DNA of 64,000 nucleotides from Syntrophobacterales bacterium. Its GTDB lineage: Bacteria > Desulfobacterota > Syntrophorhabdia > Syntrophorhabdales > Syntrophorhabdaceae. Below, piece after piece: positions 1-64,000 of the stretch (the stretch's first letter is position 1; every line of letters starts with the position of its first letter). The position numbers were made by a program, and so were the translations under genes. Under the pieces are notes generated by a model, which was not told the origin of the DNA, made no database searches, and worked only from the letters and a program-made list of their open reading frames with translations. The stretch is from positions 1 through 64,000 of the forward strand of contig JAISPL010000053.1 in the NCBI GenBank assembly GCA_031274925.1, in the 5' to 3' direction.

Positions 1-111
1 GAAAATTGTTGGATGATACTATGGCACAGAAGTCTTGAACCTTGCGTCAGCATCTGGTATTCGCTCTTGGTTTGCTGAAGATGGTTATAGTATATGTTAA
101 ATTAAAATGGT

Positions 112-505
112 TTAAAGACCAATCTCAAACACGACCCCGTAGACAACAGCCATGGAGGCTATTGTCAGGGCAAAACCTTTAGAGGCCATCTCGCCTGGCC
201 TCCCCATCAAAGCTCAAGGCCAGTTGCACACCCGAGGAACGGAGCAGAGAAACCAACCAAGCCGACGACGGCGACTTCCTTTAGCATGGTTCTCATTGCG
301 TGCGGATGAAGTTCGGCTCCGGCCGGAAAGGTGAGCAGAGCTACACCCGTGGAAGCAAAAAACGGAGCCTTTAGCAGGTTAAAGTCAAAGGAGTGTCAGC
401 TTTCTGATCCAGACCGCCATAACGGTGACTCCATCGCTGCGGCACGCCCGATATAGGCAGGAACCATCGGCTATTTCAAGCGGTTTACGGGAACCCCATC
501 TCCGA
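112..505 (-). pseudogene. Relic of a cation:proton antiporter (Kef/NhaS-like)
   Basis: Reading the minus strand gives a broken coding stretch. It includes FFASTGVALLTF, AELHPHAMRTMLKEV and VVGLVGFSAPFLGC. After an in-frame stop and a frame change, ASMAVVYGVVFEIGL follows, then a TAA at 112-114. These blocks look like consecutive membrane helices of a sodium/proton exchanger of the monovalent cation:proton antiporter type. At least two stops and one frameshift interrupt them, and no intact start is visible, so this is a decayed gene. The family assignment rests on remembered pattern similarity only. The plus-strand frame over the same bases (152-334) is a shadow. Confidence 0.55.
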
Positions 506-596
506 TGCATCGCGCAAATATATGTTCACAGCGTCCTGTCAATATTGGCAGACCTCTTTAGAAAAGCGCGGCTGTTCCGGTGAAATGGGCCTGGGG

Positions 597-833
597 TCAG
601 CCCTTCTTCTCCTTGATCAACCTGGCTACTTCTCCTTCGTGGGGAAACCGTTGTCCTTCAGTATCCTTCTTAGAGAAGATCAACTTATCATCGCATGTTA
701 TATCGAAAATACCTGCTTTCCCCTCCTTGAGCTCAATCTTCGAATCGGGGTAGTTCGCTTTCAACTCCGCCTCCACCCTGGAAGCGAAAGGGAGAAAGTT
801 TCAGGCACCGCAGTATTCAATGAATATTTTCAT
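597..833 (-). CDS. SelW-like selenoprotein (Rdx family), UGA-encoded selenocysteine
   Basis: The minus strand reads 78 residues from ATG at 831-833 to a TGA stop at 597-599. One in-frame TGA lies at 801-803 (residue 11). The start is MKIFIEYCGA-U-NFLPFA, i.e. a CxxU redox motif right after the first beta strand, as in the SelT/SelW/SelH (Rdx) family. Later blocks (KIELKEGKAGIFDI, then KLIFSKK and RFPHEGE) match the rest of that thioredoxin-like fold, including the usual FDI and IFSK...RFP signatures. Length (about 75-90 aa in the family) fits. Fourteen bases after the UGA, a 7-bp stem (CGCTTCC/GGAGGCG) closes a 5-nt G-rich loop, which is the placement of a bacterial SECIS. A strong ribosome site (AAGGAGG, 5 nt before ATG) supports the start. 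Standard ORF calling misses this gene because of the UGA. Confidence 0.85.
776..800 (-). promoter_or_regulatory. Bacterial SECIS-like hairpin after the UGA codon
   Basis: On the minus strand, downstream of the UGA at 801-803, the sequence reads 14 nt and then CGCTTCC-AGGGT-GGAGGCG. This is seven continuous pairs (one G-U) closing a five-base loop that begins A-G. Known bSECIS elements sit within about 16-37 nt of the UGA with a G in the first loop positions, so position and loop agree. Base pairing is seen; SelB binding is inferred. Confidence 0.65.
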
Positions 834-848
834 TACGCCTCCTTATAA

Positions 849-877
849 GCAATAACTGGTTATACTTTCCTTGTCAA
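849..877 (-). promoter_or_regulatory. Candidate sigma-70 promoter of the SelW-like gene
   Basis: The minus strand has TTGACA (872-877), a 17-nt spacer and TATTGC (849-854), just upstream of the AAGGAGG ribosome site. The -35 is perfect and the -10 is weak (3 of 6), so the call is tentative. Confidence 0.35.
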
Positions 878-1385
878 TCCGTTCCTTGGTTCATTTTATA
901 ACAAAACCGCGCCGGTTTCAACTCATTGAAAGCCCTATCCACGATAAGGTGAAGAAATTAACCTACATACCTACTTTTTATACGTATGGATATTACTTCA
1001 GTCAGTAGACCGGGAAAACCATGCCTCTTGGCATAAATTCCTTTACATGTGCATTCGTGGACATCTACAAAGTAAGCCTATTATGGCATCTTTTTTGCTC
1101 TATTTTTTTATAGATAAAGAATTTATTACCCCAAGGGCGGATATTTTTGTGTAAAATTATCCATGCAGTCGGGCTTTGCGGTCTTATCTCTTCATGGCTT
1201 TACTTTAAGGTTAAAGGTGTCCGACGCCGATACTTTGATAAGTGGCTGCGGAACGGTTAAGACGTTAGGGGCCTAGGATACATAATAAACTTGTTCTATC
1301 AGACTTAACTGACATGGATCGGAACAAGGTGTTGTTTATGCGTGCGTATTTTCTATGTCCCAGATCATAAAGTGAGGAGGAGTAC
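878..1385. other. Intergenic region with no recognised gene
   Basis: AT-rich non-coding stretch between the divergent SelW-like gene and the secreted protein at 1386. I looked for a cyclic-di-GMP riboswitch and found only a short GACCGCAAAGCC-like string on the minus strand without the rest of the fold. The last bases carry GAGGAGG ahead of the ATG at 1386. Confidence 0.4.
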
Positions 1386-2717
1386 ATGAACCATCATACA
1401 CTGCGAAGGACACGTAAAGTTTTTTTTCGGTCCCTTATTGCTGCAGCATGGTGTTTTTTCTTTGCGGCATCAGTGTTCTTCTATGGAAGCGCTAACGCCG
1501 CCCAAGTCAACTTGGCATGGGATGGTTCGAGCGGCGCTGCTGGATATAACATTTACTACGGAACGGAGGCGACCAATACTTATAGCACAATTAAGGATGT
1601 GGGGAATGTAACAACTTGTTCTCTGTCCCTTGAAGACAGAAAAACATACTACATAGCTGCTACAGCATACGACTCCGCCGGAAAAGAAAGTAATCTTTCA
1701 AACGAGGTAATCTACCCGCCCCCGATCTGCACATCCACGCTTTCCCCGACAAGCGCATCTGTGGCCGCCTCGGGACCATCGGGAGGCAGTGTGTCAGTGA
1801 TGACCCAGAGCGACTGCTCATGGTCGGTCTCCTCGACGGGAGCCAACTGGATAACTATCACGTCAGGAGCCAACGGAGGAATGGGCAATGGAACGGTGGA
1901 ATATAATGTGGCTGCAAATACTGGGGGGGAGAGAACGGCGTCATTGACGATTGCGGGCAAAACCTTCACTATCTCCCAGAGTGCCCAGAACGGCTCTTAC
2001 ACCATCACCGCATCTGCAGGAATAGGAGGTTCAATCTCTCCGTCTGGCAGCGTAAGCGTCTCAAGCGGAGGCAGCCAAACCTTCACGTTTACCCCGAACA
2101 GCGGTTTCAGAGTAAGCAACGTGACCGTTGACGACACATCAGTAGGTGCGGTGAACTCCTATACATTTAACAACGTTACTGCCGCCGGCCATACCATTGC
2201 GGCGTCATTTGCTGTCATTCCGCCGACTTCCTATTCTTCCATCTGGCCCAGCCCTGTATCTCCACAGACAGTCAACCCCTGGCCTAGCCCTGTGGAACTT
2301 GGCGTAAAATTCCGCTCTGACATAGCGGGATATATTCACGGAATCAGGTTCCACAAGGCGAGAACAAATACAGGAACCCATGTGGGTCATCTTTGGACAA
2401 GCAACGGAACGCGCCTTGCAACAGCCACTTTTACAAACGAGACCGCCTCAGGGTGGCAGCAGGTGAATTTTTCTACCCCTGTAGCGATCTCCGCAAATAC
2501 GATCTATGTCGCTTCCTATCATACGACAAAAGGCAACTATAGTTATGACATGAATTATTTCGCGAACAAAGGTGCAGACAACGCACCTTTACATGCTCTT
2601 CGGAACGGTGTGTTGGGAGCTAACGGAGTATATACCTACGGCCCTGCAGGCAGTTTCCCCACGTACACGTGGAACAGTACCAACTACTGGGTCGATGTGG
2701 TCTTCACTGCGAACTGA
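1386..2717 (+). CDS. Secreted protein with Fn3, BACON, InlB-B-like repeat and DUF4082 domains
   Basis: 443 residues. Residues 1-39 form a signal peptide (basic start, hydrophobic stretch, GSANAA cleavage region). Residues 40-108 look like a fibronectin type III domain (VNLAWDGSSGAAGYNIYYG). Residues 112-200 resemble a BACON domain (CSWSVSS...WITITSGA...GERTASLTIAG). Residues 203-275 resemble an InlB-B-type repeat (GGSISPSGSVSVSSGGSQTF). Residues 280-443 look like DUF4082 (ELGVKFRSDIAGYIHGIRFH, ending YWVDVVFT), a beta-sandwich often found with carbohydrate-binding modules. The start is preceded by GAGGAGG. No catalytic domain is seen, so the role is probably surface adhesion or glycan binding outside the cell. 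Domain boundaries are from pattern recognition. Confidence 0.85.
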   Translation: MNHHTLRRTRKVFFRSLIAAAWCFFFAASVFFYGSANAAQVNLAWDGSSGAAGYNIYYGTEATNTYSTIKDVGNVTTCSLSLEDRKTYYIAATAYDSAGKESNLSNEVIYPPPICTSTLSPTSASVAASGPSGGSVSVMTQSDCSWSVSSTGANWITITSGANGGMGNGTVEYNVAANTGGERTASLTIAGKTFTISQSAQNGSYTITASAGIGGSISPSGSVSVSSGGSQTFTFTPNSGFRVSNVTVDDTSVGAVNSYTFNNVTAAGHTIAASFAVIPPTSYSSIWPSPVSPQTVNPWPSPVELGVKFRSDIAGYIHGIRFHKARTNTGTHVGHLWTSNGTRLATATFTNETASGWQQVNFSTPVAISANTIYVASYHTTKGNYSYDMNYFANKGADNAPLHALRNGVLGANGVYTYGPAGSFPTYTWNSTNYWVDVVFTAN

Positions 2718-2735
2718 GAATCATCCATACAAATA

Positions 2736-2788
2736 AATCATGGTACCCGGCCGGATTCAAGAGGCGTCTCCGGCCGGGTACCATGATT
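2736..2788 (+). terminator. 19-bp perfect inverted repeat after the secreted protein gene
   Basis: Arms 2736-2754 and 2770-2788 are exact reverse complements (core GGTACCCGGCCGG) with a 15-nt loop, starting 19 nt after the stop codon. The hairpin would be very stable. Only a weak T-rich tail follows, so it could act as an mRNA-stabilising or bidirectional structure as well as a terminator. Confidence 0.6.
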
Positions 2789-2829
2789 AACAAAATTTAG
2801 ATTGTGTCGCCAATAGTTAAGCTAGGCCC

Positions 2830-3405
2830 CATTAACATAAAGCAAGGCATCAACGGTCAATGCCAGTAAAACAAATGCAGCAAACATAACATCTAACTTA
2901 TCATACCGTGTGAACACTCGCCGGAAGCGTTTAATTCTACGGAATAGACGCTCCTACCTGATTGTGCTTCTTGTAGAGTTCTTCATTGTACTTATTCGGT
3001 TTCTCTTTGGCGGAACAACGGGCAGGTAACCCAAGGATTTAGCCGGATACCGTTTCATATGCACGATCCATCAAAAGAAAAGTTTCTTCTGAAACTGCAC
3101 CAAGAGCGGTGCATCTCCTGAAAGTGAAAATGCTACGGCGTTCCTATCAGATGCGGCAACCATATGAATTTTTGTGTTCCAGCCGCCACGTGTTTTTCCA
3201 ATAGGCTGGGGTCCAGTTTTTTTAAAGCACCCATTCCATCTGGATGTACTTTGGAATCAAGAGACACAATAGATACGTTAATCTCAATAATCCCTAGTTC
3301 CTGAAGCAATCGAAAAGCCTTCTGCAGAATATTGTTCTTTGCCCATCAAGCAAGCCGAGTATAGATTGTATGCTTCCGTATTCTTTTGGCAGTCCACTCC
3401 ATTTA
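2830..3405 (-). pseudogene. Degraded IS5-family transposase
   Basis: Minus-strand reading gives scattered but ordered transposase blocks: GLPKEYGSIQS-like and SIVSLDSKVHPDGMGAL; then GKTRGGWNTKIHMVAASDR and NAVAFSLSGDAP; then LLMDRAYE; then PPKRNR and FRRVFTRYDKLDVMFAAFVL followed by VDALL. These match the DDE core of IS5/IS1031-type transposases (DSK...H, GGWNTKIH, DRAYD and the RYDKLD tail). Several stops and frameshifts break it up. Terminal inverted repeats were not identified. It appears to have landed in or beside the RCC1-type gene whose fragment follows. Confidence 0.7.
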
Positions 3406-3439
3406 CACCCATTACTCAAAGGACTAAACACCTATAGAC

Positions 3440-3690
3440 CTAATAATAGAGGCTCCTTCGAGCCGATATCAGATGTGAAGATTATGGCCGCGGGAGCCGA
3501 ACATTCTCTTGCACTGACAAGCGATGGCAAAGGGTGGGCCTGGGGATTTAATGATTGCGGTCAACTTGGCGGGAACCGCACCGGCGTCGGGGACTGTATG
3601 TAAGATGACCATAATGGGACCACAATAGTTCTACCCTCGTGCAGGTGTTGGACAGAGAGAGGATGGGGGCTATGTGTTGTAGCGAAAGGT
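3440..3690 (+). pseudogene. Fragment of an RCC1-repeat protein
   Basis: The plus strand encodes VKIMAAGAEHSLALTSDGKGWAWGFN followed by DCGQLGG, one clear RCC1 beta-propeller repeat (AAG..HSLALT.DG..WAWG.N..GQLG). It stops at 3601 and has no start of its own. A full RCC1 propeller needs about seven repeats, so this is a remnant, probably cut by the IS5-type element to its left. Confidence 0.6.
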
Positions 3691-4061
3691 GATGTTGCTA
3701 TGGCGAATATTACGGAAAATAAGGATACAAATAGACATACCCAAAGAAAATGGCGGTGTTGCAATTAACAAAAGAGGTCTTGATAAAGCATATTTTATTA
3801 TTAGGTAAAGTAACCATTGCTGATAGTAAAATAGCGATATTTATTCTGTCATACGTCTAATAAAGCGCAACTTCCCTCAGGACTGGAATTCCAGCTCTGA
3901 GGGAAGTTGCGTATGATAGTAAGTAAAGCATAGCCGTCTTTGCCGTTCTTGACTGATACCGGGATTGTGCCGACTTCCGTGAAAGTGATGAGGATTTTGT
4001 CTTTTCCCTTCCCCTGTGGAATGATCATACTGACTGATCCTGAGCCCACCAGTTTATGTCA
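3691..4061. other. Non-coding stretch with a strong hairpin and an unassigned minus-strand fragment
   Basis: At 3866-3911 CGCAACTTCCCTCAG and its exact complement form a 15-bp stem; the 16-nt loop itself contains the palindrome CTGGAATTCCAG. On the minus strand, 3849-4049 reads an open frame (SMIIPQGKGKDKILITFTEV...) that may be the tail of a lost protein, but I do not recognise it and no ribosome site precedes it. Confidence 0.35.
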
Positions 4062-4157
4062 ATGAACCTCCCGTCGCAAGCGGCGTGGTATCCCGGGGTT
4101 TACGACTGACTATTAGGAAGCGCCCCAAGGGGAGGGGAATTGGACCGTAGATTAAAA
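4062..4157 (+). repeat. Dispersed palindromic repeat, copy A
   Basis: About 96 bp that also occurs at 39516-39613 (same strand) and 54256-54356 (opposite strand). Shared blocks are ATGAACCTCCC, a GCAAGC-looped GC hairpin, GGGGTTTACGACTGACTAT, and GAATTgGAcCCGTAG with small changes. This copy has lost part of the hairpin pairing. It resembles a non-autonomous end of an IS200/IS605-type element, but that is inference. Confidence 0.7.
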
Positions 4158-4179
4158 AGTATAGTTCTCTTTGCCTGGA

Positions 4180-4369
4180 GGAGCGGATTGAACCGTATGG
4201 GGCATCCTTTTTTCATCGCTTAAACGCACCGCTATTGGCGTCAAAGATGGCTTTGTAATATGTGAGAATTGTCCCCCCGATCCGCTAGTGCAAGGCGATA
4301 GATACAGTCGCGCTCGTCATCGCTGTAAAACTGGCGCTCTTGATTGATGAAGGTATTCGGCACGCTCAT
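4180..4369 (-). pseudogene. Possible fragment of a BluB-like nitroreductase
   Basis: From an ATG at 4367-4369 on the minus strand the frame reads MSVPNTFINQERQFYSDDER then DCIYRLALADRGD, and stops after about 42 residues. The pattern FSDDER..IYR....RRD is the N-terminus of BluB/nitroreductase-type flavoproteins. Nothing recognisable continues beyond it, so it is a stub or chance similarity. It lies directly downstream of fbaA. Confidence 0.3.
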
Positions 4370-4377
4370 CATATAAA

Positions 4378-5400
4378 TCACTTCATTATTGTCGTATCCA
4401 AACCCCTGAGTTCGCTCACCGCCCGCCTGACTCGCTCCGCCATAGCCGTCTCAGCGAGGGTCATATAAACGCGGGGGTCATAAACTTTCTTGTCGCCCAC
4501 TTCGCCGTCCACCTTGAGGACACCGCAGTAGTTCTTGAACAAATGATCTGTAACGGCGCGGGTAAAGGCATACTGGGTGTCCGTGTCGATATTCATCTTT
4601 ACCACGCCGTAATCAATGGCATCCCCAATGTCCTGCGCCGATGATCCGGAACCGCCGTGAAACACGAGAAAGAATCGGGACTGCTCGCCGTACTGTTTTA
4701 TCACCGCCTCTTGGCATTCTTTCAGGATGGAAGGCCTCAGATGAACATGTCCCGGTGCGTAGACTCCGTGAACATTACCGAAAGTGGCGGCCAGCAGGTA
4801 TGGCGCCCCTATCGGATTAAGCCGCCGCGCCACCTCTAGGGTATCCTCGGGCGTCGTATAGAGCTTGGCGGCAGCGCTCGCCTTTACCCCATCTTCTTCG
4901 CCGCCTACCACTCCCGCCTCGATCTCGAGAATCAGATCGCTCTTCGCAAACCGATGAAGGAGCTTCACTGCAATATCGAGATTTTCGTGAAGAGGGAGGT
5001 TGCTCCCGTCGAACATGTGGCTGTTGAAGAGGTTCCGTTTACCTTGGGCGCGCCGTTTCTCGGTCTCTTCCACCAGAGGAATCACGAATTTGTCCAGTTT
5101 GTCCGCCGTGCAGTGGTCCGTGTGGAGCGCGACATAGACCGGGTACCGGTCCGCAACGCGGTGGATGTGTTCGGCAATTGAGATGGCGCCTAGGACCATA
5201 TCCTTGACGGAAGAACCCGAGGCAAAGGAGCCGCCCCCTGTGGAAATCTGGATAATCCCGTCGCTCCTGCTATCCGCGAGACCTTTTAAGACCGCATTGG
5301 CCGTGGCAAGGGACGTCACGTTGATAGCGGGATAGGCGAAACGGTTCTTCTTTGCCCTGTCAATCATCTCGCAATAAATCTTATAGTCGGCTACCGGCAT
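4378..5400 (-). CDS. fbaA: Class II fructose-bisphosphate aldolase
   Basis: 340 residues. It reversibly cleaves fructose-1,6-bisphosphate to DHAP and glyceraldehyde-3-phosphate in the cytoplasm using a metal ion. Seen motifs: HTDHC at 93-97 (catalytic Asp and first zinc His), the IEAGVVGGEEDG loop at about 160-171, NVHGVY with zinc His 211, FHGGSG with zinc His 248, and the phosphate-binding VKMNIDTDTQ at 268-276. Length and insertions fit the long class IIA aldolases of the E. coli FbaA type. A clear ribosome site (AAGGAGG) lies 6 nt before the ATG. It follows pgi on the same strand after 187 bp, making a small sugar-phosphate unit for glycolysis or gluconeogenesis. Confidence 0.95.
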   Translation of the reverse strand: MPVADYKIYCEMIDRAKKNRFAYPAINVTSLATANAVLKGLADSRSDGIIQISTGGGSFASGSSVKDMVLGAISIAEHIHRVADRYPVYVALHTDHCTADKLDKFVIPLVEETEKRRAQGKRNLFNSHMFDGSNLPLHENLDIAVKLLHRFAKSDLILEIEAGVVGGEEDGVKASAAAKLYTTPEDTLEVARRLNPIGAPYLLAATFGNVHGVYAPGHVHLRPSILKECQEAVIKQYGEQSRFFLVFHGGSGSSAQDIGDAIDYGVVKMNIDTDTQYAFTRAVTDHLFKNYCGVLKVDGEVGDKKVYDPRVYMTLAETAMAERVRRAVSELRGLDTTIMK

Positions 5401-5587
5401 CTTATCCTCCTTTCAGTAAAAAATCAGTGTAATGCCTATCGGCCAAGTGCAGGGTCAGAGGCACGATCAAAAAGAAACAGACGCACTGCCTTACACTGCC
5501 TCAAAAAAGAGACTGAAATTTACCCCTTACAGACCGCGCCAAGGAGAGGGAGGCTTACGTGCCTGCGCCGTTACCCAAAGTGAGGTC

Positions 5588-7318
5588 TCATCCTTGCGGG
5601 CCATTGTCACCACGAGGGTCCTTCTGCTGTGCGGACAGTCTACCGGGATGGTATGCTCTTTGAGCGAGATAGCGGCGGATCAAGGCGTTTGTGGAACTGT
5701 CATGGGTAAGCGCAGGCTCCACCTCACCCTCAAGCTCCGGGATAATACACTGGGCAAGGGCTTTCCCCAACTCCACTCCCCATTGGTCGAAGGAATTGAT
5801 GCGCCATATGGAGCCCTGCACAAAGACGGCGTGTTCGTACAAGGCGACAAGTTTCCCAAGTGTCCCGGGCGTGAGCTGCTCCGCGAGGATCGTGTTGGAG
5901 GGACGGTTTCCTTCAAAAACCCGTTGCGACACAAGCCATTCCGGCGTACCCTCGGCCCTCACCTGGTCAGTAGTCTTACCGAAAGCCAGTGCCTCGCTCT
6001 GGGCAAAGAAATTGGCAAGAAGCATGTCGTGATGTCTGCCAAGGGGATTGAGAGACCGGCTGAAGGCGATAAAGTCACAGGGGATAAGTCTGGTTCCCTG
6101 GTGGATCAGTTGATAAAAAGAGTGTTGACCGTTGGTCCCCGGCTCGCCCCAGTAAATCGGGCCTGTCTGGTAAGCGATTTTCTTTCCGTCAAAGGTGACA
6201 TGTTTGCCGTTACTTTCCATGGTTAACTGTTGCAGGTAGGCCGGGAATCGTTTCAAATACTGATCGTAGGGCAAGACCGCCACGGTTTCTGCACCAAAAA
6301 AATTGTTGTACCAAACGCCCAGCAGGCCCATGAGCACGGGCAGATTGCGCTCAAACGGGCATGTCCTGAAATGCTCATCCATCTCGTGGAAGCCATCAAG
6401 CATGGCCCGGAAGTTGCCTGGACCGACGGCAAGCATCGTGGACAGGCCGATGGCGGAGGTTATGGAGTAACGTCCCCCGACCCAGTCCCAGAAACCAAAC
6501 ATGTTGGCCGTATCAATGCCGAAGTCCGCTACTGCCTGTACATTAGTCGACACCGCCACAAAATGCCTGGCTACCGACTTTTCGTCATTGCCTAAGGCAG
6601 CCACCAACCATTTCCGTGCTGTTCGCGCATTGGTCATGGTTTCCAGCGTCGTGAAAGTCTTTGAGGAGATGATAAAGAGGGTCTCCGCCGGATCAAGATT
6701 GTGGATTGCCTCCGCGAAGTCAGTGTCGTCGATGTTGGAAACAAACCTGAACGTCATTATGCGGTCGCTATAATGTTTAAGCGCCTCGTAGGCCATGACA
6801 GGTCCGAGATCAGACCCTCCGATGCCGATGTTGATGACGTTACGGATCGGCTTTCCAGTATGGCCTTTCCACAACCCCCTTCTCACCCTGAGAGAGAAAT
6901 CGGCCATCTTGTCGAGTATTTCGTGTACCTCAGGCACCACGTTCCTGCCGTCTAAGAGGATCGACGCATCCTTGGGAGCACGGAGCGCCACATGGAGCAC
7001 GGCCCGCTGCTCGGAAGCGTTGATCCTCTCCCCGTTAAACATTGCTTCAATACGCGCACGGAGCCTCGATTCCTCTGCAAGTTGAAAGAGAAGCCTCAAA
7101 GTCTCGTCGGTAATGCGGTTCTTGGAGTAATCAAGATAGATCCCCACCGCCTCCGCCGTCATCCTGCCTCCCCGCTCCGGATCGTCAGCGAAAAGATCGC
7201 GAAGATGCGTCTTCTCTATCTCCTTGTAATGCTTTTCGAGGGCTTTCCATGCCGACCCATGATCTGCGGGCATGTTCCGATTCTCTGCCCTTCCATCGTC
7301 CACAAAGCTATTGCTCAT
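5588..7318 (-). CDS. pgi: Glucose-6-phosphate isomerase
   Basis: 576 residues; interconverts glucose-6-phosphate and fructose-6-phosphate. Motifs seen: GIGGSDLGP at 165-173 (phosphate loop), SSKTFTT at 218-224, [12 protein letters not shown] in the middle (PGI signature 1), and [13 protein letters not shown] with the ring-opening His. Length is typical of the family. No Shine-Dalgarno precedes the first ATG, and a -10 like box lies 6 nt upstream, so translation may begin on a leaderless mRNA. A second possible start is the Met at residue 16 (7271-7273). It stands first in a minus-strand pair with fbaA. Confidence 0.95.
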
Positions 7319-7323
7319 ATATT

Positions 7324-7352
7324 ACCATAATATCCGAAATACGCCCTGTCAA
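7324..7352 (-). promoter_or_regulatory. pgi promoter placing transcription start at or next to the ATG
   Basis: Minus strand: TTGACA (7347-7352), 17-nt spacer, TATGGT (7324-7329). Transcription would begin about 7 nt further on, at 7317-7318, which is the first base of the pgi ATG. The -35 is perfect and the -10 is 4 of 6. This suggests a leaderless message. Confidence 0.5.
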
Positions 7353-7437
7353 CCCAAACTTACATATTTTATATTGACAGGACAGATAATTTTGCTTACC
7401 CTTCTCAACACGAGATTCAAAAAAACGGAGGAAAGGG

Positions 7438-7806
7438 ATGGAAGAAAAGGAGATGCAGCAGGAGACATCGCTTGGGATGGATCAAAGTTTTGAGGCGCTT
7501 CTTTCCTATAGTTTCGGCTGGGCGACAGGTATCATCTTTCTTGTCATGGAGAAAAACAACGAATTCGTCCGGTTTCACGCCATGCAGTCGGTCTTTGCAT
7601 TTGTGGGATTGACCGTCATGATGATTGTCCTGTTTCTGATCCCCCACCATGTGGGACTTCTCATCGCAGCATGTCTGTGGTTCGTGGGAGTTGCACTCTG
7701 GGCTGTTCTCATGTGGAAGGCTTACAAAGGAGAATGGTTCGGGTTGCCTCTGATCGGTAACTTCGCGCGTAATTTCTCGAAGAAGAGTTCAGTGGTATTG
7801 AAGTAG
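7438..7806 (+). CDS. DUF4870-type small membrane protein
   Basis: 122 residues. After a short acidic head come hydrophobic helices at about 20-38, 48-70 and 74-93. The segment NNEFVRFHAMQSV between the first two is the hallmark of the DUF4870/Tic20-like family (HA.Q). The C-terminus is basic. GGAAAGG lies just before the ATG. The function is unknown; it is an inner-membrane protein. It is transcribed away from pgi and is followed closely by another small membrane-anchored gene. Confidence 0.8.
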   Translation: MEEKEMQQETSLGMDQSFEALLSYSFGWATGIIFLVMEKNNEFVRFHAMQSVFAFVGLTVMMIVLFLIPHHVGLLIAACLWFVGVALWAVLMWKAYKGEWFGLPLIGNFARNFSKKSSVVLK

Positions 7807-7821
7807 ACGGAGTTACATCAC

Positions 7822-8118
7822 GTGTTCGTGTTAGGTGATAAAACACTCATATGCCTGTGGACTTTGTCGGGCTTGATTGCCTTCACCCTCATTGCGTATA
7901 TGATCATCACCATAGCCAGAGTCATCAAAAATATGAGAAAACCGCACGATATCGCCGAAGTTTTATATCCCGGAAATCAGGCCCGTCAGTCCAATTTCAG
8001 AGACAAGGTCGCCTCCGATCTTCTTCGCCGTAATGCAGATCTCAAATGGGAGTCCCGCGAATTCAAGGTCCTTTATCAGCAGGAAATGGACAGGCTTTTC
8101 AAGGAATATCGGGAGTAA
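7822..8118 (+). CDS. Small membrane-anchored protein of unknown function
   Basis: 98 residues with a GTG start, 15 nt after the DUF4870 gene, so probably cotranscribed. Residues 8-30 form one hydrophobic helix; the rest is a charged cytoplasmic tail rich in Arg, Lys and Glu and predicted to be helical (SNFRDKVASDLLRRNADLKW). I do not recognise a family. The absence of a clear ribosome site suggests coupling to the upstream gene. Confidence 0.55.
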   Translation: MFVLGDKTLICLWTLSGLIAFTLIAYMIITIARVIKNMRKPHDIAEVLYPGNQARQSNFRDKVASDLLRRNADLKWESREFKVLYQQEMDRLFKEYRE

Positions 8119-8506
8119 GCCTTCCTCCTGCCCTCCAAGCTAACACCGTGTTGTCTCCCGCCCATGTCACTTTCAGGTACTCGTCAAAGATGGTCAAGAG
8201 AAAACCGCAAGTACACACAGGACGGCTCTTTCGTTTACTCCATTCCAACCAGACCTCCAGCTCGGCCAAGTGAGAAAAATTAGATGTAGCCTTAATCAGC
8301 CGACATATATTTCGCTACCCCTGAAGACACCTTCATCATCCTCGGCAGCAAGGTTACCCCATCCGTGACTGTATACGGCACAATTGCAGCTCTCAATATC
8401 ATGAAATGGGCTTCATCAAACATGTATAAATCAAAGCGTAACCGCCTCTCACATGGCAAGAACGCACCCATGGTTTAACCAGACAGCGTCCTTGGGGAAG
8501 ATTTCA
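8119..8506. other. Intergenic stretch without a supported gene
   Basis: A plus-strand frame at about 8297-8479 stays open for 60 codons (PEDTFIILGSKVTPSVTVYG...) but begins after a stop with no start codon or ribosome site, so it may be the tail of a lost gene. No RNA or repeat was seen. Confidence 0.4.
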
Positions 8507-9412
8507 TTATGAGCCAACAGGCTTCTCCAGACCTTTGCCCGTCAGTATTTCCAGTATCTCCGTGTATCTCTTTCTGGTTTTTTCAGTTACGTCCGCAGGT
8601 AGTTCCGGGCCCGGATACTGTTTATTCCAGTCCAGAGTATTCAGGTAGTCACGAACGATCTGCTTATCATAGCTGTCCTGCTCCTGGCCTGGCTTGTAGC
8701 TTCTTGCCGACCAGAACCTTGATGAGTCAGGCGTCAGCGCCTCGTCTATCAGTATAATTTCTCCGTCAAGCAGACCGAACTCAAACTTCGTGTCGGCGAC
8801 GATGATTCCCCTTGTCTCAGCGACAGCGGATGCTCTTTCGTATATCCCGATACTTATGTCCCTCAACTTGACAGCAAGGTCCCCTCCTACCATGACGGCC
8901 ATCTCCTCAAATGAGATATTCATGTCATGGCCTTGTTCAGCCTTCGTAGTAGGCGTAAAAATGGGCTTTTCAAGTTTTGATGATTCAAGGAGGCCTGCCG
9001 GCAGCGTTATGCCGCACACTTTGCCGGACTCCTGATAGTCCTTCCATCCGGAGCCTGCGAGATAACCCCTCACTACGCACTCAACAGGAAAAGGCTTCGC
9101 CTTCCTGACAATCATGCTCCTGCCGCCCAAGATATTGCTGTATTTTCTCAGTTTATCGGGAAAACGCTCCGCAACGACTTCAATCAGATGGTTTTTTATC
9201 ATACCCTCCATCTCGCGAAACCAGAAGACGGAAAGCTGTGTCAGTACTTTGCCTTTATCATCAATTCCTGTAGGAAGGACCACGTCAAAGGCCGACAGTC
9301 TATCGGTGGCTACGATGAGGAGAGAGTCTTCGAGATCGTAGATGTCTCTCACCTTGCCTCTTTTCGGAGTACCTATATCCACTAAATCAGTCTGTAACAA
9401 CGCTTTTCCCAT
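8507..9412 (-). CDS. purC: SAICAR synthase (phosphoribosylaminoimidazole-succinocarboxamide synthase)
   Basis: 301 residues. It joins CAIR and aspartate with ATP in de novo purine synthesis. Seen: GKVRDIYDL near the start (ATP loop), ATDRLSAFDVVLPTGI, VVRGYLAGSGWKDYQ, KAEQGHDMNISFEE, DTKFEFGL and DEALTPDSSRFW; these are the standard PurC signatures in order. The start at 9410-9412 (MGKALLQTDL) is chosen because GAGAGGGA lies 6 nt upstream. An in-frame Met 22 codons earlier has no ribosome site. Length fits the roughly 290-300 aa proteobacterial form. It stands alone rather than in a purine operon. Confidence 0.95.
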   Translation of the reverse strand: MGKALLQTDLVDIGTPKRGKVRDIYDLEDSLLIVATDRLSAFDVVLPTGIDDKGKVLTQLSVFWFREMEGMIKNHLIEVVAERFPDKLRKYSNILGGRSMIVRKAKPFPVECVVRGYLAGSGWKDYQESGKVCGITLPAGLLESSKLEKPIFTPTTKAEQGHDMNISFEEMAVMVGGDLAVKLRDISIGIYERASAVAETRGIIVADTKFEFGLLDGEIILIDEALTPDSSRFWSARSYKPGQEQDSYDKQIVRDYLNTLDWNKQYPGPELPADVTEKTRKRYTEILEILTGKGLEKPVGS

Positions 9413-9692
9413 GATATTCCCTCTCGTTATATTTTTTCGAATTCCGATTTCGGGACGCCGCATATAGGACCAACCCAAGTATCGGAAACCTTGCCGAAGA
9501 GTGTGTCTGACGCGATACCGTTGGCAGAGGATTCGTCTGCAGCAGGGTCACACACATAACCCTCTCCTTCAGACTCAAATCTGACATTCATCCTCTTTTT
9601 TATTGTACGTATGGGGGGAATGTCAGATAAGGTTTGGGTTTAAGACGCTAACCACTATATATTGAGGTACGATGGGACTTTCATCGCTTCAT

Positions 9693-10238
9693 TCATAATT
9701 TATTTTTCCCTCCATCCGTTTCTTTTGATTCTTCCGGGGCCAAGTATGTGGGGGCGGTCTTCGGTGATTTCCCTCCCTTGACCGCACGATAATAGGCATA
9801 AGTCATGGGCTCGGATCCATTCAGCATCTCACAATCCACCACCTTCCCGATGAAAATGGTGTGCGTCCCCACATCGGTTTCGCTTATTACCTCACACTCC
9901 ATATAACTCACTGAATTTTCTATAATCACCGGGACCCCGGTGGAGCCCGTTTTAAAACCCGTCTCCTTGAACTTGTCCACATCTCTTCCCGACCTGAAAC
10001 CAAAAAGGCCTATGAAAATCATGGGCGCTTCTTTCGAAACAACCGATATGCTGAACATCTTGCTCTCTCGGATGAATTCGTGGGTCAAATTTTGCTTATT
10101 TATACTAACCGCCACGGTTGGCGGCTCCGACGTAATCTGAAACACGGTATTTGCAATCTGACCGTTTAATTTGTCGCCCTTTTTAGAACTTATTATATAT
10201 ACACCATAGCTTATCTGCTGAATCGCCCTAGTATCCAT
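9693..10238 (-). CDS. Flavin reductase-like FMN-binding protein (flavoredoxin type)
   Basis: 181 residues with the flavin reductase-like split-barrel fold: YGVYIISSKKGDKLNGQIANT near the N-terminus (FMN contact), PPTVAVSINKQNLT, FSISVVSKEAP, FGFRSGRDVDKF, and C-terminal HTIFIGKVVDCEML with YYRAVKGGK. This matches the flavoprotein module found in flavoredoxins and in the N-terminal half of anaerobe rubredoxin oxidoreductases. It likely binds FMN and shuttles electrons in the cytoplasm. A strong AAGGAGGAGG precedes the ATG. The C-terminal tail is polar and low-complexity. Confidence 0.85.
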   Translation of the reverse strand: MDTRAIQQISYGVYIISSKKGDKLNGQIANTVFQITSEPPTVAVSINKQNLTHEFIRESKMFSISVVSKEAPMIFIGLFGFRSGRDVDKFKETGFKTGSTGVPVIIENSVSYMECEVISETDVGTHTIFIGKVVDCEMLNGSEPMTYAYYRAVKGGKSPKTAPTYLAPEESKETDGGKNKL

Positions 10239-10460
10239 TCTGCCACGCCTCCTCCTTAAGGATTTTCCGCCTGCCAGTGTATCCGTTGCAGATGCAGAAG
10301 TTTATTATTTTAACTTTTTATCGGGTCTTTTTCCATGGAAATCGGCAAGACATGCAAGCATAATTTCTCAATAATTTTGCTCTCTATCTTAAGTTTTCCC
10401 CGTCCTTCTCCCAGTCTCAATTTTGGAGTTTCTGCCTATAAAATCGAATGATGAGGTGAA

Positions 10461-10769
10461 ATGATTGATAACCCGGTACTAGCGTCCCTCGTCTATAGCG
10501 CTATGGAACAAAAATTGGCAGCCTTTGCCATGCCATTGAGCCTCGCAGGCAACGAAATACCGGTATCTTTTTGTGGTATCCTTTGTTGAACCGGCAGCGA
10601 ACACGTTCGTATTGGTAAAGCTGTACCACCGGTAAAGCAACAACCCATTGATATTCTCGTCACAGCGACAACCGATCCAATGTCACCGGCCAAGGAGTCT
10701 CCCGGTTTTCAAATCACCTGCATGGCGTACTCTGGTATATTGGGGCACGCATTGAAAAAGGCGGCCTAA
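10461..10769 (+). CDS. Candidate UGA-containing ORF (possible second selenoprotein)
   Basis: From ATG at 10461, preceded by GATGAGGTGAA, the frame runs 102 codons to TAA at 10767 with a single in-frame TGA at 10587-10589 (residue 43). Local context reads SFCGILC-U-TGSEHVRIGK, i.e. two cysteines just before the putative selenocysteine. The rest (PPVKQQPIDILVTATTDPMS, AKESPGFQITCMAYSGILGH) looks like real protein, but I do not recognise a family. After the UGA there is a short CGAA/TTCG hairpin and a wider ACCGG/CCGGT pairing, neither a textbook bSECIS. The alternative is a pseudogene with one nonsense codon. Confidence 0.4.
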
Positions 10770-11076
10770 CATACGAGTCATAATAGTGGAGATACCGGTA
10801 TGTCCCTCCACCCCAAAACAATCAATTTCCTTTTGCCACTCGCAGATATGTATAACAGAACTCTGTTATTAGCGCCAGATTCCATCATAGGGATGGTAAG
10901 TCAATTATACCCCAGGCGTAAGGCGCATGACATGCCGTAATAGACCCAGCCCTTCTGTGCGATAGACGAAACGAGAGAGAGTTCATAGTTAAATCAATGT
11001 AAAAGGGATACCGGGATAGATGCCAGGAATAAAGAAGAGAAAAGGAGGTGGAGGGGGGCGAGCGGAGCGAATATAT
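10770..11076. other. Intergenic region upstream of ruvX
   Basis: Contains a small inverted repeat TAACAGA/TCTGTTA near 10854-10871 and a purine-rich run (AGGAGGTGGAGGGGGG) near 11043-11058. No gene or known RNA was recognised. Confidence 0.35.
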
Positions 11077-11106
11077 TTGAATCTTGGAAGGCAAAACTGC
11101 TATAAT
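11077..11106 (+). promoter_or_regulatory. ruvX promoter, probably giving a leaderless mRNA
   Basis: TTGAAT (11077-11082), 18-nt spacer, perfect TATAAT (11101-11106). The ruvX ATG begins at 11115, so transcription should start at about 11113, one or two bases before it. No Shine-Dalgarno is possible in that space. Confidence 0.65.
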
Positions 11107-11114
11107 ACTGCAAA

Positions 11115-11531
11115 ATGCGTATCTTATGTCTTGATGTGGGCGACAGGAGGATAGGAGTTGCTTTGTCGGATCCCACGCACACTCTGGCACAGACGCTAAA
11201 GGTGTACACTAAGGTCAATTTACGCGAAGACCTTGAGGTTTTCAAAAAGATTGTGGCCGAACATGAAGTCGGAAAGATCGTCGTGGGTTTGCCCAAGGAT
11301 CTGAGCGGAGCGATAGGCAAGAGAGCTCAATCGGTAACGCAGTTTGCCAAGGAACTGGAACGACATACCGGAACCCCAGTAGCGCTGTGGGATGAAAGGT
11401 TCAGCACGAACGAAGCGGGCAGGATCTTCGAAATGGCCGAGGTAAGCCACAAAAAAAGGAAGCCTTTTATCGATATGATGGCAGCCCAGATTATATTACA
11501 GGGATATCTTGATGCTCAAAAGACAGGGTAA
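11115..11531 (+). CDS. ruvX: Putative pre-16S rRNA nuclease / Holliday junction resolvase YqgF
   Basis: 138 residues with an RNase H-like fold. Seen: LDVGDRRIGVALSD at 5-18 with the first catalytic Asp, IVVGLPKDLSG at about 54-64, LWDERFST near 93-100 (acidic residue) and DMMAAQIILQGYLD at the end. The family is implicated in 16S rRNA 5' maturation. The downstream mltG begins inside its last codons (23-nt overlap), a common ruvX-mltG pairing, so the two are translated from one message. The mRNA appears leaderless. Confidence 0.9.
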   Translation: MRILCLDVGDRRIGVALSDPTHTLAQTLKVYTKVNLREDLEVFKKIVAEHEVGKIVVGLPKDLSGAIGKRAQSVTQFAKELERHTGTPVALWDERFSTNEAGRIFEMAEVSHKKRKPFIDMMAAQIILQGYLDAQKTG

Positions 11532-12510
11532 ATACATAATCGCCGCTACGTTGCTCGTTTTGATTTTTACCCAGTCGGCGATCCATGCCAGTATTCCAAA
11601 AATCTCCGGGCCTGAGCGGGTCGAGTTTGTCGTGAAACAAGGAACGAGTCTTACCGGCATCGCCCATCAACTTGCCGGAGAGGGCATAATACGCCTTCCC
11701 TATCTGTTTGTCGGCTTATCCCTGTTCTATAAAGGAAAGCTGATCGCTGGCGAATATGATCTCACGCGGGACATGGGTATGCTTGAAATCCTGAAAAAGA
11801 TGGCTCATGGCGAGAGGAATATATATACCCTGAAAATAGTGGAAGGAAATAATGTTTACAATCTGGCGGGGTCTATTGAGAAATCGCGCATCATGAAGGG
11901 GGAAGATTTCCTGAAACTCACGAAAGACGGGGCTTTTCTTAAAGGGCTAGGGATTGAGGCCGACTCCCTGGAAGGGTACCTTGCCCCCGATACCTATTAC
12001 TACAGCAAAGAGATTGATGTTGATAAGCTCCTCGAGAAAATAGCGCAGAGAACACTCAGTTTTTTTGCACGAAAAGACATAAGAAAAAGAATGGAGGAAA
12101 TGCGCCTGACCGTCCACGAAACACTTATCCTGGCGTCAATGATCGAGAGAGAAGCCAAACAGAGAGACGAGAAATTCCTCATCTCGGCCGTCTTTCATAA
12201 CAGGCTGAAAAAAGGTATGTCTCTTGATTGTGATCCCACGGTCCTCTATGGCGGAGCATATGACGGTCCCATAAGAAAGTCCGACCTTTTGACTTACACG
12301 CCATACAATACCTATGCATTCAAGGGCCTGCCCAAGGGACCCATATGCAACTCTGATCGAAGCTCAATCACGGCAGCCCTTTATCCGGCAGCCGTCGACT
12401 ATCTTTATTTTGTATCAAAAAATGATGGAACTCACGCCTTTTCGAGAGATATGAAAGACCACAATCGTTTCGTAGCAATGTATCAACGGAATAAGCATAC
12501 AAAAAAATGA
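11509..12510 (+). CDS. mltG: Endolytic murein transglycosylase
   Basis: 333 residues. It cuts nascent peptidoglycan strands and ends their elongation. Residues 8-28 form an N-terminal membrane anchor. A LysM-like segment follows (VKQGTSLTGIAHQLAGEGII). The YceG/MltG domain then shows KIVEGNNVYNLA, LEGYLAPDTYYY, LASMIEREAK with the catalytic Glu at about residue 217, FHNRLKKGMSLDCDPTVLYG, YNTYAFKGLPKGPICN and FVSKNDGTHAFS. All are family signatures. Length is typical. It overlaps ruvX; the next gene starts 15 nt after its stop with its own ribosome site. Confidence 0.93.
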   Translation: MMLKRQGKYIIAATLLVLIFTQSAIHASIPKISGPERVEFVVKQGTSLTGIAHQLAGEGIIRLPYLFVGLSLFYKGKLIAGEYDLTRDMGMLEILKKMAHGERNIYTLKIVEGNNVYNLAGSIEKSRIMKGEDFLKLTKDGAFLKGLGIEADSLEGYLAPDTYYYSKEIDVDKLLEKIAQRTLSFFARKDIRKRMEEMRLTVHETLILASMIEREAKQRDEKFLISAVFHNRLKKGMSLDCDPTVLYGGAYDGPIRKSDLLTYTPYNTYAFKGLPKGPICNSDRSSITAALYPAAVDYLYFVSKNDGTHAFSRDMKDHNRFVAMYQRNKHTKK

Positions 12511-12524
12511 ATTAAGGAGGAGTT

Positions 12525-13706
12525 ATGGCAAAAGATGTTGCGGTTATCGGCGTAGGCCAAAGTAGCTTCGTCAGGGGCTATCCGGGTTCAATCAGGGAAC
12601 TCGCCTTTGAAGCCTTCAAGGAAGCAGCCCTCGACGCTGGCATCACCCAGAAAGATATCGGGGCTTCCGTATTCTGTTCAGCCCCTGAGTATGACAAGCA
12701 GAGATCACCTGCTGGTGTTCTTGCCGAGTACTTAGGACTTATTCCCCAGCCGACATTCTATGTAGAAACCGTCTGCTCATCAAGCAGCACCGGTGTAAAA
12801 GTAGCATACAGCATGATCAAGGCCGGCCTCCATGACATGGTCGCGGTGGTTGGGTTCCAGAAGATGTCGGAGATTACCTCCGCAGAGTCACAGGAACGAA
12901 TGGGAAGAGGCGCCGACATCCAGTGGGAAGCCCCGTTCGGCACCATGATGCCCGCTTACTACGCTCTTTATGCCAGGGCATATATGGCGAAGAACGGCCT
13001 CACACATGAAGATCTTATGGGCGTTAGATTGAAATCCGCATCATACGGCACAGTCAACGAAAGAGCAGTATATCGCAAAGGCGTGAAGGCAGAGGATTTT
13101 GATGCCACCAACCCAGATGCGAAGATGGCGGGTCCCGTGGCATGGCCCCTGAGGGTCGGCGATGCGTGTGCAAACGCTGACGGCAGTTCCTGCATCATTC
13201 TCGCAAATGCTGAAAAAGCCAAAGCGTTCACCAAGAAACCTGTCTGGATCATGGGTATCGGCGCGGCCTCCGAGGCTGTCAACATGGCGGCAAGGCCCGA
13301 TTTCTCGAAAGGTCTGAGCGTTGGTTACGCTGCTGCCGCAGAGGCTTACAAGATGGCCGGCATCACCTCAAAAGACATCAAGGTAGCAGAAGTTCACGAC
13401 TGCTTCACCATCGCGGAAATTATGGCGTATGAAGGCTTGGGATTTGCCAAGATGGGCGAAGGAAAAGAACTTATCAGGGCCAAAGAGACCTATAAAGAAG
13501 GCAAAATACCGGTCAACGTCGATGGCGGGCTTCTCTCAAAGGGCCATCCCATCGGAGCAACCGGCGGTTCGCAGATGCGTACCATCGTGCTCCAGCTCAG
13601 AGACGAGGCAGGCCCGATGCAGGTCCCCAATAACCCTGACATCGGTCTCGTACACAACGTCGGCGGCGTAGGCCTCTACGGCAGCGTCACAATATTCGGG
13701 AGGTGA
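12525..13706 (+). CDS. Thiolase-family acyl-CoA acetyltransferase (SCP-x type)
   Basis: 393 residues. Nucleophilic Cys84 lies in VETVCSSSSTG; later HDCFTIAEI and GGLLSKGHPIGATGG carry the usual thiolase histidines. The short two-motif pattern and the paired OB-fold gene 4 nt downstream identify the SCP-x/archaeal-type thiolases that work with a zinc-ribbon partner rather than bacterial FadA/AtoB. It probably condenses or cleaves short acyl-CoAs in the cytoplasm, either in syntrophic beta-oxidation or in acetoacetyl-CoA formation; the substrate cannot be read from sequence. AAGGAGGAGTT precedes the ATG. Confidence 0.88.
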   Translation: MAKDVAVIGVGQSSFVRGYPGSIRELAFEAFKEAALDAGITQKDIGASVFCSAPEYDKQRSPAGVLAEYLGLIPQPTFYVETVCSSSSTGVKVAYSMIKAGLHDMVAVVGFQKMSEITSAESQERMGRGADIQWEAPFGTMMPAYYALYARAYMAKNGLTHEDLMGVRLKSASYGTVNERAVYRKGVKAEDFDATNPDAKMAGPVAWPLRVGDACANADGSSCIILANAEKAKAFTKKPVWIMGIGAASEAVNMAARPDFSKGLSVGYAAAAEAYKMAGITSKDIKVAEVHDCFTIAEIMAYEGLGFAKMGEGKELIRAKETYKEGKIPVNVDGGLLSKGHPIGATGGSQMRTIVLQLRDEAGPMQVPNNPDIGLVHNVGGVGLYGSVTIFGR

Positions 13707-13710
13707 TTCC

Positions 13711-14121
13711 ATGGGATTCGAAAAATTCGGAAGAAGAAGCTTCACAGCAATGACGAAAACGGCAAAATTTGTTGATCTCCTCGCTGAGGGAAAAATCAAC
13801 GGCACAGTATGTAAAAAGTGTGGTGCGAAGTTCTTCCCGCCCAGGGCCGATTGTTCCTCATGCTTTTCCGCTGAAATGGACTGGTTTGAGATGCCCACGA
13901 AAGGTAAACTCGAGACTTTTACGACTGCGTACTATGCACCCTTCGGTTTCGAAGCAGATCCTCCCTATACCATGGGAGTAGTAAACTTCGGTGACATAAA
14001 ACTTTTTGCAAGGCTTGCCAAGGATATTCCCATTGATGATATCGTGGCCGGCATGGACGTAAGTATCCGTACCTTGACATATGACGACGGGCAACTGTCT
14101 TTCGAAATCATAAAGGCATAA
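13711..14121 (+). CDS. DUF35 zinc-ribbon/OB-fold acyl-CoA-associated protein
   Basis: 136 residues. A rubredoxin-like zinc ribbon uses Cys34, Cys37, Cys48 and Cys51 (VCKKCGAKFFPPRADCSSCF). It is followed by an OB-fold half (KGKLETFTTAYYAPFGF, PYTMGVVNFGDIKLFARL). Proteins of this family form a complex with thiolases and HMG-CoA synthases and channel CoA substrates. GGGAGGTGATTCC leads into the ATG, 4 nt after the thiolase stop, so the pair is one unit. A strong terminator follows. Confidence 0.9.
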   Translation: MGFEKFGRRSFTAMTKTAKFVDLLAEGKINGTVCKKCGAKFFPPRADCSSCFSAEMDWFEMPTKGKLETFTTAYYAPFGFEADPPYTMGVVNFGDIKLFARLAKDIPIDDIVAGMDVSIRTLTYDDGQLSFEIIKA

Positions 14122-14140
14122 CCCGTGCCCAGTTGATGGA

Positions 14141-14178
14141 AAAAGGCGGGGGGCATATGCCCCCCGCCTTTTGTTTTT
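14141..14178. terminator. Bidirectional rho-independent terminator
   Basis: AAAAGGCGGGGGGCATATGC pairs with its mirror to form a 16-bp stem with almost no loop. A-tracts and T-tracts lie on both sides, so it can end transcription of the OB-fold gene (plus) and of the acyl-CoA ligase (minus), whose stop codons face each other across it. Confidence 0.9.
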
Positions 14179-14205
14179 CGCCGTAAGCCGACGACTACCA
14201 ACATT

Positions 14206-15813
14206 TTACTGATGGTCGGCCCATTTACCGTACTTCTCTCTGAGCATCCTGTGGAGTATCTTGCCGGCGCCACTTCTTGGCATCTCTTCGTCCTTGATGA
14301 AAAAGATGTTCTTAGGTACCTTGAAGCCAGCGATCTTGCCTTTGCAGTAACTACTGATTTCCTCGGCTGTAGATGTCTGCCCTTCATGGAGGACAACTAC
14401 CGCAGTCACCTGCTCGCCCCATTTTTCATGAGGAACGCCGATTACGGCTACGTCCTTCACTTTGTCATGACCGCCCACGCAGTTCTCAACTTCTGACGGG
14501 AAGATGTTCTCGCCGCCGGAGATGATCATGTTCGCTTTTCTGTCGACGAGGATGATGTAGCCGTCGTCATCTCTGTATGCCATATCGCCGGCGCTGAAAT
14601 ATTCTCCCTTCATGGCTGCTTTCGTCTTTTCCGGGTCTTTCCAGTATTCCTCAAAGACCATCGGGCTTCTGGAATAGAGCTCGCCCACTTCGTTCGGCTT
14701 GGTGACAAGCTTTCCATCTTCGTCGTAGAGCTCTATAAGGTCGGTACCGATAACCTCGCGTCCGCAGGACCCGAGCTTCGTGAGCTGCTCGCTCGGCTTC
14801 AACACGGTGACGATTCCTGCCTCGGTCGAGCCGTAGGCCTCGTTAAGCTCAGAGTTCGGGAACATCTTAAGAACGCCCATCTTCGTGTCTCTTCTGGCGG
14901 GGGCCGAGGAGATAAGGAGCTTCTTCACGGAGCTGAGATCGTATTTCTTTTTCACCTCATCGGGCAGGGTCAACATCATGATGTAGTGAGTCGGGACAAG
15001 GGAGGTAAATGTAACTTTGTGGTCCGAAAAGGTCTTAAGCAGATCTTCAGGGTTAAAGCTGACCATATTATAGCACATGACCGCTCCGCCAACCCAAGTG
15101 GCCACGAAGGAATAGAAGAGTGAGTTCACGTGGCAGCATGGCATGACGAGAAGGTTCACATCGTCAAAATTAAACTGATGGTCATAAATCATGATGAAAT
15201 ACTGGGAGAAGAGATTGAGGTGGCTTTTTACCACACCTTTCGGCTTCCCTGTCGTTCCGCCGGTGTACATGATCACCCACGGGTCGTCCGCATCGACCAC
15301 TGTGGCCGGTTCCATAGGACTCGCCTTGGCAAGCGCCGCTTCGTAAGAGGTAAAACCGTCGTAGGTCTCTTTGCCGTTTGCGAAGGAGATATAGCCCGTC
15401 ACTGTAGGCAGATTCTTTTTCATCTCAGCGACCTGTTTTATCCACGGGAATTCCTTTCCATCCGAGCCGTCCACGCCTCCCTGGACGATAAAGACTTTAC
15501 ATTCGCTATGGTTGATGTTGTATTCCATTTCCACCGGTGCGAGCCGGAACATGAGCGGCACGCAGACAAACCCGCCTTTTGCGGCAGCACCATAGATTTC
15601 CATCCACTCCACGCAGTTGTAGGCAAGCACCGCAAACCGGTCGCCCTTCTTCATACCCATATCGGCAAGGGCGTTCGCAAGCCTGTTCGCTCTCTCGTTC
15701 CACTGTTTGAATGTATAACTCTTATAGAGATCCTTGATTCCGATCTTGTCCGGCCACTTGAAAGCGTTTACCTTCAATACCTCTTTTGCCGTCATCCAAT
15801 GCCCGTTTTTCAT
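14206..15813 (-). CDS. Acyl-CoA synthetase (AMP-forming)
   Basis: 535 residues of the ANL superfamily. Seen: the AMP-binding loop MYTGGTTGKPKGVVKSH at about 187-203, NEAYGSTEAG (A5), SAGDMAYRDDDGYIILVDRK (A7-A8 hinge), MIISGGENIFPSEVE (A8) and the catalytic Lys in PRSGAGKILHRML near the C-terminus. It would activate a carboxylate with ATP to an acyl-CoA in the cytoplasm. The class (medium-chain fatty, cyclohexane or aromatic carboxylates) cannot be fixed from sequence alone. Ribosome site AAGGAGGG. Together with the thiolase and GlcD/GlcF pairs around it, it suggests carboxylic acid degradation. Confidence 0.92.
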   Translation of the reverse strand: MKNGHWMTAKEVLKVNAFKWPDKIGIKDLYKSYTFKQWNERANRLANALADMGMKKGDRFAVLAYNCVEWMEIYGAAAKGGFVCVPLMFRLAPVEMEYNINHSECKVFIVQGGVDGSDGKEFPWIKQVAEMKKNLPTVTGYISFANGKETYDGFTSYEAALAKASPMEPATVVDADDPWVIMYTGGTTGKPKGVVKSHLNLFSQYFIMIYDHQFNFDDVNLLVMPCCHVNSLFYSFVATWVGGAVMCYNMVSFNPEDLLKTFSDHKVTFTSLVPTHYIMMLTLPDEVKKKYDLSSVKKLLISSAPARRDTKMGVLKMFPNSELNEAYGSTEAGIVTVLKPSEQLTKLGSCGREVIGTDLIELYDEDGKLVTKPNEVGELYSRSPMVFEEYWKDPEKTKAAMKGEYFSAGDMAYRDDDGYIILVDRKANMIISGGENIFPSEVENCVGGHDKVKDVAVIGVPHEKWGEQVTAVVVLHEGQTSTAEEISSYCKGKIAGFKVPKNIFFIKDEEMPRSGAGKILHRMLREKYGKWADHQ

Positions 15814-15947
15814 AAAACCCTCCTTGTTTATGTTGATGAAATCAGTCTACCGCCCTCCGGCGGTGTATTGCCTTCAAGAAAAGTGTACACCTCCCGGTGT
15901 GTTTACCACAGCAACTTTCAGTTTTTTCCGGAAGTACTTCTCCGTCC

Positions 15948-15976
15948 ATAATATACCAATCCCCATCGCAGCGCAA
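15948..15976 (-). promoter_or_regulatory. Candidate promoter of the acyl-CoA synthetase gene
   Basis: Minus strand: TTGCGC (15971-15976), 17-nt spacer, TATTAT (15948-15953, 5 of 6). It would give a 5' leader of about 130 nt that contains two GC-rich inverted repeats (CACCGGGAGGTG and CCGCCGGAGGGCGG). Confidence 0.35.
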
Positions 15977-16365
15977 CATACAATTTGAAAAAATATCCCC
16001 ATGTTTTTTGATTCTAAGCCTCATGGTCAATCGCTAATCGCTGAACACCACCTCATCGTGAGACGATATACGCCAAAAAAACAAAAGAAATGCCACAGCC
16101 CTTGCTTCTGTGCTGTTTTAACGCAACAATTGACACTGGTGTCGCCACTTCTTCATGCGGCCAAACCTTAAGCGCAGACTCTATGTTGAATCCTCTCCCT
16201 CTCAGCTTCTCCCCTGCTTAGTGCACCTGCCTTTGCCTCCCTCAAGGAACAAAGAAAACAGGTTGTCCAACAGCCGGCCGCGGGGGTTCGACAAATCCAA
16301 CCTCTCTTATATATCCCTTTCGGACATAAGGATATACAAGAGTATATTTTCCGAACCTGATCCCT
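15977..16365. other. Intergenic stretch, nothing recognised
   Basis: Separates the acyl-CoA synthetase from glcF on the same strand. Several frames are short and lack ribosome sites. No RNA gene or transposon end was found. Confidence 0.4.
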
Positions 16366-17658
16366 CTATTCCACTAACTCCAAGAAGTGATGCACCTTCT
16401 GAGGCATCTTGTTCTGGAGGACATTGTCGATCAGATTAATCATACAGCCGGGACAGGCCGTGACGACTATGTCCGCCCCAGTGGCTTTGATGCCATCCAT
16501 CTTCTTGGCCGCGATCTTCTTCGTCAGATCATAGTGATAGACACTGAAAGAGCCTCCCATGCCGCAGCACAGGTCGGCATTTGGCATCTCCACGTACTTA
16601 AGTCCTTTAAGGGCTTTTAAGATCGCCCTCGGCTGCTCCTTTATGTTCTGATACCGTATCAGGTGGCACGGGTCGTGCCATGTTGCCGTCTTTCCCTCAA
16701 ATTCCTTCTTGAGTTTGAAGTCGGAGGGATTGATCTTAAGGATATCAATCAGGAACTCGGTAGAGTCTTTAATCTTCTTCTCGAATGCCTCGTATCTTTT
16801 CTGCTGGTCCTCGGTATCAGTAAGGTATTTCTGATAATCCTTCAGGGTAGAACTGCACGTGCCGCAGCCGGTCACGATATAGTCCACATCCTTAAAAGCC
16901 TTTATGTTCTCCTCGGCAAGCATTCTGCCCGTCTCAAAGTCGCCTGAGAAGTAGATGGCAGCGCCGCAACAGCTCTGCTCTTCGGGGACTATCACTTCAC
17001 AGCCGTGTTTGGTGAGAACGTCGATGATCTTGAGTCCTAACTCGGGGTACACAAAATCCATGGCGCATCCCGAAAAGAAACCGACTTTCATCTTAGCCGG
17101 CCCACTCTGAGGCTTATTTACTCTTTTGACTCGATCCCTAAGGAATTTGTCGGCAATTTCCGGGATATTCCTCCCTTGGCCTAACCCTTTTAGAAAATCG
17201 GGGAGATGACGTATCTTGCCTTCGGTCTTCGGCATCATGAACTGGAACGTCTTGGCCAACTTCACGTACCTACCGAAGGCTTTCCTGTTGGCCATGACCT
17301 TCCGGAAAGCAAAGTTCTTGACAAAACCCAGTCCCTTCTCCTTGACGAGCTGGGCTCTCGCTCCTACAACCACCCTGTCAATCTGTGTCTTCGCGGGACA
17401 GTTGGCAGCGCACCGCTTACAGAGCAGGCACTTGCCTATAATATCGGCCATCTCCGGGGTGAACTTCTGATCTCCTTGGATCATCTGCCTTACAAGATAG
17501 TTCTTTCCTCTCGCGACGGCGGTCTCCACCTTCTCTTCTTGGTAGACAGGGCAGAAAAAGCTACAAAAGCCGCATTTCATGCACTGGTCGGCAAATTTCT
17601 CTATTTTCTTCAGCTCTTTTAGATCTTCCAAGCGTGACCCCCTTTCGTTTAGTCCCAA
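16366..17658 (-). CDS. glcF: Iron-sulfur subunit of a GlcDF/LDH-type oxidoreductase
   Basis: 430 residues. Two 4Fe-4S motifs lie near the N-terminus: CMKCGFCSFFCP at 26-37 and CLLCKRCAANCP at about 77-88. Two cysteine-rich CCG domains follow (SCCGAAIYFSG with CGTCSST, and LCCGMGGSFSVYHYD with CPGCMINL), the arrangement of GlcF, GlpC and HdrD-like proteins. It would pass electrons from the flavin subunit encoded just upstream (17649-19028) towards a quinone or other carrier. Its start overlaps the flavin gene stop by 10 bp, so the two are coupled. The exact hydroxyacid substrate is not determined. Confidence 0.9.
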   Translation of the reverse strand: MGLNERGSRLEDLKELKKIEKFADQCMKCGFCSFFCPVYQEEKVETAVARGKNYLVRQMIQGDQKFTPEMADIIGKCLLCKRCAANCPAKTQIDRVVVGARAQLVKEKGLGFVKNFAFRKVMANRKAFGRYVKLAKTFQFMMPKTEGKIRHLPDFLKGLGQGRNIPEIADKFLRDRVKRVNKPQSGPAKMKVGFFSGCAMDFVYPELGLKIIDVLTKHGCEVIVPEEQSCCGAAIYFSGDFETGRMLAEENIKAFKDVDYIVTGCGTCSSTLKDYQKYLTDTEDQQKRYEAFEKKIKDSTEFLIDILKINPSDFKLKKEFEGKTATWHDPCHLIRYQNIKEQPRAILKALKGLKYVEMPNADLCCGMGGSFSVYHYDLTKKIAAKKMDGIKATGADIVVTACPGCMINLIDNVLQNKMPQKVHHFLELVE

Positions 17659-19028
17659 ATCTTGCCCGGGTTCATTATGTTGTTGGGATCAAAGAGCGCC
17701 TTGATTCCCTTCATCAGATCTACAACCGCTGGGTTCGTCACTTTATTGAAGAACTTTTGTTTCTCAAGGCCAATCCCGTGTTCACCAGAGAGGACTCCGC
17801 CAAGCTCTACCGCGCTCTCTATGATCTCATCTATGGCTTTGATTGCCCTACTATAAAGCTCTTCGTTCTTCTTATCGGTCAGTACAGACGGGTGAAGGTT
17901 CCCGTCACCCGCGTGACCCAGGCAGCATGACTCGACATTATGCTTCTTCGCGATCTCTTTGACTTTCTTTATAAGGGCCGGGATGTTACCTCTTGGGACC
18001 GTGACGTCTTCGGAAAGTACCGTGGGCGCTTTCCCAAAGACAGCCGCAAAGCCGGCTTTTCTCGCCATCCAGTACTTATCCGCTTCTGCCTGGTCTTTGG
18101 CAATTCTCACATCGGTAGCGCCATATTTCTTTGCGATCTCAGCGATCTTCTCCACTTCTTTATCGACTGTTTCAAGAATGCCGTCACACTCGAAAAGGAG
18201 CACAGCGTCCGCGTCCTTGGGGAGTCCCATAGGCATCATCTCTTCAATCCTGTTGATAACCCAGTTGTCGAGAAGCTCAATCTTATTCGGTATCACACCA
18301 TTTTCCAATACCCTGTAGACATTCTCGCCGGCCACGGCTATATCGGCGTAAACGGCCATGATCGTCTTCCTCGCAGGAGGCATGGGCCTAAGTTTCAACT
18401 CTGCCTTGGTTATTACACCGAGGGTGCCTTCGGAGCTGATGAGGATGTGGAGAAGGTCATACCCCACCACATTCTTTAATGTTCTGCCTCCGAGATTAAT
18501 AATGTCGCCGGAGGGAAGTACGGCCTCAATTCCCAAGATATATTGCTTCGTCACCCCGTACTTCACGCATGCCGGTCCGCCTGCATTCTCCGCGATGATG
18601 CCACCCATGGTCGCGCCCAAGAAACTCTGCGGATCGGGTGGAAAGAAAAGACCATCTTTCGCCAGCTTCATTGTAAGATCCTGGAGGACCACTCCCGCTT
18701 CGACCGTAGCCGAAAGGTTCTCCTTGTCGATCTTCACAATCTGGTTCATCTTGGTGGTAACAAGAACAATTCCACCAAGCCACGGGACAGAACCACCGGA
18801 TACGTTGGTGCCGCCGCCCCTCGGGGTAACCGGTATCTTCTCCGCATTGGCAAGTTTTAATATGTCAGAAACCTGCTCTGTGGTGGTAGGAAAAACGACC
18901 ACTTCCGGCTCATGCTGCCAGCTCGTCGTGCCGTCATAAGAATAGGCCTTCAATACCTCAGGAGTTGTAAGGACATTCTCATTGCCGACAATCTTCTTTA
19001 ATTTGTCTAATACCGCTTCTTTCATCAT
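17649..19028 (-). CDS. glcD: FAD-linked oxidase subunit (GlcD / D-lactate dehydrogenase type)
   Basis: 459 residues. It has the PCMH-type FAD fold: PRGGGTNVSGGSVPWLGG at about 75-92, PDPQSFLGATMGGIIAENAGG around 133-153, GRTLKNVVGYDL and GSEGTLGVITKAELKLRP-like SSEGTLGVITKAEL. The C-terminal oxidase cap carries HAGDGNLHPSVL and GEHGIGLEK, with the catalytic and metal-binding His residues. It likely oxidises a 2-hydroxyacid such as lactate or glycolate. The start at 19026-19028 (two tandem ATGs) is chosen because AGGGGG lies upstream. The frame stays open 73 codons further up, but that part covers the promoter and does not look like protein. Confidence 0.9.
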   Translation of the reverse strand: MMKEAVLDKLKKIVGNENVLTTPEVLKAYSYDGTTSWQHEPEVVVFPTTTEQVSDILKLANAEKIPVTPRGGGTNVSGGSVPWLGGIVLVTTKMNQIVKIDKENLSATVEAGVVLQDLTMKLAKDGLFFPPDPQSFLGATMGGIIAENAGGPACVKYGVTKQYILGIEAVLPSGDIINLGGRTLKNVVGYDLLHILISSEGTLGVITKAELKLRPMPPARKTIMAVYADIAVAGENVYRVLENGVIPNKIELLDNWVINRIEEMMPMGLPKDADAVLLFECDGILETVDKEVEKIAEIAKKYGATDVRIAKDQAEADKYWMARKAGFAAVFGKAPTVLSEDVTVPRGNIPALIKKVKEIAKKHNVESCCLGHAGDGNLHPSVLTDKKNEELYSRAIKAIDEIIESAVELGGVLSGEHGIGLEKQKFFNKVTNPAVVDLMKGIKALFDPNNIMNPGKIWD

Positions 19029-19070
19029 CCGACCCCCTATTTCAGAAAAGTTGTTATGATACAATGTACT

Positions 19071-19099
19071 TAATATCCTTTTCTCAGTAAGTTTGTCAA
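19071..19099 (-). promoter_or_regulatory. Candidate promoter of the glcD-glcF pair
   Basis: Minus strand: TTGACA (19094-19099), 17-nt spacer, ATATTA (19071-19076), with TATTAA one base on as an alternative. It lies 43 nt before the chosen glcD start, inside the open but non-coding upstream frame. Confidence 0.45.
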
Positions 19100-19329
19100 G
19101 GGAATACGACAAGCCTGCCAAATGAAGTTCAGTAGGCAAAACAATATCTTTGAACCTCTGTAGCCCTTTGGGGGCATTGTGTTTTTGTATACAACTTTTT
19201 TCGAAACACAACGCTCCATATTTGTTAAAATGCGCATAAGAAGACAAGAATTTAGATTATACCACGAAGTTAATAAACAACCCTTAGCTCACGCTTAAGG
19301 GTATTCCAGAGCTAAAGCCTCTCTTGCCC

Positions 19330-19715
19330 CTGATCTTTCCGCCCATTGACGCTCAATATGGTTATGTATTATTTCTTCGTTTATTCCATATGGTGGAAAA
19401 ACAAAGTAACCTTCCTGCCAAATATACCGTCTGTTCTCCAGTATGCTTTTTTTGAGAAAATGGAATTTTTCTTTAAGTTTTGTACTGATGTTTCATTTTA
19501 TTATGAGTACCGCTTTGGTGGGATTTGCATGAGAAGGTGGATGTGGATATAGTTTACTTCAATTATTTTGAAGTACAGGCAATGTTCTTCTATAATTCTT
19601 TTCAATTGAAAAATTTCTTCGTTAAAAATTTTTCGATAGTATTTGGTCTGAAATACCAAGTGATATTCATATAAGTATACACGGTTACCTTGTTTCCTGT
19701 ATTTTATTTAAGGTA
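19330..19715 (-). pseudogene. Degraded IS200-type transposase (tnpA)
   Basis: Minus strand reads VYLYEYHLVFQTKYYRKIF, then VNYIHIHLLMQIPPKRYS and a stop, then in shifted frames FHFLKKS, RRYIWQEGYFV and GINEEIIHNHIERQW. This is the Y1/HUH transposase of IS200/IS605: the HxH (HIH) metal site and the segment before the catalytic Tyr are visible. Stops and frameshifts inactivate it. No tnpB lies nearby. Confidence 0.75.
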
Positions 19716-19765
19716 TTGTACTACGTACCACACCACGCACCACGAGACAGAAGGCTTAAGGGGCA

Positions 19766-19864
19766 CTATATCTGCACGCTTACGCACGTAGTATTAGGAT
19801 CTGCTACGCCGGTCTTTGCCGGAGGTGGAGGGGCTATATCTGCGCACTTACGCACGTAGTATTA
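19766..19864 (+). repeat. Pair of 31-bp direct repeats
   Basis: CTATATCTGC, then CTTACGCACGTAGTATTA-like, occurs at 19766-19796 and 19834-19864, differing at two or three positions (ACG versus GCA). The unit spacing is 68 bp. A GC-rich hairpin-forming segment (CCGGTCTTTGCCGG) lies between. They sit between the IS200 relic and the TIM-barrel gene and may be a leftover of an element end. Confidence 0.55.
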
Positions 19865-19921
19865 CTGTATTAATGGGGGGGGGTAAAAAGCCGGTGCGGG
19901 CGCTTCGCTGATTTAAGATGT

Positions 19922-20761
19922 TCAAGGTGTAGGATTTTCCGGCGCCGCCTCAAACTCTTTGAGTTTCTTGATCACTGCATCCATTCCGAATTGCTCCATA
20001 TCGTAACTTTCCACGATAACCTTCTCCCTGTAGCCCAGTCTCTCAAGACCGTTCACAATCCTTTTCAGGTCGATACGGCCCCGGAGAAATGAGTGGTCGT
20101 CTTTCAACCCGGTGTTGTTATGGAGATGGACGTGAAAGAGGTTTTCAATACCGATACGCTCAAGATCCGACAGTATCGCGCTCTCGGGGTCGTCCGTACC
20201 TTTGGCATAATGGCCTGCATACGCGTGTCCCACATCCAGCGTAATTCCCACATCAGAGATACGTTCGCGAATTTTTTCAAATTCAGGAAGATCACAAAAG
20301 AAGAAATAGGGCATGTGGACGTTTTCGAGACCTATCTTCACTCCATACTTCCGGGCCAAAAGGGACACCTCCCCTAAATCATCGATAAAACTTTCCCTGA
20401 CCCTCTCCTCTATCTCCTTCACTTTATGTGCAAGGAACGTGTACCCAGGATGTATCACCACCGGTCCTGCACCGATCCTGCCCGCCCGTTCGACGGCGCT
20501 CATTATCTTACGTTTCGAAATGGACCGTATATCGTCGAAGAAACTGCCCAGGTTAATCTCGAAAAAAGGGGCGTGAATGGAAAACTCCGCTCCCTGATCC
20601 TTCAGGATTTTAATCTCCCGGAAGAATCCGTCGTCCATCGCAAGGATTTGTGGAATCTCCTGAGACAACTCAAAGACGTTGATACCCAGCGATAATGCCT
20701 CTTCCATCATCTGCAGCGGCGGTGTTTTTGTAAAGAAATAGGTAGAAAATCCGAATTTCAT
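19922..20761 (-). CDS. Xylose isomerase-like TIM barrel protein (sugar phosphate isomerase/epimerase family)
   Basis: 279 residues of the AP_endonuc_2 fold. Seen: MKFGFSTYFF start, FSIHAPFFEINLGS (metal His), VVIHPGYTF, IGLENVHMP (metal Glu), ITLDVGHAYA (Asp/His) and FHVHLHNNTGLKDDH with IVESYD at the end, i.e. the metal ligands of this barrel in order. Such proteins bind a divalent metal and act as isomerases, epimerases or endonuclease IV-like enzymes. The sequence does not tell which. It lies downstream of adk on the same strand with a 165-bp gap. Confidence 0.82.
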   Translation of the reverse strand: MKFGFSTYFFTKTPPLQMMEEALSLGINVFELSQEIPQILAMDDGFFREIKILKDQGAEFSIHAPFFEINLGSFFDDIRSISKRKIMSAVERAGRIGAGPVVIHPGYTFLAHKVKEIEERVRESFIDDLGEVSLLARKYGVKIGLENVHMPYFFFCDLPEFEKIRERISDVGITLDVGHAYAGHYAKGTDDPESAILSDLERIGIENLFHVHLHNNTGLKDDHSFLRGRIDLKRIVNGLERLGYREKVIVESYDMEQFGMDAVIKKLKEFEAAPENPTP

Positions 20762-20926
20762 TTGGATGGCCCTTCTATTCGGCTGAGAAAAACATACCCA
20801 GCATCCGTGTATTTATCTCCGTACTGGCCGACAGCGGTCGCCGGGAAGTATATGTGTGGGGCAGGTTCCGGGATTCGGATCTTCCGTCTCCCGGAACTGG
20901 ATATTCACACAGTGCGTATTAGCGGG

Positions 20927-21571
20927 TTACTTCACTGCGGCTTTTACTTGGTTCACAATCTCTTCACTGCTAAGGGAGGCGATAGTCTTCAGCAGGCCTT
21001 CCTTCTTGTAGAAGTCAATAAGGGGGGCAGTCTTCTCGTTATATGTCTCAAGGCGCTTCGTAATCGCTTCAACCGTTTCGTCCGCGCGCTGCACTGCAGG
21101 GGAACCGCACTTCAAGCACTTGCCATCCGGTGTGGGCGGCTTGCTCTTTATGTTATAGATTTCCTGGCAGTCCGGATTGGAGCAGGTTCTTCTCGTGGTA
21201 AGTCTGTCAAGAATGACATCTTTCGGCACTTCAAGATTGATGACGGCGTTCATCTTGATGTTAAGTTTTTCCAAGAGCTTCTTCAAATCTTCCGCTTGGG
21301 GTATGGTCCTTGGAAAGCCGTCAAGGAGAAAACCCTTTGTACAATCCGGTTCCTGAAGCCTCGCTTCCATGATATCCATGATTAGCTTGTCAGGAACAAG
21401 CTCTCCCCTTTCCATGTATCCCTGAGCTTCCATCCCGAGGGCTGTCTTCGCCTTCACTGCATTTCTAAGGATATCGCCTGTGGAGATCTGCACTGATCCG
21501 TCATAATCGGTCAACATCTTTGCCACCGTGCCCTTACCGGCGCCCGGCGCCCCTAATAACACTATTTTCAT
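20927..21571 (-). CDS. adk: Adenylate kinase
   Basis: 214 residues; 2 ADP to ATP plus AMP in the cytoplasm. P-loop GAPGAGKGT at 7-15, AMP-binding ISTGDILR, the signature FLLDGFPRT at about 82-90, and a long-form LID with four cysteines (CSNPDCQEIYNI ... CLKCGS), the zinc-binding type found in many Gram-positives and deltaproteobacteria. AGGAGAGTGACCC precedes the ATG. Here it is not in the usual secY-adk ribosomal operon. Confidence 0.96.
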   Translation of the reverse strand: MKIVLLGAPGAGKGTVAKMLTDYDGSVQISTGDILRNAVKAKTALGMEAQGYMERGELVPDKLIMDIMEARLQEPDCTKGFLLDGFPRTIPQAEDLKKLLEKLNIKMNAVINLEVPKDVILDRLTTRRTCSNPDCQEIYNIKSKPPTPDGKCLKCGSPAVQRADETVEAITKRLETYNEKTAPLIDFYKKEGLLKTIASLSSEEIVNQVKAAVK

Positions 21572-21861
21572 GGGTCACTCTCCTATTTTAATTTTGGTCA
21601 AAAGACTCCATATTATACAAATTTTTTCCCTCAATGGGAACTTATTTTGCGGATCTTTCCTACAGCCACCCATCGCTCAAGGCGCCAAGTGCACAGCGGA
21701 TTGCAAAACCAGGAGGAAAAGTAAGCCATATAAAAAAATGATGTAGCCGACACATATTATGGACCTATTAAATAAACAATCGGTTGATTTCCTATTGCGT
21801 TAGGCTAAAGGTGCCTCATTCTTTGACAAAGACTGCCCGGCATTATAGAATACAGACGGAA

Positions 21862-22521
21862 ATGAGGCGTATAACAACACAATTGACAATATGGGCGGTC
21901 TTCCTTCTCCTGACAGTCAGTCTTGCGTCGTGCGCACTTCCCGCGAAGAAGATCGCAGACGGTATCCTCATATATAACGAAGGGATCGGGAATTTTACAC
22001 TGACGGCCATGGAAGACGCCGCGATGAGGAAATTGAACGACCTGAGGGAGCGTCCGGGCGAGTGGGCGGACTATCTGGCAGGACTCAAGCATGGTCCAAT
22101 CATGAGCCGCTCAAATACTGAAGATACCAATGACGCCATTCTCTTTCTCAAGAAGATGAACCCGCGCCGCCCCTTTACGGTCTCAAAAGGCCTCTGTCTG
22201 GCGGCCGCAGCCCTTGTGAAAGACCATGGTCCAAAGGGGTTGAGCGGTCACAGGGGAAGCGATGGAAACAACGCGTTTTACAGGATGAACGGTTACGGAC
22301 TCTGGGATGGGAAAGCAGGAGAAAACCTGTATTATGGTCACAAAGATGCCGACAGGCTTATCGTGGCGCTCCTCACAGAAGGAGGGTCGCAGGGATTGGA
22401 GCAGAGGAACAACATTTTCAGCGAAGACTTTCACTTCATCGGCATCGCCTGCGGTGCACATAAGGTCTATAACACCATGTGCGTCATCAACTTTGCCGAA
22501 AAATATACCGAAATGCCATGA
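21862..22521 (+). CDS. CAP/SCP-domain lipoprotein
   Basis: 219 residues from ATG 21862, chosen because it gives a proper lipoprotein signal: MRRITTQLTIWAVF then LLLTVSLASC, with the lipobox Cys at about 24. The frame is open a further 26 codons upstream without a ribosome site. The rest is a CAP/SCP domain: AMRKLNDLRERPGEWADYL, LCLAAAALVKDHGPKGLSGH, GENLYYGH and FIGIACGAHKVYNTMCVINF. Members with this architecture are extracytoplasmic and of unclear biochemical role. It is outer- or inner-membrane anchored by lipid. Confidence 0.82.
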   Translation: MRRITTQLTIWAVFLLLTVSLASCALPAKKIADGILIYNEGIGNFTLTAMEDAAMRKLNDLRERPGEWADYLAGLKHGPIMSRSNTEDTNDAILFLKKMNPRRPFTVSKGLCLAAAALVKDHGPKGLSGHRGSDGNNAFYRMNGYGLWDGKAGENLYYGHKDADRLIVALLTEGGSQGLEQRNNIFSEDFHFIGIACGAHKVYNTMCVINFAEKYTEMP

Positions 22522-22609
22522 TTTGTACGGGGGATACAGGGGATGCGGTGGACACAACCCCTGATCCCTGACGGCTTTCAGACAGGGAATATAGTTAAGG
22601 AGGAAATTC

Positions 22610-23020
22610 ATGAGCGACGAAGAAATCAGAAAAAAAACTCAGGAAACAGCAAAGAAACTGTTCGGCAAGGGCATAAAGATGGACCCTCCGTATATTATGT
22701 GGAAACAGTTCGACAGAGACCTTGCCAATAGCCTTTCCATGCACATCACTGGCAACCTCTATTCCAGGACCGTACTTACCCTGCCTGAGAGGCAGATGGC
22801 CGCATGCGCTATGCTTGCCGCCCTCGGAGCGGCTGATGAACTGAGACTCCACGTGAATGCCGCCCTGAATGTGGGCTGTGATCCGAAGAAGCTTGCTGAG
22901 ATCTTCTTCCAACTTGCACCTTACGGTGGCATGCCCCTCGTGAACAAAGCCCTTGAAGTCTACAGGAAAGTTCTGGAAGAGCGCGGGGAATGGGAAGCCT
23001 TTACAGAAGACAAAGATTAA
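22610..23020 (+). CDS. Carboxymuconolactone decarboxylase-family protein
   Basis: 136 residues, all-helical AhpD-like fold: LTLPERQMAACAMLAALGAADELRLHV and ALNVGCDPKKLAEIF, then YGGMPLVNKALEVYRKVLEE. The CxxC of true AhpD peroxidase partners is absent, so it belongs with the CMD-type proteins whose function in anaerobes is often unknown. AAGGAGGAAATTC is an excellent ribosome site. A GC-rich inverted repeat follows the stop. Confidence 0.85.
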   Translation: MSDEEIRKKTQETAKKLFGKGIKMDPPYIMWKQFDRDLANSLSMHITGNLYSRTVLTLPERQMAACAMLAALGAADELRLHVNAALNVGCDPKKLAEIFFQLAPYGGMPLVNKALEVYRKVLEERGEWEAFTEDKD

Positions 23021-23034
23021 GCAGAGATCACAGG

Positions 23035-23069
23035 ACAGGAGGCCGGCCGTTTAAGCGCCAGCCTCCTGT
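23035..23069 (+). terminator. Inverted repeat after the CMD gene
   Basis: ACAGGAGGC pairs with GCCTCCTGT across a 17-nt loop, starting 14 nt after the stop. There is no T-tract, so termination is not certain. Confidence 0.4.
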
Positions 23070-23272
23070 GAGGCAGAGATGGATATGCCTTATATTATCG
23101 ACCGCCACCGCGCTATACGTTTAAGGAGAACCTGCAGTCTGGCTCTGAAATCCCAAAAAATCCCGAATTCATGGGCAAGGTCGTCTGTTTATATTGAAGT
23201 CATGGAGGCGACGAGGTCCGAGTCCTCCGTTTCCCTATGTCCTATACCGTCCGCCTTCGCAACTCCAGCACA

Positions 23273-23301
23273 TTGACAGGATTTGTGTACTGTAGTATAC
23301 A
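23273..23301 (+). promoter_or_regulatory. dedA promoter
   Basis: Perfect TTGACA (23273-23278), 17-nt spacer, TATACA (23296-23301, 5 of 6). Transcription would start at about 23308, leaving a 27-nt leader without an obvious Shine-Dalgarno before the dedA ATG. Confidence 0.7.
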
Positions 23302-23334
23302 TAGGACGGGTTATATACTCCCCGCCTTTGACTT

Positions 23335-23982
23335 ATGGACGCTCTTAAGACTTTTATAGACTTCTTCATGCACATTGACGTGCATCTCAACGCCATCATC
23401 GCCGCCTACGGCATATGGACTTATCTCATCCTCTTCTTCGTCATCTTCTGCGAAACCGGTTTGGTCGTCACCCCCCTTCTTCCTGGCGACTCCCTTCTCT
23501 TTGCCGCCGGTTCCTTTGCTGCGAAGGGAGCTCTAGACATGGCCTGGCTTCTTATCATCCTTTCCGTTGCCGCCATTTTAGGAGATACGGTCAACTACTG
23601 GATCGGATGCATCTTGGGGCCAAAGGTATTCAGCAAGGAAAAGATCCGATTCCTTAACCGGGAGCACCTGGATCGGACGCACCAGTTCTATGAACGTTAC
23701 GGCGGAAAAACCATAGTGATCGCCCGATTCGTGCCCATAATCCGCACATTCGCACCCTTTGTCGCGGGTATCGGGAGCATGACCTATATGCGCTTTATCG
23801 GTTACAACGTCTTCGGGGGTGCGCTCTGGATCGCGGTCTGCGTGTTTGCGGGCTTCTTCTTCGGGAACCTGCCCGTGGTGAAGGAAAACTTCTCTCTTGT
23901 TATCCTGGCAATAATTTTTATCTCCATCCTGCCGGGGATCATCGAGTTCGCTCGGCAAAAATTCAAATCTTCTCAGACGTAA
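23335..23982 (+). CDS. DedA-family membrane protein
   Basis: 215 residues, inner membrane. Signature features: FVIFCETGLVVTPLLPGDSLLF (the acidic E and the PGD motif), a second hydrophobic region (AWLLIILSVAAILGDTVNYWIG), and FVPIIRTFAPFVAG-GSM with the Arg and Pro typical of the family. DedA proteins are undecaprenyl-phosphate or phospholipid flippase candidates that need proton motive force. The TAA stop overlaps the ATG of the next gene by one base, so the two are cotranslated. Confidence 0.9.
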   Translation: MDALKTFIDFFMHIDVHLNAIIAAYGIWTYLILFFVIFCETGLVVTPLLPGDSLLFAAGSFAAKGALDMAWLLIILSVAAILGDTVNYWIGCILGPKVFSKEKIRFLNREHLDRTHQFYERYGGKTIVIARFVPIIRTFAPFVAGIGSMTYMRFIGYNVFGGALWIAVCVFAGFFFGNLPVVKENFSLVILAIIFISILPGIIEFARQKFKSSQT

Positions 23983-24488
23983 TGGCCTTTAATTCCATAA
24001 AGCATCTAAATCGCCGGCTTCTGCCACGTGTCCCGGCATTCGCCTTTATAGCCCTCACACTATTCTTTATCCTCCCCACCACCGCTCTTACCGCTGGCCC
24101 TGTGGGTAAAAAGGTTACCTTTCTTCAGAACAAAGGCAAACCAGGACCCTGTACCTTTACAGTGGAGGTGGCGACTACTCCGAAGGACCAGACTCTCGGG
24201 CTGATGTTTCGAGAGCGGTTGGATCAGGACGCAGGGATGCTCTTTGATTTCGGACGGGATGAGATGCGCTATTTCTGGATGAAGAATACCCTTATCCCTC
24301 TTGATATGATATTCATCGGGTCAGACATGAAAGTCGTGCATATTCACAGGTGGGCGCGGCCTAAGGACGAGACAAGTATAAGCTCAAAGTTTTTGACCCG
24401 CTATGTCCTTGAAGTCAATGGGGGAAAGGCAGCCTCGTGTCGCGTCAAAACAGGCGCGAAGGCCATATTCATCAACCTCTCACCGTAA
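23982..24488 (+). CDS. DUF192-family secreted or membrane-anchored protein
   Basis: 168 residues. Residues 1-38 form a signal peptide or anchor (FAFIALTLFFILPTTALTAG). The DUF192 domain follows: FTVEVATTPKDQTLGLMFRE, GMLFDFGRDEMRYFWMKNTL, PLDMIFIGSDMKVVHIH and YVLEVNGGKA. The signature pattern of F.M.NT..PLDM is present. The family is widespread and of unknown biochemical function. It is translationally coupled to dedA. Confidence 0.9.
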   Translation: MAFNSIKHLNRRLLPRVPAFAFIALTLFFILPTTALTAGPVGKKVTFLQNKGKPGPCTFTVEVATTPKDQTLGLMFRERLDQDAGMLFDFGRDEMRYFWMKNTLIPLDMIFIGSDMKVVHIHRWARPKDETSISSKFLTRYVLEVNGGKAASCRVKTGAKAIFINLSP

Positions 24489-24624
24489 AAGAGAACGGTC
24501 CTCCCTTCGTCCGCCAAGTTTTGAGCGTATGGCCCTCAAGCCTTTGGGCTTAAATCTCATAAATCGCCTTTGCGCACCTCAATAGCGCCGGTCAGGCTCT
24601 CCGAGACTTCCCGCCGCCGTCAAA

Positions 24625-24807
24625 GAGAATACAGGCTCCGACGTGAGGTGTAATATCGTCGCGGCAGCGCAAGAGCGGGGCGTAAGATTTGGACGGCCTA
24701 TCAAAAAACCACTCGACAGTTTCAATGATTTGGTAAAGTTGCGTAAAGATTCGGTGCGTCATCAGGGGGCGGTATCATCTACCGGCTCCAAAAACGCTCA
24801 AGCCTAA
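24625..24807 (+). pseudogene. Relic of a serine recombinase (resolvase/invertase) C-terminus
   Basis: Plus strand reads AAAQERGVRFGRPIKKPLDS then FNDLVKLRKDS, ending at TAA 24805-24807. RGVRFGRP.K is the linker right before the helix-turn-helix in Tn3-type resolvases and invertases. Upstream the frame breaks after RQRE. The catalytic domain and most of the HTH are missing, so this is a mobile-element scar next to typA. Confidence 0.6.
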
Positions 24808-24814
24808 AGAGTTT

Positions 24815-26632
24815 TTACGCTGCGGCGTTCTTGGCCCGCTTTCTTTCCAGGCCATCCAGAATAGTCTTTCTTAATCTGATGGATTCCGGAGTAATCTCCA
24901 CCAGTTCGTCGTCGTTGATGTATGCTATGCACTCTTCCAGAGTCATCCTGGTATAGGGCGTCAGGATCACTGCATCGTCCGAGCCGGACGCACGCATATT
25001 CGTCAATTTCTTTCCCTTCGCCGGGTTAACGATGATGTCCGCCTCTCGCGAGTGCTCTCCGATAATCTGGCCCGTGTAGACCCTTTCTCCAGGTCCCAGG
25101 AATAACTTTCCCCTCTCCTGAAGATTGAAGAGCGCGTATGCCACCGTGGTGCATTCCTCCATGGCGATAAGAACCCCTCTGGTCCTGTTCCTGATTTCTC
25201 CCGCATACTCGTCGAACTTGAGGAACATGTAATTCATGACTCCCATGCCTCGCGTCTCGGTGAGGAATTCGGAACGAAACCCCAGAAGACCCCTGGTTGG
25301 TATCTTATATCTCAGCCTAGCCATCCCGTTTTCCTGGCGCATGTCGATAATCACGCCCTTCCTGCCCCCAAGGTTCTCAATGACCCTGCCCATGTAGTTC
25401 TCATCCACATCGATGGTAAGTTCCTCATAAGGCTCTAATCTTACGTCGTCCACTTCCTTGAATATCACCTGAGGCCTCGTCACCTGGAACTCGTACCCTT
25501 CCCTTCGCATCTTCTCGATGAGGATGGAGATATGAAGCTCGCCCCTCCCGGAAACCTTATATCCCTGGGTCTCTTTTAATTCCTCGACCACGAGCGCCAC
25601 ATCGGAAAGAGTCTCCCTGAAGAGCCTGTCCCTCAGGTGCCGGGATGTGACAAATCTGCCCTCTTTGCCATAGAACGGTGAGTCGTTTGGCACAAAAGTC
25701 ATGGACACGGTGGGAGGATCTACTTCAATGCCCTGAAGCGGTATGGGACTCAGGGGATCGGTAAGGGTCTCGCCGATGGTAATTGATTCCATGCCGGCAA
25801 CTGCCACTATCTCGCCCACACCCGCCTTTTCCGTCTCGACCTTCTCGTTCCCTTTGAAGCGGTAGATCTTGGTAACTCTTGCAGGGCGCACGGGCGTATC
25901 TCCCGGTGTGGCCACCACGACCTCTTTATCGATATGGAAGGTCCCGGAAGTGATCTTGCCAATGGCAAGCCTCCCGAGAAACGTGGAGTAGCTAAGGGAA
26001 CTGACAAGCATCTGAAGGGGGGCCTCCGGATTGCCGACCGGTGCGGGAATGGCGTCGATAATCATATCGAATAGGGGCAGCATAGTCCCGCTTCTCACGG
26101 TGTAATCAAGAGTTGCGTATCCATCTTTCGCTGAGGCGTAAATGACGGGAAAGTCAAGAATATGGTTCGGCGCATCAAGTTTTACGAAAAGATCAAAAAC
26201 CTCGTCTACCACCCAGGAACACCGGCCGGCCGGTTTGTCAATTTTATTGATTACCACGATTACCGGCAGATTAAGGGCAAGGGCTTTTTTGAGTACAAAA
26301 TAGGTTTGCGGCATGGGCCCTTCAGCCGCGTCCACGAGAAGCAGGGCGCCATCGGCCATTTTTAGGACCCTCTCGACCTGCCCGCCGAAATCGGCATGTC
26401 CCGGGGTGTCGATAATATTGATAAGATGGTCTTTATACACAAAAGATCCATTCTTGGAAGCGATGGTAATGCCACGCTCCCTCTCAAGATCCATAGAGTC
26501 CATAAGCCGTTCCTCAACGACCTGGTTGTCGCGGAAAAGGCCGCTCTGTCTGAATAACTGATCGACGAGCGTAGTCTTACCGTGATCGACATGCGCAATG
26601 ATTGCAATATTTCTTATCTTGCTCTGTTCCAT
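24815..26632 (-). CDS. typA: Ribosome-associated translational GTPase TypA/BipA
   Basis: 605 residues. GTPase motifs: AHVDHGKTTLVDQL (G1, at 14-27), RGITI (G2), DTPGHADFGGQVERVL (G3), NKIDKP (G4) and ASAKDG (G5). EF-G-like domains II, III and V follow, and the BipA-specific C-terminal domain carries MRASGSDDAVILTP. It binds the 70S ribosome and supports 50S assembly and growth under stress. Length is the family norm (about 600). AAAGAGGGAGT precedes the ATG. Confidence 0.96.
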   Translation of the reverse strand: MEQSKIRNIAIIAHVDHGKTTLVDQLFRQSGLFRDNQVVEERLMDSMDLERERGITIASKNGSFVYKDHLINIIDTPGHADFGGQVERVLKMADGALLLVDAAEGPMPQTYFVLKKALALNLPVIVVINKIDKPAGRCSWVVDEVFDLFVKLDAPNHILDFPVIYASAKDGYATLDYTVRSGTMLPLFDMIIDAIPAPVGNPEAPLQMLVSSLSYSTFLGRLAIGKITSGTFHIDKEVVVATPGDTPVRPARVTKIYRFKGNEKVETEKAGVGEIVAVAGMESITIGETLTDPLSPIPLQGIEVDPPTVSMTFVPNDSPFYGKEGRFVTSRHLRDRLFRETLSDVALVVEELKETQGYKVSGRGELHISILIEKMRREGYEFQVTRPQVIFKEVDDVRLEPYEELTIDVDENYMGRVIENLGGRKGVIIDMRQENGMARLRYKIPTRGLLGFRSEFLTETRGMGVMNYMFLKFDEYAGEIRNRTRGVLIAMEECTTVAYALFNLQERGKLFLGPGERVYTGQIIGEHSREADIIVNPAKGKKLTNMRASGSDDAVILTPYTRMTLEECIAYINDDELVEITPESIRLRKTILDGLERKRAKNAAA

Positions 26633-26829
26633 ACTCCCTCTTTAATGGCTGACGATACAGCGTTAGGAAAAAATTGAAATGTTCCTATATTTATACATCA
26701 AAAAGGCCTTAAAATCAATGAGGATTTTTCCTGTCCTTTGTGATAGAGCCATAGCGTACCCGCACAAGTTAACCTCGATGACAGAACGGGTCTACCCCAC
26801 GATCTTAAGCCCATGACCGGGCTTAATGC

Positions 26830-27270
26830 CACAAGAGGATCAGGTAATGATCATCCGGTCATCCCCCCCTCTCTCCTAAGCCGCCGCCCTCCACAGAGCA
26901 GCAATGCGTAACATAAGGATAAAAGCACATATCTGTCCATAAGAGTCGATAAGGACGCTACGCCTAAAAATGGCGAGGGGGATGGAAAACTTAGAGTCCG
27001 AAGATCAGAAAAACATGGTGCTTTGGCTTCCCTGCGACTGTTAATATGTTATCAAGGCTCATCGCCACGTCTGCAAAGATTATGGTCGCCATCGCTGGGG
27101 CCGGCCTGATATGTTCCTTTCTTTAATTTCTGTTCCAAGATATTCTCGGTAAAAAACCTGACGACGATTCATACGACCAGGTAGCCGCCTATGAGCTTCA
27201 CGAAACTGAAGATCAGAAGCGCAGTACCTCAATATCAATAAACGGACACGGTTGCGCGGGGCAGGAGGAT
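26830..27270 (-). pseudogene. Relic of a TerC-family membrane protein
   Basis: Minus-strand fragments in three frames: FVKLIGGYLVV; then TIIFADVAMSLDNILTVAGK with PKHHVFLIFGL; then TLMDRY and a cysteine-rich tail. ADV..SLDN is the TerC/YjbE signature with the metal-binding acidic residues, and the order along the DNA is correct. Several frameshifts make it non-functional. The rest of the 26633-27399 interval shows nothing further. Confidence 0.6.
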
Positions 27271-27399
27271 AAAGTCTCGGAAGAAACAGGTCACACGTAA
27301 CAGGTATTGGACACACGCTTAATCAAGATATGGAACGGCAGGAGAAAGGAGGGATAAAGAATGCCAATGTAGCCCCGGCTATGTTTGGAAAGACATCAA

Positions 27400-27476
27400 T
27401 GGTCGGGGAGACAGGATTTGAACCTGCGACCCCAGCGTCCCGAACGCTGTGCTCCACCATGCTGAGCTACTCCCCG
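27400..27476 (-). tRNA. tRNA-Pro (anticodon CGG), CCA encoded
   Basis: Minus strand: acceptor CGGGGAG pairs with CTCCCCG, discriminator A, then CCA. Anticodon stem CAGCG/CGCTG closes the 7-nt loop TTCGGGA, giving anticodon CGG (codon CCG, proline). The T arm shows GCAGGTTCAAATCCTGT-type pairing. The full 77 nt includes the CCA end. It lies at the left side of the accessory island. Confidence 0.95.
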
Positions 27477-27536
27477 TAGGGATAAGAATACCAGACTTGA
27501 CCGAAATATTCCATCGATTTTTTACTGCAGGACGAT

Positions 27537-27956
27537 TCAGATTCCCATGAGCTGGACGGTCACCTGTCTGTTCCTCGGCCTGTTGTCGAATTCTGTCAGC
27601 GCTACCTGCTGCCATGTCCCTAAAAGTAGACGGCCGCCCTGAAAAGGTATGGTGAGTGAAGGTCCGGTGAACGCAGCGCGAATATGGCTAAAGCCGTTGG
27701 CGTCCCCCCACGTGTTGTCGTGGTGATAAATAGCCCCAGAAGGGGCGATCTTCTCATAGAACTCCTTGATGTCCTTTATCAGCCCTGGCTCATATTCAAG
27801 GGTGGTAATACCGGCGGTAGAGCCAGATACGAACACCGTCATGTTTCCATCCATGAGCGTCGATTTTTGAAGTAAACCCGTGAGTTCGGAAGTAATATTT
27901 ATGATATCTCCGCTGCCTTTCGTATCATGGGTAATTTTCTCCGTAATTATCTTCAT
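27537..27956 (-). CDS. YjbQ/UPF0047-family protein (secondary thiamine-phosphate synthase type)
   Basis: 139 residues. Conserved blocks: GDIINITSELTGLLQKS, MTVFVSGSTAGITTLEYEPG, IYHHDNTWGDANGFSHIRA with the metal-binding His/Asp residues, LTIPFQGGRLLLGTWQQVAL and RNRQVTVQLMG at the end; these are diagnostic of YjbQ. Weak thiamine-phosphate synthase activity has been reported for the family, but the true role is open. The start at 27954-27956 (MKIITEK) has GGGGGCAGGGG before it. Confidence 0.9.
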   Translation of the reverse strand: MKIITEKITHDTKGSGDIINITSELTGLLQKSTLMDGNMTVFVSGSTAGITTLEYEPGLIKDIKEFYEKIAPSGAIYHHDNTWGDANGFSHIRAAFTGPSLTIPFQGGRLLLGTWQQVALTEFDNRPRNRQVTVQLMGI

Positions 27957-28192
27957 CCCCTGCCCCCGGTTTTCTTCATTATGATACATCCATATTATTT
28001 TATAGTATCATTCGTGCCCGGCTGCAACACCAAATCTTCCGGAGTCCCTGTTTAATTTTCGTGTGATGCGCGGAACATGTAAATTAACAGAAAACTTCTC
28101 ACAATCCGAGGGACCTTTTTCAACTTTATTTGGACTGCGGTATTATTGTATAGTGTCATAATTTTTCTGACTAATCGCGAGGTGAGCAGGCT

Positions 28193-30818
28193 GTGCCAGG
28201 TAAAGACAGGCAATTTCGCATATATCTCAAAGGGAAGGACAGGACCGAAGATGTTCTTGACTATGAGCGCATTGACGACAAATATAAAGTAAGATTCACC
28301 GATAATAAGACATACAAATACAACGAAAGTAATGTTCTGATAATTGAGTCTGTTCTAAATGACCCAAAATCCCGTGAATGCTTTGATTATCTGAACAGCA
28401 TAGCAGATGCAAGAGGGATCAAAATCAAGGTCGATGAAGAAGAAGTTATCAATATTTTATCGCATAATTACTCAAAAATCGATTTTGTTATGCCCGATAG
28501 TATATTTGGCGCATTTCTTTGCGGAAAACTGCCGGAAACTAACCCCCACAACCCCATGGCAATAACCGATATCGTATACCCGTTTGGCTTCAATGCAAGC
28601 CAAAAAGACGCGGTTGATCGGGCTCTGGCAAACAAACTCAGCATAATCGAAGGACCGCCGGGAACGGGCAAGACACAAACCATTCTAAATATAATTGCGA
28701 ACGCCGTAATGCAAGGCGAGAGCGTCGCCGTAGTTTCGAGCAACAACTCTGCGACAAAAAATATCCTTGGTAAGCTCCAAAAATATAATGTTGACTTTAT
28801 TGCGGCATACTTGGGCAATAAAGACAATAATAAAGAATTTCATTAACTCACAGAAACCGTTGCCTGATATGACGGGCTGGAAGCTTACTCCGGAGGCGAC
28901 TGCTGAACTACAGCAATCACTAAGGCTGCGTTATGGAAATTTACAGGAGAAACTCGCTCAACAGAACGAATTGTCCGCCTTGAAACAAGAATTATCAGCT
29001 ATCGAAACTGAAGAAAAATATTTTTTGCAATACTTTGATAGTTTTGATGCTCATACAGAACCGCAAGCTGTGCAAAAATCGGATACATCTCAAGAAGCGC
29101 TGGAAATGTGGTTATTATGCGAATATGAAAAAGCGCCACACAATAAAGGATTGATTACATTTATTAAACGCATTTTGGGGTATTTAACAATTTGGAATAG
29201 GCGCAAGTTGTTAGTCCGCAAATTACTTAAGCAATATTCGCGTGATTATCTTGCAGCGGTGTTTCAGCGACGGTTTTACGATCTCAGAAAATCCGAGCTT
29301 AATAAAAGCATCTCAAGGCTGGCGAATGAACTTAACTCGTTCAACTTTAGTGCAAAAATGAGTGAATACTCAGAGATTTCTGCACAGCTTTTCCACGCAA
29401 AACTCGCTGGTCAGTATGCTACGAGAAAACGTGAGGCTTATGAGCTTGACGACCTATGGAAAAACCCTCAAGCCTTTATTAAAGATTACCCTGTGATTTT
29501 AAGTACGACATACTCGCTGCGCAGCAGTCTGTCGAGTCGCATGATGTACGATTACGTGATTATCGACGAATCTTCTCAAGTTGATTTGTGTACTGGAGCG
29601 CTTGCTTTGTCGTGTGCGTGGAAAGCAGTCGTTGTTGGAGATTCAAAACAGCTTCCAAATGTAGTGGATTCAGAAGCAGCAGACACCACAGATGCTATTT
29701 TTGAAAAATATGATTTACCGGAGATATACCGTTACAAGAACCACAGTCTGCTGTCTGCGATAACTGCAATGTTTTCCAAGGCTCCAAGTACGCTTCTGCG
29801 CAAACATTATCGCTGCCACCCAAAGATTATCGACTTCTGCAACAAAAAGTTCTACAGTAACCAGCTTGTTATCTTGACTGAGCCCAAGACAGATTGCGAA
29901 CCATTGATTTTGTACAAAACTGTTGAAGGTAATCACGCACGAAATCGAGTTAATCAACGACAGATTGATGTTATCAGGGATGAGATTATTCCTCAACAGA
30001 AACTAAATACGACAGATGGTTCGCTTGGTATAGTTACTCCGTACCGCAAACAAACAAATGCTCTTCAAAAAGCGTTTGCCGGAATGAATGTCAAGGCGGA
30101 TACAGTAGATAAATTTCAAGGACAAGAGAATGAGGTCATCATCCTATCAACAGTTGATAACAAGATTTCGGAATTCGCCGATAATGCGAATAGATTAAAC
30201 GTTGCGATATCGCGAGCGATTGAGCAATTAATTGTTATTGTAAATGATGGCGATACTTTTCAAGACACGAATATGGGCGACCTTGTTCGATATATCGAAT
30301 ATAATAATTTTACAGTCATTAACAGTAAGATTTACTCAGTCTTCGACTATCTTTATAGGAGCTACGCGGAGCGCAGACGAAAGTTTCTCGCAAAGCACAA
30401 ACGCATATCAAATCATGACAGCGAAAATCTGATGTACGCACTTATTATGGATGTGTTGAATGACAATGGACCCGACAATTTTGAAGTCGCGGTTCATGTT
30501 CCGCTGAAAATGATAATCCGCGATACAAGCCTGATGACTCCACTTGAAAATCAATATGCGATGAACATTTTGGCACATGTAGATTTTCTTATTTTTGACG
30601 CAATAGATAAATCACCACGGCTTGCAGTCGAGGTAGATGGCACAGCATTTCACGCAGAGGGGTCAAAACAGTCGGAGCTTGATGCAATGAAGAATGAAAT
30701 TTTCAATAAATATGGCCTGCCGCTATTACGTTTTAGAACTGACGGAAGCGGTGAGCGCAAACGATTGATTGAAGCGCTTGATGTTATTTTAGGTAATGAG
30801 CAGCAGAAGAAGGTGTGA
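28193..30818 (+). pseudogene. SF1 (DNA2/NAM7-like) helicase with C-terminal DUF2726-like nuclease domain, split by one frameshift
   Basis: The reading frame from GTG 28193 stops at 28844. It continues one base out of register from about 28839 to 30818, for about 875 residues in total. Part 1 has the helicase N-terminus and Walker A EGPPGTGKTQTILNIIANA (about residue 153). Part 2 has DYVIIDESSQVDLCTGALAL (motif II), VVVGDSKQLPNV (motif III), LRKHYRCHP (IV), GIVTPYRKQTNAL and VDKFQGQENEVIILSTV (V), and NVAISRAIEQLIVIV (VI). The end, AHVDFLIFD...LAVEVDGTAFH...LLRFRT, is a PD-(D/E)XK-like DUF2726 domain. Helicase-nucleases like this are common in anti-phage islands. The single extra base near 28838-28840 (TTT) may be a real mutation or a sequencing error. 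AT-rich compared with its neighbours. Confidence 0.8.
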
Positions 30819-31170
30819 AAATTGTCCATAATCAGTATCTCTGACAGATGTTAATTGCAGGGGTTTATGATTGTGGCGAGGAAAGCAATGTCATTCAGGC
30901 GCTCCAAAAAACTCTTTGCGAAGCGAGCCGGAACGAGTGAGGGCAGCCCACTTCTTTTTACAGGACTTTAAGGAAGCCATGCGCCAATAAAGAGATATAA
31001 TTTGAGAAGCCGACAGCAAACGGTTTTTGCAGCGCGCCACAGCTATGCGGCAGTATACAGCCAAATACCTATGGTGCATCTAAACAATTCTGATGGAACA
31101 CTTGAAACGAGATGCCTCTTGATTATAAAATAAATCCTCTTTGAATTCTGCAAAAGTACGGGTGATGACA
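30819..31170. other. Gap between helicase and STAND genes
   Basis: About 350 bp with no convincing ORF; the minus-strand frame 30891-31079 lacks a ribosome site. It may hold the promoter of the STAND gene. No repeat or RNA was recognised. Confidence 0.4.
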
Positions 31171-34080
31171 ATGGATGACTTCCAATGGCTGCACTTTTCG
31201 GATTTACATTTCAGTCCTAATGATGGTTTTGACACTTTGCTGGCAAGAAGGCAATTAATCAGCTTCCTTCGCGAGGAAAAGTTACCCTGCAAATATATGT
31301 TCATTACAGGGGATATTGCAAATAAAACTTCCTATAAAGGCGCAAAAGAAGCGGTAAAGGAACTGATCAGTGCTTCGGGGGTTCCCGCAGATAACGTATT
31401 CTGGGCTGCAGGTAATCATGACATTCACCGCTCGCTTTTGCGAAAGACCATTATACGCGGATTCCGCGATTTGGAAAATGCATCCGATAAGTTTGAAAAA
31501 TTCATGAAGGATAAGGAATGCAAAAAAGCACTCACAAATATTGGCATGCAAAAATATCATACCCAACATAAGAAGATTCTAGGTCGGGCGCTAACGACGG
31601 ATCAGATTGCAGATGTTCATGTATTGCACGATCTGCCGGACTTGAATTTGATCGTTTTAAATACATGTCTTGCTTCCTGCGACGATCAAGATGAAGGCCG
31701 ATTGCTAATCGCGGAACCGGGTTTATTGAAAGTATTTGAGGATATTGACACGCACAAACCTACCATTGTCATCGGGCACCATGGGCTGAAGTTTTTCAGG
31801 CAGGAACAGCAGGAAAAGCTCGGTCAACTGTTCGATAACAATGGTGTAGGCTGTTATCTGTGCGGTCATGCGCACGAACTGGGTTGGGATGGTATCAAAT
31901 ACTCCGGACGTGATATTTTCCAGTTTACCGCCGGTATCGGCGCGGTAAACAAGAGCGAATCCAAATCGGTTTTCCTGTGCGGCTCCTATAGTTGTACCGA
32001 CGGGAAGGTACATATCACGCCTTACAGTTATCACGAAAATGGAAATTGGGCTGAAGATTACGAGATACTTAGAAGATTGGATGAAAACAATAAGTTCGAT
32101 ATCTTTGTGCCTGACAAGGGGTCAGAGCATTCCGGCGCACCTGAACAGAATAACATTAATAGCCCGGAGAGTTATGTCAGTTCGAAAGCCCATTATGAGA
32201 AACTACTCAAGGGCCGGTTTTCCGATACCGAGTTTGACGAAAAGCTGTCCGCCGGCACTCTTCCCATAATGCTGGAAGCCACCGGCGGGGAACCGGAAAC
32301 CCTGTACGATACCCTTAAGAACCATGGCGGAAACTTTATCTTCATCGGTGAGGGCGGCACAGGCAAGACAACTTCCCTGTTAAAGATCTGGGAGGGTTGG
32401 CTTAATGCAAAATCCGAACTGCCTCTTTACGTCCCGCTTAACGATTACAACATCAAAGCACAGGAAAACTTCATTTCGGATTACATTAAGCAGAATTATA
32501 TCATCGACCTGGATAAAACATCCGGGCCAGTAATTCTTCTGCTGGATGGCTTTAATGAGATTTCCGGCGATCCGTATCCTGTGATCCGGGAGATCAAAGA
32601 GCTGACCGTCCCTGCCCGGAAGGGCATACGCGTAGTGCTCGCCTCCCGAAACAACTTTATCATGGCGTACGGGTTAAAAGAGAAAGGCTTTGCGGGTTAT
32701 GACATAAAGCCGCTAACCCCCGAGAATATACAAGAGTTTTGGGGGAAAGCGCAAAAAAACAACCCCGACCTGCGGGACATTGATCTGCCAAAGGAATGGG
32801 AGGCGCGTTTATCCACTCCTATGATGCTGACGCTGTTTGCCAACACCTGCGCCGTGCGTACACGTGTGGAAGGACATGGCTTCCCCTTTGTGCCGCCAAA
32901 TACCGCCGGAGAGCCGCCCAAACCGCCCAAGACCGCTGGAGAACTGATTTACAATTATCTTCTTTGCCAATTGGCTAAGCTGGTGACGAACAATCAGCGA
33001 GAAGATTTATATGCCGCCTATGTAGCGCTGTTCCAGGTTGCGCCTTATGTGGCCTGGAAAATGGAGACCGCCGGGCTGTTTTCAATGGATATTGACAAGT
33101 GTGAGGATCTTATAGCGGAGTTCCTTGATAAAACCAAATCTTCCATACGGACATCGGCTGATCGTTTTTTGAGGAAGATTGCCCGACATTATCAATTTAA
33201 ACTTAAATGGGAAGATGAGGATACCACCGTTGATCAATTGTTGAATGTGTTAACCCATCAGTTTTATTTACTGACAGAGGATACTGGACGTTATACTTTC
33301 CGGCACCAGCACTTCCGCGATTTCCTGTCTGCGCTGCACATTGACAATGCGTTGGCCGGAGTACTGGACAAACCAAGCGATTTCGTCATCCCGGAAGAAA
33401 TTAGGGAACGTGTACTTCCGCCATACGTCGCCGAGATGCTGGGCGGATATTATGGCGACTACATGAACTGCGAGGGATTTGAAGTTGGAACACATTTACA
33501 TGATTTACTTGATCGTCTTCGCGGACTTGATTATACCCAGACAGGCTATGCAGTAAACAATGTGGTCGGCATCTGGAGGCAGTCCCGGGGCGGCCATATT
33601 ATAGGCGAGGATTTGTCGCGGTTGGACCTGACTCATGTTGCAATGAACGGGGTTTATTTCTACTCAGACTCGGCTGCCACCCGTTTTGACGGAGCCCATT
33701 TGTCAAAGGCTACTTTACTGCCCCAAGGCCACTCTGGCTCAGTACATAGCGCGGTATATAGCGCAGACGGACAACGGATACTCTCCGCTTCTGATGATAA
33801 AACCATTCGGGAATGGGACAGAGAGACGGGTGAGTGTCTGCGCGTTTTCGAGAGGCACAGCGACTGGGTGAATAGCGCAGTATATAGCGCAGACGGACAA
33901 CGGATACTCTCCGCTTCTCGTGACAACACCATTCGGGAATGGGACAGAGAGACGGGGGAAAGCTTATGGAGTATCCCTCATTACAATGGTGTTAACATTA
34001 TTGGCTGCAGTTTCAAGGGCTGTAAATATAGCAGCAACGATTTAAAAGAGCTTGTAAAGGTTTATGGAGGAAAGGTATAG
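31171..34080 (+). CDS. Metallophosphoesterase-NACHT-WD40 STAND NTPase (putative anti-phage protein)
   Basis: 969 residues from ATG 31171 (GGGTG seven nt upstream; in-frame TTG 31141 and ATG 31165 are alternatives). Residues 1-280 form a calcineurin-like phosphoesterase with all motifs: HFSDLHF, ITGDIANK, AAGNHDIHR, IGHHGLKFF and CGHAHELG. Residues 370-530 form a NACHT NTPase: Walker A GEGGTGKTT near 392, Walker B ILLLDGFNEI near 455, and VVLASRNNF. A helical region follows with RFLRKIARHYQF and YTFRHQHFRDFLSAL, the winged-helix/NACHT-C type. The tail has only two WD40 blades (850-935) that are nearly identical, then about 35 residues. STAND proteins of this build sense a phage product and activate the N-terminal effector. 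The effector here would be a phosphodiesterase or nuclease. This role is inferred from architecture and neighbour. Confidence 0.82.
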   Translation: MDDFQWLHFSDLHFSPNDGFDTLLARRQLISFLREEKLPCKYMFITGDIANKTSYKGAKEAVKELISASGVPADNVFWAAGNHDIHRSLLRKTIIRGFRDLENASDKFEKFMKDKECKKALTNIGMQKYHTQHKKILGRALTTDQIADVHVLHDLPDLNLIVLNTCLASCDDQDEGRLLIAEPGLLKVFEDIDTHKPTIVIGHHGLKFFRQEQQEKLGQLFDNNGVGCYLCGHAHELGWDGIKYSGRDIFQFTAGIGAVNKSESKSVFLCGSYSCTDGKVHITPYSYHENGNWAEDYEILRRLDENNKFDIFVPDKGSEHSGAPEQNNINSPESYVSSKAHYEKLLKGRFSDTEFDEKLSAGTLPIMLEATGGEPETLYDTLKNHGGNFIFIGEGGTGKTTSLLKIWEGWLNAKSELPLYVPLNDYNIKAQENFISDYIKQNYIIDLDKTSGPVILLLDGFNEISGDPYPVIREIKELTVPARKGIRVVLASRNNFIMAYGLKEKGFAGYDIKPLTPENIQEFWGKAQKNNPDLRDIDLPKEWEARLSTPMMLTLFANTCAVRTRVEGHGFPFVPPNTAGEPPKPPKTAGELIYNYLLCQLAKLVTNNQREDLYAAYVALFQVAPYVAWKMETAGLFSMDIDKCEDLIAEFLDKTKSSIRTSADRFLRKIARHYQFKLKWEDEDTTVDQLLNVLTHQFYLLTEDTGRYTFRHQHFRDFLSALHIDNALAGVLDKPSDFVIPEEIRERVLPPYVAEMLGGYYGDYMNCEGFEVGTHLHDLLDRLRGLDYTQTGYAVNNVVGIWRQSRGGHIIGEDLSRLDLTHVAMNGVYFYSDSAATRFDGAHLSKATLLPQGHSGSVHSAVYSADGQRILSASDDKTIREWDRETGECLRVFERHSDWVNSAVYSADGQRILSASRDNTIREWDRETGESLWSIPHYNGVNIIGCSFKGCKYSSNDLKELVKVYGGKV
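33748..33960 (+). repeat. Tandem near-identical WD40-encoding repeats
   Basis: Two 126-bp units (starting 33748 and 33874) share long identical stretches, for example GCAGACGGACAACGGATACT and ACCATTCGGGAATGGGACAG. Protein blades of 42 residues differ at only a few positions (SDDKTIREWD versus SRDNTIREWD). Such identity points to recent duplication, or to contraction from a longer array. Confidence 0.85.
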
Positions 34081-34241
34081 AAAACCTCACTTTTCCATAC
34101 GCCTATGTCCCTGCGGGTAAATGGTCAGGGGTGATCAAGGAGTATCCTGTTTTCTTTGAGGGTATTTCTATAGCCAAGATATCCCCATCCAAAAAAATGT
34201 GCGATTATGATATACATCTGGCGCTTCTTAAGACAACCTGC

Positions 34242-34266
34242 AAAAAAACCCGTGAAAAATCACGGG
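34242..34266 (-). terminator. Rho-independent terminator of ssrA
   Basis: On the minus strand CCCGTGA-TTTT-TCACGGG is followed by seven Ts. It lies 36 nt beyond the tmRNA 3' end. Confidence 0.88.
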
Positions 34267-34301
34267 CTTTGTACTTTATAGAACCTTGTTGGATTATGTT
34301 C

Positions 34302-34655
34302 TGGTGGAAGCGGCGGGAATCGAACCCGCGTCCAAAGAAGAAGAATTCAAAAAGCCTACATGCGTAGTCAGCGTTTTATTCTCGGGTGGAAAAACACCCG
34401 CTGACGGGTTTTTGCCCACCCACGCCTATATGGTTTCGCCTTTCCTTATAGGTGTCTGGAAAGACTATCCTGCTTGAATGACGCCATACTCGGACTTGAA
34501 GCAGGAGGAAAGCCCGGATGACGTAGCCGCACTAGGCGGCTAATGCGTACTCGTGAGAGTCTGCAGTTGTGTTTAGTTCCGCCTTTTTTACGGGTCGGCA
34601 GAAAACCCGGCATGCCTCTTTGACGCTTACATCCCTGTCGAAACCAATCGCCCCC
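34302..34655 (-). ncRNA. ssrA: tmRNA (transfer-messenger RNA)
   Basis: 354 nt on the minus strand. The 5' end GGGGGCGATTGGTTTCGACA and 3' end GCGGGTTCGATTCCCGC, then CGCTTCCACCA, are the classic tmRNA ends; they pair as the tRNA-like acceptor. The internal reading frame from GCG encodes AELNTTADSHEYALAA and a TAG stop, with the conserved YALAA degradation signal. Together with SmpB, encoded immediately upstream, it rescues stalled ribosomes and tags the nascent protein for proteolysis. The 5' end comes one base after the smpB stop. The 3' end faces the accessory island; ssrA 3' ends are common integration sites, but no duplicated end was found on the far side. Confidence 0.95.
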
Positions 34656-34656
34656 A

Positions 34657-35103
34657 TTATTTTGATCTCAATTCTCTTTCAGTAACTCTTTTTTCGTCTT
34701 TACGCTTTATAGATTCCCGTTTATCGTAAAGTGTCTTGCCTTTTGCGAGGCCAAATTCCAGTTTTGCCCTATTCTTCGCATTGAAGTATATGGACAATGG
34801 CACCAGAGTGTAACCCCGCTCCCTCACCTTGCCGAAAAGCCTGTCGATTTCCCGTTTGTGCATGAGGAGCTTCCTCGTCCTCTTCGGTTCATGATTGAAC
34901 ATGTTGCCGCAGGAGTAAGGGCTTATGTGGGCGTTCACCAGGAAAAGCTCGCCGTTCGTGATCTTCGCATAGCTCTCTTTAAGGTTGGCACGGCCTTCCC
35001 GCAGAGACTTCACCTCCGTCCCCGTGAGTTCCATACCTGCCTCAAACTTCTCCTCAATATGGTAATCGTGAAACGCCTTTCGGTTTGTAGAGACTATTTT
35101 CAT
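34657..35103 (-). CDS. smpB: SsrA-binding protein SmpB
   Basis: 148 residues. Start at 35101-35103 (MKIVSTNRKAFHDYHIEEKF) matches the family N-terminus; the frame is open 35 codons further up, but that part is not protein-like. Signatures: YHIEEKFEAGMELTGTEVKS, LREGRANLKESYA, LFLVNAHISPY, RTRKLLMHKREIDRL, TLVPLSIYFN and the basic tail KGKTLYDKRESIKRKDEKR. It delivers tmRNA to stalled ribosomes. Its gene ends one base before ssrA, so the two RNAs are likely cut from one transcript. Confidence 0.95.
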   Translation of the reverse strand: MKIVSTNRKAFHDYHIEEKFEAGMELTGTEVKSLREGRANLKESYAKITNGELFLVNAHISPYSCGNMFNHEPKRTRKLLMHKREIDRLFGKVRERGYTLVPLSIYFNAKNRAKLEFGLAKGKTLYDKRESIKRKDEKRVTERELRSK

Positions 35104-35373
35104 GGGTATATTATACCATATTTCAAGGAAAAGAAGAAGGCAAGTCCATGTACGACCTGCCTTGACTGCGGCGGGCGGCGGCCCAGCCCTAATGTATGAT
35201 ACGCTCAAAGTTTGCCCAAGTCTCCCGCACGGACCTAAATAAAAACAGTCAGTTTGACTCCAAACAGGATCAATGTTAAACTCAATTTATCCTTGGAGGA
35301 TTCCATGCTAACATCGCCACGAGGCCCGGCGAATACCTCACCGTATAACCCAAGAGAATGGGAGGTGGCAACA

Positions 35374-37053
35374 ATGTTGATCGGCATTGATGTGGGCGGC
35401 ACTTACACTGACGGGGTGCTTTTCTCGGACGGGGCGGTATTGCAGAGCGTCAAACGCCCCACCAACGAAAACAATCTGACCAAAACACTCCTCGCTGTAT
35501 TGGATGAGCTTCTCGTCTGCGGCAGGAAGGATCAGATTAAGAGGGTGGTGTTAGGTACAACTCTCGTGACCAACCTGTTAGCCACCGGACGAGGCGAACG
35601 CACGGCGCTCCTCCTCCTTCCCGGCAGCGGACTCCCCTATTCATCGTACCGGATCAGCCCAGACACCTTTTTCCTGAAAGGCAGCGTCGACTTCCGGGGC
35701 AGAGAGATTGAACGACCTGAAAGCAAAGAGATCGAAGCAGTCTTACATAAGATTGAGCGGGAGGGTATTGAGCGGGTGGCCGTGGCAGGGAAATTTTCCA
35801 GCCGCAATAACCGGCATGAAATGCTTATCAGGGAAATTGCTCTCACCCGCTATCCCCATATGGATGTGTGCATAAGCAGTGAGATCACAGGACGCCTAAA
35901 CTTTCCGCGGCGCGCGGTGACCACGTATTATACCGCTATGACCATAAGGGAGTGGGGCCGCTTTGCCGATGAGATTGAGACGGCCATAAGCGCCCGTATT
36001 CCTAACTCCGAGCTTCATATACTGAAAGCGGACGGGGGCACCACGACCCTGGAGGCCAGCCGGAAAAGGCCCTGTGAAACTGTCTTCTCAGGTCCCGCCG
36101 CCAGCACCATGGGTACCGTGGCCCTGACCGGAGACTCTTTGAATTCCGTCATGGTGGATATCGGAGGGACCACGTCTGACATCTGCCTTCTTATTGAGGG
36201 GCAGCCCCTCTACGCATCAAGGGGGGCCGTGATCAAAGGGCGCCTGACTCACATCAATTCTTTTGCCGTCAATTCCATCGCCTTGGGCGGGGACAGCGTC
36301 ATATATGACGAGTCGGGGAATTTGAGGGTGGGACCCATGCGCTTAGGGCCTGCGGCCTGTCTTGGAGGAGACGCCCCCACTGTGACTGACGCCTTCAACA
36401 TCCTTAAAGGACTCAATATTGGAGATATGGAGGCGTCGAAAAGAAAACTCAAAACCGTGGCCCGCCCCCGTGGTGAATCCCCGGAAGAGCTTGGAGCGAA
36501 AGTGGCAGACCATGTGGTAAAAATGTTAAAAGACAGCATTCAATATATGTTCGGTCTCTGGGAAGATGAACCTGCCTACAAGGTTTGGGAAGTGGTGAAT
36601 CGGAAAAAATTCGTGCCCCAGCGTATTATCGGTATCGGGGCGGCGGCTCAGGCCATTGTACCAATGCTGGCAGAGGAGCTTAAGGTCTCATATTTTCTTC
36701 ACCGTTATTCGCCGGTGGCCAATGCGTTGGGCGCTGCCGTGGCCCGGCCCACCCTTTCGGTGCAAGTCCATGTGGATACCCAGAACAAAACGTACTCCGT
36801 GTCGCCGGGAGGGTTTTGCGGCGCTATCGACGGACGGAATTACCAGATGGGCGACGCCATTGACCTGGCACGGAAGCATTTGAAGGAGATCAGCCAAGAG
36901 AGGGGCCTTTCCGATTATGCCGACGAAGGCCGCGTCTACCTTGAAGAGCAATTCAACATTATCAGGGGCATGGGGCTGGCGGGCAAACTCTTTGACGTGG
37001 GAATTCAGATTGCGCCGGGATTTATTCGTGAATACAATGGGGTGGCGGAATGA
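35374..37053 (+). CDS. Hydantoinase/oxoprolinase-family protein
   Basis: 559 residues. Start at 35374 (MLIGIDVGGTYTDGVLF) is preferred: GGGAGGTGG lies 6 nt upstream and the ASKHA ATP-binding motif DVGGTYTDG begins at residue 5, as in HyuA-type proteins. A second nucleotide motif, MVDIGGTTSDICL, lies near residue 265; GAAAQAIVP is near 430. It resembles the ATP-dependent HyuA/acetone carboxylase beta or OXP subunit, but no HyuB-type partner follows. The next gene, a deacetylase-like enzyme, overlaps its stop by 4 bp. Substrate unknown. Confidence 0.85.
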   Translation: MLIGIDVGGTYTDGVLFSDGAVLQSVKRPTNENNLTKTLLAVLDELLVCGRKDQIKRVVLGTTLVTNLLATGRGERTALLLLPGSGLPYSSYRISPDTFFLKGSVDFRGREIERPESKEIEAVLHKIEREGIERVAVAGKFSSRNNRHEMLIREIALTRYPHMDVCISSEITGRLNFPRRAVTTYYTAMTIREWGRFADEIETAISARIPNSELHILKADGGTTTLEASRKRPCETVFSGPAASTMGTVALTGDSLNSVMVDIGGTTSDICLLIEGQPLYASRGAVIKGRLTHINSFAVNSIALGGDSVIYDESGNLRVGPMRLGPAACLGGDAPTVTDAFNILKGLNIGDMEASKRKLKTVARPRGESPEELGAKVADHVVKMLKDSIQYMFGLWEDEPAYKVWEVVNRKKFVPQRIIGIGAAAQAIVPMLAEELKVSYFLHRYSPVANALGAAVARPTLSVQVHVDTQNKTYSVSPGGFCGAIDGRNYQMGDAIDLARKHLKEISQERGLSDYADEGRVYLEEQFNIIRGMGLAGKLFDVGIQIAPGFIREYNGVAE

Positions 37054-38396
37054 AACCGACAGGAGTTCTTTTCTTTCCTGCCTTCGACTGGGCTATCTCT
37101 CCCACCCATCCGGAACGGGAGGAGAGACTGCTCTATACCCGTGACCAGTTGTTTGAAGAAGGCATCATGGACATGCCCGAGATCAGGGAGTACCATCCCC
37201 GACTTGTCACTGCCAAAGAAATATCAAGGATCCACTTCTGTGTCCCGGACGTGGCAAGCCGGGTAACACAAGCCCACCTCGTGTCGGCAGGCTCGGCCCT
37301 GGTGATGGCGGATGCCTTCATGAAAGGGGAAGTTAAAAACGCTTTCGCCATTATACGGCCTCCAGGACATCATGCCATGACCGTATCGCACGGCAACCGG
37401 GGTTTTTGCGATATCAACAACGAAGCGATCATGGTGGAGTACCTTCGTCAAACATACGGGGTCAAGCGTCTGGCTATAGTAGACACCGATGTTCATCACG
37501 GCGATGGTACACAGGAGATTTTCTGGCACGACCCTGATACGCTCTTTATATCGTTCCACCAGGACGGGCGTACCCTTTATCCTGGTTCAGGTTTTGTCGA
37601 CGAATTGGGCGGACCCCTTGCCTACGGCGCCACCATAAATATCCCCATGGCGCCACGGACGACGGACGCTGGAATCCATTATATAATGGACAACCTGGTC
37701 CTGCCGATCCTCGACGAGTTCAAACCGGAGCTGATAATCAATTCCGCCGGACAGGACAATCATTACAGCGACCCTCTCGCCAACATGAGCTTCACGGCCC
37801 AGGGTTATGCGATTCTAAACCAGAAACTCCGCCCCCACATTGCGGTTCTGGAAGGCGGATATTCAGTGGAGACTGCGCTGCCCTATATAAATATGGGTAT
37901 CATTATGGCGATGGCAGGAATAGATTTCTCCAACCTCAGGGAACCGGACTACGAACCTGATAAATTTACAGAGTCGTCCAAGAACATGGGGTACATTAAA
38001 TCCCTGGTTAAGACGCAACTGGCCAACTTCCGAAACAGAGAGGAGGTCATAGCACGAAACAGGAGGAGCGGCAAGGAATTTGAGTCTGTAACGAAAAGTA
38101 TCTTCTACGATACTGACTATCTCCAGGAAGGTCAGCGTATTGATCTAAGATTATGCCCGGCTTGCTGTGGTTTCCGGCGCATGGAATCATCAGCCGTACA
38201 GGCTGACAGCCGCCGTTATACCGCCTTATGCGTATCACTGCCCCGTGCCTGCTGCTCAGCCTGCGCCACGCAGGCCCTAAGCATCTATGAGGATATGAAG
38301 TCCCATTCAAAGTATGATTACCTTTACCTCCAAGACCGGATAGGGGACAAATTCCGGACTTTTGACTGCAGTACAGGACAAGAAACCGTGATATAA
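37050..38396 (+). CDS. Histone deacetylase/acetylpolyamine amidohydrolase-family protein with Cys-rich C-terminus
   Basis: 448 residues, start ATGA overlapping the upstream stop. Residues 1-300 form a zinc deacetylase: RPPGHHAM (His-His dyad), GNRGFCDINNEAI, VDTDVHHGDGTQEIFW (metal Asp/His), LFISFHQDGRTLYPG, NSAGQDNHYSDPL and LEGGYSVE. All active-site residues appear present. Residues about 365-448 form an unusual extension with nine cysteines (LCPACCGFRR ... CVSLPRACCSACATQ, then YDYLYLQDRIGDKFRTFDC), possibly a zinc-binding or redox module. The usual family length is near 310-370. Probably deacylates a small amide in a pathway shared with the hydantoinase-like partner. Confidence 0.88.
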   Translation: MKPTGVLFFPAFDWAISPTHPEREERLLYTRDQLFEEGIMDMPEIREYHPRLVTAKEISRIHFCVPDVASRVTQAHLVSAGSALVMADAFMKGEVKNAFAIIRPPGHHAMTVSHGNRGFCDINNEAIMVEYLRQTYGVKRLAIVDTDVHHGDGTQEIFWHDPDTLFISFHQDGRTLYPGSGFVDELGGPLAYGATINIPMAPRTTDAGIHYIMDNLVLPILDEFKPELIINSAGQDNHYSDPLANMSFTAQGYAILNQKLRPHIAVLEGGYSVETALPYINMGIIMAMAGIDFSNLREPDYEPDKFTESSKNMGYIKSLVKTQLANFRNREEVIARNRRSGKEFESVTKSIFYDTDYLQEGQRIDLRLCPACCGFRRMESSAVQADSRRYTALCVSLPRACCSACATQALSIYEDMKSHSKYDYLYLQDRIGDKFRTFDCSTGQETVI

Positions 38397-38461
38397 ACAC
38401 CGAAAACCGCTTCTTCCTTACCAAGAGAGACTCTGGTAAAGGAACTTTCCGAACTTTCCTT

Positions 38462-39106
38462 TCAGAATCCCAACTCCTCCCCCACCAGCAGAACCATAAA
38501 CTCGGTTCTTGCCGGTCTTTTGGCCAGAACAAGATAGGCATTGCATATCCTGTACGGTGACGCGCAATCCACGCATACGCCCGTCTCAGCACAGGGCGTC
38601 TTTAGGTCCAACCTTCTTGCATTCATCGGCGCCACCACTTCACGGACTCTTCTATGGGCTGCATCCAGATCTTTTACAATTTTGTTGACCCCCGCCACCA
38701 GGATCACTTTCTTTGGCCCGAACGTCATACCCGATGTCCTGTTGCCCATTCCGTCGACATTGAATAACTTGCCATCCTCGGTAACTGCGTTGCTGCTTGC
38801 CAGGAAGACGTCGGAGAGAAGTATCTTCCGGCGCTCGGCGACGAATTCCTCCACCGTAATGGCGGCCATGGACGGGTTCCCGAGCTTGATCCGGTGCCTC
38901 TCGGCTTCCTCAAAGAACCCTATCTGAATGAGCGTTTGCGAACCGCCCACTCCGACGGCGGCACCCACGGGAATTGCGGCAAAGATCTCTTCCAGTGCGT
39001 CCCCGACGGTAGCCGCGTAACGGGCGTCGAAGTTGTTCTTCTGTAAAGCCTTCAACGTCCTCTCAACCCTACACCCGTAGAACCAATCATGAAATTGCGT
39101 CTTCAT
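38462..39106 (-). CDS. LUD-domain protein (LutC/YkgG-like)
   Basis: 214 residues. LUD (DUF162) features: ALQKNNFDARYAATVGDALE, VGVGGSQTLIQIGFFEEAE, VFLASSNAVTEDGKLFNVDG and GMTFGPKKVILVAGVNKIV, ending with cysteines CAETGVCVDCASPYRICN. The family belongs to lactate-utilisation and related electron-transfer systems. The stand-alone form with terminal cysteines is widespread in anaerobes and of unknown function. It converges on the deacetylase gene. Confidence 0.88.
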   Translation of the reverse strand: MKTQFHDWFYGCRVERTLKALQKNNFDARYAATVGDALEEIFAAIPVGAAVGVGGSQTLIQIGFFEEAERHRIKLGNPSMAAITVEEFVAERRKILLSDVFLASSNAVTEDGKLFNVDGMGNRTSGMTFGPKKVILVAGVNKIVKDLDAAHRRVREVVAPMNARRLDLKTPCAETGVCVDCASPYRICNAYLVLAKRPARTEFMVLLVGEELGF

Positions 39107-39515
39107 AAAATCTCCTTAAAAGCAGTCGTTAAAACAGTAAAAAATAAAGGGTCGATAAGGGAAAAAACAAGTGATTTGTTGGTTACCGCAAAGGCTCCAT
39201 GTCTTGGCTCCGCCAAACGGGCAAACTCCGATGAGTCATATCACTTTGAAACACGGAAGTCAGGACTATGACCGCACAGATGCGCGCGTATTGCTGCGGC
39301 GGGCGAGTTTGAATGGCAAATATGGAAAACCGACCCGGCATAACATAGCGCCAACGCCAACTTAGGCCATGACTAGGTTGGCGGCTTCAAGAGCCGCCGG
39401 ATAGCTATCCCCGAAGCAGAGGTCATAAAGATGGAGGATCGTCCCAGGTGTTGACTTGTGATTGAGCTAAACTGGGCTATAAAAGTATCACACATCCTAA
39501 AACCAGCAACAACGA
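39107..39515. other. Intergenic stretch upstream of the LUD gene
   Basis: No supported gene. Short plus-strand frames (39089-39271, 39171-39365) overlap each other and have no ribosome sites. Confidence 0.35.
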
Positions 39516-39613
39516 ATGAACCTCCCCGCCGCAAGCGGCGGGGTATCCAGGGGTTTACGACTGACTATAAGGCAGCGCGTTCCTAAAGGGGCGGGGAATT
39601 AGACCCGTAGCGA
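39516..39613 (+). repeat. Dispersed palindromic repeat, copy B
   Basis: Best-preserved copy: CCCCGCCGC-AA-GCGGCGGGG is a perfect 9-bp hairpin, followed by GGGGTTTACGACTGACTATA and GGGGAATTAGACCCGTAG. Copies A (4062) and C (54356, minus) share these blocks. Confidence 0.75.
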
Positions 39614-39812
39614 TTCAGGGCTTAAAGCTAAAGCTTCTTGAACCTTGAGTTTACCCGCAACAGGACTCTATGCACACGCCTTTAAAAAGATCCGGCGGTT
39701 TTAACAGATTCTCATTGCATTGCCGTTAGCTATATACACCTCGCAGTCGGTACGCCGGATATTCGCACCTTCGCCGCAAAGGCATGCCTTTTCACATCTG
39801 ATATATAACTTA

Positions 39813-40973
39813 TTACCACCGCATATATGCCGGCAGGATGTCCGGATCCTGATCCGTGGGGGATTTAAGTCCCAGAAACACGCGGGCTTCTTTCGCGTCC
39901 ACATGAATGCTTATACCCTTCTTGAAGTCTCTTTTCGCGACAGGACTTATGATGAATTTCATTCGTGGGGATTGTTCCGACCCGGACTCAGATACCCGTG
40001 ATACCCGTGCCTGGTCCTTATACTTGCCGATGTCCAGCCGGACCGTCTGTCCTATAGTGAACTTGCTTGCTACTGTATGCATATTTTCATCGAAAAGGTC
40101 TAATTTAAAATTCTCTACTTCCACCTGCATGAGCGCCCTAGTCAGACTTTCCCCCGTGTTGGCCACGACAAATACGCCCGTGGCAAGGTTTCTCAAGCTG
40201 TTCAAGGCCTGTTTGGTCTCGGTTACAACCCGTCCGTCTTTACCCAAGCCGATGCCATATGCCACGATGCTCACTGTGATCCCTTCATCCGTGGCTTTTT
40301 TTACCGCATTTTCAGGAGACACTGATCCTGGAATGTTCAAGCGGGCTTTTTCGTTGAAGCATTCTTCTGCGCCGTCAGTGATGAGGATGATGTGCTTCCT
40401 TTCTGCAGTGACACCTTTGAACATACTTGTCGCCTTCAGTATCGCTCCACCGATGGGAGTGTCCCCTCTGTAGCTTTTGCTTTGGCTAAGCCTATCCAAC
40501 TCCGAACTGAAGGCTCCCTTGCTGAATTTTCCAAACGGTATGGTAACTTCAATATCCTCGCAGGATTTTTTCGCCAGAGCATGGTTCTGTATTTTGCCGC
40601 CGAAGGCCCCCGATGGGTGCCGGCTACCGTAAACAATCAGTCCGACATTATCAGATAAGCGGATTCCTTCAAGGTATCGCGCGAGGGATTTATGGGCCTG
40701 TTTATACCTTGGCTCTCCTCCCGGGACAGTCGGCCAGCGCATGCTGCCCGAGGCATCATAAACGATAAGGATATTATCAGGACCCTTTATGTTCGAGACG
40801 AACGCATACGCCGATTCGAGGTCAGGCGCGGTCTTACCAACCCCCGTCACCCCAACAGTAAAATTCAAGTACTCAGATTTGGGTGGCAACGGTGTAGCGC
40901 ACCCGTTAAGAGCCATAAATACTACAGTCACAAAAAAGCAGACAATAATCCTGTTATAGCTGCGTCTATACAT
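39813..40973 (-). CDS. von Willebrand factor A-domain lipoprotein
   Basis: 386 residues. Signal with lipobox MALNGC (Cys25). The vWA domain spans about 65-300: MIDAS motif VYDASGSM, then RGDTPIGGAIL (the Thr) and LITDGAEECF (the Asp), so metal ion adhesion is likely intact. The C-terminal region is beta-rich without known motifs. It is an envelope-anchored protein probably mediating protein contacts. It is transcribed alone, with a ribosome site GGGAGGGAC. Confidence 0.85.
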   Translation of the reverse strand: MYRRSYNRIIVCFFVTVVFMALNGCATPLPPKSEYLNFTVGVTGVGKTAPDLESAYAFVSNIKGPDNILIVYDASGSMRWPTVPGGEPRYKQAHKSLARYLEGIRLSDNVGLIVYGSRHPSGAFGGKIQNHALAKKSCEDIEVTIPFGKFSKGAFSSELDRLSQSKSYRGDTPIGGAILKATSMFKGVTAERKHIILITDGAEECFNEKARLNIPGSVSPENAVKKATDEGITVSIVAYGIGLGKDGRVVTETKQALNSLRNLATGVFVVANTGESLTRALMQVEVENFKLDLFDENMHTVASKFTIGQTVRLDIGKYKDQARVSRVSESGSEQSPRMKFIISPVAKRDFKKGISIHVDAKEARVFLGLKSPTDQDPDILPAYMRW

Positions 40974-41773
40974 AGAGTCCCTCCCGTTTCATGTTATTTT
41001 TGCATCAGCTAGAGCTACGCTAGGGTATAGTATAGCACTTTAATCTCCTTACATCATCTATATTATATTTATGAAATTACAGCAGCGTTAGTGCCTGGGG
41101 CTTGTCTTTGCCAAGGCTACTTTTTTCAGGCGCTGTCAGTCGGCAAGGTGTTGGATTCTACGAAGATCAGGAGAATCGCAACAAGTTGGGATAGTACGAA
41201 TAAGGATCGCCGCCGAAAGGATGGTTGACCAAAATGCGGCGACCGCCTGATCAACAGGAACAGGGGGGTAAGCAGGAGAAAGCTGACTGTTCGGATGGTC
41301 ATGTTCATGCAATTATTGCAGATTGAAGACTGTAGTGTTATAAATGAAGAGCAGGCAATGGAGGTATTCAGGAATATAACGAGAGACCACGGGGAAGGAG
41401 ATATTTTTACTGCCTCCTGAATACTTGTCGGGATGAATTCGTCTTGACATGGAATGGCCGCGCGAGATAAAACTGTAATTGAAGGTCATTGAAATCAGTG
41501 AGACAGACCAATGCAAGGCATGTGAAGATGCCTGGCTGGCTTGCGTTATTCGATTTTAAGAAAATTGTCCGAAGGACTAATTGATCCTTCCCGTGGCAAG
41601 CATAGGGTATCTTGTGAGGCAAAGCCGCATAATTCTCCTTGTCCTGGCACTCACCTCTGGACATTACTTCCACCCCCTTCACACGGGACGAAATGAATGG
41701 GATTATACCGAAAAACACTGCAGGGAATCAGTCAATCCAATAGACGACAAACTACTATGGAAGGCAGGTAAAG
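40974..41773. other. Long gap without a supported gene
   Basis: A minus-strand frame at 41126-41308 (60 codons, two hydrophobic stretches) and one at 41407-41718 exist, but neither has a good ribosome site or recognisable motifs. 41761-41773 holds the AAGGCAGGTAAAG leading into the next gene. Confidence 0.35.
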
Positions 41774-43426
41774 ATGAACAAGAAAAAGCGATGGCTCGGT
41801 TTGATAATGATAACATCAGTTGTGGTTTTTTTTACTTCGCTTCAATATCTGCATGCACAACCGCGCCCGGCCAGGATGGGGCCGGCTTCAGAACGTCAGT
41901 CTCAGCCTTACGTGCAGCAGGCGCCTAAGAATGTTCAGGCGGGCATTCCAGGCAAAGGAATGGAAGGAGGCGCTTCGAACGCCTTTACCCGTAGAGGAAC
42001 TTCCAATGTGGGCAGGGGGGATAATGGCAATGCCGGCCGCTCTATAGGATCGGCGGGTTCGGCGGGCACACACGGTCCCTCCTATGGAGGCGGCTCAGCA
42101 GGCCAGGGCATTGCCGGTTACAAGGGATCTAATGGATCAGGATCCAGGAATGCGGAAGCGCCCGGCGGACTGGGAGGAACTTCGACGGGAGCGGCCCCTA
42201 GAGGCTTAGCGGCCCCCGGAGGCGCCGGTGGTCAGAGAGGCCTCGGGAGTCAGGTCGGAATTATGGCAGGACAGAACAGAACTGAGCCGGGAGTTATGAC
42301 CGGCCAAGGTCGCATATCCAGCCGGACCGCGGGTACTTCAGCGGGACTGGGGCGTCGAAGCCCAGGAAAAGGTGCAGGCGGTTCAAGTCAAATAGGGCCT
42401 GCCGGAATGAGCGGCAACTTAGCCGCCCCAATTCCCAAGGAACCTGTAAATGTCGGTGGTCAGAACCAAAGAGGGCCCGGCGTAACAGGTGGCATAGCCG
42501 CAGGGCGAGGACATAATAGACCGGACGGTATAGCCGGAGCAAGAGGGGCAGGAGAGCTTAGAGACCTCGGCCAGGCCGGACGGAGCATAGCCTCCGGAAG
42601 ACATGGCGCAGACGGCGGACCCATTGGACCTCATAGACCAAGGCAGAACGTTACCACGGAAGCTCCTCCTTCCCGTTTTAGACCTGCTGGACCAACACAT
42701 GCGGGACCGGCAGCAGCAGGTACAGGAGGGGGACCAAGCCATGGCATTGCCGGGCCGCGTCATGGCATAGCATCTGTAAATCGTGCGGAATTTCGCCAGA
42801 TCAACAAACACGACGCTCGCATGGCGTATACTAATTTCAGAACGGAGCGAACAAGATTCGCCTACCACGACAATCCGGTGAGATACAAGGTCAACCACTA
42901 CAGGCCGATATTCAAATCGGTCCGTGCCGACTACAATACTTATCATTACCGGCGAAATGTTTTTTACACCACCTATGCGTATACTCCGCCGGTTTACGCC
43001 TATCAGAGCTATCCGCGCTTCGGCATCTGGGACGCAACGTTTTTATGGTTCATGCTGGACCATTGCAATGACCGTCAGTATGCCCTGATGTACTATAATC
43101 ACCAGAACGATGAGGCTATGAGGCTGTGGCGCAGCGAAGCAGACCGCATGGCCTTGGAAAACGCAGTTCTCCGTGAGAGACTAGCCGTCCTCGACCAGCA
43201 GATGGCATACATGAACGGAACCCCTCAGGATCCGACCTATATGCCAATGGATGCACAGGACGTGGCGCTGGCGGCAGAGGCGATAGAGGAGGCCGGGGTT
43301 GGCGGAGGATGGGAGAACTGGCCGTGGCTATGGATTGCGATTTGCGGCGGAATCGTCGTGATTGCGGCGGTTATAGCATTAATACTTCTCATAAAATCAA
43401 GAAAACCGACAGTCAAGCCTGTTTGA
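41774..43426 (+). CDS. Gly-rich low-complexity exported protein with C-terminal membrane helix
   Basis: 550 residues. Signal-like N-terminus (LIMITSVVVFFTSLQYLHAQ). Residues 30-330 are Gly/Ala/Pro/Arg-rich (GGSAGQGIAGYKGSNGSGSR and similar), collagen-like in composition but not in strict triplets. Residues 355-430 are Tyr/Arg/His-rich (FYTTYAYTPPVYAYQSYPRF), followed by YALMYYNHQNDEAMRLWR and a short coiled-coil. A C-terminal helix (LWIAICGGIVVIAAVIALIL) has a basic cytoplasmic end. The C-terminal half resembles uncharacterised proteins of deltaproteobacteria; no enzyme domain is seen. It could be a surface scaffold tethered in the inner membrane. A strong terminator follows. Confidence 0.75.
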   Translation: MNKKKRWLGLIMITSVVVFFTSLQYLHAQPRPARMGPASERQSQPYVQQAPKNVQAGIPGKGMEGGASNAFTRRGTSNVGRGDNGNAGRSIGSAGSAGTHGPSYGGGSAGQGIAGYKGSNGSGSRNAEAPGGLGGTSTGAAPRGLAAPGGAGGQRGLGSQVGIMAGQNRTEPGVMTGQGRISSRTAGTSAGLGRRSPGKGAGGSSQIGPAGMSGNLAAPIPKEPVNVGGQNQRGPGVTGGIAAGRGHNRPDGIAGARGAGELRDLGQAGRSIASGRHGADGGPIGPHRPRQNVTTEAPPSRFRPAGPTHAGPAAAGTGGGPSHGIAGPRHGIASVNRAEFRQINKHDARMAYTNFRTERTRFAYHDNPVRYKVNHYRPIFKSVRADYNTYHYRRNVFYTTYAYTPPVYAYQSYPRFGIWDATFLWFMLDHCNDRQYALMYYNHQNDEAMRLWRSEADRMALENAVLRERLAVLDQQMAYMNGTPQDPTYMPMDAQDVALAAEAIEEAGVGGGWENWPWLWIAICGGIVVIAAVIALILLIKSRKPTVKPV

Positions 43427-43440
43427 CCGGTAACGAGACA

Positions 43441-43483
43441 ATAAAATCCCGCAGACTCCAGTCGGCGCCTGCGGGATTTTATT
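43441..43483. terminator. Bidirectional rho-independent terminator
   Basis: ATAAAATCCCGCAG and CTGCGGGATTTTAT form a 14-bp stem with A-tract and T-tract on the two sides. It separates the Gly-rich gene from the convergent CAP-domain gene. Confidence 0.88.
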
Positions 43484-43519
43484 GTTGGCAGAACATTTTC
43501 CTGTCGTTCGTTTGAAAGT

Positions 43520-44011
43520 CTACTTGGAAGCCCTGCCCAAGTGGCAAACAACATAAAAATTATAGTCGCTTGCAAGGCGGTTGCTACAGCCTATATCTCT
43601 GTAGATCGGGTCAAGGAGCGCCCTTCTGTGAGTTTCCGAATGGAGCCACGCCTTAAGCACTCTATTTTCGTTTTTCTTGCCTACTTTAGCAAGCACTTCC
43701 CCTACCTTTCTATAGCGATACCGACTCTCCCAAATGCTTAAGGTAAACGGACCCCCTTCGGGACTCAGGTGACTAAAGTAACGTCTTTCCACCATGTCGT
43801 CCACCTTCATCTGACTGCTCTCCTTGAGCTTAAGGGCATCCAAGAGCGGCAGGAGCCCGTTTTCATGCCTGACTCTGTTGATCAACTCTATAATATACCT
43901 GTTGTCGAGAGGCTGGTCCGCATGAAGAACGCCCGCTGGAAAAAACAGCATGATTATCACTGTGCCTGCCGCAAGAAAGATTGTCACGCCTTTATTTTTT
44001 AACTCTTTCAT
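43520..44011 (-). CDS. Secreted CAP-domain protein
   Basis: 163 residues from ATG 44009-44011, chosen because it starts a clean signal peptide (MKELKNKGVTIFLAAGTVII, cleavage near VLHA). CAP domain: YIIELINRVRHENGLLPLLD, RRYFSHLSPEGG (CAP His), KAWLHSETHRRALLDP (GWM.S..HR pattern) and YFYVVCHLG-like NFYVVCHLG. Members are exported and of mixed function (adhesion or lipid binding). It follows the PP2C gene by 61 bp on the same strand. A frame starting at 44101 overlaps PP2C and lacks signal features. Confidence 0.85.
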   Translation of the reverse strand: MKELKNKGVTIFLAAGTVIIMLFFPAGVLHADQPLDNRYIIELINRVRHENGLLPLLDALKLKESSQMKVDDMVERRYFSHLSPEGGPFTLSIWESRYRYRKVGEVLAKVGKKNENRVLKAWLHSETHRRALLDPIYRDIGCSNRLASDYNFYVVCHLGRASK

Positions 44012-44072
44012 ATAACAGCCTGATCTAAAAATAATGTTGCCGGCAGGAGAGTCCGGTGATAGCGTTGGCGTC

Positions 44073-44825
44073 TCATAAGGCGTCCTCCGTGATGTGATCA
44101 ATTATGCAGAGCGCAACCGTAATATTGTCCAAGCCGCCTGCGGCATTTGCTGATTCAACGAGCCATTCTGCCTTCTCGCCGAGGCCGAGAGGGAGGGAAA
44201 GGATTTCGACCATTTTTTCCTCGGTGATCATATCAGAAAGACCATCCGAGCAAAGGAGGAAAAGATCGCCAGGTATCCCTTTCCCCCGTATAAGGTCAAC
44301 CGCGAGCGTCTCATTCACCCCCCCCACAGTCCTCGTGATTACATTTCGGAGCGCATAAGTCCTCGCCTCCTCGGGAGTGATAAACCCTTTGTCCAACTGA
44401 TCCTGGATGATTGAGTGGTCCCTCGTCATCCGTCTCAATTTTCCGTTCCTGAAAAGATAGGTGCGGCTGTCACCCACGTGACCCAAGGGGTAGCACTGGT
44501 CCTCAAAAGTCAGAAGCTCCGCCGTGCATCCCATGTCTTTGAGATCCTGGTTATCCAAAGCCTCCTTCCATATCGTTTCATTGGCGAGAAGAAAGGCCCG
44601 CTGCACAAGTTCGGCTGCGCCTTCTTCTCCCTGCCTGCCGTCTTTTTCAAATATCTGAAAAGCAGACCTCACAAATATGGCACTGGCCACCTCTCCGGAC
44701 GCAGCCCCACCCATACCGTCGGCAATGGAAGCAAAACTAAAGTCCGGCCTTATCATAAGGGCATCTTCATTGTTGTGACGTTTGCGACCAATATCCGATT
44801 TACCGGCGCACGTTATTCTTACCAT
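44073..44825 (-). CDS. PP2C-family serine/threonine protein phosphatase
   Basis: 250 residues. PPM signatures: SDIGRKRHNNEDAL (motif 1, metal Asp), ASIADGMGGAASGEVAS (motif 2, DGMGG), CTAELL, LGHVGDSRTYLF (GDSR), MTRDHSII, LFLLCSDGLSDM (C-terminal SDG) and GLDNITVALC (DNIT). All metal ligands are present. It is a cytoplasmic Stp/PrpC-like phosphatase that reverses Hanks-type kinase signalling. No kinase lies in the window. AGGAGCCAAG precedes the ATG. A tiny membrane-peptide ORF lies directly upstream in the same transcript. Confidence 0.93.
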   Translation of the reverse strand: MVRITCAGKSDIGRKRHNNEDALMIRPDFSFASIADGMGGAASGEVASAIFVRSAFQIFEKDGRQGEEGAAELVQRAFLLANETIWKEALDNQDLKDMGCTAELLTFEDQCYPLGHVGDSRTYLFRNGKLRRMTRDHSIIQDQLDKGFITPEEARTYALRNVITRTVGGVNETLAVDLIRGKGIPGDLFLLCSDGLSDMITEEKMVEILSLPLGLGEKAEWLVESANAAGGLDNITVALCIIDHITEDAL

Positions 44826-44877
44826 TCTTGGCTCCTAATCAATTTTAAGCTAAAATTCTCCTTGACTAAAGGAAAAA

Positions 44878-44949
44878 TTATAAGGCAGTAAGAACAAGAA
44901 TGATGACAATCGCGATGGCTTCCCTAGAAAAACTCGTTTTTTCAGACAT
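44878..44949 (-). CDS. 23-aa single-helix membrane peptide
   Basis: MSEKTSFSR followed by EAIAIVIILVLTAL and TAA. Nine polar residues lead into a 13-residue hydrophobic helix ending at the stop, like small inner-membrane regulatory peptides. The ribosome site AGGAGG sits 5 nt before ATG and is exceptionally strong. It lies 52 nt upstream of the PP2C gene on the same strand, under a near-consensus promoter. Too short for ordinary gene callers. No family recognised. Confidence 0.6.
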   Translation of the reverse strand: MSEKTSFSREAIAIVIILVLTAL

Positions 44950-44954
44950 AATAC

Positions 44955-44980
44955 CTCCTGAAGTTTATAGAAATCAGGAG
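44955..44980 (-). promoter_or_regulatory. Hairpin covering the ribosome site of the 23-aa ORF
   Basis: Minus strand: CTCCTGA (44974-44980), 12-nt AT-rich loop, TCAGGAG (44955-44961). The 3' arm contains the Shine-Dalgarno, so folding would hide it. This suggests translational control by temperature, protein or ligand. Confidence 0.6.
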
Positions 44981-45040
44981 ACATATCGTTAGCCAATCAT
45001 GGTTAACGCATACTTATAGCAGTTTATCACTCTTTTGTAG

Positions 45041-45069
45041 ATTTTAATCTTATTCTTTTTCGTTGTCAA
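45041..45069 (-). promoter_or_regulatory. Promoter of the peptide/PP2C unit
   Basis: Minus strand: TTGACA (45064-45069), 17-nt spacer, TAAAAT (45041-45046, 5 of 6). The leader to the small ORF is about 85 nt and also contains a GTTAACC/GGCTAAC inverted repeat at 44989-45008. Confidence 0.7.
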
Positions 45070-45089
45070 GCATTATATTCACCCCACTT

Positions 45090-45690
45090 AAAAACAGTCT
45101 GCAAGAACATCGTCAAATGAATCGAATAGACGCAAGATTACTGCGCAGCCGAGATTTGAGCCAGCCCCGGAAACGTTCAATCAAGTTTAGTTCCGGCGAA
45201 TAAGACGACAGGAAGAGAATTGTATGACCTTGCTTTCGGCGAAAAGGAACCAGCTTACTTTTTCTATGAAATATCCATAACAATCGTAGTATTTAGGGGA
45301 AGGGCAGGCGGTACTTCAATGTCCATTGCGCCGTCATACTGCAAAATGATTTCTCATGACAACTCCCGTACTTCTTACCGCTGATTTGGGCATATATTTC
45401 GCCCATCCATATTCGCGGTTGTCTAATCAGGCTGGACAGCACCCTGGTCATATGAATAAGTTCAACGAGTTCTTTTCGTTCTTCCTTTGAAAAGATAGAG
45501 GGTCGACGACCTCGAGCACGTGCCTCAAGTCGTTTTTATCTTTCAAACTCACGAATCCACCGGCTTACACTGTTTAGATGATAACCTGCAATATCGGAAA
45601 CTGCTGCCTTGAAATGCCAGAACTATAGGCTCTGATGGCAATAGAACGTGCTTCAGGGCTTGCTGTTTTCATATCAGACGTTTATTTGAA
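45090..45690 (-). pseudogene. Degraded IS630-family transposase
   Basis: Minus strand: MKTASPEARSIAIRAYSSGI at about 45671 going down, an HTH-like stretch, and near the end SSCRLIRRN*T*LNVSGAGS-type text whose frame-corrected form is YSPELNLIERFWGWLKSRL. The PELN.IE..W..LK block is the IS630/Tc1-mariner DDE signature. Multiple stops break it. It lies between the T2SS operon end and the PP2C promoter. Confidence 0.65.
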
Positions 45691-45795
45691 AGTTGAAGTG
45701 CTCTAAGCAAACCAGATGCCTCAGACGCCACATTCAGTGAGCGCTTTTGGAAGAAACGTTCTCTGACGGGTTAAGGAAGAATATCGTGTGTCTGG

Positions 45796-46497
45796 TCACG
45801 GCTTAGGCGGAATAACCTCGCCTCTTGGCCCCCGTGTAAAAGGTTGGCCTGGCGGCGCGTGTTGTATATTACCGGGGCCTGCTGCAGCCGCCGTCGGGGT
45901 AGTTATTGCGGAAGCTGGCGTCCGGGAAGGAACCGCCGCTCCCGCCGGAGGTCTGGGCGCACCTTTCCCCACATCGCCGCTTCTCCGCTTGGTCTCGTCG
46001 GAGAGGTGCACGACCATTGTCTCCTCGCCCCGCGCGAGGACTATCCTGTCTGTCTCTATACCCTTCAGGATAAACCCGTTGAACACATCTCCTTTTTTTG
46101 CCACTTGCTGTCTTTCGCCCCTGCCTGGGGTAGTCCTGGGAGATTTCTTATCCTCAATGTAGGCCACGCTTGCATCGCCATGGATTATGGTCCCGTAGAG
46201 CACGAGCTCTGGTTTCGGAAGTTGTTTTTCATCTTTTTTATCCACCGGGATACGCCTTTCGGGGTGGAAAAGATTGTTTTCACCGATCACCATGTAGTCG
46301 AGAGGCGAAGGTTCCTCCTCTTCCTGAGCGGCATGAGGTTCTTCCACAGCTTTGGGTTTCACGACCGGGAGGGTAAACTTCATCTGCATACGAAAGAGAG
46401 GCATTATAGCAAACAGGAGGATGGCCGCAATGGCGACAAGAATCATTATGTTCAGAAGGTTGACGTTTCTGTAAAAATACCTTAACGTACGTATCAT
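45796..46497 (-). CDS. gspC: Type II secretion GspC-like inner-membrane protein
   Basis: 233 residues from ATG 46495-46497 (AGGAGATAGG upstream). One membrane helix at about 14-35 (IMILVAIAAILLFAIMPLF), then a periplasmic HR-like domain: YMVIGENNLFHPER, LPKPELVLYGTIIHGDASVA with YIEDKK, VAKKGDVFNGFILKGIETD with RIVLARGEE. This is the GspC homology region that links the inner-membrane platform to the secretin. The tail is Pro/Ala-rich and lacks a PDZ domain. It is the last gene of the operon; an IS630 relic lies beyond. Confidence 0.82.
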   Translation of the reverse strand: MIRTLRYFYRNVNLLNIMILVAIAAILLFAIMPLFRMQMKFTLPVVKPKAVEEPHAAQEEEEPSPLDYMVIGENNLFHPERRIPVDKKDEKQLPKPELVLYGTIIHGDASVAYIEDKKSPRTTPGRGERQQVAKKGDVFNGFILKGIETDRIVLARGEETMVVHLSDETKRRSGDVGKGAPRPPAGAAVPSRTPASAITTPTAAAAGPGNIQHAPPGQPFTRGPRGEVIPPKP

Positions 46498-46498
46498 C

Positions 46499-47053
46499 CT
46501 ATCTCCTGTCTGTGAGTGCGGCAATCCTGAATTTTACCATAAGCTCCCTGGGTTCTTTGAAGTTCCTGACCCTTGTGTCTAGCTCCCTTATCACCATATA
46601 GGGCGTACTGGTCTCGATATTGTAGATAACGTCGCCTAATGCCCTGGTGTCTGGCAGGGTGACATCCATGGTAACATTCACGACCTTGAATTTTTCGAGG
46701 TCTTCGGGCTTTTCCACCCGTGCACTTGAGATTGAGCCTCCTTTGCCCGTAATCATACTCTTCACCGAGTTTTCGAGGGTATTGGCGGCAAGAGAGAGCG
46801 TCTGTGCGTCGATGATTTTCGACTCATCCGCCTTTCTCTTCTCCTTCAAGGCGGCAAGTCTGCTTTCGAGCGCCGGTTTCTCCGCTATTATCGATATATA
46901 CTTCTGAAGCGTTCTTGTCTTTGCGATCTGGGCTTCCTTGATCGTATCCCTTTCCGTTCTGACCTTCTCATATCCGTAATTGTAGACCGTAATCACGGCC
47001 AATATTGCAATTACGGGCAACGCAAACCTGAGGATATTACTCTGTTTCTCCAT
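46499..47053 (-). CDS. gspM: Type II secretion GspM/PilO-like protein
   Basis: 184 residues from ATG 47051-47053. A short basic head, one membrane helix (FALPVIAILAVITVYNYG), a coiled-coil (VRTERDTIKEAQIAKTRTLQ and following) and a ferredoxin-like periplasmic domain (VVNVTMDVTLPDTRALGDVI, TPYMVIRELDTRV). This is the GspM/PilO layout. It pairs with GspL in the inner-membrane platform. The gene overlaps the end of gspL by 17 bp and ends one base before the gspC start. Confidence 0.8.
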   Translation of the reverse strand: MEKQSNILRFALPVIAILAVITVYNYGYEKVRTERDTIKEAQIAKTRTLQKYISIIAEKPALESRLAALKEKRKADESKIIDAQTLSLAANTLENSVKSMITGKGGSISSARVEKPEDLEKFKVVNVTMDVTLPDTRALGDVIYNIETSTPYMVIRELDTRVRNFKEPRELMVKFRIAALTDRR

Positions 47054-48581
47054 CTTTAACCTTATCCGCCCCCTCCTTGGCAAAACCTTCTAACTCCATC
47101 TTGATCACAAATCTGTCGGCGTTCGCTCTGGCATCCCTGATAGTAGGAGATGCGAATTCCACTTTCTTTAGGCGCTTCGACTGTTCCAGTTTAGGGAGAA
47201 CCTCCGAAGCGGAGTTCGCATACCCTTCAAGCTCCATCGTCGTCTCGGTAATCCTGGACCTGGTGAGCCAGACGCTCTTAGGAAGGCTCGTGGTCAGTTC
47301 TTTAAGGAGAACTAGCGACATGGGATTGTTCGCCTTGAAATTGTCTATGGCAGCCAACTCGGCGGCAACCGCATCCACCTCTTTTTTCAAGGCCTCAACC
47401 TTTTTTACCTCTTCCTTTCTGATTGAGATCTGACGGTTGATTTCCTGAAGCCTTTTCTGTTCCCTCTGCAAAGGAAGGATCACATAAGGGATCCAAGACG
47501 CAAGGAGAAGTATAATAAGGACAAGCGTTGCCGCCTTGGGAACCGTGATTTTGGCTTCAAGCCCCTTTCCCAGAATATTGAACCCTTTCGCTTCAGGCCA
47601 GAGGGATTCAAGAGCAGCCCCAACGGCATTATAGGAAAAATCATCCAGACTCGCGGACAGCTTGAGTCTGACGTCGTCTCCGCTCAGCGCTTTTACAGGC
47701 ATGCCAAGGGACAGGCTCAAGGGCATGTCGTCTTTGCCTTTCGTGTATGCCAGAGCTGTTGGGGTAATCTTCAGACTCCGCGCCAGGCTGACAGCAGGCC
47801 CAACCCCGCCCGCAATCAAGCCCGCCTTTTCCGCCGGGCTGCTTTCTGGAAAAATTCCTCCAAAGGCCATCACGACACGACCGCTACGAACAAATCCTCC
47901 TTCATACCCGTGAGGATCCACATCGAGACATATGAAATCCGAAGCGAAGTCCATGTAGGAACAAAGCGTACCGAGTCCCGAGAGATTGACGGTCACCCTC
48001 TCGACAAATATGTTTTCAGCCAAAAGCGCGTTCAGATATTGATTTATCAGGTCAGCTCTCGCAGCGACTATAATAATGGTCAGCTTATCTTCCGTTTCGG
48101 AGAGAATCTTAAAGTCGTAATAGGCACTCTCCGAGCTAAACGGGGTAAGTCTGTCCAGCTCGTACGCCACCACATCGCCGATATTGGACTTCACAGCAGA
48201 TGGAAGGTCCGCAGTCCTGATAATAATCCACTCCTTGGGAATACTCAACGTGACATACCTTTTCAGCACTTTAAGTTCCCTAAAACCGACAACCAGGGTA
48301 GAAACCATGTTCGCCGGACTCGGATATCTGCCTTCCTCAAAAAGATACTTCCTGCACCAGTTGATCTTGATTTTCGAGAAAAATTTCGATCCCAGCGCCA
48401 CCCACAGGGAACCACGCTCAATTGATACTGCGAGCGATTTCTTTGGCACCAAGATACCTTCCATGAGGCTGAAGGTAAGCAAGTTGAAGAAGGGTTTCCA
48501 CCATAGCTGAACCTTTGCCGCAAAGTCTGGCCAGAACGAGGTCAATCCGGACAGCCTTTTCATTACTTCTGTCCGCGTCAT
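47037..48581 (-). CDS. gspL: Type II secretion GspL-like protein (actin-like plus PilN domains)
   Basis: 514 residues. Residues 45-360 form an actin-like cytoplasmic fold (LAVSIERGSLWVALGSKFF, VVAYELDRLTPFSSESAYYD, FICLDVDPHGYEGG) that would contact GspE. A membrane helix lies near 373-395 (AATLVLIILLLASWIPYVIL). A coiled-coil and PilN-like periplasmic domain follow (LLKELTTSLPKSVWLTRSRI, TMELEGYANSASEVL). This matches GspL/PilM-PilN fusions. Start ATG has GGAGATAATCG upstream. Confidence 0.85.
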   Translation of the reverse strand: MTRTEVMKRLSGLTSFWPDFAAKVQLWWKPFFNLLTFSLMEGILVPKKSLAVSIERGSLWVALGSKFFSKIKINWCRKYLFEEGRYPSPANMVSTLVVGFRELKVLKRYVTLSIPKEWIIIRTADLPSAVKSNIGDVVAYELDRLTPFSSESAYYDFKILSETEDKLTIIIVAARADLINQYLNALLAENIFVERVTVNLSGLGTLCSYMDFASDFICLDVDPHGYEGGFVRSGRVVMAFGGIFPESSPAEKAGLIAGGVGPAVSLARSLKITPTALAYTKGKDDMPLSLSLGMPVKALSGDDVRLKLSASLDDFSYNAVGAALESLWPEAKGFNILGKGLEAKITVPKAATLVLIILLLASWIPYVILPLQREQKRLQEINRQISIRKEEVKKVEALKKEVDAVAAELAAIDNFKANNPMSLVLLKELTTSLPKSVWLTRSRITETTMELEGYANSASEVLPKLEQSKRLKKVEFASPTIRDARANADRFVIKMELEGFAKEGADKVKDGETE

Positions 48582-48649
48582 TCGATTATCTCCATCTGTT
48601 TTTCATTACTATCCACGGCGTGTCTTAGACCTCCGTCCATACGCTTCGC

Positions 48650-49657
48650 TCATAGTTTCTGCTCCCGCCACGGTTTAGTCCCTGCCGGAGCCTTATAATA
48701 TATATACCGGCACCTGTCTCCCTGTATATCCACAATACCCTTCACTGTGAGGCCCTGACCCTTCTTATATCCGGTCGATTCGATCGTGTAAAGGCTCGAT
48801 CCGGTATAGCCGACATACGGTAATATTGTCGTGAAGGCGTCTCCCATGACTTGGTTTACCTGCTCAAGGTCAGTTATATCTACCAAGCTTCTCATGCCGA
48901 CGACCTGGTCCGCCATCTCGGGCGTCATTCCGGGCAAGGCAGCCAAGACCTCCTTTGGAGCAGTGTTGATGTTAATTTTCCCCGCAGTGGAATAGACGGT
49001 GACGAAATTGAAAATGCCCGGCGTCTTGGCATTTCCGTAAAGGATTTCAGGCGTCATTCCTTTTACGAGCAGAAGTTCCTCCACTGCCTCAAATTTACCG
49101 TTCCTTGCCGCATAGGGGACAGGCAAAGACATGTAATAGTCGCTTTCAGCGCCGTTTAGCCTGTGGGTATCGTCACTGTCGGTCCAGTCCCGGACAGAGT
49201 CCACTATTGTATCCGCCAGTTCTTTGGGTACACCCCTGTTTACAAGCAAATTACCCAATATTATATCAGAATTGTCTGTTAAAAGGTTTATATTAATCTT
49301 CCCCGATTCATCGAGGATTCCATATACATAATAATCTGCTCCCAGCTGGCCCGTATACTCCCTTCCATCCACTCTTACAACCTCGCTCTCCATTGGCGCT
49401 GTCGGCAGGTTTTTGATGTGGTCCCTGTAGAGCATCTCCATGATTGCCCTTTCCATCCCCGCCTCCGCCAGGAACTGCTTCTCCATGCCTTCCTTGAAGA
49501 AGAGCGTCGCATGGGTATCGGTTCTTGTCATGAAAGAAAAAGAAAGGGCAATGACAGTAAGGATGATCACAATCCAGAGCACCATAAGAAGCGCGATCCC
49601 CCGGTCCGAGGCCATAATTTTTGGCATTGAGGCGCGAAAGCCAGCATTGACCAGCAT
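48650..49657 (-). CDS. gspK: Type II secretion minor pseudopilin GspK
   Basis: 335 residues. Prepilin-like leader ends ASDRG|IALLMVLWIVIIL; GspK proteins characteristically lack the Glu5 of other pseudopilins, as here. The globular part has the GspK SAM-like helical insert: LLTDNSDIILGNLLVNRGVP, VDSVRDWTDSDDTHRLNGAE (calcium-type acidic residues), FEAVEELLLVKGMTPE and GKININTAPKEVLAALPGMT. GspK caps the pseudopilus tip with I and J. An AGGAGA lies before the 49657 start; Met 11 and Met 15 are alternatives. Confidence 0.9.
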   Translation of the reverse strand: MLVNAGFRASMPKIMASDRGIALLMVLWIVIILTVIALSFSFMTRTDTHATLFFKEGMEKQFLAEAGMERAIMEMLYRDHIKNLPTAPMESEVVRVDGREYTGQLGADYYVYGILDESGKININLLTDNSDIILGNLLVNRGVPKELADTIVDSVRDWTDSDDTHRLNGAESDYYMSLPVPYAARNGKFEAVEELLLVKGMTPEILYGNAKTPGIFNFVTVYSTAGKININTAPKEVLAALPGMTPEMADQVVGMRSLVDITDLEQVNQVMGDAFTTILPYVGYTGSSLYTIESTGYKKGQGLTVKGIVDIQGDRCRYIYYKAPAGTKPWREQKL

Positions 49658-49688
49658 AATCAGACTGTCTCCTGATTTTTCATTTCCA

Positions 49689-50435
49689 TTATCGTATCAC
49701 CCTATCATCCAGAAGATCATCTGGATTATCATCTGAACTATCATCTGAACTATCATCTGAACTATCGCCAATGCCATCTATTTCCGTTCCTTCAGCCCTC
49801 ATGGGTATAACCAGCATAATCTGACGTCTTCCGCTTACAAGCCAGATCCTCACTTTCTCCGGGGTTTTCAAGTCGTCGGTCCACTGATTCAGCCATTCGC
49901 CCGCTTCGTCGGTGGAGTCTCTGGAGAAGTACTCGAAAAATATCTGATCAAGGTTCCTGAGAAGCCTTGTCTGCCTTATGCCCGTGGTACCGATCGTACT
50001 TTCGGTTGCATACATGGTCACCGTTCCGTTCTCCTCAAACTGGACCTTGTATGTTACCAGCACATATCCCCTTCTGCCTGTCCAGATGGAATAGTTGGTC
50101 GCCACCCTCATGTAGTCCCTGCTCCCTTCAAAGTAGACTCGCTTCGCCCCGTCCTGTTCATAGGTGAGAGGCGCCCCGGACTGGATCTGGGCGTTTATTA
50201 TCGTAAGAGAGGCTCTGAACCTCTCAAGGTTCTCTATCTTCCTTTCCCCGCTGTCCGCAGAGCGGTATCCAAGCCTGATCGCACCGGCGACTATGAGAAT
50301 AATGGTCGCCACGAGGGTAATAGCTATGATCAGTTCAAGGAGTGTAAATCCTTTATCACCGTTATCACCGTCTCGTGTTCCCGCCGCCTTTCTCATGATC
50401 CCGAACCGAGGTTCCGGCTCTTTTACGTCAGCCAT
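49689..50435 (-). CDS. gspJ: Type II secretion minor pseudopilin GspJ
   Basis: 248 residues from ATG 50433-50435; a GTG at 50447 and the Met at 50394-50396 are also possible. Leader NGDKG|FTLLELIIAITL with Glu5, hydrophobic helix, then a J-type domain (AIRLGYRSADSGERKIENLE, VYFEGSRDYMRVAT, IFFEYFSRD). The C-terminus is an acidic Ser/Asp repeat, DSSDDSSDDSSDD, encoded by a 12-bp tandem repeat, and is not part of the family fold. Forms the tip complex with GspI and GspK. Confidence 0.85.
   Translation of the reverse strand: MADVKEPEPRFGIMRKAAGTRDGDNGDKGFTLLELIIAITLVATIILIVAGAIRLGYRSADSGERKIENLERFRASLTIINAQIQSGAPLTYEQDGAKRVYFEGSRDYMRVATNYSIWTGRRGYVLVTYKVQFEENGTVTMYATESTIGTTGIRQTRLLRNLDQIFFEYFSRDSTDEAGEWLNQWTDDLKTPEKVRIWLVSGRRQIMLVIPMRAEGTEIDGIGDSSDDSSDDSSDDNPDDLLDDRVIR
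49716..49763 (-). repeat. 12-bp tandem repeat inside gspJ
   Basis: Four units ATCATCTGAACT (plus strand), the first diverged (ATCATCTGGATT), encoding the Asp-Ser-Ser-Asp tail of GspJ. The unit is a multiple of three, so copy changes keep the frame. Confidence 0.85.
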
Positions 50436-50448
50436 GCCGAGCCACACC

Positions 50449-50895
50449 CTAGACCTTTCTGTGAATCATTTTCATGCTTCTCACGGTCAGAGCTTTCCTC
50501 TTTGAGTCTTTAATCCAGTGCACTGTCAGCACGACCTCCAGAAGCTGGACCTGAAGCTCTTTTGTCCTTTCCTTAAACGTCTCGACCACGGCAATATCGA
50601 CCGTGTAACCGTCGACGGTAGTTTCACTCCACACTTTTTCAGCCAGGTTTTCGTCCTCCAGCACTTCCCTCATCTTTGTCTGGGCACGCACCACAGCCGA
50701 GACATAATCCTCGGAACCTCTCACAGCCTTGAGGTTGGCCGAGATAAGCTGAAAAATTATGGTCACCGATATGCCCAGTATAGCGAGGGCCACAAGTACC
50801 TCAAGGAGCGTGAACCCTCCTTGTCCAAGATTGGACCAGGCTCTCGCCCGGGTCTTTACATTCCCGGGCCTCAGCAGACGTACCGCGTATCTCAT
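50449..50895 (-). CDS. gspI: Type II secretion minor pseudopilin GspI
   Basis: 148 residues. Leader ends LGQGG|FTLLEVLVALAILGI, with Glu5 and a long hydrophobic helix. Then NLKAVRGSEDYVSAVVRAQT and TVDGYTVDIAVVETFKE, the I/J-type beta domain, and a basic tail. The leader is unusually long (about 27 residues). Its start overlaps the gspH stop by 4 bp. Confidence 0.85.
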   Translation of the reverse strand: MRYAVRLLRPGNVKTRARAWSNLGQGGFTLLEVLVALAILGISVTIIFQLISANLKAVRGSEDYVSAVVRAQTKMREVLEDENLAEKVWSETTVDGYTVDIAVVETFKERTKELQVQLLEVVLTVHWIKDSKRKALTVRSMKMIHRKV

Positions 50896-51407
50896 CGGCG
50901 CACCTTCACGGAACCCACCACCGGGTCCATTTCGATATAGATGACCTTTTTTCTCGCAGCCAGCACAAGCATCCCGCCTTCGACTCCGCCAGTGGAACGG
51001 AATGTAATAAGGTACTTCCCGTTCCTCACCTGTCCCACTATAGGGTCTACCGCCATGATGGATACATCTGACGGTACGGTCTTCATACGCATGCCCTCAA
51101 TTCCGTATCTCTTCATATCAAGGTCCACCGTGAGAATCAGGTCTTCCCCTCTGTTCTGGGCAAGGAATTTCATCTGCCTGACGGACGCCGTTAATTCGCG
51201 CCCAGTTGCGGCGAGATGGGCGCCTGGAAGGGTATTCGCAAAAAACATGGCGCCAAGACCGAGTATGAGGGCGGCGATTGCCATCACAAGGATCAGCTCA
51301 AGGAGGGTAAAACCAGGGGACTGGCGGGCATTGCAACACCCCAGGCGCACCGTCGTCCAGGCAAAAGCCCCAACCGAAGGTCTTAAGCGGCATAAGTGGT
51401 CTTTCAC
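50892..51407 (-). CDS. gspH: Type II secretion minor pseudopilin GspH
   Basis: 171 residues. Leader ends ARQSPG|FTLLELILVMAIAALI (Glu5 present). The GspH domain follows: RELTASVRQMKFLAQNRGED, YLITFRSTGGVEGGMLVL and KKVIYIEMDPVVGSVKV. Similar in layout to FimT/GspH proteins. It follows gspF directly; the position usually held by gspG is empty. Confidence 0.85.
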   Translation of the reverse strand: MKDHLCRLRPSVGAFAWTTVRLGCCNARQSPGFTLLELILVMAIAALILGLGAMFFANTLPGAHLAATGRELTASVRQMKFLAQNRGEDLILTVDLDMKRYGIEGMRMKTVPSDVSIMAVDPIVGQVRNGKYLITFRSTGGVEGGMLVLAARKKVIYIEMDPVVGSVKVRR

Positions 51408-51415
51408 GCTTAACC

Positions 51416-52612
51416 TCAGAACGGCATATCCGTGATGCTGAAAATTGCCATGAGCATGGAGATTACGATAAACCCGATGACAAGACCCATTATGAGAATC
51501 ATGGCCGGTTCTATGAAACCCACGAATCTCTTAACCGTATCCCTCAGGCTCTTCTCGTATGCAGTGGCTACTTTAAGGAGCATCGCATCAAGCTGTCCAG
51601 TTTCCTCACCGACCTTTATCATGGAAAGGGCAAGGGGGGGAAGTACTTTCGCCGCGGCCAGCGGGACGGCGATACCTTTGCCTTCCTTGGTTTCTTTGGC
51701 GACCGTGTCCAGACCGGAAGCGATCACCTGGTTGTTGATGACATCTTTGGAATTATTTAGGGCCTGAAGGAAGGATACCCCGCTCCGGAGCAAGGTCCCT
51801 AAGGTGCGGCAGAACCGAGCGGTCTCGAGTTTCCCCACCACATCCCCAAGAAGGCGGAGTTTCATTGCGTCCCATTGATACTTTCCCGACGCCGTTTTCA
51901 CATACATCTTGGCCGCTATCCACGCACCTGCGATTAATGCCATCCCAAGCCACCAGTAGGTCCTCATACCTACGCTCACCGCAAGGAGAACTTTGGTAGG
52001 CAACGGAAGGTTGCCTCCAAGTTCCGTAAATATGACGGAAAATTTAGGGAGCACGAAGGTGAGCAGTATAATGATCGAAATGCCGCCGGTGAGGCTCAGG
52101 ATCGTTGGATAGATCATGGCCGAGAATATCTGGTCCTTCAATTCCTTCGTCGATTCGAGGAACTCGTTCAGTTTGTCAAGCACCACTTCGAGCACACCGC
52201 CGGCCTCGCCCGCCCTTATCATGTTTATGTAAAGCCGGGGAAACGTCTTCGGATGTTTCTGGAGGGCGTCGGAAAACGAACTTCCCTCCCGTATGGATTT
52301 GAGGATGGACTGTACTATCTCCTTCATATCCTTCCCCTCGGAAATCTCGGAAAGGATGTTGAGGCCCCTGTCCAATGGCAGTCCCGCTGAAAGAAGAACC
52401 GACAATTCAGCGGTGAAGGTAAGGAGGTCCCCCTTGGACCGCTTGAAGCTGATCTTCGCCTTGAGGCCTTTCTGTTTGGGCGCCACCACCTTGAGGGGGA
52501 TCATGCCCGTGCTCTTCAGCTTCTCTATGGCGGCTTTTTCGTCGGCCGCCTCAACAATACCCTCAAGTGGCTCACCGGCCATGGTGGTGGCCCGGTAAGA
52601 AAAAACTGCCAT
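51416..52612 (-). CDS. gspF: Type II secretion inner-membrane protein GspF
   Basis: 398 residues. An N-terminal pilin-cytoplasmic domain is followed by two repeated T2SSF domains (about 70-195 and 270-390), each with a hydrophobic pair: FSAMIYPTILSLTGGISIII, and then FVGFIEPAMILIMGLVIGFI. PRLYINMIRAGEAGGVLEVV and PLALSMIKVGEETGQLDAML are the duplicated GE..G motifs. Forms the platform core that works with GspE. ATG overlaps the gspE stop (ATGA-type). Confidence 0.94.
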   Translation of the reverse strand: MAVFSYRATTMAGEPLEGIVEAADEKAAIEKLKSTGMIPLKVVAPKQKGLKAKISFKRSKGDLLTFTAELSVLLSAGLPLDRGLNILSEISEGKDMKEIVQSILKSIREGSSFSDALQKHPKTFPRLYINMIRAGEAGGVLEVVLDKLNEFLESTKELKDQIFSAMIYPTILSLTGGISIIILLTFVLPKFSVIFTELGGNLPLPTKVLLAVSVGMRTYWWLGMALIAGAWIAAKMYVKTASGKYQWDAMKLRLLGDVVGKLETARFCRTLGTLLRSGVSFLQALNNSKDVINNQVIASGLDTVAKETKEGKGIAVPLAAAKVLPPLALSMIKVGEETGQLDAMLLKVATAYEKSLRDTVKRFVGFIEPAMILIMGLVIGFIVISMLMAIFSITDMPF

Positions 52613-54141
52613 TACACCTCCTGAGTGACCCGCAAAACCTCTCTCAAGGTCGTTGTCCCTCTCTTTATTTTTTCGACGCCGTCCTCAAGGAGGGTTTTCA
52701 TGCCCTGCGCCCTTGCCACATCTCGGGTCTGTATGGAATCGGCGTTCTTGAGGATCATCTTTCTGACTTCCTCGTTGACCACAAGGAGCTCAAATATACC
52801 TTGCCTGCCGTAATAGCCGGTGTTAGCACACGCTTCGCACCCTCTTCCCTTGAAAAGGGGCGTATCTTTACTCAGACCCAGCATGTCAAGTTCATTCTGG
52901 TCGGCACCTGACGTGTCGAGTTCCTTGCATTTGGGACAGATGACTCTCACAAGCCGCTGGGCAAGAATCCCCCGCACTGTGGACGAAAGGAGGAAGCTCT
53001 CGACCCCCATGTCTAAGAGCCTCGTGATGGCGCTCGGTGCGTCGTTCGTATGGAGAGTGGAAAAGACTAAGTGGCCCGTGAGGGCCGACTGAATGGCGAT
53101 TTCGGCAGTTGCTAAGTCCCTGATCTCGCCGATCATGATGATATCAGGATCCTGCCGCACGATATGCCTCAAAGTGTTCGAAAAATCAAGGCCTATCTGG
53201 GTCTTTACCTGTATTTGGTTTATACCTTTGAGCTGATATTCCACAGGATCTTCGACGGTAATAATCTTTTTGTCAGGGGAATTAACCTTGTCCAAGGCCC
53301 CGTAAAGGGTTGTGGTTTTTCCGCTTCCCGTGGGACCAGTGACCAGCACAATGCCGTTAGGCTTGTTGATAAGTCCGTTGAAGGTGGAAAGGATCTCGGG
53401 TAAAAACCCCAGCAGATCAAGGTCTACGACCACGCTCTCTTTGTCTAAGATCCTCATGACCACACCCTCTCCGTGTACTATGGGGATGGTCGAAACCCTG
53501 AGGTCGATCTCTCTTTCACCCACCCGGAGTCTGATGCGTCCATCCTGGGGGAGCCTCCGCTCTGCGATATTCATCTTCGACATAATCTTTATCCTCGAGA
53601 CGATTGCTGCCTGCAGCCGCTTAGGCGCAGTCTCCGCATCATGGAGCACCCCGTCTATGCGGTATCTTACCTTCAGCTCATCTTCAAAGGGTTCTATATG
53701 AATATCGCTTGCTCTGCTCTCCACCGCCCTAGAAATAAAGAGGTTACAGAGCTTAATAATGGGAGCCTCCGAAGCAAGGTCTTTAAGGTGGCCTACATCC
53801 TCTTCCTCATCGCGGATGAATTCCAGGGTTTCCCCGTCGTCCATGTCTTCGATGATGCCCTTGATGTTCTGCGATTCCTGACTGTAGAATCTTGATATAT
53901 ACTCGTCGATGAGCGTCACGTCACTCGTATAGACGACAACATCACTACCGACTGCCACCTTCAGGGAATCAATAATCTCCCTGTCCGAGGGGTCGGCCAT
54001 AACTACCTTAAGCGTGTTGTTCTTGAAGTCGAGGGGGATTACTTTGTTTTCCCTGATGAACCGATATGAGACTCCATCAAGAACGAATGGTACCGTGGGA
54101 AACTGGTCAGAGCCGAGAAACAGCGCATCGTCTGTCGTCAT
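52612..54141 (-). CDS. gspE: Type II secretion ATPase GspE
   Basis: 509 residues. N-terminal T2SSE domain, then Walker A GPTGSGKTTT near 272, Asp box (DPVEYQLKGI), Walker B DIIMIGEIRDLATAEIAIQS and His box LVFSTLHTNDAPSAI. A tetracysteine zinc motif, CPKC and CEAC, flanks a 30-residue loop near 400-440. Hexameric cytoplasmic ATPase that drives pseudopilus assembly. First gene of the operon (E-F-H-I-J-K-L-M-C). The zinc motif and length (about 500) are typical. Confidence 0.95.
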   Translation of the reverse strand: MTTDDALFLGSDQFPTVPFVLDGVSYRFIRENKVIPLDFKNNTLKVVMADPSDREIIDSLKVAVGSDVVVYTSDVTLIDEYISRFYSQESQNIKGIIEDMDDGETLEFIRDEEEDVGHLKDLASEAPIIKLCNLFISRAVESRASDIHIEPFEDELKVRYRIDGVLHDAETAPKRLQAAIVSRIKIMSKMNIAERRLPQDGRIRLRVGEREIDLRVSTIPIVHGEGVVMRILDKESVVVDLDLLGFLPEILSTFNGLINKPNGIVLVTGPTGSGKTTTLYGALDKVNSPDKKIITVEDPVEYQLKGINQIQVKTQIGLDFSNTLRHIVRQDPDIIMIGEIRDLATAEIAIQSALTGHLVFSTLHTNDAPSAITRLLDMGVESFLLSSTVRGILAQRLVRVICPKCKELDTSGADQNELDMLGLSKDTPLFKGRGCEACANTGYYGRQGIFELLVVNEEVRKMILKNADSIQTRDVARAQGMKTLLEDGVEKIKRGTTTLREVLRVTQEV

Positions 54142-54255
54142 ATATAACCCCCCGATATTCCAGATATCATTCCTGACAGTATAACATAGTTGGAACCATG
54201 GGGCAAATAAGCCGGCTACAACCAGATTAATAACGAAAAACTAAGGAGGTGGGTC

Positions 54256-54356
54256 TTTAATCTTACGGGTCTAATTCTCCGCACCTTGAGGCATGCGTTG
54301 CCTGATAGTCAGTCGTAAACCCCGAACCCCTGTCGCTTGCCGACGGGGAGGTTCAT
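54256..54356 (-). repeat. Dispersed palindromic repeat, copy C
   Basis: Reverse complement of copies A and B: ATGAACCTCCCCGTC, hairpin around GCAAGC, GGGGTTTACGACTGACTATC, then GAGAATTAGACCCGTAAGAT. It lies between the gspE promoter region and the PTS-IIA-like gene. Confidence 0.75.
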
Positions 54357-54376
54357 CCTGCGCCGTCTCCCGCCGT

Positions 54377-55165
54377 TTAAGTCATATCTTTTATGGCAAG
54401 GCAATCGTAGATTATGCGATCCGCCTGGTAGACCATCTCCCCTCGCTTCACCACGCGCCATCCCCCGTTCTGGTAAATGCCGTTGTTGGCGATCCCTTCA
54501 ATCAGGCCTTGCGCGTTATCCAGGGATACAGTGAGCTCATGATTCTGGGTGAGGACCACGGACTTTGATCCTGGACTTGCAACAAGCGTCACCGGCTCAA
54601 TGACAAACCTTGAAAGGTCTCTGACAGGCGCCGTCTCCACAGTCGCCTTGGTCTGGAGCTGGATCATACGCGCACGGGTATCAGGACCGGCAGCCTCGCT
54701 TGTCGCACTGATAAGGTCAAGGAGAATATCCCTCACGTCGTTCAACTCGGCGGCGGCACAGAGTTTATCCATCTCAGCATATGTCGTAAGAGCTCTCGCG
54801 AGGGTTGAGACCTCTCTCAGGTAGTGGTTCCGCTGGTCGTCGGGCACAAGGAACATGGCGATGATTGAGACGGGAGTTCCGCCGGGGGCGCCGTAGTCGA
54901 TCCCTACGGGACTCCATCCTATGACGCAGATCAGGTCCCCTTCACCTGAGATTCTGGCGTGGGGCACTGCCCATCCCTTGCTTAAGGCCGTATTCACCGT
55001 AGCTTCCCTTGCCGTTACGAGACCAACGACATCGGTGCCGGAACGGACCGATGGTATGGCCTCGATAATGTGGGCAAGAAACTGTAAGGCGTCATCCTTA
55101 TTATTGTCGGGCAACTCAATGAGCCTTCCTTCCTGTAATGCATCCAAAAGGGTATTCATGGTCAA
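54377..55165 (-). CDS. PTS EIIA type-2-like protein with extra C-terminal domain
   Basis: 262 residues. Residues 1-155 form a mannitol/fructose-type EIIA domain: LVTAREATVNTALSKGWAVP then HAR, with the phosphoryl-accepting His near residue 70; IGWSPVGIDYGAPGGTPVSI; and FLVPDDQRNHYLREVSTLAR. Residues 160-262 are a separate beta-rich part (VVLTQNHELTVSLDNAQGLI, GWRVVKRGEMVYQADRIIYD) I cannot name. The start overlaps the mgtA stop (ATGA), so it is translated with the Mg2+ ATPase. There is no sugar permease nearby, so a regulatory role for transport is more likely than sugar uptake. Confidence 0.82.
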   Translation of the reverse strand: MTMNTLLDALQEGRLIELPDNNKDDALQFLAHIIEAIPSVRSGTDVVGLVTAREATVNTALSKGWAVPHARISGEGDLICVIGWSPVGIDYGAPGGTPVSIIAMFLVPDDQRNHYLREVSTLARALTTYAEMDKLCAAAELNDVRDILLDLISATSEAAGPDTRARMIQLQTKATVETAPVRDLSRFVIEPVTLVASPGSKSVVLTQNHELTVSLDNAQGLIEGIANNGIYQNGGWRVVKRGEMVYQADRIIYDCLAIKDMT

Positions 55166-57831
55166 TCACCTCCATAACGTTTGAAGAACCAGTTCTTCAC
55201 GCCGTGTGTCAATACAGCGTACATGATAAGAAAAACGGTGATCCAGAGCCAGTAGGAGAGAGGGAGTGGCGCCATGCCCAGGGTCGATGCGAATGGCGAG
55301 TATGGCAGCCAGACACCGATAGCCATAATGGCGAGCGTTGTGAGGGTAAGATGGACCGAGGCGCGGCTCCCGATAAAGGGGATCTTCCTGGTCCTGATGA
55401 TATGGACAATGAGGGTCTGGGTAAGGAGGGATTCCACGAACCATCCCGTCTGAAAGAGCCTCTCCAGCATTTCCTTGTTCTGAGGAGTCGTGGCCGTATT
55501 GACGAAAGCGTTGCAGTGAAAAAAGAACCACATAAGCGCGAAGGTGGCATAGTCGAAGATGGAGCTTACGGGTCCGATGAAAGCCATGAAACGCTTGACA
55601 TTGCCGATGTTCCATTTTAGGGGTTTGGCTATGAGTTCGTCATCGACCTTGTCCATGGGAATACCGGTTTGCGAAAAATCATAGAGCAGGTTGTTCGTCA
55701 GGACCTGTATGGGCTGCATCGGCAGAAACGGCAGCAAATAGCTCGCGCCTAAGACGCTGAACATGTTTCCGAAGTTAGAACTCGCACCCATCCTGATATA
55801 TTTGACGATATTCGCAAAGACCTTCCGTCCCTCAATAATACCTTCTTCGAGAATGAGGAGGTTCTTTTCGAGAAGCACGATATCCGCCGCCTCTTTTGCT
55901 ACGTCGACCGCTGAATCGACCGATATGCCGACATCGGCCGCCTTGAGGGCGGGGGCGTCGTTTATGCCGTCACCCATGAACCCGACGACATGACCTTTTT
56001 GCCGCAGCGTCCTGACAATTTCTTCTTTCTGCGCCGGCGTGAGCTTGACAAACACATCCTCTTCCATTACCGCCCGGGAAAACTCCTCGGCGGAAAAACG
56101 GGAAAGGTCTCCGCCCGTGACGATCCGATCGGTGGTAAGACCTACATCCCGACAGATCTTTCTCGTGACCAGGCCGTTGTCACCGGTCAGCACCTTGACT
56201 TTCACCCCTGCTCCCTTCAGCAGCTTCAGGGCCTCAGTGGCGGAATCCTTGGGAGGGTCGAGGAAGGCGATATACCCCAAGAGAACAAGATCCGTTTCAT
56301 CAGCCACCGTAAATGAGGTCTTATCCCTTGAGAATTCCCGGTAGCCGATGGCGAGGACACGATAACCATCTTCGTTGAAATCCTCTACCGCCTCAAAAAG
56401 GTCTTCCCGGATTACCCCGATGAGCGGATAGATCTCCTCGCCGATCTGGTAATGGCTGGAACAGGCGTATATCTCCTCAACCGCGCCTTTGCATATGAGG
56501 ACATGGCTTCCTTCATAGTCGACCACCACCGACATACGGCGGCGCTGAAAATCGAAGGGAAGCTCATCGACGAGACGGTTCTGATCCACGTAAAGGTCTG
56601 CTGAATCAAGGACAGCGCGGTCAATGAGACTCTGGAGGCCTGTCTGAAAATAACTGTTCAGATAGGCGTAGTTCAGGACATCCTCGCTTGAGTGGCCGGT
56701 GATGTCCACATGCTGCTCAAGAATAACCCTATCCTGGGTGAGAGTCCCCGTCTTGTCCGTACAGAGAATATCGATGGCCCCGAAGTTTTGGATGGAAGGG
56801 AGGTGTTTCACTATGACCTTCTTCTTCGACATGGTGAGCGCACCTTTGGCGAGGTTCACGGTGACAATCATGGGCAACATTTCTGGCGTAAGTCCCACCG
56901 CTACGGAAAGGCCGAAGAGCAGCGCCTCCATCCAGTTGCCTTTTGTCAGGCCTACGATAAAGAAGACGGCGCTGACCATGACGATCATGAATCGGATCAT
57001 GAGCCATGTGAAGGACTTGACGCCAATATCAAAGCTCGTCTGTTCGGGCCGAATGGCGAGGCGGGCCGAGATGGAGCCAAAGACCGTCTGCATGCCAGTA
57101 TTTATGACCACCCCGCGCCCTGTGCCGCTTGTGACGTTACTTCCCCTGAAACATGCATTGGGCAGTTCCCACGGAATACGGCCTGCCGATACCGGACCTG
57201 GATCGGAGGTCTTCTCCACCGCCATTGATTCTCCGGAAAGGGAAGATTGGTTGACAAAAAAATCTTTCGCCGTAATGAGGCGAAGGTCTGCCGGGACTAT
57301 CGACCCCGCATGAAGGAAGACGATATCTCCGGGGACGATCTCCGAGACCCTGATCTCGATCTCTTTGCCGTCCCTTAGAAGAAGAGTCCGGGGCTGGACC
57401 CTTTTGCCGAGAGCTTCCACCGCAAGGTTTGAGCGCCTGTCGATAACGTAGGCAAGCCCTATGCTAAGCACGACCATGGCGCTTACAATCGCCGTCGACT
57501 TAATCTCTCCGATCAGGGCTGATACAACCGCAATAACCAGAAGCTGAATCACAAGCGGACTCTTGCATCGTTCCAGAATATCACTCCAGAAGCCTCTCCG
57601 CCTGATATGAGCCATTTCGTTGGGACCGTATTCATCAAGGCGTTCTTCGGCCTCTTCAGCGGCAAGGCCTTGAGGGGTGGCGCCAAGGGCGTCAAGAGCT
57701 TCAGATACGGGAAGAGTGCAAAGCTCGAAGAGGCGCCGTTCACTATCCGGCGCCGCAGCCGGACCTCGTCTTGCTCCGGACCAATCGGCTGTATTTCCTG
57801 AATCTCTTTTGAACGAACCTTTCCCCATCAT
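55162..57831 (-). CDS. mgtA: Magnesium-translocating P-type ATPase
   Basis: 889 residues, P3B-type. Seen: LSGESMAVEKTS (TGES-like A-domain), GLTPEMLPMIVTVNLAKGAL (TM4, typical of MgtA/B), DILCTDKTGTLTQD with phosphorylated Asp near 373, KVLTGDNGLVTRKIC, and GFMGDGINDAPALKAADVGI (hinge). The last third holds membrane helices such as FAFIGPVSSIFDYATFALMW and the characteristic FNLLYDFSQ-like NNLLYDFSQTGIPMD. It imports Mg2+ using ATP at the inner membrane. Controlled in known systems at transcription and in the mRNA leader; here the leader is 350 nt and has a candidate leader peptide. Confidence 0.95.
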   Translation of the reverse strand: MMGKGSFKRDSGNTADWSGARRGPAAAPDSERRLFELCTLPVSEALDALGATPQGLAAEEAEERLDEYGPNEMAHIRRRGFWSDILERCKSPLVIQLLVIAVVSALIGEIKSTAIVSAMVVLSIGLAYVIDRRSNLAVEALGKRVQPRTLLLRDGKEIEIRVSEIVPGDIVFLHAGSIVPADLRLITAKDFFVNQSSLSGESMAVEKTSDPGPVSAGRIPWELPNACFRGSNVTSGTGRGVVINTGMQTVFGSISARLAIRPEQTSFDIGVKSFTWLMIRFMIVMVSAVFFIVGLTKGNWMEALLFGLSVAVGLTPEMLPMIVTVNLAKGALTMSKKKVIVKHLPSIQNFGAIDILCTDKTGTLTQDRVILEQHVDITGHSSEDVLNYAYLNSYFQTGLQSLIDRAVLDSADLYVDQNRLVDELPFDFQRRRMSVVVDYEGSHVLICKGAVEEIYACSSHYQIGEEIYPLIGVIREDLFEAVEDFNEDGYRVLAIGYREFSRDKTSFTVADETDLVLLGYIAFLDPPKDSATEALKLLKGAGVKVKVLTGDNGLVTRKICRDVGLTTDRIVTGGDLSRFSAEEFSRAVMEEDVFVKLTPAQKEEIVRTLRQKGHVVGFMGDGINDAPALKAADVGISVDSAVDVAKEAADIVLLEKNLLILEEGIIEGRKVFANIVKYIRMGASSNFGNMFSVLGASYLLPFLPMQPIQVLTNNLLYDFSQTGIPMDKVDDELIAKPLKWNIGNVKRFMAFIGPVSSIFDYATFALMWFFFHCNAFVNTATTPQNKEMLERLFQTGWFVESLLTQTLIVHIIRTRKIPFIGSRASVHLTLTTLAIMAIGVWLPYSPFASTLGMAPLPLSYWLWITVFLIMYAVLTHGVKNWFFKRYGGD

Positions 57832-58034
57832 AAATCACCATTCCGATCAAAAATGAAAGGAACGACGGAGACATACCGGCCAAGAATGGAGGCGTACAAC
57901 TTGAGAAAGCAAAGAGATGACGCTCGCCCAAAGCCTCCCGTACGGCGAACCATGTTTTCTTAAATAGTTTTCTTTAATACTGCCGTTCTTGGTATTTCTG
58001 ATGCAAAAGCGAAGATGAGGAAACTTAAAGTACT

Positions 58035-58116
58035 CTCCTCCAGAACCGCCAGGCCCATGAGGAGAGAAAGAGTCAGAGAACCCGACTCACGACATGAACA
58101 GGAGCGATTCTGCTCC
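58035..58116 (-). promoter_or_regulatory. mgtA leader: three stem-loops after a leader peptide
   Basis: In the minus-strand leader, in order: GGAGC/GCTCC (58101-58116) inside the leader ORF, GAGTC/GACTC (58070-58088) across its stop, and CTCTCCTC/GAGGAGAG (58035-58068). The last has an 18-nt loop and could end transcription or expose a Rho site. M-box (ykoK) signatures were not found. Confidence 0.5.
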
Positions 58117-58152
58117 GCATATTAAGCATTGACCGCCAGGGTCATCTTCCAT
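58087..58152 (-). CDS. Candidate mgtA leader peptide (MEDDP...)
   Basis: A 21-residue ORF, MEDDPGGQCL then ICGAESLLFMS, from ATG 58150-58152 to TGA 58087-58089. AAAGGAG lies 11 nt upstream and a promoter about 30 nt further up. The N-terminus is an acidic run followed by Pro right after Met. In E. coli MgtL a similar Glu-Pro-Asp-Pro start destabilises ribosomes when Mg2+ is low, and this feeds into mgtA expression. The parallel is by position (256 nt before mgtA; about 260 in E. coli) and composition, not sequence homology. Confidence 0.5.
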   Translation of the reverse strand: MEDDPGGQCLICGAESLLFMS

Positions 58153-58189
58153 CGCGTGTACCGCTCCTTTCATAGGTAATAATATATTT

Positions 58190-58218
58190 AATTTAGGTTA
58201 AAAAGTACCCCCTGTCAA
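58190..58218 (-). promoter_or_regulatory. mgtA promoter
   Basis: Minus strand: TTGACA (58213-58218), 17-nt spacer, TAAATT (58190-58195). It would give a leader of about 350 nt ahead of mgtA. Confidence 0.55.
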
Positions 58219-58248
58219 GCTAAATGTCCCCCAAGCGGCGACATACCA

Positions 58249-58725
58249 TTACACATCATTCGTAAGCGCCTCAAGCCAATCGGATAAAACCTTGGATAAA
58301 AACGCCTGATTTGCTTTGGGGACAAGGTCAACAATCTCTCGCATCATCCTGTCATACCCCGGCCAAACAGTTTCAATGAAATTACGCCCTTTTGGCGTAA
58401 TTTTAACAATATTTTCTCGGCGATTGTTCTTATTCTGCGAAACAACCAGCATTTTTTCTTTCATCAAATTATCCGTTAAGCGCGTAATGCTTCCGGGCGA
58501 AACAATCAAGTGGCTTCCTATTTCTTTTTGATTCAACCCCTTGCCCTCGTTTTGGAAACGCACAGCCATCAGCACGTTAAACTGCTGTAAAGTTACGCCA
58601 TATGCCCGAAAAAACTTATTGATCCTTTTTGTCGACATATTATAAATCAGCGCCATCACATAGGCGACATTCTCGTAATCGCGTTTTTTTAGAGGGTCAA
58701 TACCGTATTTTTTCAAATTAACCAT
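58249..58725 (-). CDS. MarR-family transcriptional regulator
   Basis: 158 residues. Winged helix: GVTLQQFNVLMAVRFQNEGK, LNQKEIGSHLIVSPGSITRL and TDNLMKEKMLVVSQNKNNRR with the DxRxx wing, followed by VKITPKGRNFI. Dimerising helices lie at both ends. It lies 15 bp downstream of the acyltransferase-ligase fusion and is likely cotranscribed and autoregulatory through the palindrome at 62200-62235. Ligand unknown; acyl-CoA or fatty acid is a reasonable guess from context. Confidence 0.88.
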   Translation of the reverse strand: MVNLKKYGIDPLKKRDYENVAYVMALIYNMSTKRINKFFRAYGVTLQQFNVLMAVRFQNEGKGLNQKEIGSHLIVSPGSITRLTDNLMKEKMLVVSQNKNNRRENIVKITPKGRNFIETVWPGYDRMMREIVDLVPKANQAFLSKVLSDWLEALTNDV

Positions 58726-58740
58726 TTTATTGCCCTCCTT

Positions 58741-61700
58741 CTACAGTTCTTTTGCGGCTTCTTCATTCAACTTAACGTAATCCGTCTTGCCTGTTCCTAT
58801 TATTGGCATAGTATCCAACACTACAACCTGCTTTGGTACGGCAAGCTCGCTTATTCCGGCAGATTTGAAACGCGCTGCCACATCCAGCCTTGTTATTTCT
58901 TTGTTCGTTGTGAACAAAATCAATTGCTCTCCTTTTCTATCGTCTGGAACGGCTACAGCTGCGTGCATACCATCGCTCCAATAAGCAGAGATTTCAGTTT
59001 CAACGGCTGACAGGCTTACCATTTCTCCTGCAATTTTGGCAAACCGTTTCGCACGGCCCAGAATTTTCACAAACCCTTCGTTGTCAATATTCACAATATC
59101 GCCTGTGTCGTACCAGCCGTCATCCAGCGTTTGCAGTATACCTGGTTGTTCAGGCTTCAAATAGCCTTTCATAATATTCTGCCCCTTGACAAACAGTCGA
59201 CCGCCATTTTCTACTCCGGGTACTTTTTCAAGGCGGGATTCAATGCCCGGCAGCAAACGTCCTACTGTTCCCAATTTGAAATTCATGGGTAAATTGAGAG
59301 ATAAAATCGGAGCCGTCTCAGTCGCTCCATATCCTTCAAACAACCGAACGCCAAACCTTTCAAACCATGTCTTAAAAGTTTCTTCTTTCACTTTTTCGGC
59401 GCCTACAAGTGTAAACCGTATTGAATAAAAATCGTAAGGATGCGCTGCTTTTGCATAACCACGCAAAAATGTATCTGTTCCAAACATAACAGTCGAGTTT
59501 GTATCGTAAATCAACTCAGGCACGATTTTATAATGCAAGGGAGACGGATACATAAAGACCTTGACGCCCCCAAGCAACGGCAACAGCATACCGACTGTCA
59601 GTCCAAACGCATGGAATATCGGCATTGCATTAAAAAAGCTGTCCAGCAATCCTATGTCAGCAACAGCATTGAACTGAGCGCGGTTGGCTTGAATATTCCT
59701 ATGGCTTAAAACAACTCCTTTAGGCAGTCCTTCCGAGCCGGATGTAAACATGACAACCGCCGCATCGTCCGGCTTCACCTTGGCGGCATATCGCAGAGGC
59801 ATCTGCGCTTTTGCAAACGCCGCTGCTTTATCCCAAAAACCAATTTCTTTTTTAACATCTTCCAAGCTGATGACTTTAATGCCTTCAGTCTCTAAGGCAG
59901 CAACAACTTCTCCCAAATGTGCTCTTTGAATAAATTCGAAAGATGTGTAAACCGTCTTGATTTTCACTGCTTTTACAGAGGCTAAAATACTCTTTACACC
60001 GCCTGAAAAATTAATCATGCAAGGTATGCGGCCGTATGCATGCATTCCAAAGAAAGCAACAACAGCCGCATTCGAACCAGGCAGCATAAGCCCGACATAT
60101 TCTCCCTGCCGCGTTTGGTTGGCCATTGCTTTGCCTAAGGTAAAAATGCCTGTCATCATTGAAGCAAACGACAATGGCTTGCGCGATAAATCTTCTAATA
60201 CCTTTTTCTTGCCGCCGACAAGATTAAACGCATCAACAAGGCCCTCAAACAAACTTTTGTCCGGGATTGTACTCTTATACTTGGTTTCTGCCATAATGGC
60301 ATACAACTTTGCCGCTGCATCCAGACGTTGTGCTTTCCCAAACAAATCTGGATTCATTTGCATTTTTTGCGGAGGCAGAATGTTCATCTTGATACGGCTT
60401 GTCGGCCTCTTTTTGAATTTACGTGCAAAATGCCCAAATATAGAGTACTGCGACCCGTCAATATAAACAGGCAAAATAGGAGCTTCGGTTTTGCTTACAA
60501 TCATAGCGGAACCAGGATAGACCTTCATAAGACCGCCTGTTGTCGTAATTCTGCCTTCCGGAAAGACAACGACTTTTTTCCCTTGCTTTACTTCATTAAT
60601 AATGGATTTCACTGCCATTGGACTCAACGGATCAATCGGAAAGTGTTTTACCAAATGCAGCAAAGGACGCATCCACCACTGTTTTGCAACGTGCGAGTTA
60701 ACTGCAAAAAACACACCCGGCAAATACGCCCACATCAAAGCTACATCCAGAAAAGAAGTGTGATTTGCCACAATGACAGCCTCTTTTGGAAGTTTTTTAA
60801 AGTTATTCAACCCCGCAACCTCAACTTTATAAAATACCTTTAAGAGACGCAACACAACAGAACGGATTAAATGTTCCGGCAGCAATCCGCAAATATAAAT
60901 TGCAACAAAGGCATTTGCCACGGCTAAGCAAAGAAAAACATTAGCAATACTTAAATTCATAGATAACAAAAACGCGCACACTCCTGATCCGGCCACCATA
61001 AAAAGCGCATTGATAATGTTATTTGTCGCAATGACCCGAGAGCGGATTTTGTCTTCAGCAAATATTTGCAACATCGCATTCAAGGGCACTATGAACAATC
61101 CGCCGCAAACAGCCAATAAAAACAGATCCAAAGAAATGCGTATTCCTACGCCTGACGTCAGAAAAGAATCTAATGTTTGAACGTCTCCCGTCACAGTGAT
61201 GCCCAAACTTGAGAATGCTAAATCCAGTAAAAAAATTGTCATCAAAATAGAGCTTATCGGCACATACCTGCCGGATATTTCACCCTTTAATAACGATTGA
61301 CACCAAATGGCTCCAACGCCGATACCGCATGAAAACAATGTTAATAGAAAAGTATAAACATTTCCGTCAGCGTTAAGGACATTTCGGGAAAATCCTGGGA
61401 TTTGCGAGATTAAAACCGCCCCAACCAGCCAAAACCAGGACAAACCCAGAATGCACAGCAAAATCTCCCTTTTAACCGCCGCGAATTTCATATTTACAAA
61501 AGTGGATTTCAAAAAATTAAAACTGATTTCACTTTGAGGCGCTGCCGCCTTAACATTCGGAATAAACAAACTGGCAATCAATCCTGTAACAGCCACAGAA
61601 ACAATAAAAATGGACGTTAGAAATAATCCGGATCCTTCGCCGGACATTATTAAACCGCCAATGATAGTCCCTTGCAAAATAGCCAAATATGTGCCTGCTT

Positions 61701-62151
61701 CAAAAAAGCCGTTTCCTGCCAGCAACTCTTTTTCTTTTAAGATATCAGGCAGGATGCTGTATTTCGCAGGGCCAAAGAAAGCCGAATGAGCGCCCATAAG
61801 GAACAAAACAGCAAGCAACATGATTGGATTTTGAACAACAAAACCGCATACCGCCAAAGATACGATGATCACTTCACACAATTTTAAAATCTTGAAAATC
61901 AAATCTTTGCGATATTTGTCCGTAATCTCTCCTGCTAATGCAGAAAACAAAAGGAAAGGCAGCATAAATAATCCAACCGCCAGGCTTGTAATAAGCTGCT
62001 TGCTGTAAGCTGATATATCAACCAGTTTATACATCACGAAACCAGAGAACGTAGCCCGAAACAGATTGTCGTTAAACGCGCCTAAAAATTGGGTAACAAA
62101 TACTGCCGAGAACGCCTGTTTTTTAAAGATTCCAAATCCTTTTGCCGGCAT
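58741..62151 (-). CDS. LplT-PlsC-acyl-ACP synthetase triple fusion (Aas-like)
   Basis: 1136 residues. Residues 1-400 form an MFS lysophospholipid-type transporter (AVFVTQFLGAFNDNLFRATF and about 12 helices). Residues 425-620 form a PlsC acyltransferase: IVANHTSFLDVAL (HX4D), FPEGRITTTGGLMKVYPGSA. Residues 660-1136 form an AMP-forming ligase: VVMFTSGSEGLPKGVVLSHR, LFEGYGATETAP, WYDTGDIVNID, and a terminal TGKTDY Lys. This would import lysophospholipids, activate fatty acids and re-acylate in one protein at the inner membrane. Such fusions occur in diverse bacteria and may be transferred; the DNA is AT-richer than neighbours. Confidence 0.9.
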   Translation of the reverse strand: MPAKGFGIFKKQAFSAVFVTQFLGAFNDNLFRATFSGFVMYKLVDISAYSKQLITSLAVGLFMLPFLLFSALAGEITDKYRKDLIFKILKLCEVIIVSLAVCGFVVQNPIMLLAVLFLMGAHSAFFGPAKYSILPDILKEKELLAGNGFFEAGTYLAILQGTIIGGLIMSGEGSGLFLTSIFIVSVAVTGLIASLFIPNVKAAAPQSEISFNFLKSTFVNMKFAAVKREILLCILGLSWFWLVGAVLISQIPGFSRNVLNADGNVYTFLLTLFSCGIGVGAIWCQSLLKGEISGRYVPISSILMTIFLLDLAFSSLGITVTGDVQTLDSFLTSGVGIRISLDLFLLAVCGGLFIVPLNAMLQIFAEDKIRSRVIATNNIINALFMVAGSGVCAFLLSMNLSIANVFLCLAVANAFVAIYICGLLPEHLIRSVVLRLLKVFYKVEVAGLNNFKKLPKEAVIVANHTSFLDVALMWAYLPGVFFAVNSHVAKQWWMRPLLHLVKHFPIDPLSPMAVKSIINEVKQGKKVVVFPEGRITTTGGLMKVYPGSAMIVSKTEAPILPVYIDGSQYSIFGHFARKFKKRPTSRIKMNILPPQKMQMNPDLFGKAQRLDAAAKLYAIMAETKYKSTIPDKSLFEGLVDAFNLVGGKKKVLEDLSRKPLSFASMMTGIFTLGKAMANQTRQGEYVGLMLPGSNAAVVAFFGMHAYGRIPCMINFSGGVKSILASVKAVKIKTVYTSFEFIQRAHLGEVVAALETEGIKVISLEDVKKEIGFWDKAAAFAKAQMPLRYAAKVKPDDAAVVMFTSGSEGLPKGVVLSHRNIQANRAQFNAVADIGLLDSFFNAMPIFHAFGLTVGMLLPLLGGVKVFMYPSPLHYKIVPELIYDTNSTVMFGTDTFLRGYAKAAHPYDFYSIRFTLVGAEKVKEETFKTWFERFGVRLFEGYGATETAPILSLNLPMNFKLGTVGRLLPGIESRLEKVPGVENGGRLFVKGQNIMKGYLKPEQPGILQTLDDGWYDTGDIVNIDNEGFVKILGRAKRFAKIAGEMVSLSAVETEISAYWSDGMHAAVAVPDDRKGEQLILFTTNKEITRLDVAARFKSAGISELAVPKQVVVLDTMPIIGTGKTDYVKLNEEAAKEL

Positions 62152-62199
62152 TTTTATTCCTTTATTTCAACATGTTATTACAAACATATCCATCATTAC

Positions 62200-62235
62200 A
62201 CATATTAACAGTTTATATGTCAACTGTTAATATGT
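62200..62235. promoter_or_regulatory. Palindromic MarR-type operator upstream of the fusion gene
   Basis: ACATATTAACAGTT - TATATGTC - AACTGTTAATATGT: perfect 14-bp arms with an 8-nt spacer, about 50 bp before the fusion gene ATG. Size and symmetry fit a MarR dimer site, and the only regulator nearby is the marR in the same operon. Confidence 0.75.
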
Positions 62236-62721
62236 AAATTGTTTTCATAAAAATCTGCTTTGCCCTGAGTAGCGACCATGCCCATCATTACTATCGTATT
62301 TATATAAGGAATTTTGTTTATCCGAGCAGGCAATAAATTTCTCTTAAACATCATAGTTTTGATATACCAATATATAGCCTATAACTTTTGTGCATCATTG
62401 CCATCAATATGCGTGAGACCGGAAAACAAGCTGGCCTTTGGAAGAAGAGAGTGCTCGAATGACATCAATGGTTTCTTCACCTGTTTTCGGCTTAAGGGCT
62501 TTACGTTCCATAAGGAATATGCAAACTGCCAAGCTATTATTGAAAGATGTACCTCGCTTCACGGTAACGCAAATGAATTGACATTGTACGCTTCGGCTGC
62601 CCTTTGTTTTTGTGAAATCGTGTGTTATATTTATTTAGTATATGTTTAGAAGCCGCGAGAGGAATAGATGGCGCGGCCCCAAGCGCGGAGGTGAGCGATC
62701 AGACGGATAACGTATGTTTTA
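62236..62721. other. Intergenic stretch with possible decayed coding text
   Basis: Plus-strand frame 62314-62649 (111 codons) lacks a ribosome site and has no domain. On the minus strand, short blocks (HLSIIAWQFAYSLWNVKPLS) look like the end of a lost transposase, but I could not name a family. Confidence 0.3.
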
Positions 62722-63261
62722 TTGTGCGTCTTTTTTATGGTGTGTCTCTTTGCGGGCGCCGGCTTCAGCGCCGAGGCGCCGGAACAGAAACAAAGGACAG
62801 CCGACATTACAAAAAAGACCAAAACAGATACTTCCCTTTACTCCTATTATCAGAAACACCTGAAGCCATATTTTCAAAGCTCCCGGCCAAAGGAGGAGGA
62901 GATATGCAATAAGGAACCAAGCGAGAGCACAACCTCTTCCGGGACGCCGATGGGAAGCCTCACGCTGAGCAGATCGAAGGTCAATGGCGCCGATTCAGAT
63001 TCAGCCCAGCAAGAGGCAGACGCCGAGCAGACTACATATTTAACGCTGAACAGGATAGACAGTATCGGTCTTGACGCGATCAACAAAACATTTGCGAACC
63101 ATTACCGAAAGGAATATATAGCGGAGCTGGCCCTGGGCGTAAGGCTGCCCCGTCACACAAACCTCACATTCGGCAAAGTGCAGAAATTCGAGCGTTACGA
63201 GGACACTCCTTGGGAAACCCATGATAACGGCTGGATGATAAGGTTGAAAAAGGACTTTTAA
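62722..63261 (+). CDS. Small secreted protein of unknown function
   Basis: 179 residues using a TTG at 62722; ATG 62737 would give 174. Hydrophobic N-terminus (MCVFFMVCLFAGAGFSA) fits a signal peptide. The mature part is Ser/Lys/Glu-rich (about 25-110) and then ends in a more structured segment (YRKEYIAELALGVRLPRHTN, WMIRLKKDF). No domain recognised. The ribosome site is weak and the start uncertain. Confidence 0.5.
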   Translation: MCVFFMVCLFAGAGFSAEAPEQKQRTADITKKTKTDTSLYSYYQKHLKPYFQSSRPKEEEICNKEPSESTTSSGTPMGSLTLSRSKVNGADSDSAQQEADAEQTTYLTLNRIDSIGLDAINKTFANHYRKEYIAELALGVRLPRHTNLTFGKVQKFERYEDTPWETHDNGWMIRLKKDF

Positions 63262-63598
63262 TCGACGGACTGTCTGTAACGCCTCGCCATACCTGTTTTG
63301 CAGGTAATACCTCCCTATCCGATCCCCGTTGTTTTACGCTCAAGGATATCTCTAGCGCCATAACGCCGAACAGTGCACTGGAAATCAGAATGCGCCGCCA
63401 TAAACCTCGAATATGCTCCGCTCATTGATGAATTTCCTGATCTCAAGCATTATTATGAAGATCCCTCGCATATGCATGTATGAGAGCAGCCGCCTTTCTT
63501 TAAGACTTACGTCTTATGACTGCTGATATGTTATATTTTCCAAAAAACGCTATGGATCAAGGAGTCAACTTTTGCGATTATTTTGGCCCGGGATATGA
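63262..63598. other. Gap before tRNA-Arg
   Basis: Plus strand holds an open fragment (about 63365-63482) ending LEYAPLIDEFPDLKHYYEDP, without start or known family; probably a remnant. The stretch AAGACTTACGTCTTA near 63500 is a short inverted repeat. Confidence 0.35.
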
Positions 63599-63604
63599 TA
63601 TAAT
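63596..63604 (+). promoter_or_regulatory. Extended -10 promoter of tRNA-Arg
   Basis: TGATATAAT is a perfect extended -10; transcription would start at about 63611, seven bases before the tRNA. No good -35 at 17 nt, which an extended -10 can tolerate. Confidence 0.55.
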
Positions 63605-63617
63605 GAACAATATGCGT

Positions 63618-63691
<74 letters not shown>

Positions 63692-64000
63692 CTTAAAATA
63701 ATCAGAATTTTTCTTAAATCCTCGAAGCGGTGAGGACCGCCACTGCTCTCCTGAGCCAAAGGCTAGCATTCAATCACGGTATTCCTTAAGGTGTTTTCTG
63801 CTAAGCGACGAAGGCCGTATAGATATTCATCATAATGCGGCGGACTTGGAATTTTCTTGTCTTTTAACAGCTTCCTGCGGTAAATTATTGAAAATTCAAG
63901 TTCAATATTTGCTCTATTAACCTGCCCCCTTTTAAAACAAATCCAAATGATGGGGGCGCCTCGTTACCGCCACACACTTGCTTTTATGGCAGGCCAGTGT
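63692..64000. other. Right-edge stretch with an unassigned minus-strand fragment
   Basis: On the minus strand, 63763-63973 is open (ANIELEFSIIYRRKLLKDKK, then IPSPPHYDEYLYGLRRLAEN and TAG) but has no start codon or ribosome site. It may be a gene remnant; no family recognised. Confidence 0.3.

Follow-up and report, generated by a model that had tools for sequence, protein, structure and literature searches.

The mgtA Leader in the Window

The window, which is the whole 64,000-nt stretch of DNA that was analysed, carries the gene mgtA for a Mg2+-translocating P-type ATPase, preceded by a leader whose elements are collected in Table 1. The equivalog model TIGR01524 was used for identification of mgtA. 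In the first-pass annotation, a promoter, a 21-codon ORF beginning Met-Glu-Asp-Asp-Pro and three hairpins had been described in front of a Mg2+ ATPase gene. All of these parts proved correct, and the observation of a leader ORF, promoter and hairpins before mgtA is confirmed. The interpretation that went with them, an independent equivalent of MgtL, is supported in part.

Table 1. Elements of the mgtA leader and the gene behind it, in window coordinates.
Element	Position	Strand	Remark
Sigma-70-type promoter, TTGACA-17-TAAATT	58190..58218	-	Counterpart in 9/9 class A leaders
Shine-Dalgarno sequence, AAAGGAG	58164..58170	-	11 nt 5' of the leader ORF start
Leader ORF, 21 codons, MEDDPGGQCLICGAESLLFMS	58087..58152	-	ATG at 58152, stop at 58087; start kept in nine leaders
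Core GACCCTGG, codons Asp4-Pro5-Gly6	58136..58143	-	Near-invariant nucleotides
Hairpin H1 (GGAGC...GCTCC), within the ORF	58101..58116	-	Alternative pairing of the 3' arm with the Shine-Dalgarno region of the ORF
ORF stretch CAGAATCGC, possible alternative helix	58104..58112	-	Full complement of GCGGTTCTG
Stop-codon hairpin (GAGTC...GACTC), terminator-like by pattern	58070..58088	-	Includes part of the leader ORF stop codon; unique to the leader of the window
GCGGTTCTG in H2, partner of CAGAATCGC in the possible alternative helix	58041..58049	-	
Hairpin H2 (CTCTCCTC...GAGGAGAG), 3' of the stop	58033..58066	-	Conserved, with compensatory changes
mgtA, Mg2+-translocating P-type ATPase	55162..57831	-	TIGR01524, 1071 bits (cut-off 610.75)

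A single promoter match, weak taken alone, was obtained in the leader against 0.7 expected in shuffled sequences. Regarding the start of the leader ORF, an upstream in-frame ATG at 58173 would prepend MKGAVHA to the peptide; it has no Shine-Dalgarno sequence and no counterpart in most relatives. The spacing between the Shine-Dalgarno sequence and the start codon is long, and translation of the leader ORF may therefore be weak. An additional ORF of 41 codons (MVRRTGGFGRASS...NGDL) was observed at 57828-57953 on the minus strand. Its TGA overlaps the start region of mgtA (TTATGATGG), and it could couple translation into that gene. Rho is encoded in the genome of the window. Neither CorA, MgtE nor NRMT turned up among the genes of this genome (97% complete), so that Mg2+ import may depend mainly on mgtA.

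Folding of the 159-nt leader yielded a structure more stable than all 200 of 200 shuffles (z = -3.0). Within this structure, H1 competes with a longer helix that masks the Shine-Dalgarno site of the leader ORF itself. H2 is located approximately 200 nt from the start of mgtA, is devoid of a U-tract and leaves the ribosome-binding site of mgtA outside. An intrinsic terminator was considered as the output and is disfavoured, as H2 has no U-tract in most relatives. The alternative helix, in which the ORF would pair with H2, was found at the equivalent position in 5 of 9 class A leaders and is partly covarying; most leaders taken singly do not go beyond their shuffles, and equilibrium folding leaves the helix unpopulated, so that it is to be regarded as suggestive only. 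When a ribosome was placed at the stop codon by constrained folding, H2 was opened in four relatives, the stop being located at +78 to +81. The stop of the window ORF (+63) comes earlier than in most relatives, and the same constraint on the window leader did not open H2 and gave no consistent switch.

Class A Leaders before MgtA and NRAMP-Related Proteins

A Shine-Dalgarno sequence followed by the pattern M-[ED]-[ED]-[ED]-P was sought in 46 genomes of the order. Eight of the 18 matches were leader ORFs and the other ten were judged to be chance or coding matches, while a ninth leader was added by the NRAMP survey. Loci L100, L101, L104, L106-L110, L113, L114, L116, L120-L122, L126-L128 and L130 were set aside as chance or coding matches, with no Mg2+ transporter seen downstream. 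The nine peptides, termed class A here, have M-E-[DE]-D-P-[GN]-[GS] in common and are divergent afterwards. Failure of the acidic start to be conserved in relatives had been named beforehand as grounds for refuting the first-pass proposal; what was found is a start kept in nine leaders. TTGAC[AT]-17/18-TAnnnn is located 64-69 nt (once 81 nt) 5' of the ORF in 9/9, and the Shine-Dalgarno spacing is 10-12 nt in 9/9. Conservation of the hairpins had likewise been named as a check, and a covarying H2 is present in seven of the nine (91% of cells paired over the 7 sequences; score reached by 5 of 500 shuffles). A pattern search of the whole phylum did not find class A outside the order and returned only two in-gene matches.

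The genes behind these leaders belong to different families. Three leaders precede MgtA (G000, which is the window, G041 and G045) and five precede NRAMP-related proteins (G001, G006, G043, G012 and G002). The G001 protein has EleNRMT as its best solved relative at 233 bits, the next NRAMP reaching 65; EleNRMT is a Mg2+ transporter of known structure (PMC8806188). Since Mg2+ transport is found only in some NrmT proteins (PMC4072509), the class A-linked NRAMP-related proteins are rated as likely to be specific for Mg2+. In the first NRAMP-related clade, whose members are 82-100% identical, the ORF is present in 4/4, and in the second clade (about 37% identical) it is present in the G002 member only. 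The remaining leader, the second of G045 (L164, G045:C150:2800-9028; MEDDPGGHLRFGWSGRAAIASERPQIP), precedes an OprB-type porin and another outer-membrane-like ORF, with a cation-efflux family gene further on along the same strand. These genes may have a Mg2+ role.

For the close mgtA relatives as a group, 8 of 14 leaders were found to contain a short ORF led by a Shine-Dalgarno sequence and holding at least two acidic residues in codons 2-6. Shuffled leaders gave a mean of 0.34 such ORFs and a maximum of 3 in 500, and the antisense control gave 1 in 14.

Other acidic ORFs were seen in the survey. The mgtA leaders L081, L082 and L083 (family f3) have short acidic ORFs (MGEQDASERVGR.., MGESENSEN..) very near the promoter -10 box, which are possibly leaderless, and a hairpin over the mgtA start. 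Loci L006 and L007, located on MAG contigs named Bacteroidetes, have a 67-69% identical mgtA with the leader ORF MRDSDEPG..., which suggests either transfer of gene and leader between phyla or mis-binning.

Class B Leaders before mgtA and mgtE

In most of the remaining close relatives of mgtA, the leader ORF is longer and reads MxDSDGS...(H)PSEE..DDPGS.., with some variation; a hairpin GGTTCACCTC...GAGGTGAACC comes after it. This type is termed class B. One pattern match revealed a class B leader directly 5' of an MgtE gene (MgtE_N and CBS domains). In the MgtE clade to which L165-L171 belong, a class B-type ORF is present in 7/7, some with weaker acidic starts, and the hairpin in 6/7, where the mgtE ribosome-binding site is contained in its 3' arm and is soon followed by the start codon. 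Those MgtE loci examined that are less closely related to this clade contained neither the class B ORF nor the hairpin. At one mgtA the class B hairpin also lies over the ribosome-binding site. The covariation score of this hairpin was reached by 0/500 shuffles, with two-sided changes at 6 pairs. At L072 (G024:C3), an apparent 5' remnant of mgtE lies between the class B leader and mgtA. This remnant suggests that one transporter was replaced by another behind the same leader, i.e., that mgtA took over the leader from mgtE.

Classes A and B have the core GAYGACCCTGG and the order of ORF, stop and hairpin in common, from which it is inferred that the two may be one family. Taken together, the leader ORF is a conserved element attached to unrelated Mg2+ transporters.

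Constraint on the ORF Start and Alternative Readings

The conservation of the start is present both at the level of the peptide and at that of the nucleotides. In class B, pairwise codon differences in codons 3-6 (DSDG) are 55 synonymous vs 10 non-synonymous, and those in codons 8-20 are 72 synonymous vs 518 non-synonymous. Because synonymous differences predominate in the former and not in the latter, the class B start is, by this comparison of codons, under amino-acid constraint. In class A, codon 3 is GAC, GAT or GAA only, all of them acidic. The codons for Glu2 (GAA), Asp4 (GAC) and Pro5 (CCT) are invariant, which is why part of class A conservation may not concern the peptide. Over both classes, 20 of 22 motif instances use CCT for the proline, vs 26% in the neighbouring transporter genes, a count that overstates independence, the 22 instances being related by descent. 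This near-invariance points to an extra nucleotide-level constraint, either an RNA element or an effect specific to the codon, mixed with the one on the peptide.

The same proline codon is the basis for the alternative that the codon, not the acidic peptide, acts as the sensor, with slow CCU decoding when the Mg2+-dependent TrmD fails to make m1G37-tRNAPro; Mg2+ would in that case, too, be read by the ribosome. TrmD-dependent decoding of CC[C/U] codons has been argued for Salmonella mgtL (PMC6335274), and the CCT count over both leader types would fit. However, class A has only one conserved proline, its acidic residues are conserved to the same degree as that proline, and the fixed GAA and GAC neighbours speak for a general nucleotide constraint. 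Moreover, CCT is followed by G and not by the pyrimidine of a frameshift-prone context, and the descent shared by the instances lowers the weight of their number. Codon-specific sensing is considered unlikely, yet with the proline codon nearly fixed, it and a constraint on the RNA are rivals to be taken seriously.

The near-invariant core, together with the strong fold and the covarying H2, could also reflect a leader RNA that is itself a Mg2+ riboswitch not described before, the ORF being incidental or merely modulating. This is thought to be less likely still. The NRMT leaders of G001 and G012 retain the ORF start although their H2 has diverged, the promoter, Shine-Dalgarno sequence and start codon are conserved along with the ORF, and the start in class B is constrained at the amino-acid level; the leader also has no Rfam match.

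That the leader ORF regulates its transporter in response to a signal other than Mg2+, such as another metal, translation stress or growth rate, appears improbable. The class A copy before the porin and cation-efflux cluster would be in line with it, but transporters known or likely to carry Mg2+ lie behind the other copies (8/9) and the MgtE-linked sister type, and the conserved part is the start type known to make ribosomes Mg2+-sensitive. Finally, short ORFs are common, but a chance ORF in an untranslated leader is highly improbable given a start that is conserved in nine leaders, far above shuffles.

Proposed Mechanism

The occurrence of the same start before a second transporter family, and of a related one before a third, supports a Mg2+-related role. 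For this reason the leader is probably a Mg2+-sensing switch, in which the ribosome serves as the sensor as in MgtL and MgtQ and which works like MgtL; here we infer translation, drop-off, Mg2+ dependence and the identity of the ON fold. In such a switch, the 21-codon ORF would be translated into a leader peptide acting in cis, and the ribosome would thereby link mgtA expression to Mg2+. With Mg2+ plentiful, ribosomes would pass Met-Glu-Asp-Asp-Pro and finish translating the ORF, and the leader RNA would then be held in a state that blocks or impedes mgtA expression. When Mg2+ is low, the acidic-proline start would destabilise the ribosomes and make them drop off, whereupon the leader RNA would refold and mgtA would be expressed. 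This direction of the switch is taken from function, since an importer should be expressed at low Mg2+. Rho-dependent termination would be the likeliest output in the type found in the window, and Rho-dependent attenuation is our best guess for class A because H2 is without a ribosome-binding site and mostly without a U-tract and because Rho is encoded. For class B, the layout is that of MgtQ.

A broader proposal, to which we give about even weight, is that a portable family of ribosome-based Mg2+ sensors, not described before and independent of MgtL, exists outside enterobacteria. Its acidic-proline ORFs would have been recombined before MgtA, MgtE and NRAMP-related NRMT in deltaproteobacterial lineages and joined to two output structures. 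If this is true, the Mg2+-dependent instability of ribosomes at acidic starts would be a general sensor reused by evolution. The starts MEDDPGG, MEEDPGG, MEDDPNG and MxDSDGS...DDPG would constitute a natural mutant series for dissection of the motif, and an acidic leader could serve as a marker for predicting Mg2+ carriage by NRAMP-related and other transporters.

Comparison with Known Magnesium Leaders

To our knowledge, a few enterobacterial leaders are the only bacterial cases in which Mg2+ sensing through the nascent chain has been worked out. In the literature that was searched, with partial coverage, leaders of this kind were not described from bacteria other than enterobacteria. It is known that adjacent or near-adjacent acidic residues and proline in the first 30 codons destabilise ribosomes, and that in MgtL low Mg2+ leads to ribosome drop-off at EPDP, which keeps the Rho-dependent terminator inaccessible and allows transcription of mgtA (PMC11282234). 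As with MgtL of E. coli and Salmonella, the window has, between promoter and mgtA, a short ORF with a ribosome-binding site and an acidic-proline start (codons 2-5); hairpins follow downstream, and Rho is available. Unlike MgtL, the start type of the window leader also precedes NRAMP-related transporters. Comparison by eye of the remainder of the window peptide, GGQCLICGAESLLFMS, with the MgtL sequence gave no similarity beyond the start; the Pro/Arg-rich tail of MgtL is absent from the window peptide. An Rfam scan at gathering and permissive thresholds left the leader unmatched, the permissive one giving only implausible hits far below threshold. Elsewhere in the window, Rfam matched a tmRNA, tRNAs and a fluoride riboswitch (RF01734 at 451-512 on the minus strand, 35.8 bits, cut-off 34). 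Membership of the MgtL family is not claimed, as the likeness is limited to the acidic-proline start and no RNA family matches. An origin independent of MgtL is plausible on the basis of the unshared peptide tail, the lack of an Rfam match, the different downstream architecture and the other transporters.

MgtQ is located in the mgtC-mgtB intergenic region of Salmonella. There, Asp2 and Glu5 destabilise ribosomes, and the mgtB ribosome-binding site is freed from stem-loop 3:4 (PMC8092293). The leaders described here resemble MgtQ in their short ORF, early acidic residues and single proline, and the class B hairpin masks the ribosome-binding site of the transporter as stem-loop 3:4 does on mgtB (PMC8092293). 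They differ in that the leader family is situated at the 5' end of the transcript and not within an operon. A further difference is that H2 of the window leaves the mgtA ribosome-binding site free.

The M-box (ykoK, RF00380) is a Mg2+ riboswitch located 5' of mgtA, mgtE and NRAMP-related Mg2+ transporter genes. RF00380 matched neither the window nor any of the class A and B leaders that were scanned. At two mgtA loci that are more distantly related, L011:2057-2235 and L084:783-961, an M-box was observed, followed by an acidic ORF (METDTQEPPG and MEIDTQEPPG, respectively). The mgtA behind them is 62% identical, and these loci may have a pair of Mg2+ devices working one after the other. With the M-box, the acidic leader family has in common that it is spread over mgtA, mgtE and NRAMP-related genes.
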